Source of the DNA: a virus
Strand: one strand, 5' to 3'
IMG/VR virus record: IMGVR_UViG_3300007541_000276
Location: 1-21,414 of that record
DNA length: 21,414 bases
Part shown: piece by piece, positions 1 to 21,414 of the stretch
How positions within the stretch are numbered: position 1 is the stretch's first letter
How the letters are laid out: each line of letters begins with the position of its first letter
The notes under the pieces: model-generated
Database searches by the model: none
What the model was told of the DNA's origin: nothing
The model's input: only the letters and a program-made list of their open reading frames with translations
Made by a program: the position numbers and the translations under genes

Positions 1-71
1 TAGGTAGACACGAGGGACTTAAAATCCCTTGGGCAGTGATGCTCGTGCCGGTTCGATTCCGGCAGGCGGTA
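1..71 (+). tRNA. tRNA-Leu (TAA), 5' end cut off by the window edge
   Basis: The anticodon arm has loop CTTAAAA (anticodon TAA) on a GGGA/TCCC stem. A long variable arm typical of class II tRNA follows, then the T arm GCCGG-TTCGATT-CCGGC and the acceptor 3' strand AGGCGGT with discriminator A71. The 5' acceptor strand and the start of the D arm lie before base 1. No CCA is encoded. It is probably the last gene of a tRNA group extending to the left. Confidence 0.93.
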
Positions 72-101
72 CTAAACTAAGCAATAATTAATAAATAACG
101 T

Positions 102-419
102 ATGAAACAGTTTTTTGAAAAAATGAAAACCCTCCTTAAGCCTGTGAGCAATTGGGTACTTTTTACAGCAGCAATTGTTGTTGCATTTTCGTTAGGGTAT
201 TATTATCCGTCATTCCAAAAAATGATATCAAATGATAATGCGCCCGCTAAATTTGTAGAGCCATTGACACTAGAGAATTGTTCGGTATCAGTTACCGATC
301 GCGGAGAGATGTTGATTATTAATCGTACGAACGGTGAGTTTGACGTATATGATGAGCAAGTAGGATTGGCAGTGTTCAAGGCTTATGGCAATTATGTAAC
401 GTCTAACCAACCTAAGTAA
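102..419 (+). CDS. Small single-pass membrane protein, function unknown
   Basis: This 105-residue protein has a short basic N-terminus and one hydrophobic segment at about residues 17-35, followed by a polar domain of about 70 residues. The basic flank before the membrane segment suggests an N-in, C-out inner-membrane anchor. I recognise no family motif. It lies 30 bp downstream of tRNA-Leu and 2 bp upstream of an exported transglycosylase, so the pair is probably one transcript and could act together at the envelope during lysis. A spanin-like or holin-like role is only a guess: it has no lipobox and just one membrane segment. The start ATG sits in an A/T-rich context (AATAACGT before it) without a Shine-Dalgarno, as is normal in Bacteroidetes. 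Confidence 0.8.
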   Translation: MKQFFEKMKTLLKPVSNWVLFTAAIVVAFSLGYYYPSFQKMISNDNAPAKFVEPLTLENCSVSVTDRGEMLIINRTNGEFDVYDEQVGLAVFKAYGNYVTSNQPK

Positions 420-421
420 TT

Positions 422-955
422 ATGATCAAGACAAAATTAATCACACTACTAGTACTCGCATCAATTTTATTTTTTTCAGTAAGTCTTAAAAGTATAAGCA
501 CTGAATCAAAAGATGTGTATTTATCTGACATTACTGAATCTAATATTGTTAATTCAGCTCCGTCGATCCAAATGTATTTTTATATTAAAAAGTACGCGGC
601 TGAATTTAATATTCCAGAAGCTTATGCGTTTTCATTAGCATACCAGGAAACAAGATACGGCGGTCCAATGCATTTAAGTTATAATCATAAACAAGAATCT
701 TATGCCGGTGCATTAGGCCCTATGCAAATAATGCCAGCAACTGCTCGCCATATGTTAGGAAGACCAATTTCTAAAAATGATTTGATGTCTGACATTGCAA
801 CAAATGTTTATATTTCAATGAAGCTGCTACGACATTTACATGATAGGTATAGCGATTGGGGTCTTGTATTTGGCGCATATAATACCGGAAGACCTTGTGT
901 TAATCAATATGCAAGAAATATTCTAAATAAAGAGTATATTTGGAAAGAAGTATAG
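422..955 (+). CDS. Exported SLT-type lytic transglycosylase (lysozyme-like)
   Basis: This 177-residue peptidoglycan hydrolase has an N-terminal signal or anchor segment (about residues 5-22, after two lysines) and an SLT/goose-lysozyme-like domain from about 55 to 170. The family signatures are visible: the catalytic glutamate in AYQETRYG (E76), the GALGPMQIMPATA motif (96-108) and AYNTGRP (152-158). Family members cleave the MurNAc-GlcNAc bond to leave 1,6-anhydro ends. The signal segment suggests it reaches the periplasm through Sec, so it is probably the endolysin (signal-arrest type) or an accessory lysis enzyme. It follows the preceding membrane protein by 2 bp and ends ahead of a strong terminator at 998-1026, so the two genes form the 3' end of a transcript. 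The family call is secure; the biological role is inferred. Confidence 0.92.
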   Translation: MIKTKLITLLVLASILFFSVSLKSISTESKDVYLSDITESNIVNSAPSIQMYFYIKKYAAEFNIPEAYAFSLAYQETRYGGPMHLSYNHKQESYAGALGPMQIMPATARHMLGRPISKNDLMSDIATNVYISMKLLRHLHDRYSDWGLVFGAYNTGRPCVNQYARNILNKEYIWKEV

Positions 956-997
956 GTTTCATGATGATAGAATAAAAATATCATTTTATAATATAAG

Positions 998-1026
998 AAG
1001 CCTCGGATTTCATCCGGGGCTTTTTT
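998..1026 (+). terminator. Rho-independent terminator after the transglycosylase gene
   Basis: An 11-bp stem (AAGCCTCGGAT / ATCCGGGGCTT, one G.T wobble) has a TTC loop and is followed by a T run ending at 1026. It separates the lysis-type gene pair from the tRNA promoter 20 bp downstream. Confidence 0.9.
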
Positions 1027-1047
1027 ATGAAAAGTTTTCAAAAAAGA

Positions 1048-1079
1048 TTTGGTACTTTGAAATGTTTTTCTTATCTTCA
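1048..1079 (+). promoter_or_regulatory. Bacteroidetes-type promoter for tRNA cluster 1
   Basis: The -33 box TTTG lies at 1048-1051 and the -7 box TATCTTCA at 1072-1079, exactly 20 bp apart, inside the longer shared string GATTTGGTACTTTGAAA. It matches the Bacteroidetes housekeeping-sigma consensus TTTG-N19-21-TAnnTTTG. The expected transcript start is near 1085, ahead of five tRNA genes. Confidence 0.88.
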
Positions 1080-1108
1080 TTGAAGTAGAGTTAGAGATAA
1101 AGACTCTG

Positions 1109-1120
1109 AGTTCTTTGACA
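1109..1120 (+). promoter_or_regulatory. boxA-like antitermination element in tRNA leader 1
   Basis: AGTTCTTTGACA resembles the boxA element (TGCTCTTTAACA in E. coli) found in rRNA leaders and bound by NusB/S10. It sits in the leader 15 bp before the first tRNA of the cluster. Near-copies occur before tRNA cluster 2 (2584-2595) and inside the noncoding unit (3760-3771). The role is inferred from sequence and position. Confidence 0.5.
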
Positions 1121-1134
1121 TATTGGCGCATAAT

Positions 1135-1206
1135 GCAGGTATCGTATAATGGCCATTACTTCAGACTTCCAATCTGAAGATGAGAGTTCGATTCTCTCTA
1201 CCTGCT
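1135..1206 (+). tRNA. tRNA-Gly (TCC)
   Basis: Acceptor GCAGGTA pairs with TACCTGC. The anticodon arm is TCAGA-CTTCCAA-TCTGA and the T arm has loop TTCGATT. The discriminator is T1206 and no CCA is encoded. It is the first gene of a five-tRNA cluster and reads GGA/GGG codons. Confidence 0.96.
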
Positions 1207-1215
1207 CATTATAAT

Positions 1216-1289
1216 GGCCTCATAGCTCAGCTGGATAGAGCAACAGCCTTCTAAGCTGTGGGTCTCAGGTTCGAATCCTGATGGGGTCA
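1216..1289 (+). tRNA. tRNA-Arg (TCT)
   Basis: Acceptor GGCCTCA pairs with TGGGGTC. The anticodon arm is ACAGC-CTTCTAA-GCTGT and the T arm TCAGG-TTCGAAT-CCTGA. The discriminator is A and no CCA is encoded. It reads AGA/AGG, the arginine codons favoured in AT-rich phage genes. Confidence 0.96.
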
Positions 1290-1295
1290 CTAAAT

Positions 1296-1369
1296 GGACT
1301 TTTAGCTCAGTCGGTTAGAGCAGCGCACTCATAATGCGTAGGTCACAGGTTCGAACCCTGTAAGGTCCA
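1296..1369 (+). tRNA. tRNA with CAT anticodon (Met or lysidine-modified Ile2)
   Basis: Acceptor GGACTTT pairs with AAGGTCC. The anticodon arm is GCGCA-CTCATAA-TGCGT and the T arm ACAGG-TTCGAAC-CCTGT. The discriminator is A. The paired first acceptor position argues against an initiator. Sequence reading alone does not decide between elongator Met and Ile(CAT), which TilS converts to read AUA. Confidence 0.93.
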
Positions 1370-1376
1370 CTTAATT

Positions 1377-1450
1377 GGTCCGTTAGTAGAGTTGGTTACA
1401 ATGCCACCCTGTCACGGTGGAGGTCACGGGTTCGAGTCCCGTACGGACCG
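1377..1450 (+). tRNA. tRNA-Asp (GTC)
   Basis: Acceptor GGTCCGT pairs with ACGGACC. The anticodon arm is CCACC-CTGTCAC-GGTGG and the discriminator G, the usual identity base for Asp. No CCA is encoded. Confidence 0.96.
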
Positions 1451-1456
1451 CAAATT

Positions 1457-1529
1457 GCGAAAGTAGCTCAGTTGGTAGAGCATCACCTTGCCAAGGTGAG
1501 GGTCGCGGGTTCGAATCCCGTCTTTCGCT
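1457..1529 (+). tRNA. tRNA-Gly (GCC)
   Basis: Acceptor GCGAAAG pairs with CTTTCGC. The anticodon arm is TCACC-TTGCCAA-GGTGA and the discriminator T. It is the second glycine tRNA of the cluster, covering GGC/GGT. The cluster ends here with no obvious terminator. The following 90 bp contain only a short imperfect stem (GACG..CGTC near 1538-1555) and a TTTTGT/ACAAAA repeat. Confidence 0.96.
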
Positions 1530-1578
1530 CTATTTCAGACGCGTAATCGCACGTCGCAGATGCTTTGTGTAAATAAAT

Positions 1579-1611
1579 TTTGTAAATACAAAAGTAAATT
1601 ATATATATTTA
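1579..1611 (+). promoter_or_regulatory. Possible weaker promoter for the glycosyltransferase-like gene
   Basis: TTTG at 1579-1582 and TATATTTA at 1604-1611 are 21 bp apart, just before the ATG at 1623. The spacing is one base longer than in the other promoters of the window and the surrounding GATTTGGTACTTT context is missing, so this call is weak. Confidence 0.4.
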
Positions 1612-1622
1612 GAAATTAAGTT

Positions 1623-2552
1623 ATGAACGGATATCATATATACTACCAAACAAAAGATGATGACGAATATAGTCAAATAAATTATTTGGCACAATTGTCA
1701 TCTATTTTAAATTGGAAAGAGCATTATGGCCAGATTAAATTATATTGCAATAAACGATTTTTAGATTCAATATCAAAATATGGTTTAGATAAAGAATACG
1801 ATTTTATTGACACTGAATTGTTAGAAACAATGCCGTTTAAAGAGTCTCAAGGTATTTTTTGGAGCTTTGGTAAAATATATGTAGCAAACGAGATTGTTAA
1901 AACTGACACTGAATTTTGTATACTAGACACTGACCTTTGGATTCAAGAGCCTGGGTTAATTGATACGGGTAGTGATTTGAGTTTTTATCACCGAGAAGCG
2001 TTTGATATAAATTATAAATTAAACCTATATCCAGATCCAGCTACTTGGATGGATAAAAAAGAATTGAGTGAATATGATTGGAACATATATCCAATGAATT
2101 GTGCAATTATATATTTTAAAAATCGTAGCAAAGAGCTCATCAATACTTGGTACTCATTGGCATTAAAAATTGTTAGCGATAACCAAAATAATATGTCAGA
2201 AGAAAATTTGCGAGCTGGTACTATATTTATTGAGCAACGATTGTTGCCTGTAATTGCAACTAAATTAGGATTGTCAATTGGATATATAAGTCCAAACATA
2301 TACTTAACTTGGGTAAGCTATACAGAGTCAGACGGCAGAGAATGGAGACCGCAAATCGGACATAATGAACATAGTTTAAACATTGCTGCAAATATTAAAC
2401 ATGTTTGGGGTGCAAAAAATTATTACGATATAGAATGGATACGTAATCTTATAATTGGAATGGCTATTTTAAGTTTAACGCCTTACAATATTGTAAATAA
2501 GTTTAATAAACTTTATACAGAAGTTATAGAGTTGTATACAGAAAAAATTTGA
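1623..2552 (+). CDS. Glycosyltransferase-like protein with DxD motif
   Basis: This 309-residue protein has an N-terminal Rossmann-like GT-A pattern. The key sign is FCILDTDLWI (about residues 98-107), with a DTD motif of the kind that binds the metal and sugar-nucleotide phosphates. Aromatic-rich segments follow and the sequence ends in helical residues. No signal peptide or membrane anchor is evident, so it is probably cytoplasmic. The exact family is uncertain; a DUF6734-like glycosyltransferase group is possible. The gene lies alone between two tRNA clusters and is AT-rich even for this window, which fits a recently gained accessory gene. It could modify phage DNA, a virion protein or host surface sugars; nothing here decides which. 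Its stop codon overlaps the -33 box of the next promoter. Confidence 0.72.
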   Translation: MNGYHIYYQTKDDDEYSQINYLAQLSSILNWKEHYGQIKLYCNKRFLDSISKYGLDKEYDFIDTELLETMPFKESQGIFWSFGKIYVANEIVKTDTEFCILDTDLWIQEPGLIDTGSDLSFYHREAFDINYKLNLYPDPATWMDKKELSEYDWNIYPMNCAIIYFKNRSKELINTWYSLALKIVSDNQNNMSEENLRAGTIFIEQRLLPVIATKLGLSIGYISPNIYLTWVSYTESDGREWRPQIGHNEHSLNIAANIKHVWGAKNYYDIEWIRNLIIGMAILSLTPYNIVNKFNKLYTEVIELYTEKI

Positions 2553-2579
2553 TACTTTCAAAAGGTTATCTTATATTTA
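2548..2579 (+). promoter_or_regulatory. Bacteroidetes-type promoter for tRNA cluster 2
   Basis: TTTG (2548-2551) and TATATTTA (2572-2579) are separated by 20 bp. The -33 box overlaps the stop codon of the preceding gene. The start is expected at about 2585, only about 12 nt before tRNA-Ser. Confidence 0.85.
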
Positions 2580-2583
2580 TAGA

Positions 2584-2595
2584 AGTTCTTTGAAA
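2584..2595 (+). promoter_or_regulatory. boxA-like element at the start of tRNA transcript 2
   Basis: AGTTCTTTGAAA immediately precedes tRNA-Ser and matches 11 of 12 bases of the leader element of tRNA cluster 1. An antitermination role is inferred. A conserved tRNA 5'-processing context is the alternative. Confidence 0.45.
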
Positions 2596-2596
2596 C

Positions 2597-2682
2597 GGAA
2601 AGATGGCAGAGTTGGTTTATCGCACCGGTCTTGAAAACCGACGTACTGAAAGGTACCGGGGGTTCGAATCCCTCTCTTTCCG
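2597..2682 (+). tRNA. tRNA-Ser (TGA)
   Basis: Class II tRNA of 86 nt. Acceptor GGAAAGA pairs with TCTTTCC. The anticodon loop is CTTGAAA on a CGGT/ACCG stem. It has a long variable arm and the discriminator G typical of serine tRNAs. No CCA is encoded. Confidence 0.95.
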
Positions 2683-2688
2683 CTGAAT

Positions 2689-2763
2689 GCCTCCTTAGCT
2701 CAGATGGCTTAGAGCAACTGATTTGTACTCAGTAGGTCGTGGGTTCGATTCCTACAGGAGGCT
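2689..2763 (+). tRNA. tRNA-Thr (TGT)
   Basis: Acceptor GCCTCCT pairs with AGGAGGC. The anticodon arm is ACTGA-TTTGTAC-TCAGT and the discriminator T. No CCA is encoded. Confidence 0.95.
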
Positions 2764-2769
2764 CTAGAT

Positions 2770-2846
2770 GGGGAATTAGCTCAGCTGGCTAGAGCGCCTG
2801 CCTTGCACGCAGGAGGTCATCGGTTCGACTCCGATATTCTCCACCA
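2770..2846 (+). tRNA. tRNA-Ala (TGC), with encoded CCA
   Basis: Acceptor GGGGAAT pairs with ATTCTCC. The anticodon arm is CCTGC-CTTGCAC-GCAGG and the T arm ATCGG-TTCGACT-CCGAT. Discriminator A2843 is followed by an encoded CCA (2844-2846), which no other tRNA in the window has. Confidence 0.96.
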
Positions 2847-2849
2847 TAT

Positions 2850-2921
2850 GGCCCCTTCGTCTATCGGTTAGGACGTTAGGTTTTCATCCTAGAAAGAGGA
2901 GTTCGATTCTCCTAGGGGCTA
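2850..2921 (+). tRNA. tRNA-Glu (TTC)
   Basis: Acceptor GGCCCCT pairs with AGGGGCT (G.T at the first pair). The anticodon arm is TTAGG-TTTTCAT-CCTAG and the T arm AGGAG-TTCGATT-CTCCT. It is the last tRNA of cluster 2 and is followed within 3 nt by an unexplained structured segment. Confidence 0.94.
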
Positions 2922-2923
2922 CA

Positions 2924-3020
2924 AAGTGGTAGTTAGACGAAAATGGAATTCCTGCTGTGAGGTTAACTTAATCAGCATATCCAGAAGTAGAAATGAGTAA
3001 TCGCAAGTTACTCGCCACTT
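2924..3020 (+). ncRNA. Candidate structured RNA directly after tRNA-Glu (three-way junction)
   Basis: A closing stem AAGTGGT (2924-2930) / GCCACTT (3014-3020) encloses two arms. The first is TGGA (2944-2947) / TCCA (2980-2983), continuing as TGCTG (2953-2957) / CAGCA (2973-2977). The second is the perfect hairpin GAGTAA-tcgcaag-TTACTC (2995-3013). There is no reading frame here. It lies on the tRNA transcript, so it could be a processed small RNA, a leader of the next gene or a processing signal. The junction strands do not match the hammerhead core. I recognise no family. Confidence 0.45.
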
Positions 3021-3027
3021 AATTTAA

Positions 3028-3079
3028 GAGAGTTTAAAAAGGGCCCTTCCCAATCGAGGGCATGCTGGGCCCGACTCTC
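3028..3079 (+). ncRNA. Candidate long imperfect hairpin downstream of the tRNA cluster
   Basis: Nested pairing is seen: GAGAGT (3028-3033) / ACTCTC (3074-3079), GGGCCC (3041-3046) / GGGCCC (3067-3072) and CCC (3049-3051) / GGG (3058-3060) around AATCGA. It is far more GC-rich than its surroundings. No T run follows, so it is not a standard intrinsic terminator. It could act as a 3' RNA-stabilising or processing structure for the tRNA transcript, or as a 5' leader of the gene at 3114. Confidence 0.45.
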
Positions 3080-3113
3080 GAAAATAAGTTAAAAAGATAT
3101 TTAGTACTTTAAT

Positions 3114-3542
3114 ATGATGAAAGTTATTTTATATGTTATTTTTATTCTTTTGCCTTTTAGTTCTTATAGTCAAGAAATTGTTCCAGGATTAACTGCAAAT
3201 AATAAAGGAGTTGGAGTACAAGTATTTTATCAAGAGCTTTTTACTGAAGGCGATTTTAAATTTGGTCCTAGAGTTGGAATTACTTGGCATCCATTAAATC
3301 CTAATGTTTCGCACTTTTATTGGCAAAATATAGTTGAGTATAATAATTTTTTCTTATCTCCGTTTTGGCTAAGAAGTTATAATAAATCAATCGGATATCA
3401 AATACCTACAACATTAGGGTATAGAAGACAAACTGAAATTGCTGAAATTGAATTATGGGGAAATTATATTTTTCACGCTAGGTCTTTTGATTTCCATATT
3501 ATTATTACTCCAATTAAACGAGTCAAATTAATTTGGAATTAA
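3114..3542 (+). CDS. Small exported protein, possibly beta-barrel-like, function unknown
   Basis: This 142-residue protein has a clear signal peptide (hydrophobic residues 4-17 and a likely cleavage after SYS before QE, a style common in Bacteroidetes). The mature part is rich in aromatic residues with alternating hydrophobic patterns (for example VGVQVFY, FGPRVGITWHP, IELWGNYIF), suggesting antiparallel beta strands of an outer-membrane or periplasmic protein. At about 120 mature residues it is short for a complete barrel. ATG codons at 3114 and 3117 are both possible starts. It lies downstream of the two structured RNA segments and upstream of the noncoding unit's promoter, with no neighbour sharing an obvious function. 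A host-envelope modifier or superinfection-exclusion factor is conceivable, but the sequence does not show it. Confidence 0.68.
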   Translation: MMKVILYVIFILLPFSSYSQEIVPGLTANNKGVGVQVFYQELFTEGDFKFGPRVGITWHPLNPNVSHFYWQNIVEYNNFFLSPFWLRSYNKSIGYQIPTTLGYRRQTEIAEIELWGNYIFHARSFDFHIIITPIKRVKLIWN

Positions 3543-3600
3543 ACAATAATTTTTAAAAAAAGATTTGGTACTTTCAAAAGGTTATCTTATATTTATGAAG
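3543..3600 (+). promoter_or_regulatory. Bacteroidetes-type promoter for the noncoding RNA unit
   Basis: TTTG (3564-3567) and TATATTTA (3588-3595) have a 20-bp spacer, preceded by an A tract. From the -33 box to the -7 box it is almost the same sequence as the tRNA cluster 2 promoter (TACTTTCAAAAGGTTATC shared). The predicted start is about 3601. No convincing protein gene follows before the terminator at 4108. Confidence 0.88.
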
Positions 3601-3679
3601 TAATTAAGGCAAATATATAACCTTAAAATTTTCAATGAAAAATAAAGGTTTGGAAATTGACCTTAATATTTATTAATGA

Positions 3680-3755
3680 TACGGCGGGCGGATCGGTTGG
3701 CATCGAGGATAGTCTCATAAGCTATAAAAATGTGGTTCGATTCCACAGCGTCGCA
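3680..3755 (+). ncRNA. tRNA-like module with CAT-type loop and imperfect acceptor
   Basis: The T arm is perfect: TGTGG-TTCGATT-CCACA (3731-3747). The anticodon-like arm is ATAGT-CTCATAA-GCTAT (3709-3725), with the same loop as the genuine CAT tRNA at 1296. A D-like hairpin GAT-CGGTTGGC-ATC (3691-3704) holds the invariant GG. The acceptor region gives only CGGCG (3682-3686) / CGTCG (3749-3753) with mismatches on both sides, the linker from D arm to anticodon stem is 4 nt, and no CCA follows. This departs from the ten regular tRNAs nearby and suits a tRNA mimic or, less likely, a decayed initiator-like tRNA gene. Confidence 0.65.
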
Positions 3756-3759
3756 ACAA

Positions 3760-3771
3760 AGTTCTTTGATT
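3760..3771 (+). promoter_or_regulatory. boxA-like element inside the noncoding RNA unit
   Basis: AGTTCTTTGATT follows the tRNA-like module directly. It shares AGTTCTTTGA with the leaders of both tRNA clusters. It lies about 160 nt into the transcript, so an antitermination role is less clear than for the tRNA leaders; it also overlaps the TGATT/AATCA pairing. Confidence 0.35.
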
Positions 3772-4107
3772 ATTATCTGAAGCGGTTGTTAGAGTTACTT
3801 CAAACTATATACAATCAGAAAGGTGTTGGTACCGATCCCGCACCAAAAGTGACACGGTAACAGAATCACTTTAAAAGTCAGTACTCGGCCTTATGGACGG
3901 CTAGAAACGGGACTTCGACTCATTGGCGTAACCAATAATCCTTTAACAAAGGATTCTCAGATAGTAGTTAATGAATAAAAATATTTATCGGAGCGGCAGA
4001 GGGTGTTACTTCAAATTAGCCTATATTACACAGAAAACCCCACTCTCTTATTATTCCCGGTAATGATATTAAACTTCCACCTCTTTTGGTGTCTTTTATA
4101 TATCATG

Positions 4108-4136
4108 GGCCGGACTAACCTCCGGCCTTTTTTTTT
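4108..4136 (+). terminator. Strong intrinsic terminator closing the noncoding unit
   Basis: A 7-bp GC-rich stem GGCCGGA / TCCGGCC around CTAACC is followed by nine T residues. It is the strongest terminator in the window. The promoter of the Ro60 operon begins about 20 bp further on. Confidence 0.95.
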
Positions 4137-4154
4137 GAAAATTTTTTAAAAAGA

Positions 4155-4186
4155 TTTGGTACTTTGAAATGTTTTTCTTATCTTTA
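4155..4186 (+). promoter_or_regulatory. Bacteroidetes-type promoter of the Ro60 operon
   Basis: TTTG (4155-4158) and TATCTTTA (4179-4186) have a 20-bp spacer. The sequence from the -33 box to the -7 box is nearly identical to the tRNA cluster 1 promoter at 1048, including GGTACTTTGAAATGTTTTTC. Confidence 0.9.
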
Positions 4187-4206
4187 AGAGTATTAAAAAA
4201 TAAAAA

Positions 4207-4620
4207 ATGAAAAGACACCCAATTAGAAGATTGCAGGTTCGGTTTCGTAGATGGAGGAGATCGATTGAAAAAAAATTTACTCCATGGCCTAAAAATAGTG
4301 AAGTACAAGAATTAGCTATTGGGATAGTTAGACGTGCAATAAATTATGATAATTCAAATTTATTAATTGCGCCAATATCAGGAGATCGATATATTCATTA
4401 CAATGATATTTTTATTAAGTTAGAACATCAGCGTGTTACTATTATTAATGGCACGTATACATATGATATTATTATAACGTCTAATGATTCTGAAAGACTG
4501 CAAACTATGTTTAATGCACGTCTTGAGCGCACGAGAAAAGATTGGGAAGAGGCTATTAGATCTAAAACGGAACGTAGTTTAAAAAATATTTATAACGAAT
4601 TACTAATTAATACTAAATAA
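4207..4620 (+). CDS. Small protein with Arg-rich N-terminus, in operon with the Ro60 gene
   Basis: This 137-residue protein starts with a very basic stretch (ten Arg/Lys within residues 2-23). A beta-rich middle follows (about 50-95: SGDRYIHYND, IIITSNDS) and a charged helical C-terminus (about 97-135). No family is recognised. It follows a dedicated promoter and ends 7 bp before the Ro60-type gene, so the two are co-transcribed. The arginine-rich segment is typical of nucleic-acid binding and makes it a candidate RNA-binding partner of the Ro60 particle, but this is inferred only from composition and position. The start ATG at 4207 is preceded by an A-rich leader with no Shine-Dalgarno. Codon use resembles its neighbours. 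Confidence 0.8.
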   Translation: MKRHPIRRLQVRFRRWRRSIEKKFTPWPKNSEVQELAIGIVRRAINYDNSNLLIAPISGDRYIHYNDIFIKLEHQRVTIINGTYTYDIIITSNDSERLQTMFNARLERTRKDWEEAIRSKTERSLKNIYNELLINTK

Positions 4621-4627
4621 TAAAGTT

Positions 4628-6244
4628 ATGTCAACTCTATCAAAATTTGCAGACAAAACAACATCAACTGTTAGACAACATGAAGATGCTGTAGTAGAAA
4701 ACTTTATGGGAGGAAACTCTTATAAATTGAATTCGTTACAAACACTTAAAATTGTAGCTGCGTCTTCTATATTTGGAGAGCCTCAATATTACCGTGACGG
4801 TGTCAATGCGTCAAAGACAATTAAAAATCATTCTACGATTTTAGAGTATTCGATTCTAAATGATTTGCTTAATGATAAGCGTTCTGTTGCAGATGTATTT
4901 ACTGAAGCTATTGATAACGCACTTTCATATGACTTTCAAGGAACTTTGAATTTAGCATTAGAATTGCGAAAAGATTATTTTATGCGTCTTAATCCTGCAG
5001 TAATTTATGTACGTGCTACATTGCATAAAGGTCGTGCTGAATTTAATGAAGCTAACCCAGGCGTAATGAAATCGATTGGTAAGGCAATTGCTCCTAGACC
5101 AGATGACATTACAAACCAGTTTGAATACTTTATGTATGTAAACAAAACTAAAAACGGTATGCCGTCTTTGTTAAAACGTACTTGGGCTGATGCTTTAGAA
5201 TCATATTCACGCTATCAGTTAAATAAGTATAAAGGTAAACGTTTAATTGACTTAGTTCGTTTATCTCACGCTAATAATGCTGACATCAATGAATTGATGA
5301 AAACTGGAACTTTAGAAGTTGAAGACACTGAACAAACTTGGGAGACACTTCGCTCTGCCGGTAAAACTTGGAGTGAAATTCTAAAACAAATTCGAATGCC
5401 ACATATGGCATTGTTGCGAAACCTTCGAGGTATTTGTTCTGAAATTAATGGTGCGGAATTATCAAAAGTAATGGAGCAACTTAAATCAGGAGTAGTAGGC
5501 GGAAAGCAATTCCCATTCCGTTATTGGAGTGCTTATAAGGCTATCAAGAATGCAGACATTAACAATAAAAGTTTAGTTCTTGATACTTTAGAAGAGTGTC
5601 TAGACATTGCAGTAGCGAATATGCCTAAGTTAAGTGGTAAAGTAGCTTGTTTGTCAGACAACTCTGGTTCTGCTTGGGGTACTATGAATTCAGAATATGG
5701 GCATGTCACTGTAGCTGAAATTGCAAACTTATCTTCATTAATCACTGCGATGCAGGCAGATGAAGGATATGTTGGAGTATTTGGTGACCAGCTTTCATTA
5801 CAAGGAGTTTCTAAACGAAATGGATTGTTAACTCAATTAGATGAAACTTCTAACCGAGGCCGCAATCAAGGACAAGCTACTGAAAATGGAATTTGGCTAT
5901 TTTGGGATGATGCTATTACGAATAAAAAGCATTATGATACCGTATTTATCTATTCAGATATGCAGGCTGGTCATGGTCGTCTTTATGGTACCGATTCTTC
6001 AAAATATAAAGAGTTTATACATCAAGGTAGAGGTAGCTATATTGACGTCTTGGCATTGGTTGAAAAATATCGTAAGACAGTTAACCCAAAAGTCAATGTA
6101 TTTTCTGTGCAAGTTGCCGGATATGATAACTCAGTATTGCCAGAGAACCTATATAGAGGTGCTATATTAGCCGGCTGGACAGGTAAAGAGCCTGTATATG
6201 CAAAGGCTATTATTGACACTTGGAATCAAATAGAATCTAAGTAA
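4628..6244 (+). CDS. rsr: Ro60/TROVE-family RNA-binding protein (Rsr-like)
   Basis: At 538 residues it matches the usual length of Ro60 proteins. The N-terminal two thirds are helical-repeat (HEAT-like TROVE) sequence, with the family-like segments KYKGKRLIDLVRLSHANNA (200-218) and MPHMALLRNLRGI (257-269). The C-terminal third is a von Willebrand A domain: LSDNSGS (342-348) gives the MIDAS residues D344, S346 and S348, with a later YSDMQ (442-446). Known Ro60 proteins are rings that bind misfolded RNA ends in the central hole and Y RNA on the outer surface; in bacteria they guide exonucleases such as PNPase in rRNA maturation and stress RNA decay. The gene follows a small basic protein by 7 bp and lies downstream of a noncoding RNA unit with a tRNA-like fold. 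No RtcB/RtcA ligase or exonuclease is present in the window. Confidence 0.9.
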   Translation: MSTLSKFADKTTSTVRQHEDAVVENFMGGNSYKLNSLQTLKIVAASSIFGEPQYYRDGVNASKTIKNHSTILEYSILNDLLNDKRSVADVFTEAIDNALSYDFQGTLNLALELRKDYFMRLNPAVIYVRATLHKGRAEFNEANPGVMKSIGKAIAPRPDDITNQFEYFMYVNKTKNGMPSLLKRTWADALESYSRYQLNKYKGKRLIDLVRLSHANNADINELMKTGTLEVEDTEQTWETLRSAGKTWSEILKQIRMPHMALLRNLRGICSEINGAELSKVMEQLKSGVVGGKQFPFRYWSAYKAIKNADINNKSLVLDTLEECLDIAVANMPKLSGKVACLSDNSGSAWGTMNSEYGHVTVAEIANLSSLITAMQADEGYVGVFGDQLSLQGVSKRNGLLTQLDETSNRGRNQGQATENGIWLFWDDAITNKKHYDTVFIYSDMQAGHGRLYGTDSSKYKEFIHQGRGSYIDVLALVEKYRKTVNPKVNVFSVQVAGYDNSVLPENLYRGAILAGWTGKEPVYAKAIIDTWNQIESK

Positions 6245-6250
6245 TACCCT

Positions 6251-6290
6251 AGAAACCGTCAAAATATTTGGCGGTTTTCTACTGTTTTTT
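6251..6290 (+). terminator. Intrinsic terminator after the Ro60 gene
   Basis: The stem AGAAACCGTCAAA (6251-6263) pairs with TTTGGCGGTTTTCT (6267-6280) through one wobble and one bulged T, around loop ATA. T-rich sequence follows, ending in TTTTTT at 6285-6290. It closes the Ro60 operon. Confidence 0.82.
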
Positions 6291-6299
6291 CAAAAAAGA

Positions 6300-6331
6300 T
6301 TTGGTACTTTGAAAATTTTGTCTTATCTTTA
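6300..6331 (+). promoter_or_regulatory. Bacteroidetes-type promoter for the gene at 6348
   Basis: TTTG (6300-6303) and TATCTTTA (6324-6331) are 20 bp apart in the GATTTGGTACTTTGAAA context, 17 bp before the start codon. Confidence 0.88.
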
Positions 6332-6347
6332 AATAAATTTAAATAGT

Positions 6348-6605
6348 ATGACGAACGATATAGAATACGCAATTAAAGTAATTTTGGTTAAGAATGGATA
6401 TTCTGAAAGGGATATATCTTTCCATAGCGAGCGAATTGAAACTATCAATAAGCCAATTGAGTATCGATATCTTAAGGTTGGATATTGGCGCCGTTTAGAT
6501 GTAAAAGCTCAGAGAGATTTAGGTAAATTAATTACCGCTGAGCTCACTGACACGGATACAGATCTTAATTCATTTTTATGGTCTTATATTGTAAAAAAAT
6601 CTTAA
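6348..6605 (+). CDS. Small protein of unknown function
   Basis: This 85-residue soluble protein is charged, with predicted alpha and beta segments and no membrane segment, Cys cluster or known motif. It has its own promoter directly upstream, and its stop codon lies just before the next promoter, so it is probably transcribed as a single gene. This one-gene-one-promoter layout is typical of early phage genes that alter host functions. No specific role can be read from the sequence. Confidence 0.78.
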   Translation: MTNDIEYAIKVILVKNGYSERDISFHSERIETINKPIEYRYLKVGYWRRLDVKAQRDLGKLITAELTDTDTDLNSFLWSYIVKKS

Positions 6606-6611
6606 AAAAGA

Positions 6612-6643
6612 TTTGGTACTTTGAAACATTCTTCTTATCTTTA
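6612..6643 (+). promoter_or_regulatory. Bacteroidetes-type promoter for the 6679-7131 gene pair
   Basis: TTTG (6612-6615) and TATCTTTA (6636-6643) have a 20-bp spacer. It begins 7 bp after the preceding stop codon and is the last strong promoter before 10461. Confidence 0.88.
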
Positions 6644-6678
6644 AGTATAGAAATTAATAATAAATAAAACCAAAAAGT

Positions 6679-6912
6679 ATGTCAGGAATTAAAAATCAAG
6701 ATCGAACCAATGCAATTAAATTTGGTCGTTATGCAATCGTTTTAGAAAAAGAACAATTGAGTTATTATCTAGACGGCGAAGTAGTTCAAGTTAAAGATGT
6801 GAGTTTCGATTTTAATTACAAAGACCTTTATGATCTAGGAGTTCGCATTTCTTCGAAGAAAGGTTTAGGTCCAGTAGAATATACTCATAAAAAAATGGTT
6901 TCTAAATTCTAA
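6679..6912 (+). CDS. Small protein of unknown function
   Basis: This 77-residue protein has the look of a small beta-rich domain (GRYAIVLEKEQLSYYLDGEVVQV) followed by a basic C-terminus. No catalytic motif, metal site or membrane segment is visible. It is the first gene after the promoter at 6612 and is followed after 6 bp by another small gene, so the two share a transcript. Function unknown. Confidence 0.75.
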   Translation: MSGIKNQDRTNAIKFGRYAIVLEKEQLSYYLDGEVVQVKDVSFDFNYKDLYDLGVRISSKKGLGPVEYTHKKMVSKF

Positions 6913-6918
6913 ATTTAT

Positions 6919-7131
6919 ATGATGCCAAAAAAGAAATCACAATACCGAATCGTCCCAACTAATCATGAAAAATTAGGATCTTGTTGGGCACTAAAAGAAG
7001 GCGACAATATAATTGGAACTTTTATTAATAAGCAGTCGGCTGAAAAGAAAAAGACTCAACTCGAGCAAAAGTCCTTAGAAGATTTTATTCTAATCAAAAC
7101 AGTTAATCAAGAGCTCAAATTAGAAGAATAA
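6919..7131 (+). CDS. Small lysine-rich protein, possibly DUF2188-like
   Basis: This 70-residue protein contains YRIVPTNHEKLGSCWALKEG and then a helix with SAEKKKTQLEQ. That order (a short beta hairpin reading Y-x-V-P...W-x-x-K, then a helix) resembles the small DUF2188-type domains, but the match is loose. Start codons at 6919 or 6922 are both possible. It is the second gene of a short operon. The 84 bp that follow hold no gene, only weak inverted repeats (CGGCA near 7151 with TGCCG near 7193). Confidence 0.72.
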   Translation: MMPKKKSQYRIVPTNHEKLGSCWALKEGDNIIGTFINKQSAEKKKTQLEQKSLEDFILIKTVNQELKLEE

Positions 7132-7215
7132 TATACCTATAGTTCATACCCGGCAGCCTATCAAACTTCTGCGTATACAGTCGATCTATAAGTGCCGATA
7201 TAAAGATATTCAGAT

Positions 7216-7584
7216 ATGAAACAATTATCAGTTCAAGATAAAAAACTTATTGAAAAATATAAGAAAAAGGTGCATAAACAATTTCCTGGAGCATACTTAA
7301 TAAGTGTTGGCTCTGGGTATTATACAATTGTGCAAGAAGGTGAAGATTTAACGCTGCGTGACGTATTAGCTGAGTTTTTATTTAACCCCGTTAAAGACCC
7401 AGTAAAAGCTTGGGAAATGGCACAGCTGTCTTCAAGAACTTTTCAAAACCTTAATCGCACCCACCCACTTCGTATTGAAGGGTCTAAAATGGAAGATAAA
7501 ATTGCGAGGGTCGAAGCTAGACGACTAAAACGTGAATCCGGCGTTGAATCGCGAAAAATTAAAGAACAGGATATTTATTATTAA
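7216..7584 (+). CDS. Conserved-looking phage protein of unknown function
   Basis: This 122-residue soluble protein has a basic helical start, a beta-hairpin segment (GAYLISVGSGYYTIVQEGED, residues 25-44) and a strongly basic C-terminal helix (EARRLKRESGVESRKIKEQD) that could contact nucleic acid. I do not recognise a named family. No Bacteroidetes-type promoter lies directly before it. A GATATT string at 7205 is only a partial match to the motif found before the structural genes. It ends 13 bp before the methyltransferase start and is probably co-transcribed with it. Confidence 0.75.
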   Translation: MKQLSVQDKKLIEKYKKKVHKQFPGAYLISVGSGYYTIVQEGEDLTLRDVLAEFLFNPVKDPVKAWEMAQLSSRTFQNLNRTHPLRIEGSKMEDKIARVEARRLKRESGVESRKIKEQDIYY

Positions 7585-7597
7585 AATAATCAAAGTT

Positions 7598-8347
7598 ATG
7601 TTTAATCTTTTTTCAAAAAAGAAAGATTCTAAAGAAAAAGTTATGACTGAAAAGGAATGGCATCCCACCGACGAATTAGTTGATACTATTGTCGATACCC
7701 AAGAATCAGACTCAGCAACAGAAACACTTAATAATCAAGATTTAGACTCACTACCTGAGAGTGTGGTAAATGATTATCCTTTAGAATCTTTAATGTATGA
7801 TCCCGCTGTATTAGGTTGGGGGTCTGTAGATGAACAAGAAGCGCTTTTTGCAGCTTTACTGATATACTATCAACCAGGTCAATCTGTATTAGATGTTGGT
7901 GCTGGACGTGCAGACCTATATGAATTTATTAGTCGTATATACCAAACCGAATTTAAGTATAAAGGAATAGACTATAATCCAAATATTCTTGAAGTTGCTA
8001 AACAAAAGTATCCCGGCGTCGACGTTGACGCTATTGATGCATTGTCTTTAGATACTAATCCGGAATATGATTGGGTACTTGGATCTGGCTTATTTAATTT
8101 AGCCGATCATGAAGATATGCGAGAATATCTCGTTAGCGTTGTCGACTCAATGTATAATAAAGCAAAAGTCGGAGTAGCTTTTAACTTAATGACTATGGCT
8201 CCTGATGGTGTGACACCAGAAGAGTTAGCCCAGTTAGTTGAATATAATCCTGGAGATTTATTTAACTTCTTCGTTGAAAGATATAACAAAGTCCTTTGCC
8301 GCACTGACTACATGCTCGGAGACGCGACTTTTCTAATAATCAAATAA
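7598..8347 (+). CDS. Class I SAM-dependent methyltransferase-like protein
   Basis: The 249-residue reading starts at the ATG at 7598 (AAAGTT before it). An upstream in-frame ATG at 7532 would overlap the preceding gene heavily and is less likely. After an acidic, probably disordered N-terminus (1-65) comes a Rossmann methyltransferase core: motif I VLDVGAGRAD (97-106), which binds S-adenosylmethionine, motif II YKGIDYNP with D125, and a later WVLGSGLF segment (159-166) in the motif IV position. The substrate is unknown. The lack of an NPPY/DPPY signature argues against a typical DNA adenine or cytosine-N4 methylase, so a small-molecule, protein or RNA substrate is more likely. It heads a run of overlapping small genes reaching to 9712. 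Confidence 0.85.
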   Translation: MFNLFSKKKDSKEKVMTEKEWHPTDELVDTIVDTQESDSATETLNNQDLDSLPESVVNDYPLESLMYDPAVLGWGSVDEQEALFAALLIYYQPGQSVLDVGAGRADLYEFISRIYQTEFKYKGIDYNPNILEVAKQKYPGVDVDAIDALSLDTNPEYDWVLGSGLFNLADHEDMREYLVSVVDSMYNKAKVGVAFNLMTMAPDGVTPEELAQLVEYNPGDLFNFFVERYNKVLCRTDYMLGDATFLIIK

Positions 8348-8370
8348 ATTTAATTAACAAAAACAAAAAA

Positions 8371-8682
8371 ATGATTTTACCAGTAATCGCAATTGTAGGT
8401 TGGGGTGCTTCCGCCTACTTGTATTGGAAACTTCGCACGTCGAATGTTTCTGTATTTGAAAAGGATGGCATTATTGAAGCCCTCCAGAAACATTCTAGAA
8501 GTGTTGAAAACGTACTAGACCGTAAACAAGAAGATTTGAAAAGATTGCACGACGAATTAAATGCACTTAAATCTTCTATTACTGCAAAAGCTAAAGCAAA
8601 AACAGCTCCAGCATCTAAAGACGCCGCTGCTACGTCTTCAAAACCAAAACGCAGATATAGTAGAAAGCCCAAAGCTCAATAA
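8371..8682 (+). CDS. Membrane-anchored coiled-coil protein with basic Ala/Lys-rich tail
   Basis: This 103-residue protein has an N-terminal membrane segment (residues 2-19), a heptad-like helical region (about 35-72) and a low-complexity Ala/Lys/Ser tail ending in a strongly basic RRYSRKPKAQ. The layout suggests a cytoplasmic tail tethered to the inner membrane that could bind DNA or RNA. No family is recognised. Its stop codon overlaps the start codon of the next gene (TAATG), so translation is probably coupled. Confidence 0.75.
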   Translation: MILPVIAIVGWGASAYLYWKLRTSNVSVFEKDGIIEALQKHSRSVENVLDRKQEDLKRLHDELNALKSSITAKAKAKTAPASKDAAATSSKPKRRYSRKPKAQ

Positions 8683-9062
8683 TGAAACCTGCTCCGTTTG
8701 AGCAGTTTATAAAGAGTTTATTAGATAATAGTGCAGCCAACGATGCGCTGCGAGATCTAACTAAACGAAATCTACCTATACAAGGATCTTCATTAATGTC
8801 AGCCGTGGATGCGATTCTACTAGAAGAATCGATCGCAGCTCAATTTGATATAGAAGGGTATGACAGTAATGATAAAAAAGTAAAGGTATTAGATAAATTG
8901 CTACGTGTACGAAATCTATTAGATAGAAATTTAGTCATACCTGATGATGCTGATTATATTACTGTACAGTTATGTATTCAGTATGTAGAAAATGGGTATG
9001 CATTAACTTCAACTAGTTTAGATTGTTTAAATAAAATTTATAAAAAGTATAACTATGGCTAA
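8682..9062 (+). CDS. Helical protein of unknown function
   Basis: This 126-residue protein is predominantly helical, without membrane segments or metal motifs. It overlaps the preceding stop by one base (TAATGA) and the next gene by 8 bp, which supports a real, translationally coupled gene. I recognise no family. It probably belongs to the 7598-9712 operon. Confidence 0.78.
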   Translation: MKPAPFEQFIKSLLDNSAANDALRDLTKRNLPIQGSSLMSAVDAILLEESIAAQFDIEGYDSNDKKVKVLDKLLRVRNLLDRNLVIPDDADYITVQLCIQYVENGYALTSTSLDCLNKIYKKYNYG

Positions 9063-9279
9063 CAATATTGAAGCTAAACTAAAGGAGCTGTTATCAAAAG
9101 AAGATATTGAATCTCTTCGAAAAATCCAACTTATTAAAGACTCAGAATCTCGTCAGTCCGAGCTTAAAAAATTTTTCATAGAACCCGGCCGATTTGAGGT
9201 GATATCACCGTTTATGGATCCGGTTTGGTTGGCCTATGAAATATTTATTAATAAAACTACGAGGCGATATGAATTTTAA
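9055..9279 (+). CDS. Small helical protein of unknown function
   Basis: This 74-residue protein has a charged helical N-terminal half and a C-terminal segment rich in hydrophobic and aromatic residues (FEVISPFMDPVWLAYEIFI). It overlaps both its neighbours, as is common in compact phage operons. No recognisable domain. Confidence 0.7.
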   Translation: MANNIEAKLKELLSKEDIESLRKIQLIKDSESRQSELKKFFIEPGRFEVISPFMDPVWLAYEIFINKTTRRYEF

Positions 9280-9712
9280 CGAGTACATAATTGATGAGGA
9301 TGACTTCGGGTTTTATGCGAGCCTGCCAGAAAATGAGCGTATATTATTTTTATACGACTTAATATGTGAAGATGCTTATGGCCCCGGGTCAGTATCAGCA
9401 GTTGACTCGAAGTCTTTAGAGATGCTTGACTTTGATACTGTAATTAAAGAGTTTGCTAAAAAAATTACAGATGTTGTTAATGCTTCTATTAAACAAAACA
9501 TGCTTGTTAATGTATTATTCATTAACACAAAAGTAATAGTTCAATCAGATAGTTTAAACTTATTAAATGAATCTGTTACAGAATTATTTTTAAATGGATA
9601 TATTCTTAAAGGCGTAGATATGGCACCTAGAATAAAAGAAATATTTCATGTACAAAAATATTGTAAGATGTACGATATATTAGGATGTGAAGATAAATTA
9701 TCTTTAAATTAA
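9269..9712 (+). CDS. Acidic protein of unknown function
   Basis: Read from the ATG at 9269 this is 147 residues. The upstream ATG at 9236 would give 158 residues but a 44-bp overlap with the previous gene, so the internal start (11-bp overlap, GAGGCG a few bases upstream) is preferred. The protein is acidic and mostly helical with a beta patch (MLVNVLFINTKVIV). No motif is recognised. It ends the run of overlapping genes. The next 116 bp contain no gene but precede Hsp20 and include TATATTTATA near 9736, which may be part of a promoter. Confidence 0.75.
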   Translation: MNFNEYIIDEDDFGFYASLPENERILFLYDLICEDAYGPGSVSAVDSKSLEMLDFDTVIKEFAKKITDVVNASIKQNMLVNVLFINTKVIVQSDSLNLLNESVTELFLNGYILKGVDMAPRIKEIFHVQKYCKMYDILGCEDKLSLN

Positions 9713-9828
9713 TTTAGTAAATTCGTAAAGATTGCATATATTTATATTAAACGCAACCTAAGGGCGCACCGACTTACCTAATGGAAGTCACAATTAATTT
9801 ATGTTTAACTTTTATAGATTTTAGAACT

Positions 9829-10245
9829 ATGACACATTTAACACCAAGAAGAATGGATGCATTTGACATTCTATTCAAAAATTTCTTTAACAACGATTCG
9901 TTTTTCGCTCCAGTAATTGAAACAAAAGCTGGGCATCCTGTAGACATCTTTGAAAATAGTGAGGGCTTGCATTTTGAAATTGCATGCACTGGATTATCAA
10001 AAGATGACATTAACATTTCTTTAGAGCACGACGTTCTTCGAGTATCATATGATAAAGAAGAATTTGACTCAGAAAAAAAGTATTTGACACGTGGTATTGC
10101 TAAACGGTCATTTAACTTAGGTTATAAAATTTCTTCAAAATTTGATTTAGGAAAAGCAGATGCTGAGATGACTAATGGTCTTCTCAAAATTTCTATTCCT
10201 TTTGCGGAAGAAACAAAAACAACCAAAACACTTTTAATTAAATAA
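9829..10245 (+). CDS. hsp20: Small heat shock protein (Hsp20 / alpha-crystallin family)
   Basis: The 138-residue reading begins at the ATG at 9829 (MTHLTPRRMDAFD). An in-frame ATG at 9781 adds 16 residues unlike Hsp20 N-termini and is not preferred. The alpha-crystallin domain spans about residues 34-125: PVDIFENSEGLHFEIACTGL, DINISLEHDVLRVSYD and MTNGLLKISIPF are its typical beta-strand blocks, the last being the conserved G-x-L segment. Family members are ATP-independent chaperones forming oligomers. Hsp20 genes are well known in T4-like marine phages, where they may help fold structural proteins. It stands after a 116-bp gap and before a 63-residue unknown gene, and probably has its own promoter. 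Confidence 0.93.
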   Translation: MTHLTPRRMDAFDILFKNFFNNDSFFAPVIETKAGHPVDIFENSEGLHFEIACTGLSKDDINISLEHDVLRVSYDKEEFDSEKKYLTRGIAKRSFNLGYKISSKFDLGKADAEMTNGLLKISIPFAEETKTTKTLLIK

Positions 10246-10268
10246 TCACCCGCGCCCTGGGTTGTGTT

Positions 10269-10460
10269 ATGTTTACGTTGTCAAGAAAATTCATACATGT
10301 TAATGATAGGTTAGTTGAAGTAATTCGAGACTTTCCTGAAGATCGGGTAAAAGATATTTCACTCGTCAAAGAGTGGCTTAATGCCGAAACTGTATTACGA
10401 AATAACGGAAGATTATACTTTTGTGAATATGTACAAGAGGCAGAAATAATTGAAGAATGA
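10269..10460 (+). CDS. Small protein of unknown function
   Basis: This 63-residue reading frame lies between Hsp20 and the promoter of the UV endonuclease gene. Composition (acidic C-terminus, aromatic LYFCEYV) and codon use look like those of its neighbours, and the frame fills the gap exactly up to the next promoter. No motif is recognised. The 23 bp before it contain a short ACCC...GGGT inverted repeat at 10249-10262. Confidence 0.62.
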   Translation: MFTLSRKFIHVNDRLVEVIRDFPEDRVKDISLVKEWLNAETVLRNNGRLYFCEYVQEAEIIEE

Positions 10461-10492
10461 TTTGGTATTTCCAAATGAATTCCTTAAATTTA
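10461..10492 (+). promoter_or_regulatory. Bacteroidetes-type promoter of the UV endonuclease gene
   Basis: TTTG (10461-10464) starts on the base after the preceding stop codon, and TAAATTTA lies at 10485-10492. The spacer is 20 bp. Confidence 0.85.
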
Positions 10493-10514
10493 AGTAATAA
10501 ATAAAAAATAACAA

Positions 10515-11438
10515 ATGACAAATTTAGGTTACGCTTGTATCAACATGACCTTAGGTAAGAAACGAATTCTTACCGGTCGCGCGATGCGTAAGGCAACGTT
10601 AGAAGAAAAGGGCTTAGCTCACGCTTCTGAATTAGCGCTGCAGAACGTGTTAGATTTAGAGACTATTCTCAAATGGAATGTAGATAATGATATTTACTTT
10701 TTCCGTTTAGGTAGTGATATTATTCCATGGGGAGATAAGATTGATATCACTCAACTCCCTGACTATAATGCAATTTGTGCGTCGCTTAAGCGCAGCGGCG
10801 ACTATGCAGCAGAGCATGGCATACGTATTACTACCCATCCAGGTCCATTTAATTTATTAGCCTCGCCTCGCGAAGAAGTTATACAAAGCACTATTAGTCA
10901 TCTAGAAATGCATGGCACGATATTTGACTTAATGGGCTTATCACGTAGCCATTATAATAAGATTAATATACATGTAGGTGCTACTTATGGAGATAAGTAT
11001 TCAGCTGCAGAGACTTGGTGTAGTAACTTTCTCAGGCTATCCGAGGGCGTCCGAGCCCGTTTAACTGTTGAAAACGATGACAAAGCATCGATGTACTCTG
11101 TAAAAGATCTATATGAATTAATCTATTCAAAAGTAGGAGTGCCAATTGTTTTTGATTACCATCATCATAAGTTTTGTGACGGCGGTATGTCAGAAGAAGA
11201 GGCGTTAAACTTGGCCATTTCAACTTGGAATGATGTCAAGCCAGTTGTGCATTATTCAGAGTCGAAATCATTACACGAGTCAAATGATAAACTCAATCCG
11301 CGGGCGCACTCCGACTATATTACGGACTATATAGATCCGTATAATTTAGATATTGATATTATGATCGAGGCGAAGGCAAAAGAGCTCGCCCTTTTGGAGT
11401 ATCGTCGGCTACATAAAATTTCTTTCGGAAAAAGATAA
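10515..11438 (+). CDS. uvsE: UV damage endonuclease (UvsE/UvdE)
   Basis: This 307-residue TIM-barrel repair nuclease has the standard length. Family motifs occur in order: LGYACIN (4-10), FFRLGSDIIPWG (62-73), THPGPFN (107-113), NIHVGATYGDK (151-161), VENDDK (185-190), VFDYHHHKF (212-220) and VVHYSES (244-250). The expected metal ligands are all visible: H108, H153, E186, D214, H217, H246 and E285. The family nicks DNA immediately 5' of UV photoproducts and some abasic or other lesions, starting an alternative excision repair. It fits a phage exposed to sunlight. It has its own promoter and is followed by a 99-bp AT-only gap. Confidence 0.96.
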   Translation: MTNLGYACINMTLGKKRILTGRAMRKATLEEKGLAHASELALQNVLDLETILKWNVDNDIYFFRLGSDIIPWGDKIDITQLPDYNAICASLKRSGDYAAEHGIRITTHPGPFNLLASPREEVIQSTISHLEMHGTIFDLMGLSRSHYNKINIHVGATYGDKYSAAETWCSNFLRLSEGVRARLTVENDDKASMYSVKDLYELIYSKVGVPIVFDYHHHKFCDGGMSEEEALNLAISTWNDVKPVVHYSESKSLHESNDKLNPRAHSDYITDYIDPYNLDIDIMIEAKAKELALLEYRRLHKISFGKR

Positions 11439-11537
11439 TTATTAGTAGCAACCAACATAATTATATTCTTATTTATTAATATTATATTATTTATATTATA
11501 ATTAATATTTAAATATAATTTGTATTAAATCAAGATT
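11439..11537. other. Extremely AT-rich intergenic spacer
   Basis: From 11457 to 11521 only one base (C at 11468) is G or C. The stretch is full of TTATATTATAATTAAT-like inverted repeats. It may hold a promoter for the small gene at 11538 or act as an easily melted site. No good TTTG/TAnnTTTG pair is seen. Confidence 0.6.
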
Positions 11538-11717
11538 ATGAGATATAAAGGACATACGATTAACAAATTAGAAGGTCAAGTTTCAAAATTAAAAACATTA
11601 CAACGAATGATTGAGATGGGTAATGTTTCCGGCCCGGACGCTGTTAAACAGCTCCAAGCTGTAATTAAGGAAATTGAATTAGTAATTGACCGATTAGATT
11701 TAGAACCGAATGAATAA
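11538..11717 (+). CDS. Small coiled-coil-like protein, unknown function
   Basis: A 59-residue frame runs from the ATG at 11538 to the TAA at 11715-11717. It begins MRYKGHTINKLEGQVSKL and continues as a mainly helical, heptad-like protein with a GP break in the middle (VSGPDAV), suggesting a helical hairpin. Its last 8 bp overlap the start of the next gene (ATG at 11710), a coupling typical of true phage genes, and its codon use matches its neighbours. No family is recognised. Confidence 0.75.
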   Translation: MRYKGHTINKLEGQVSKLKTLQRMIEMGNVSGPDAVKQLQAVIKEIELVIDRLDLEPNE

Positions 11718-12861
11718 AGTAGCCCTTAAGATATTAATTGGATTAATTGCATTGTCGCTAGCTGTTTGCGCAGCATTCTTTTCTGTAGTTGGCCTTTCGA
11801 AATTGTTTGCTGGTGCGGCTATCGCAGTAGTAATAATGGCGTCAACCCTGGAAGCTTCAAAATTAGTAATTGCTTCATTTTTGTATCAATATTGGACTTC
11901 TATTTCAAAAACATTAAGAGCTTATTTAGTAACAGCAGTTGTTATTATTGCTAGCATTACATCAATTGGTATATATGGATTTTTATCTAGCGCATATCAA
12001 ACTACTAAATCAACATACGATTTAACACAAACCGCAGTCGATAGTTTAACGACTAAAAAATTATATTATGAATCCTCAGTAGTTTCATATAGAGATCAAT
12101 TAGTATTATTAACTGATGAAAGAAAATCAATTGATCAGTCTGTAAGTGAATTGAGTAAAGGATTATCAAATAATGTAATTACATATACAGATGCTAATGG
12201 TAATTTAATTACAACTACATCATCTGCTACTAGAAAAGCTTTACAAGAGCAACTTAATCAATCTAGAGCGCGGCAAAATGAAATCAATATTCGCATTGAT
12301 AAGTTAAATGATAATATTATAGCGTATTCAGACTCGCTTTCAAGGAAAAACGTAGAAATAACTCAATTAGCATTAAAAAATGAAATTTCTTCAGAGTTAG
12401 GGTCATTAGCATATATTTCAAAAACATTTGACATTCCCATGGATCAGGTTGTTAATATTTTAATAATCTTATTTATTATCGTTTTTGATCCGTTAGCTAT
12501 TACAATGGTATTAGCATTTAACTTCATGAATAAAAAACCCGAAGTTGAGCCAGTATTAGAATCACTACCAAACGATAATGTATATCCTTCAGTTGCAGAG
12601 CGTGAAGAATTGTTAAAAGAAATGATGCAAAAGGATCAAGAGCTAGGGTTCAATGAACCTGATTGGAAAGACACCGAAATCACCCCGGAACAGCCTACAG
12701 AAACACCCCTAGAGCAGCCTGCTCAAGACACCAATAACCAAACCCCTACTACCGAAGAATCTGCTACTCCCAAATTAACTAAAGCAGAAAAACGTCGCAT
12801 AGAAAAACAAGAGCGTCAAAAGCAAATGTATGCGCCCGGCAATTCAGTAAAAACATATTGA
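11710..12861 (+). CDS. Multi-pass membrane protein with a long coiled-coil domain
   Basis: This 383-residue protein has three membrane segments near the N-terminus (about 5-27, 30-48 and 70-92). A long hydrophilic helical region (about 95-240) follows with heptad patterns, broken by a TYTDANGNLITTTSS beta-turn segment (158-172). A fourth membrane segment (about 246-272) contains FDPLAI, and the C-terminal tail is Pro/Thr/Glu-rich, then Lys/Arg-rich. The even number of segments puts the coiled coil in one compartment and both termini in the other, most likely the cytoplasm. No enzyme motif is seen. It could be an envelope-spanning structure for lysis control or superinfection exclusion, or an inner-membrane assembly platform; the sequence does not decide. 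Its start overlaps the preceding small gene by 8 bp. Confidence 0.85.
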   Translation: MNKVALKILIGLIALSLAVCAAFFSVVGLSKLFAGAAIAVVIMASTLEASKLVIASFLYQYWTSISKTLRAYLVTAVVIIASITSIGIYGFLSSAYQTTKSTYDLTQTAVDSLTTKKLYYESSVVSYRDQLVLLTDERKSIDQSVSELSKGLSNNVITYTDANGNLITTTSSATRKALQEQLNQSRARQNEINIRIDKLNDNIIAYSDSLSRKNVEITQLALKNEISSELGSLAYISKTFDIPMDQVVNILIILFIIVFDPLAITMVLAFNFMNKKPEVEPVLESLPNDNVYPSVAEREELLKEMMQKDQELGFNEPDWKDTEITPEQPTETPLEQPAQDTNNQTPTTEESATPKLTKAEKRRIEKQERQKQMYAPGNSVKTY

Positions 12862-12893
12862 TTTGGTTTTTACAAAAGAAATACTTAAATTTA
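12862..12893 (+). promoter_or_regulatory. Bacteroidetes-type promoter for the Cys4 protein gene
   Basis: TTTG (12862-12865) follows the preceding stop directly and TAAATTTA lies at 12886-12893. The spacer is 20 bp. Its position implies that translation begins at 12912 and not at the upstream ATG at 12858. Confidence 0.83.
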
Positions 12894-12911
12894 AGTATAA
12901 ATCAAAATTTT

Positions 12912-13448
12912 ATGGCTAAACGTAAAAAACTCGAAAAGGGTCAATTCCCTGAAACTAAATTCAAAACAAAATTAGATGAGCGTGGGCGTCGAATGATGCA
13001 ATGTCAAAATTCTATTCCAAATGGAAAATGGTGGAAAGGTCAAATTTGTAATGAATATTCGTTAGTTGGTGACCAAGCAACAGCAGTTCTATGCTTTCGA
13101 TGTGTACAAAAACATGTTGAACCACCAATGCAGCGAGGCGCATCGACAAAATCTGATAAACCGCGCGGTTGGAAATTCATGAAAGAGTTTGTAGCCCCAG
13201 ACGGCACTGTTTATCATAAAGGAGTTGAACAACCATCACTTAAAGGCACATTACCTGCTACAAAAATTGAAGTCAAAGAGCCTAAAAAGAAAATGACAAA
13301 GCAGGAGAAAGAAATTGAGGCAGCAGCGTTAGGAAAAGAAATTGCAAAATTGAAAGCTCAATTATTTGCTGAGACTAGAAAAACTAAAAAAGCTGAAATT
13401 ACTCGAGCACTATCAAAAGCTAATCGTCAATTGAAAAAGGTAATGTAA
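12912..13448 (+). CDS. Putative zinc-binding (Cys4) basic protein
   Basis: The 178-residue reading starts at the ATG at 12912, downstream of the promoter; an upstream ATG at 12858 would begin before the promoter and is rejected. The N-terminal half contains C31, C47 and a CxxC pair C61/C64 (VLCFRCVQK), a spacing compatible with one zinc finger or knuckle. The C-terminal half is a Lys-rich helical region (about 120-178) with KKMTKQEKEIEAAALGKEI and likely coiled-coil or nucleic-acid contacts. It may be a DNA- or RNA-binding regulator, but no family is recognised. Its stop codon touches the next promoter. Confidence 0.78.
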   Translation: MAKRKKLEKGQFPETKFKTKLDERGRRMMQCQNSIPNGKWWKGQICNEYSLVGDQATAVLCFRCVQKHVEPPMQRGASTKSDKPRGWKFMKEFVAPDGTVYHKGVEQPSLKGTLPATKIEVKEPKKKMTKQEKEIEAAALGKEIAKLKAQLFAETRKTKKAEITRALSKANRQLKKVM

Positions 13449-13480
13449 TTTGATATTACCAAAAGAATTACTTATATTTA
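13449..13480 (+). promoter_or_regulatory. Bacteroidetes-type promoter of the ClpP-like/HD/sigma operon
   Basis: TTTG (13449-13452) starts right after a stop codon and TATATTTA lies at 13473-13480. The spacer is 20 bp. Downstream genes are packed without gaps to 16006, so this host-sigma promoter could drive expression of the late sigma factor. Confidence 0.83.
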
Positions 13481-13501
13481 AGTTATAAAATATATAAACC
13501 T

Positions 13502-14167
13502 ATGATTAAATCTGTTAAGAATAACCCTGGTATGGGAGTATATGATGATGATATGGCAGAAAGCCCAAAAACTAAAAGAAAAGTATTTAAACAAACTGAT
13601 GAGCTAGACGAATCAGAGCGCGATCCTAGGTTTGACGAAATTGAGTACGGAATTAATATTGACGATTCTGTTATTTATTTACATGGCGATATCATGATGG
13701 GCAACTTGTTTGATTTTATAGCTAAAGTGCGAATTATATTAGCTAATCGCCCAGAAGAAAAAGCAAACGATCCTATTAATGTATTATTAAATACAAACGG
13801 AGGAGATGTATATGAGGCCAATGGTATTATTGATTATATACAAAGTTTGTCTGTACCCGTAAATATTATCGCTCGAGGCCGAGCAATGAGTGCTGGGGCA
13901 ATGATATTAATTGCTGGTACCGGTATTCGTGCTGCATCAAAATCGACAACTATTATGTTTCATGAAGCATCAGCTGAGTTATATGGTAAGACTGCTGACC
14001 TTAAAGCAAATGCCGATCACATCGATGAACTTGAAGAAGAGTTTTATATACAAATGGCTTCAAAAACAAAACAAGATAAAGAGTTTTGGCAAAAGTCATG
14101 TAGAAAAGATTTTTATTTAACTGCACAAAAAGCATTAGAGTTAGGCGTAATTGATAAAATTGTATAA
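13502..14167 (+). CDS. ClpP-like serine protease
   Basis: This 221-residue protein has a charged N-terminal extension (1-45) and then a ClpP/crotonase-type fold: LNTNGGDVYEANGIIDYIQ (96-114), the nucleophile motif GRAMSAGAM with S130, and IMFHEAS with catalytic H154. The C-terminal block ALELGVIDKI (211-220) is the normal ClpP ending. The third member of the triad is not clear: the usual Asp position before F204 seems shifted. ClpP proteins form barrel-shaped proteases fed by ATPases such as ClpX; phage versions may act as prohead proteases or retarget host proteolysis. No Clp ATPase is in the window, and the gene is not next to capsid genes. It heads an operon with an HD-domain protein (3 bp gap) and the late sigma factor. 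Confidence 0.88.
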   Translation: MIKSVKNNPGMGVYDDDMAESPKTKRKVFKQTDELDESERDPRFDEIEYGINIDDSVIYLHGDIMMGNLFDFIAKVRIILANRPEEKANDPINVLLNTNGGDVYEANGIIDYIQSLSVPVNIIARGRAMSAGAMILIAGTGIRAASKSTTIMFHEASAELYGKTADLKANADHIDELEEEFYIQMASKTKQDKEFWQKSCRKDFYLTAQKALELGVIDKIV

Positions 14168-14170
14168 GTT

Positions 14171-14926
14171 ATGAGTACACAAGATACACAAGCTCAATGG
14201 GAAGAGTTAATGAAGAATATTGATACATATATTTCTTCTCCCAGAAAAGAAAAATTAATTAGTATGTATGAGCAAATGGCTGAGCGAGTTTTAACAGCGC
14301 CAGCATCATCACATACAACTAGACACAATTGTTTCCCAGGAGGGTATATTGATCATGTTAATAGGGTTACTAAAGTAGCAATCCAATTACATAAGACCTG
14401 GTCAGAATTAGGAGCTAATACTTCTAATTATACTATTGAAGAAGTAGTGTTTTCAGCAATTAATCACGATTTAGGAAAAGTAGGATCGTCAACCGATGAT
14501 TATTATATTCCTAATGATTCTGACTGGCATATTAAACGTGGACAAGTATATAAAATTAATCCTAAGTTACAGTATATGAAAGTTCCTGACAGGAGTACTT
14601 TCTTGCTTCAAGAATTTAATGTTCCATATTCCGAAAACGAATATTTAGCAATTAAATTACATGATGGGTTATATTCTAAAGGAAATGAATCTTATTTAAT
14701 GGCAGGTATGCCAGAATTTTCTTTAAAAACTGATTTGCCAATTCTAGTACATCACGCTGACCATTTAGCTACGTTAATTGAAAGTGCAAATCATTTACCT
14801 AAGAAAACTGAGACGGTAGTTGTAGACACGCCATCTCGCATTAAGTCAAAATTGACAAACGTTAACAACCCAGTTGTCGACGATAGTTTAAAAAATGCAT
14901 TTGATAATTTATTTGGAGATAAATGA
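14171..14926 (+). CDS. HD-domain phosphohydrolase
   Basis: This 251-residue protein has a metal-dependent HD fold. The expected metal-site residues are visible in order: H52 and H62 in the segment RHNCFPGGYIDHVNR, the HD pair H99-D100 in AINHDLGK, H164 in KLHDG, and H194/D197 in LVHHADH. Such enzymes hydrolyse nucleotides, cyclic dinucleotides or (p)ppGpp-like molecules. Phage members are candidates for signal-nucleotide degradation, including anti-defence roles, but the substrate cannot be read here. The C-terminal 40 residues look disordered. It overlaps the next gene by 4 bp (ATGA) and lies 3 bp after the ClpP-like gene. The start has the AAGTTATG context seen at several genes in the window. 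Confidence 0.87.
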   Translation: MSTQDTQAQWEELMKNIDTYISSPRKEKLISMYEQMAERVLTAPASSHTTRHNCFPGGYIDHVNRVTKVAIQLHKTWSELGANTSNYTIEEVVFSAINHDLGKVGSSTDDYYIPNDSDWHIKRGQVYKINPKLQYMKVPDRSTFLLQEFNVPYSENEYLAIKLHDGLYSKGNESYLMAGMPEFSLKTDLPILVHHADHLATLIESANHLPKKTETVVVDTPSRIKSKLTNVNNPVVDDSLKNAFDNLFGDK

Positions 14927-15216
14927 TAGCAGGAATAATAATATCAATACTATTGATTATAATAGTATTACTGTCTTGGGGTATTCGAAACTTAATTAAA
15001 CAAGTTGAAGTAGCTGAAGATATGGTTCTTTATTATGAAGAACAATTTAGCGACATTCGCGAAAAAGCGCTACAAACAGAAGTAGCACTTAAAGAATTAG
15101 ACATTAAAGGCGCGTTTGAATCAGACGACGAAACCGGAGTAATTTTTCAAAATATTAAAACAATATCTGACGAGTTGACTTCAACAATTACTGAAACTTA
15201 TGAGTTTAGAAAATAA
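14923..15216 (+). CDS. Small membrane-anchored coiled-coil protein
   Basis: This 97-residue protein has an N-terminal membrane segment (residues 2-23), then a charged heptad-rich helical domain. It overlaps the HD gene by 4 bp and the sigma-factor gene by 17 bp. Small anchored proteins next to gp55-type genes are common in marine T4-like phages as far as I recall, but no function is established. It could anchor a complex at the membrane. Confidence 0.75.
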   Translation: MIAGIIISILLIIIVLLSWGIRNLIKQVEVAEDMVLYYEEQFSDIREKALQTEVALKELDIKGAFESDDETGVIFQNIKTISDELTSTITETYEFRK

Positions 15217-16006
15217 AGAGTTAGAAGATTTAATTAAAGAAATGATTGTTGTTGAGGAAGATACTCAAACAACAGGTAAGCGTGGTCGTAAAGCAAAAAA
15301 TAAGCAATATTTTACAAAAGAAACTGAAAACGCAATATTGCTATATAACTTATTAGAAAGCGATTCAGATAGAAATAAAGTATATGATGCTTATATCAAA
15401 TATCCGTTTGATAAATTAGTTGAAAACATCATACATACTTTTAAATTTTATCATTTCGATGTTCCATATGAAGATGTTAAACATGAAGTAGTTGCATTTT
15501 TAAATGAGAAAATTCATAAATACACTGATCCTTCTAAAGGTAAGGCGTTTTCGTATTTTAGTATAATTGCTAAAAATTATTTGATTATACATAATAACGC
15601 TAATTACAATAAATTTAAAGCCTCTGAGCAATTAGAAGTAATTGACGATTCTCGAGATATCATGAATGAAGTAGCGCGTGAAGAAGATATAGAAGAAAAA
15701 TCAGAATTTATGGATCTGTTTGTTGATTATATGGATAAAAATTTATCTTCCTTATTTAAAAAACAAACAGATATACATGTAGCTGACTCGGTATTAGAGT
15801 TATTTCGTAATAGACAAAACATTGAAAACTTTAATAAAAAGGCACTATACATTTTAATACGGGATCGCACGGGAGTTAAAACTCAATATATTACAAGAGT
15901 TGTTAATATAATGAAAGATGCTTATGTTGATATGTACCATAATTACCGCCACACCGGATTTGCAACTTTAACAAACTCATTTAAGAAATCAGAATTCCTA
16001 GAATAA
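15200..16006 (+). CDS. Late-transcription sigma factor, T4 gp55-like
   Basis: This 268-residue protein has a basic N-terminal patch (GKRGRKAKNK), then a sigma region 2-like helical core at about 60-140 including DPSKGKAFSYFSIIAKNYLI (110-129), the stretch that in this group binds the RNA polymerase clamp and the -10-type box. The C-terminal part (about 195-245) has a helix-turn-helix-like pattern (ALYILIRDRTGVKTQYITRV) that could fill the role of region 4. T4 gp55 directs host polymerase to late promoters that have only a -10 box, aided by gp33 and the clamp gp45, neither seen here. It lies directly upstream of the structural genes and ends just before a candidate late promoter (16007-16022). 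The family call rests on pattern and context. Confidence 0.72.
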   Translation: MSLENKELEDLIKEMIVVEEDTQTTGKRGRKAKNKQYFTKETENAILLYNLLESDSDRNKVYDAYIKYPFDKLVENIIHTFKFYHFDVPYEDVKHEVVAFLNEKIHKYTDPSKGKAFSYFSIIAKNYLIIHNNANYNKFKASEQLEVIDDSRDIMNEVAREEDIEEKSEFMDLFVDYMDKNLSSLFKKQTDIHVADSVLELFRNRQNIENFNKKALYILIRDRTGVKTQYITRVVNIMKDAYVDMYHNYRHTGFATLTNSFKKSEFLE

Positions 16007-16022
16007 GATATTTATTTAAAAG
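16007..16022 (+). promoter_or_regulatory. Candidate late promoter element 1
   Basis: GATATTTATTTAAAAG begins on the base after the sigma-factor stop codon and 22 bp before the ATG at 16029. A 15/16 identical copy lies at 20082-20097, 21 bp before another structural gene. No TTTG -33 box precedes it. Use by the gp55-like sigma factor is inferred. Confidence 0.5.
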
Positions 16023-16028
16023 GAATTT

Positions 16029-16463
16029 ATGGATTTTGATATTGAAATTTTTAAAGGTAAGTCATTTTCCGACTTAATGAAGGACATTTATTCTAATAGC
16101 TCCAAAAAAGATAGACAAATAAATTTATTAATTGGTGAGCTTCGTCCTTTAATTAAAAATGTAGGAGATGCTACAGTAATTGTACCTTTAATTAAAGAAT
16201 ATTTAGAAGTAGGTGTAAAAAATGATGAACACCTTGTAAAACTAGCCGCTGTTGTACAACGGTTAGTTTCTACTAATAATAGGGTACAAGCTGAGACTGG
16301 AAATTCATGGATGCTCTCTGAAGAAGAAAAGAGACAACTAATAGGAGAATTAGATGAATTAGCTGCAGAAGAATCTGAGATAAACAAAAAAGTTGTAGAG
16401 TTAACTTCTAAACAAGATAGTATCGAATCAGAATTAAATGACATTCAAGACGGATTAGTATAA
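16029..16463 (+). CDS. Probable virion or assembly protein, unknown function
   Basis: This 144-residue protein is largely helical, ending in a clear acidic coiled coil (about 95-142: EEEKRQLIGELDELAAEESEINKKV). It is the first gene after the late sigma factor, follows the candidate late promoter, and its stop overlaps the start of the gp5-like gene (TAATG), so it is co-expressed with baseplate proteins. Helical, coiled-coil proteins at this position could be assembly chaperones or hub-associated proteins. No family is recognised. Confidence 0.75.
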   Translation: MDFDIEIFKGKSFSDLMKDIYSNSSKKDRQINLLIGELRPLIKNVGDATVIVPLIKEYLEVGVKNDEHLVKLAAVVQRLVSTNNRVQAETGNSWMLSEEEKRQLIGELDELAAEESEINKKVVELTSKQDSIESELNDIQDGLV

Positions 16464-19400
16464 TGGAAAATAATACAAGTATATCATTTTTTGCTGCAGA
16501 GGTCAAAGAAGTTGTATATACTGACACGGAAGCAAATACAATTTACGGGGTACGTGTTCGTGCAATGGGCGACCCTGGTCCTGCTAACAATATAGACGAT
16601 GCTACTGTACAAACTGCAATTCCGTTAAATTATAATTTTGTACGTGTCCCTATTGTAGGAGAAGTTGTTTTATGTTTACGAGCCCCTAGCGCGTATCAAA
16701 CAGGAACAAGATCCCAACAAAATTTATATTACTTAGATGTTGTAAGTTTACAATCTAGCGTACATCATAACGGTATTCCAACAGTAACTGACGTCAAAGC
16801 CGCTTCAAATACGTCAGACTCCGATGGGTATGAACAGTCATCAGCTGGTAACACGAATAAACAGCAACCTCCTAGTATAGATCCTAATTTTACAGAAATA
16901 TCAACAGCGAAGCCGTTGCAGCATTATGTTGGCGATGTTATATTAGAGGGTCGATATGGTCAATCAATTCGATTGTCGTCTAGCCCAAAATCAGGAGAAT
17001 TTGCCGTACCTCCTAAATTTAGTGGAGCGTCTGGAAAGCCAATTACAATATTTAAAAATACAACGCAAGGAAATGATACTAAACGAATTAATGACTTTGT
17101 TACTGAAGATTTTACAAATGAAGAAAACGTTTTTGTATTAGCTTCAGGACAAAATTTAGAATTTGAGCAAGCATCGACGTCATTAAAATCTGCAGATAGC
17201 AAAGGAATTACTTCTTGGAAAGACGAAAATTGGGGCACAACGCCACAAGCACTTCTTTCTTCTGGAAGAATTGTATTCAATAGTACACAACAAGAAATAA
17301 TTGCATTTGCAAAAAATGGAATTGGACTATCTTCAGAAACTGTCATAACAATTGACGCTAAAGATAATGTATCTATTAATGCTGACAAAATTGAATTAGG
17401 TACAGATGCTGATGAACCTATTATATTAGGTAATAAATTTAAATCATGGGCTGAATCGCTAATTGATGACCTGGCGAAATTAGTTGTAATTACTCCTGTA
17501 GGCCCATCTTCCCCATTAGCAGCGTCACCGCAATGGGCATCTATAATGGCTTATAAAGCACAGATTCCTTCTATTTTAAGTGATATTGCTTTTTCAATGA
17601 AAACAAGTAGCGGGAAGTCGGGATCTGCTAAATTTAAAGATATACCAGCTCCTAATTTTGTATTAACCCCAGAGCAAATTGAAGAGAAGAAAGAAGAAAA
17701 AGCTAAAGTAGAGGAGAAGTTACAAGAAACTGAACTTAACCAAGACGAGCGAAATGCGTTAGCCGACGTTGCTAATAGGGCTGAACAAGAAATTAAAACA
17801 AAAGAAGCTGTTAAGGCTGAAGTAGTCACGACGCTTTCCGCAGAAGACATTACAGAAAACGCTGCTGAAATTACATCAACAATACAATCAGGCACTGTAG
17901 ATCCAACCGATCCTGTATTAGATGAAGATTTCCAACCAGAAGGAGAATTAACGCCTCCACTATCTGAGGAAGAATTAGAAGCTGGAAATACTCCAGGTGC
18001 AGAAGAAGAATTAGCTCAGTGGGTTCAAGACTATGAAGTAGACGAGGAGGAAGAAGACGAAGAAGAAGTAGAATTTGAATTCCTAGACACTCCGTACGTT
18101 TCGCCTGGCACGACAACGTTTGCGGCCCCTAGTTTATGGGTAGTACCAAAACTTATACAAGATTATGGTAAGGCAATTGCACTTGCAGTAGGTAAAGAAA
18201 TTGAATTTGGTCTTGAAGAAAATCCTAGCGGGTCATTTGGATTAGGAAATGATCGTATTGCAGCGATGATGGCAAATGTTAATTGCCGTCCAGGAAATTC
18301 TCCGTGGCACGCTGCGGCTGTCGCAACATACTTTAAAGAGGCTGATATTTCAATAGTACCGCCAGCTGAAGAAACGGGCGCAGAAGTAACAACCGAAAAT
18401 AATGAGGCTTCGGGGTCTGAAGCAACATCTCCAACAACTCAACCAACAGTTGGAGTGCCAATTCCGCCCGACGGCGCCTCAACCGTAACCGGATGGTTAG
18501 ATTGGGGTCGAAAAACAAATCGCTTTGTATTAACGCCAGTAATGGGAAGTGCGGTTATAATTGGCACAATAGAAGAAGATCCGAATGAATCTGGCAAACG
18601 ATTAGAGACTGCAACAGACATAGGAATTACAGTTCAAATTATTGACAATGAGCGTGTAATGGCAGCTTTGGTAACACAAGGCGCGTTAAAATTAGTTGAA
18701 GTTAACGTCCAATCTACATTAGGATTTATATTACCTGCAGATAAAGATTTAGATCCAATTCCATGGACTCCTGCAGGGGCGGTAGGCCCAATACCAGAAG
18801 GTAAACCAGGATATGTAATTGTATATAGCAAATCAAACCCTGAAAAGCGACACGTAGTATTTCAACAAGGGTCTGGGGCACAACCCGGAAGACCTGGAGG
18901 CACTAACCCATCTAGTAAAGTTCCATGGACCAATTTAGTATATGGAAACGCTGGACAGTCAACCATTGCCGGCGGCGGATGTGGAATATGTTCAACTTCA
19001 GCAGTAGTTAGAAACTTAACAGGAAACCAAGAAGTTGATGCGTATTTATTTGGACTACGCTTTGGCGGTCACGATTATGGACCTCCCGAAGATCCAAAAA
19101 AATACCCAAAAGATAGTAAAAATTATCATGCTCCCGGACCAGGCGGAGGAAATGGATCTTATCGTACTATTATGACTGAAGTACCCCAAAAATACGGGTT
19201 AAAGACAAAATCTAATCCATCAGAGGCGGAGGCGATTGCAGTTTTCCAAAAAGGAGGATATATGCTTGGGGTAGGTTCTGGAGAAAAACCATTTAGTGGA
19301 GGCGGACACTATGTATATTTCTTTGACTACTATCAAGGAAAGTTCTATTGCGGTAATTCTGTGCTAGCATGGAATAATCAAGGATACACTTGGAGCCATA

Positions 19401-20059
19401 TTAAAAAACAAAGTAATGTGCAGTTAGTTCTTGTATGGTCAGACAATCCACCTGGAGATCCAATGCAACGGCAAGGCCCTCAAGTGTCATTAGAATTACC
19501 TCCAGAAACCGACTTACCTCCAGGTGAAGGAGTAGATGGAGTTCCTGGCGATTTGATAGCTGCTATGAAAAAATTTGGTATTACTGATAAATTAGAAAAA
19601 GCACACTTCCTGTCACAATGTGCCCATGAATCAGGAAACTTTAAATGGAAGACTGAATTTGCATCAGGCGCAGCATATGAAGGAAGATCAGATTTAGGTA
19701 ATAATCAACCAGGAGATGGCAAACGATTTAAAGGCCGAGGATATATTCAAATAACGGGTCGTTCTAATTATACATCAATTAATACTTGGATGAAACAAAA
19801 TGGCTACAATGATGATGTAGTAGCCAACCCAGAGTTATTAGCTACCAAATACCCAGCATTATCAGCAGTATGGTTCTGGACACAGCAGCAAGGTGTTAAA
19901 CAGTTTCCTGAGAAAGCTAAAGAAGGCGCAACCTCGGCGGTTGTTGAAAAAATTACCAAATGGATCAATGGAGGTACTAATGGGTTAGACGATAGGAAAA
20001 AGAAATTTAGTTTCTATTGGGATAAATTAAAAGACAATAATCCGGACCCATATGTATAA
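16463..20059 (+). CDS. gp5-like baseplate hub/spike protein with cell-wall hydrolase domains
   Basis: The protein is 1198 residues. Domains: OB-fold similar to the T4 gp5 N-terminus (about 8-105: IYGVRVRAMGDPG, VGEVVLCLRAP); spike-like beta region (about 154-315: VGDVILEGRYGQSIRL, then short repeats to SINADKIELG); helical and acidic linker (400-545); an NlpC/P60- or TIGR02594-like domain (about 557-750) with NSPWHAAAVATYF and GWLDWGR, where the usual Cys is H616 and the usual His position reads DIGITV; a C39-like cysteine peptidase domain (about 826-995) with GGGCGICSTSAV (C840 expected nucleophile), GGHYVYF (H949) and N965; and a GH19 chitinase/muramidase-like domain (about 1026-1190) with HESG (E1056) and FKGRGYIQITGRSNY (1089-1103). 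It should sit at the tail tip, piercing the outer membrane and cutting peptidoglycan during infection. T4 gp5 has a single lysozyme domain instead. Confidence 0.88.
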   Translation: MENNTSISFFAAEVKEVVYTDTEANTIYGVRVRAMGDPGPANNIDDATVQTAIPLNYNFVRVPIVGEVVLCLRAPSAYQTGTRSQQNLYYLDVVSLQSSVHHNGIPTVTDVKAASNTSDSDGYEQSSAGNTNKQQPPSIDPNFTEISTAKPLQHYVGDVILEGRYGQSIRLSSSPKSGEFAVPPKFSGASGKPITIFKNTTQGNDTKRINDFVTEDFTNEENVFVLASGQNLEFEQASTSLKSADSKGITSWKDENWGTTPQALLSSGRIVFNSTQQEIIAFAKNGIGLSSETVITIDAKDNVSINADKIELGTDADEPIILGNKFKSWAESLIDDLAKLVVITPVGPSSPLAASPQWASIMAYKAQIPSILSDIAFSMKTSSGKSGSAKFKDIPAPNFVLTPEQIEEKKEEKAKVEEKLQETELNQDERNALADVANRAEQEIKTKEAVKAEVVTTLSAEDITENAAEITSTIQSGTVDPTDPVLDEDFQPEGELTPPLSEEELEAGNTPGAEEELAQWVQDYEVDEEEEDEEEVEFEFLDTPYVSPGTTTFAAPSLWVVPKLIQDYGKAIALAVGKEIEFGLEENPSGSFGLGNDRIAAMMANVNCRPGNSPWHAAAVATYFKEADISIVPPAEETGAEVTTENNEASGSEATSPTTQPTVGVPIPPDGASTVTGWLDWGRKTNRFVLTPVMGSAVIIGTIEEDPNESGKRLETATDIGITVQIIDNERVMAALVTQGALKLVEVNVQSTLGFILPADKDLDPIPWTPAGAVGPIPEGKPGYVIVYSKSNPEKRHVVFQQGSGAQPGRPGGTNPSSKVPWTNLVYGNAGQSTIAGGGCGICSTSAVVRNLTGNQEVDAYLFGLRFGGHDYGPPEDPKKYPKDSKNYHAPGPGGGNGSYRTIMTEVPQKYGLKTKSNPSEAEAIAVFQKGGYMLGVGSGEKPFSGGGHYVYFFDYYQGKFYCGNSVLAWNNQGYTWSHIKKQSNVQLVLVWSDNPPGDPMQRQGPQVSLELPPETDLPPGEGVDGVPGDLIAAMKKFGITDKLEKAHFLSQCAHESGNFKWKTEFASGAAYEGRSDLGNNQPGDGKRFKGRGYIQITGRSNYTSINTWMKQNGYNDDVVANPELLATKYPALSAVWFWTQQQGVKQFPEKAKEGATSAVVEKITKWINGGTNGLDDRKKKFSFYWDKLKDNNPDPYV

Positions 20060-20081
20060 AACATCAAAAATACTATTTAAA

Positions 20082-20097
20082 GATATTTATTAAAAAG
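20082..20097 (+). promoter_or_regulatory. Candidate late promoter element 2
   Basis: GATATTTATTAAAAAG lies 21 bp before the ATG at 20103 in the 43-bp gap after the spike gene. It differs by one base from the copy at 16007. No TTTG box is found at the proper distance upstream. Confidence 0.5.
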
Positions 20098-20102
20098 AAA
20101 AT

Positions 20103-20540
20103 ATGAACTCAAAAGATTTTATTAACGCCCTTCGAAAAGTAATACGCGAAGAAGTGCAGTCTGCGGTTCGTAACGAATTTAAACAAATTAATACGATAAA
20201 CGAACGTGTAGCAGACCCAAAACCAGCTACTACATACTCGCAGTCGTATAAGCCAAAGCCAGTTGCGAAAAAACAATTTACGAATAATTCTATGTTAAAT
20301 GATCTTCTAAATGAAACTGCAGGATTTGCAGGAGAAGGTCCGATGGTCGACTATAATGATTTTTCTGAATGGCCAACAATGGGTAATTCTGGAATGGCAG
20401 CACGCCAACCACAATTTACACTTCCTTCCACAGATTTAGAAGGAAGACCTGTTACAAATGTACCCGAAGAAGTTGTACATAATTTAACAAAAGATTATTC
20501 AGCTTTAATGAAAGCAATAGATAAGAAAAAAGGTAATTAA
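20103..20540 (+). CDS. Probable structural protein between hub and gp25 genes
   Basis: This 145-residue protein has an amphipathic helical N-terminus (about 3-33), then a Pro/Lys/Thr-rich low-complexity linker (about 37-60), and a C-terminal part including DYNDFSEWPTMG (84-95). A short helix (about 122-142) ends in Lys residues. The last base of its stop is the first of the gp25-like start codon. Position in the baseplate operon suggests a virion or assembly role, but I recognise no family and the low-complexity centre looks disordered. Confidence 0.75.
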   Translation: MNSKDFINALRKVIREEVQSAVRNEFKQINTINERVADPKPATTYSQSYKPKPVAKKQFTNNSMLNDLLNETAGFAGEGPMVDYNDFSEWPTMGNSGMAARQPQFTLPSTDLEGRPVTNVPEEVVHNLTKDYSALMKAIDKKKGN

Positions 20541-20989
20541 TGGCATACGAAAAGGTATATTCGATACAAGACTTCACTCCAGAAGTAGCTGTTGGAATTA
20601 AACTTCCGATAGTAGGTTCTCAAGGAGAATTGTTTCAATTATCATATTCTACCGAAGAGCAAGTAATATCAAATTTAAAGAATTTATTATTTACCGTCCA
20701 AGGAGAAAGAGTAATGCAACCTTTATTTGGCACTCGTCTTCGAGAGGCAATATTTGAACAAAATACGGACTTATTAAAAGAGCGTATAGGAAATGAAATT
20801 TATGAAGCTGTAGAATTTTGGTTACCATATGTCGACATTAGTAAAATGTCAATTGAAACAGTAATAGCTACTGGAGCTGATATGGAAGAGCATGGAGTTC
20901 GCATTGAATTAAATATTAGGATAAACGGTCAAGAATCTGAAATACCAATTACGTTTGTAGTTACACCGACAGGAGCATTTGAAATATAA
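20540..20989 (+). CDS. Baseplate wedge protein, gp25/GPW family
   Basis: This 149-residue protein matches the usual length of the gp25-like family, the lysozyme-like sheath-initiator proteins of contractile tails. The characteristic core is GERVMQPLFGTRLREAIFE (55-73), the conserved E-R-x-M-x-P-x-F-G-x-x-L block, followed by a helix and a beta-rich C-terminus. In T4, gp25 joins gp6 and gp53 in the wedge and nucleates the sheath. The next gene is gp6-like, 5 bp downstream, a common order in T4-like phages. Confidence 0.93.
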   Translation: MAYEKVYSIQDFTPEVAVGIKLPIVGSQGELFQLSYSTEEQVISNLKNLLFTVQGERVMQPLFGTRLREAIFEQNTDLLKERIGNEIYEAVEFWLPYVDISKMSIETVIATGADMEEHGVRIELNIRINGQESEIPITFVVTPTGAFEI

Positions 20990-20994
20990 TATAA

Positions 20995-21414
20995 ATGGCA
21001 CAACTTAAAAAGGACATACGATACTTAAACAAAGACTTCGATCAATTCCGCGCGAATTTGATTGAGTTTACTAAACAGTATTTTCCTAATACATACAACG
21101 ATTTTAACGAATCATCTCCTGGTATGATGTTCATGGAAATGGCCGCATATATTGGAGATGTATTATCATACTACACCGATAGTCAATTAAAAGAATCTAT
21201 ATTAAGCGTAGCTGCCGATAGACCAAATGTATTAGCACTAGCAGCCGCGTTAGGATATAAAACTAAGAATAGAATACCAGCAACAGTTGATGTAGACGTA
21301 TTCCAATTATTACCAGCAAAAACATCAGACACTGGCGCAAAGGTACCAGATTGGAATTACGCACTAACACTTAAAGAAGGTATGATAGTTCGTGATGATA
21401 AATCAGGAACAGAA
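20995..21414 (+). CDS. Baseplate wedge protein, gp6-like, N-terminal part (runs off the window)
   Basis: An open frame of 140 codons from the ATG at 20995 to the window end has no stop. The N-terminus (FDQFRANLIEFTKQYFPNTY, then SSPGMMFMEMAAYIGDVLSYY) is the typical start of T4 gp6/baseplate J-like wedge proteins, with the helix that packs in the wedge core; later residues SILSVAADRPNVLALAAALG continue the pattern. gp6 forms the inner ring of the baseplate with gp7 and gp53. It follows the gp25-like gene by 5 bp in the same operon. The rest of the gene lies to the right. Confidence 0.9.
   Translation, partial: MAQLKKDIRYLNKDFDQFRANLIEFTKQYFPNTYNDFNESSPGMMFMEMAAYIGDVLSYYTDSQLKESILSVAADRPNVLALAAALGYKTKNRIPATVDVDVFQLLPAKTSDTGAKVPDWNYALTLKEGMIVRDDKSGTE

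What the first reader, a model, noticed from the sequence alone, without database searches (positions are those of the whole stretch)
3543..6244. Phage Ro60 ribonucleoprotein locus with its own candidate Y RNA
A Ro60/TROVE gene (4628-6244) sits with a small Arg-rich protein directly downstream of a promoter-to-terminator noncoding unit containing a tRNA-like fold. Bacterial Ro60 partners are Y RNAs that often include a tRNA mimic, and they are usually encoded beside rsr. Together this suggests a complete viral Ro60/Y-RNA particle, possibly recruiting a host exonuclease to degrade or process host tRNA or rRNA, or protecting phage RNA under stress.
Basis: partly seen in the sequence, partly recalled or inferred. 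Interest (0 to 1): 0.9.

Follow-up and report, generated by a model that had tools for sequence, protein, structure and literature searches.

The report
Phage Ro60 gene with Y-RNA array
This virus of bacteria carries a gene for the ring-shaped RNA-binding protein Ro60 next to a noncoding RNA made of two copies of a conserved folded unit; the same units, in arrays of one to about six, sit beside Ro60 genes in many distantly related phages, so it is very probably a viral Ro60/Y-RNA particle of a known general kind with an unusual tandem layout.

Summary
Observation confirmed, with a correction. ORF 4628-6244 is Ro60/TROVE (Pfam; predicted fold whose 12 significant PDB matches are all Ro60/TROVE; 53% identical to Bacillus phage G gp540). 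Upstream lies a noncoding stretch with its own promoter-like motif and terminator (~3605-4136). Comparison with 61 virus loci shows what it holds: two tandem modules (3767-3970 and 3985-4063), each P1 helix / internal loop (5' NGCGG, 3' AUUAUUC) / H2 helix / UUACUUC / insert. Both helices covary strongly. The module recurs 1-5 times within about 1.5 kb of Ro60 in 50 of 63 loci and is rare elsewhere. The order of parts is that of the bacterial Y RNA YrlA, and in several phages the insert is a circularly permuted tRNA, as in YrlA. The Arg-rich ORF is shared with one relative only. Phage Y RNAs beside Ro60 have been reported before (Chen 2014, not readable here), so this is a variant of a known kind. 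A Ro60-RNA particle is well supported; binding and exonuclease tethering are inference.

The parts
3564..3596 (+). promoter-like element of the noncoding RNA (TTTGGTACTTT and a downstream A+T-rich element)
   Evidence: motif 5 times in window, 0.04 expected; with the same spacing before 4207 and after Ro60. Function inferred
3605..4136 (+). noncoding RNA transcription unit; ends approximate
   Evidence: between promoter-like motif and terminator; fold z -3.0 for 3641-4136
3680..3757 (+). degenerate tRNA-like element (tRNA-Met, CAT), outside the modules
   Evidence: ARAGORN only at 50% threshold; no Rfam tRNA match up to E 5
3767..3970 (+). module U1: P1 3767-3780/3957-3970 (14 bp), 5' loop 3781-3785, H2 3786-3794/3941-3949 (9 bp), UUACUUC 3795-3801, insert 3802-3940, 3' loop 3950-3956
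   Evidence: pairs; covariation in 18 relatives
3922..3936 (+). conserved hairpin inside the U1 insert (ATTGG/CCAAT)
   Evidence: 5 of 5 pairs with both-side changes in relatives
3985..4063 (+). module U2: P1 3985-3991/4057-4063 (7 bp), 5' loop 3992-3997, H2 3998-4005/4041-4048 (8 bp), UUACUUC 4006-4012, insert 4013-4040 without structure conserved, 3' loop 4049-4056
   Evidence: pairs; covariation in 36 modules; model R1 67.8 bits (part of its training set)
4107..4136 (+). intrinsic terminator of the noncoding RNA
   Evidence: 8-pair G+C-rich stem and T-run
4155..4190 (+). promoter-like element before the small ORF and Ro60
   Evidence: same motif
4207..4620 (+). small basic ORF, 137 aa, unknown function; probably not part of the particle
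   Evidence: only 1 of the related loci has it (L096, 45%)
4628..6244 (+). Ro60/TROVE protein, 538 aa
6252..6278 (+). terminator-like hairpin after Ro60

Best explanation
The locus encodes a viral Ro60 ribonucleoprotein: a Ro60 ring protein and, upstream, a ~530-nt noncoding RNA with two tandem Y-RNA-type modules. Shown: the protein's family and predicted fold; the module's two helices by covariation; its clustering beside Ro60 genes of many phages; a separate promoter-like motif and terminator. Inferred: each module docks on one Ro60 ring through P1, the internal loop and H2, as Y RNAs do, so one transcript could hold two rings. Inferred with less support: as reported for D. radiodurans Rsr, the RNA gates the ring and brings it to a partner RNA enzyme or to tRNA-like clients, so the particle acts in decay or quality control of structured RNA during infection. 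The insert is the exchangeable effector part: a permuted tRNA in some phages, another folded domain in U1 here, a plain loop in U2.
For: Ro60 identity. Modules: 132 in 72 loci against 12 on the opposite strand and 6 in shuffled DNA. Test with sequence-only anchors: P1 4.61 of 7 pairs against 3.46 +/- 0.10 with swapped partners, H2 6.79 of 9 against 5.99 +/- 0.08. Both-side changes 53 against 14.5 +/- 3.1 and 150 against 53 +/- 6.3. 50 of 63 loci have a module within about 1.5 kb of Ro60. Virus-contig pattern search: 24 of 30 contigs hit encode this Ro60. Actinophage Atuin, Ro60 about 25% identical, has modules on both sides of the gene. Permuted-tRNA inserts as in YrlA. Terminator between array and next ORF in 19 of 27 loci. 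Tether precedent: PMC7790460.
Against: No binding, expression or phenotype data for this phage. Rfam YrlA does not match the window. The window modules lack a tRNA mimic, which Chen 2014 (from memory) found in at least one Y RNA per species. No PNPase or other nuclease was identified as partner. Six contigs with the pattern show no Ro60, though they are fragments of 8.8-54 kb.
Confidence: 0.72

Rival explanations
1. The modules are cis-acting leader elements by which Ro60 (or another protein) controls expression of the Ro60 gene, not a free noncoding RNA.
For: In most close relatives the array directly precedes Ro60; in 8 of 27 loci no terminator was found between array and next ORF.
Against: Promoter-like motif and terminator of its own here; terminator in 19 of 27 loci; array downstream of Ro60 in L031, L032, L035, L036 and on both sides in Atuin; further copies kilobases away in phage G.
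Confidence: 0.1
2. The modules serve another protein or tRNA maturation (for example a processing signal in phage tRNA clusters), and lie near Ro60 because both belong to the tRNA region.
For: Many of these loci have tRNA clusters, and some modules are joined to tRNAs or sit in an anticodon arm.
Against: Modules track Ro60 closely, also in loci where ARAGORN finds no tRNA (L002, L004, L006, L014), and gene neighbours other than Ro60 differ; the layout equals that of YrlA.
Confidence: 0.12
3. The RNA structure is a chance fold of A+T-rich intergenic DNA and the tRNA-like piece a decayed tRNA; Ro60 acts alone.
For: The tRNA-like piece is indeed degenerate.
Against: Covariation and recurrence in dozens of phages.
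Confidence: 0.02

Closest known systems
YrlA, Rfam RF02553 (bacterial Y RNA with permuted tRNA mimic)
   Same: Order of parts: outer helix closed by GA/UC, asymmetric internal loop, second helix, distal domain; permuted tRNA in the distal position in some phage modules; encoded beside Ro60
   Different: Loop letters differ (AUGC / AAACUUG in YrlA; NGCGG / AUUAUUC here); no match of the model to the window; no tRNA mimic in the window modules; two modules in one transcript
Deinococcus radiodurans Rsr-Y RNA-PNPase (RYPER), cited in PMC7790460 and PMC8058203
   Same: Ro60 protein of the same fold (2nvo); RNA partner encoded nearby
   Different: No PNPase link tested or seen; identity to 2nvo in the structural alignment 16%; tandem modules
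Listeria phage CKA15 Ro60-like protein with upstream noncoding transcripts (PMC12282133)
   Same: Phage Ro60-like gene beside tRNAs and strongly transcribed noncoding regions; authors suggest Y RNAs
   Different: Model R1 finds no module in the related phage P100, nor does Pfam TROVE match there; its protein was detected in virions, unknown here
Bacillus phage G gp540 and Thermus phage phiLo Ro60 (PDB 9l5y)
   Same: Phage Ro60 proteins; phage G carries the same modules, 5 or more beside gp540
   Different: phiLo locus not examined; phage G has an additional permuted-tRNA module

Membership tests
Ro60 / TROVE proteins | TROVE sequence family | tested here: met
   Pfam 31.9 bits, cut-off 23; profile of 27 relatives matches solved TROVE chains E 1.4e-30
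Ro60 / TROVE proteins | HEAT-repeat ring plus von Willebrand A domain | tested here: met
   predicted model only; PDB matches at E <= 0.001 all Ro60/TROVE; DxSGS-type motif DNSGS invariant in 27 sequences
Y RNA (broad sense) | encoded next to a Ro60 gene | tested here: met
Y RNA (broad sense) | end helix with internal loop, second helix, distal domain | tested here: met
   covariation of P1 and H2; order compared with the YrlA consensus
Y RNA (broad sense) | bound by Ro60 | not testable with these tools
   needs biochemistry
YrlA (RF02553) | match to the Rfam model at its gathering score of 69 bits | tested here: not met
   window RNA no match; best phage locus Olaya 50.0 bits
YrlA (RF02553) | circularly permuted tRNA mimic in the distal domain | tested here: not met
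   U1 and U2 inserts have no T or D arm; met in phage G, L032 and Olaya
RYPER-type complex | Y RNA tethers Ro60 to PNPase | not testable with these tools
   host and partner unknown

The most novel reading that the evidence does not exclude
The RNA is a multi-site scaffold that assembles several Ro60 rings on one transcript, each site with an exchangeable effector domain (permuted tRNA, tRNA with the module in its anticodon arm, another folded domain, or a plain loop). Since the CKA15 Ro60-like protein was detected in purified virions, such particles might even enter the cell with the phage.
Probability: 0.25. Interest if true: 0.8.

Novelty: new variant of a known kind. Interest (0 to 1): 0.52.

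Why it matters
What Ro60 and Y RNAs do for phages is unknown. A module defined by covariation and found beside Ro60 in phages of very different hosts gives a concrete RNA to test, suggests that the Ro60-side part is kept while the distal part is swapped, and would let phage Y RNAs that the current Rfam model misses be annotated, including in cultured phages (Bacillus phage G, Atuin, Olaya) where experiments are possible.

Tried and rejected
GAAG/CUUC hairpin: my first reading of the motif; rejected because the GA pairs with UC of UUCUC inside P1 and changes together with it (GG/CC, GT/AC, AA/TT). Intron in a tRNA: considered after L035 9161-9292; rejected because elsewhere intact or permuted tRNAs lie inside the module. 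ROOL, GOLLD and other Rfam RNAs: no match in the window. Module in cellular genomes: 49 exact hits of a shorter pattern, about 60 expected by my own estimate, and R1 gives at most 25 bits in 26 of those loci. Search for relatives of the SRB7757 protein found nothing. Deinococcus taeanensis Y RNA looks similar by eye (GCCCGG/CCGGGC, GCGGCGG/CCGCCGC, TTCCTTC) but neither R1 nor my finder recovered it, so it is not counted. Chen 2014 full text is not held.

Full report
What is there. The window is the whole held record, a virus contig of 21,414 bases; completeness is not known. ORF 4628-6244 is a Ro60 protein by sequence family, by profile match to solved TROVE chains and by predicted fold: every PDB match at E <= 0.001 is a Ro60/TROVE structure, among them frog, human, D. 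radiodurans and a Thermus phage protein. It is 53% identical to Bacillus phage G gp540 and up to 72% to proteins in 61 virus loci.

The RNA. Between 3543 and 4206 no credible gene is seen. A motif found five times in the window (0.04 expected) lies at 3564 and at 4155, and a terminator ends the stretch at 4107-4136, so the RNA looks like its own transcription unit. The tRNA-like fold at 3680-3757 exists but is poor: found only at a relaxed ARAGORN threshold, by no Rfam search, and not much more stable than shuffles (z -1.4).

The conserved module. Little of the RNA aligned with relatives except a short motif. Following it showed a module: P1 - NGCGG - H2 - UUACUUC - insert - H2' - AUUAUUC - P1'. 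Scanning 72 loci gave 132 modules, against 12 on the opposite strand and 6 in shuffled DNA. Because that finder selects for pairing, I repeated the test with anchors chosen by sequence only: true partners pair clearly better than swapped ones, P1 4.61 against 3.46 +/- 0.10 and H2 6.79 against 5.99 +/- 0.08. RNAalifold recovered P1 without guidance. On alignments, both-side changes were 53 against 14.5 +/- 3.1 shuffled for U1-type modules and 150 against 53 +/- 6.3 for 36 short modules, with slid controls at 30-58. These rows are related to each other and were picked from finder output, so the sequence-only test and the slid controls carry most weight.

In the window. U1 (3767-3970) has a 14-bp P1, a 9-bp H2 and a 139-nt insert; U2 (3985-4063) has 7 and 8 bp and a 28-nt insert. 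The U1 insert is a folded domain partly shared with relatives, with one covarying hairpin, but no T or D arm.

Link to Ro60. 50 of 63 loci have a module within about 1.5 kb of the gene, most within 500 nt, and 33 of them have 2 to 5. A pattern search of 2.9 million virus contigs hit 31 stretches on 30 contigs; 24 contigs encode this Ro60, and the other six are fragments without it, some with further module matches. In 11 whole records the model hits lie within about 10 kb of Ro60, except two weak ones some 100 kb away in G023. The array can be upstream, downstream or on both sides of the gene, which argues against a simple leader. Arthrobacter phage Atuin, whose Ro60 is about 25% identical, has two model hits, one on each side, and more by structure scan, six in all.

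Kinship with Y RNAs. The Rfam YrlA consensus has the same order of parts, with a circularly permuted tRNA in the distal position. Modules of phage G (L062 1779) and L032 (7155) hold such permuted tRNAs, and Xanthomonas phage Olaya has RNAs upstream of its Ro60 that score 50.0 and 39.6 bits with YrlA and also carry UUACUUC. The reverse arrangement, a normal tRNA with the module in its anticodon arm, occurs in L035 9161-9292, and a tRNA with a similar insert in crAss001 (L163 3971-4114). The window RNA therefore belongs with Y RNAs in the broad sense, but it is not YrlA: the model does not match and the tRNA mimic is absent from both modules.

What is known. Papers held here state that Y RNAs have been predicted in phages (PMC12282133, PMC7765460, citing Chen 2014 and Sim and Wolin 2018), that some jumbo phages encode TROVE proteins (PMC7824862), and that D. 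radiodurans Y RNA tethers Rsr to PNPase (PMC7790460). From memory, Chen 2014 reported likely Y RNAs near Ro60 in more than 250 bacterial and phage species. In Listeria phage CKA15 a Ro60-like protein was found in purified virions, with strongly transcribed noncoding regions within 2 kb (PMC12282133). The general idea is not new; the defined module, its tandem arrays and its exchangeable inserts may be, subject to reading Chen 2014.

Mechanism. Most likely the P1/loop/H2 part docks on the Ro60 ring and the insert sets what the particle does. Docking rests on co-occurrence and kinship; tethering and any effect on RNA decay are inference.

Noticed in passing
window 2923-3090: Structured noncoding stretch after the tRNA cluster, fold z -3.25, possibly another RNA.
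   Followed up: no
L035 9161-9292: tRNA whose anticodon arm is replaced by a module in reverse order, P1 closed by a short loop.
   Followed up: partly
L163 3971-4114 (Bacteroides phage crAss001): tRNA with an insert of about 70 nt carrying a UUACUUC-type motif, in the 900-nt gap after the TROVE gene.
   Followed up: partly
L032 2881-3524: ROOL RNA, 284 bits, in a Ro60-module phage.
   Followed up: no
L166 1580-2294 (Xanthomonas phage Olaya): Tandem UUACUUC units with permuted tRNAs and a different loop (UGGUGUAG) upstream of Ro60.
   Followed up: partly
L159 6557-7283 (Pseudomonas sp. FeN3W megaplasmid): Modules 2-3 kb downstream of a Ro60 gene 40% identical to the window's.
   Followed up: partly
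G023 (record of L028) 184720-184888: Two weak module matches about 100 kb from Ro60.
   Followed up: no

What the first reader, a model, noticed from the sequence alone, without database searches (positions are those of the whole stretch)
3601..4136. About 535-nt noncoding transcript with many perfect hairpins
The unit has a strong promoter and a nine-T terminator but no credible protein gene, and carries at least seven stems, two of them adjacent and perfect (3922-3936, 3937-3955). Its size is beyond most Y RNAs and approaches large ornate phage RNAs such as GOLLD or ROOL, which also occur beside phage tRNAs. It may be a new large RNA class.
Basis: partly seen in the sequence, partly recalled or inferred. 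Interest (0 to 1): 0.8.

Follow-up and report, generated by a model that had tools for sequence, protein, structure and literature searches.

The report
Phage double Y RNA beside Ro60
This phage makes a long non-coding RNA carrying two copies of a conserved stem next to its own gene for a Ro60-like RNA-binding protein, so it looks like an oversized, two-headed version of the small Y RNAs that partner Ro60 in bacteria and animals.

Summary
The key lies outside its coordinates: a Ro60/TROVE gene at 4628-6244 (predicted fold matches Ro60 and Rsr).

The RNA contains two copies of one module: a closing stem, AGCGG, a second stem, UUACUUC, a loop, then AUUCUC. Copies are Y1 (3767-3971) and Y2 (3978-4071). 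The module covaries strongly. It lies on the Ro strand in 121 of 121 matches around Ro genes. In 20 long viral records, 51 of 56 matches lie within about 10 kb of Ro. Bacillus phage G has seven. It also sits upstream of bacterial Ro genes.

Y1 holds an extra conserved domain. A boxA-like antitermination site precedes it (24 of 27 loci) and a terminator separates it from Ro (27 of 27). It matches no Rfam family, including ROOL and GOLLD.

Best reading: a tandem phage Y RNA that tethers Ro60. Ro binding and function are inferred. The perfect hairpin 3937-3955 is not conserved. New variant of a known kind.

The parts
3557..3595 (+). promoter-like element, one of a repeated family in this phage
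   Evidence: exact pattern matches at 3557, 4148, 6293, 6605 against 0.00 expected; looser copies at 1044 and 2544
3688..3755 (+). tRNA-like element with intact T arm and CAU-type anticodon arm, defective acceptor/D arms; degenerate tRNA or tRNA mimic
   Evidence: Rfam tRNA 20.9 bits, below the 29-bit cut-off, E 0.017 for 106 bases; not called by ARAGORN
3761..3769 (+). boxA-like antitermination element GUUCUUUGA
   Evidence: GTTCTTTAA with <=1 mismatch 18-30 nt before the Y1 core in 24 of 27 loci; about 0.03 expected per locus; similar sites in a Flavobacterium 16S leader and 16S-23S spacer
3767..3971 (+). Y1 module: closing stem P1 3772-3780/3957-3965, P2 3786-3794/3941-3949, with a large insert in its loop
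   Evidence: R1 match 47.7 bits, E 4.2e-10 in the window, not in the seed; covariation on 24 homologues
3796..3940 (+). conserved insert domain inside Y1, incl. covarying hairpin 3922-3936 and helix about 3851-3858/3881-3890
   Evidence: alignment A3, helices 3 and 4
3978..4071 (+). Y2 module: P1 3985-3991/4057-4063, P2 3998-4005/4041-4048, short loop
   Evidence: R1 match 71.6 bits (one of the 36 seed sequences); covariation; pair letters
4107..4136 (+). intrinsic terminator
   Evidence: terminator-like site between Y2 and Ro in 27 of 27 loci against 0.3 in shuffles
4207..4620 (+). 137-aa ORF between the RNA and the Ro gene, no known family
4628..6244 (+). Ro60/Rsr-like TROVE protein, the inferred protein partner
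   Evidence: phrog_850 E 3e-44; Pfam TROVE E 1e-7; model matches 9kop Z 25.1, phage phiLo Ro60 9l5y Z 21.8, human Ro60 9nen Z 20.5, D. radiodurans Rsr 2nvo Z 19.8

Best explanation
The unit makes an untranslated RNA that is the Y RNA partner of the phage's own Ro60 protein. It holds two Ro-type stem modules in tandem (Y1 and Y2), so it should tether two Ro60 molecules, or be cut into two Y RNAs. Shown here: a stand-alone transcription unit by sequence signals; two copies of a covarying module (P1 - AGCGG/UAUUC internal loop - P2 - UUACUUC); strong linkage of that module to Ro genes in phages and bacteria; a conserved insert domain in Y1; a boxA-like site upstream, which by inference would recruit Nus factors and keep RNA polymerase from stopping on this untranslated, structured RNA. 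Inferred: that P1 with its internal loop is the Ro60-binding site; that Y loops and the Y1 insert are the effector end that brings a nuclease or substrate RNA to the Ro ring, as YrlA brings PNPase in the published RYPER particle (PMC8394870); and that the particle reshapes RNA decay or quality control in the infected cell. My estimates: Ro-partner Y RNA 0.85; used as one uncut two-Ro scaffold 0.4; nuclease-tethering role 0.4.
For: Ro gene two genes downstream. Covariation: 36 modules, score 0.528 against 0.201 +/- 0.017 shuffled (0 of 500) and at most 0.265 when slid; 24 Y1 domains, 0.504 against 0.221 +/- 0.014 and at most 0.207. With the 3' element chosen by sequence alone, at least 4 of 5 variable P1 pairs form in 53% of 101 cognate modules against 11% of mismatched halves. 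All 121 model matches in 68 Ro-locus sources lie on the Ro strand (at most 36 were seed). 51 of 56 matches in 20 long records lie within about 10 kb of Ro, all on its strand (positions). Search by RNA pattern: Ro in 26 of 35 records that hold a structured module, against 0 of 79 with the bare pattern. Module beside bacterial Ro in 40 of 78 loci. Terminators 27 of 27; boxA 24 of 27. Some relatives carry tRNA-like loops inside modules.
Against: No binding or expression data. Thermodynamic folding of the window prefers the local hairpin 3937-3955 to Y1 P2 by about 7-8 kcal/mol, and gives P2 probability 0. RNAalifold on A1 alone predicts only the inner 5 pairs of P1, not P2; one of the five measures (pairs with a change on both sides, 16 against 14.2) is not significant. 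12 of 61 Ro loci have no match, 4 of them because the locus begins at the Ro gene. 9 of 35 structured records show no Ro, most of them fragments (one is 214 kb). I could not compare with the experimentally tested Y RNAs of Salmonella or D. radiodurans; two relatives with a Ro gene (Deinococcus taeanensis L192, Nitratidesulfovibrio phage L194) gave no match, nor did Listeria phage P100. The window's tRNA-like element is sub-threshold and lies outside the modules.
Confidence: 0.8

Rival explanations
1. The transcript is only a precursor: nucleases cut it between Y1 and Y2 (and behind the tRNA-like element) into separate, ordinary-sized Y RNAs, each bound by one Ro60.
For: Y2 alone spans about 94 nt, the size of ordinary bacterial Y RNAs (90-150 nt, PMC8394870); 18-40 nt separate the Y1 end from the Y2 core in 27 loci; a tRNA-like element or a true tRNA precedes boxA in the window and in L018.
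Against: No cleavage site could be tested; the order Y1-Y2 and its spacing are kept in 27 loci, which one would not need if they were independent products.
Confidence: 0.4
2. A cis-acting leader: the modules are a 5' UTR element by which Ro60 regulates its own mRNA.
For: In most close relatives the modules lie just upstream of the Ro gene (150-240 nt from the Y2 core to the Ro start in 21 of 27).
Against: A terminator lies between in 27 of 27 loci; here a second promoter-like element and an ORF also intervene. Modules lie downstream of Ro in L036, L037, L040 and L041 and 11 to 100 kb away in G021, G023 and G033.
Confidence: 0.05
3. A GOLLD/ROOL-like ornate RNA that assembles into a protein-free cage.
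For: Size, multi-helix fold, a phage with tRNA islands, and ROOL next to tRNAs in relative L037.
Against: No Rfam ROOL or GOLLD match here while L037 gives ROOL at 284 bits as a separate element; the conserved core is a Ro-linked repeat module.
Confidence: 0.04
4. A decoy: the tandem modules soak up the host's own Ro60/Rsr or a host nuclease, rather than serve the phage Ro60.
For: The module is shared with bacterial Ro loci, including Bacteroidota (L251, L252), so host and phage Ro could cross-bind.
Against: The phage carries its own Ro gene beside the modules in almost every long record.
Confidence: 0.1

Closest known systems
Bacterial Y RNAs (YrlA of Salmonella, Y RNA of D. radiodurans; RYPER particle)
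   Same: Encoded beside a Ro60/Rsr gene; end-pairing basal stem; variable, tRNA-like or elaborate loop; stand-alone RNA. The module itself occurs beside bacterial Ro genes.
   Different: Published YrlA is 90-150 nt with one stem and one tRNA-like domain (PMC8394870, passages read). Here about 540 nt, two stems in tandem, a non-tRNA insert in Y1, boxA leader; tRNA-like element outside the modules and sub-threshold. Direct comparison with tested Y RNA sequences was not possible.
Vertebrate Y RNAs
   Same: Ro60 partner with a lower stem and internal loop; conserved GGUCCGA (PMC11277228, passages read) resembles the module's UCCGA-AG.
   Different: Vertebrate site is a 7-bp helix with one bulged C and a 3-nt bulge (PMC4726728, passages read); the module has P1, a roughly 5-by-7 internal loop, then P2.
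Putative Y RNAs of Listeria phage CKA15
   Same: Abundant phage non-coding RNAs near an Rsr-like gene, proposed as Y RNAs (PMC12282133, passages read).
   Different: The passages read show no sequence family; model R1 finds nothing in related phage P100.
ROOL and GOLLD RNAs
   Same: Large ornate phage RNAs near tRNA islands (PMC12286853, abstract and passages read).
   Different: No Rfam match; here the conserved core is a repeated Ro-linked module.

Membership tests
Bacterial Y RNA (YrlA-type) | encoded with a Ro60/Rsr orthologue | tested here: met
   TROVE protein at 4628-6244, fold matches Rsr and Ro60; module-Ro linkage
Bacterial Y RNA (YrlA-type) | basal stem formed by the two ends of the RNA (module) | tested here: met
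   P1 and P2 covary in Y1 and Y2
Bacterial Y RNA (YrlA-type) | stem is bound by Ro60/Rsr | not testable with these tools
   needs a binding assay
Bacterial Y RNA (YrlA-type) | tRNA-like domain within the loop | tested here: inconclusive
   window element 3688-3755 at 20.9 bits lies outside the modules; in L036 and L040 tRNA-model matches fall inside module loops
Bacterial Y RNA (YrlA-type) | one module, 90-150 nt | tested here: not met
   two modules (205-nt and 94-nt matches) in a unit of about 540 nt; hence filed as a variant
Vertebrate Y RNA | 7-bp lower stem with bulged C and opposite 3-nt bulge, GGUCCGA | tested here: not met
   geometry of A1 differs; no Rfam match
ROOL / GOLLD | match to the Rfam covariance model | tested here: not met
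   none at gathering or E <= 10; positive control ROOL in L037
tmRNA | tRNA-like domain plus tag frame, ARAGORN/Rfam match | tested here: not met
Ro60/TROVE protein (4628-6244) | TROVE domain and VWA domain with DxSxS motif | tested here: met
   Pfam TROVE above cut-off; D344, S346, S348 invariant in 20 sequences; fold

The most novel reading that the evidence does not exclude
Large phages carry multivalent Y RNAs: modular scaffolds with two to seven Ro-binding modules, made under rRNA-type boxA antitermination, some with tRNA-mimic loops and, in this lineage, a conserved ornate insert. They would gather several Ro60 rings on one RNA or from one locus, forming a Ro particle unlike the one-ring Ro-Y RNP, perhaps to steer RNA decay or guard the phage's tRNAs during infection.
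Probability: 0.4. Interest if true: 0.78.

Novelty: new variant of a known kind. Interest (0 to 1): 0.62.

Why it matters
It gives a sequence-and-structure definition of the Ro-associated module across phages and bacteria (no Rfam family other than tRNA overlapped it in the 10 viral and 14 bacterial, phage or plasmid loci scanned). It also provides a cultured test case (Bacillus phage G) for what phages do with Ro60, a protein best known as a human autoantigen. Tandem modules would make the question 'one Ro per Y RNA, or many?' directly testable, and the boxA link suggests that phages borrow the rRNA antitermination machinery to make long structured RNAs.

Tried and rejected
New large RNA class of the GOLLD/ROOL kind: rejected on Rfam. 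Hidden protein gene: rejected. Plain DNA similarity to known phages: only short matches, mostly to tRNA genes such as T5 tRNA-fMet, best E 0.06. Cis-regulatory leader of Ro: rejected on terminators, downstream and remote modules. The perfect hairpin 3937-3955 as a conserved element: rejected. Deinococcus taeanensis (L192, 2700-2960): by eye two tandem stems with UUCCUUC and GUUCUC upstream of its TROVE gene, but no R1 match, so not claimed. Listeria phage P100, chosen because CKA15 is P100-like: no match. A Y module of L237 found nothing in named phages. boxA with at most one mismatch was not found in the Flavobacterium 16S leader; two-mismatch forms of the longer pattern with the same ATATTGG tail were, so 'boxA' rests on position, tail and recall. 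No held paper on the Thermus phage phiLo Ro60 turned up. Two papers that would allow direct comparison (Chen 2013, Chen 2014) are not held. Literature searches that showed no phage tandem Y RNA; subscription papers are mostly absent, so novelty is not proven.

Rows dropped: A1 took 36 of 42 short modules listed (6 near-duplicates left out). Before that I skipped entries of seven loci and 17 hand-listed modules, most of which had a 3' element mis-assigned by the sequence-only rule. A3 took 24 of 27 loci (near-duplicates L020, L032, L047 left out). The 26-of-35 count is partly circular, since many of those records supplied the seed; counting only records that gave no seed and were not, Ro is in 5 of 14 (L098, L135/L139, L138, L149, L106) against 0 of 79. 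One unstructured stretch (L175) was left out because it lies in L007's record, which has Ro.

Full report
1. The observation. The window is a 21,414-base virus record with nine complete tRNA genes plus a partial tRNA match at its start. Upstream of the reported unit a 39-nt promoter-like element (3557-3595) shares one exact pattern with three other places in the window, against 0.00 expected. The unit ends in a GC-rich stem and a T run (4107-4136). The strand folds 4 standard deviations better than 100 shuffles, and perfect hairpins are 11 against 4.6 expected, reached by 9 of 300 shuffles. No frame is open across the homologous part in any of 27 loci.

2. The neighbour that explains it. The second gene downstream (4628-6244) is a TROVE/Ro60 protein: phrog_850 at E 3e-44 and Pfam TROVE at E 1e-7. 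An AlphaFold model (mean pLDDT 81) matches a TROVE crystal structure (9kop, Z 25.1), the Ro60 of Thermus phage phiLo (9l5y, 21.8), human Ro60 (9nen, 20.5) and Deinococcus radiodurans Rsr (2nvo, 19.8); other VWA proteins start at 10.8. The DxSxS metal-site motif is invariant in 20 sequences.

3. A repeated module. 61 viral loci with a relative of this Ro were fetched. Single-sequence nhmmer found related RNA just upstream of Ro in many of them. Reading them showed a module repeated within each locus: [P1 ..YGA] AGCGG [P2] UUACUUC .. loop .. [P2'] UAUUC [UCR.. P1'].

4. Evidence that the module is a real structure. Taking the 3' element by sequence alone, at least 4 of 5 variable P1 pairs form in 53% of 101 cognate modules but 11% of mismatched halves; a P2 helix of 8 or more bp occurs in 40% against 5%. 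On 36 modules aligned by sequence only (A1) the named structure has a covariation score of 0.528, against 0.201 +/- 0.017 in shuffles (0 of 500) and at most 0.265 when slid; 151 cells have both sides changed against 60. One measure, the number of pairs with a change on both sides, was not significant (16 against 14.2), and RNAalifold on its own returned only the five inner pairs of P1.

5. A covariance model (R1) finds both modules in the window and nothing else above noise: Y2 3978-4071 at 71.6 bits (a seed sequence) and Y1 3767-3971 at 47.7 bits, E 4.2e-10 (not in the seed). The next best is 12.6 bits.

6. Linkage to Ro. Over 68 sources R1 gives 121 matches at E <= 0.05, all on the strand of Ro (at most 36 were seed). 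49 of the 61 loci have at least one match; of the 12 without, 4 loci begin at the Ro gene. In 20 whole records (4.4 Mb by my sum) 19 have matches, 56 in all, and 51 lie within about 10 kb of Ro; the five others are one at G023 (11 kb), one at G021 (65 kb) and three at G033 (100 kb) (distances worked out from the coordinates). In Bacillus phage G all seven lie at 405-413 kb of 497 kb, around gp540, the TROVE gene at 407.4-409.0 kb. A search by the bare RNA pattern, without reference to Ro, returned 120 stretches. 40 stretches in 35 records hold a structured module at E <= 0.01, and 26 of these 35 records encode Ro (and shared contigs). Of 79 unstructured stretches tested, 0 do. Excluding records behind the seed, it is 5 of 14 against 0 of 79.

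7. The module is also bacterial. Of 78 bacterial Ro loci, 40 have at least one match at E <= 0.5; 57 of 61 matches are on the Ro strand, most just upstream of Ro. Flavobacterium sp. 9AF has one module and a Chitinophagales genome three. In the 14 loci scanned with Rfam no family other than tRNA reached its cut-off over the modules. This is what a phage and bacterial Y RNA family should look like.

8. Anatomy of the window RNA. (a) A tRNA-like element 3688-3755 with good anticodon and T arms but a poor acceptor scores 20.9 bits, under the 29-bit cut-off. A true tRNA stands at a similar place in L018 (4788-4861), so it may be a decayed tRNA. (b) GUUCUUUGA at 3761-3769: GTTCTTTAA with at most one mismatch lies 18-30 nt before the Y1 core in 24 of 27 loci, where about 0.03 per locus is expected. 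A Flavobacterium rRNA operon has the related GTTCATAGACATATTGG 127 nt before 16S and GTTCATTGACATATTGA just behind 16S, the two places where boxA is expected (recalled). Antitermination would fit a long untranslated RNA; this is inference. (c) Y1 with P1 and P2 and a conserved insert: on 24 homologues the score is 0.504 against 0.221 +/- 0.014, at most 0.207 when slid; the hairpin 3922-3936 has both-side changes in all five pairs. (d) Y2, a short module. (e) A terminator, present between Y2 and Ro in 27 of 27 loci against 0.3 in shuffles.

9. A result against the model. Energy folding of the window alone prefers the perfect hairpin 3937-3955 over Y1 P2 (-102.3 or -103.2 against -95.2 kcal/mol) and gives P2 no probability. 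But that hairpin is 8 bp only here and 3-5 bp in the other 26 loci, while P2 is 5-10 bp in all 27. I take P2 as the conserved state, perhaps held by Ro60, with the hairpin as a competitor peculiar to this sequence. Probing would decide.

10. How it may work. In bacteria YrlA tethers the ring Rsr by its basal stem and PNPase by its tRNA-like domain (PMC8394870, passages read). By analogy P1 with its internal loop would hold Ro60, and the loops would hold an effector. In relatives L036 and L040 tRNA-model matches fall inside module loops, as expected of that design; in the window's lineage the Y1 loop carries a different conserved domain. Two modules on one transcript would place two Ro60 molecules side by side, unless the RNA is cut. 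None of this has been tested by experiment.

11. Comparison. Published bacterial Y RNAs are 90-150 nt with one stem and one tRNA-like domain (PMC8394870). The vertebrate Ro site has another geometry (PMC4726728, passages read), though its GGUCCGA (PMC11277228, passages read) resembles the module's UCCGA-AG. Listeria phage CKA15 was proposed to have Y RNAs beside an Rsr (PMC12282133, passages read), but R1 does not find the module in P100. A jumbo-phage review notes TROVE proteins in phages and their tRNA-like partner in cells (PMC7824862, passages read). I found no description of tandem phage Y RNAs in the searches listed under Tried and rejected, which cover open-licence papers only. I therefore file it as a new variant of a known kind.

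Noticed in passing
window 1044, 2544, 3560, 4151, 6296, 6608: A repeated promoter-like element AAGATTTGGTACTTTGAAA..CTTATCTTTA in six places, all on the + strand; likely the promoter class of this phage.
   Followed up: partly
24 of 27 loci, 18-30 nt before the Y1 core; window 3761-3769: rRNA-type boxA-like antitermination element in front of a phage non-coding RNA.
   Followed up: partly
L037 3881-4524: A ROOL RNA (Rfam 284 bits) among tRNAs in the same record as a Ro gene and a tandem module array.
   Followed up: no
L191 (Bacillus phage G) 3773-11434: Seven Ro-type modules in the neighbourhood of gp540, with no RNA feature listed in the record at the module positions.
   Followed up: partly
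L100, L125, L129, L141, L068, L082: A recurring solo module (CAAGATTAGAAGCGG..) away from the Ro array, in some genomes that also have the array, suggesting extra unlinked Y RNAs.
   Followed up: no
L036 7701-8041, L040 7766-8276: tRNA-model matches inside module loops: tRNA mimics enclosed by the Y stem.
   Followed up: partly
L237 1700-2200: By eye, three repeats with a T-arm-like piece followed by a D-arm-like piece within weak modules, as in a circularly permuted tRNA mimic.
   Followed up: no
L192 2700-2960: Deinococcus taeanensis plasmid: by eye two tandem stems upstream of TROVE, the first with a tRNA-like loop; not found by R1.
   Followed up: partly
L193 6554-6635, 7202-7286: Pseudomonas sp. 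FeN3W 909-kb plasmid has a Ro gene and two modules 2-3 kb downstream of it.
   Followed up: no
window 10515-11438, 13502-14167, 422-955: Endonuclease family phrog_8420, ClpP-like head maturation protease family and SLT transglycosylase genes in the same window.
   Followed up: no
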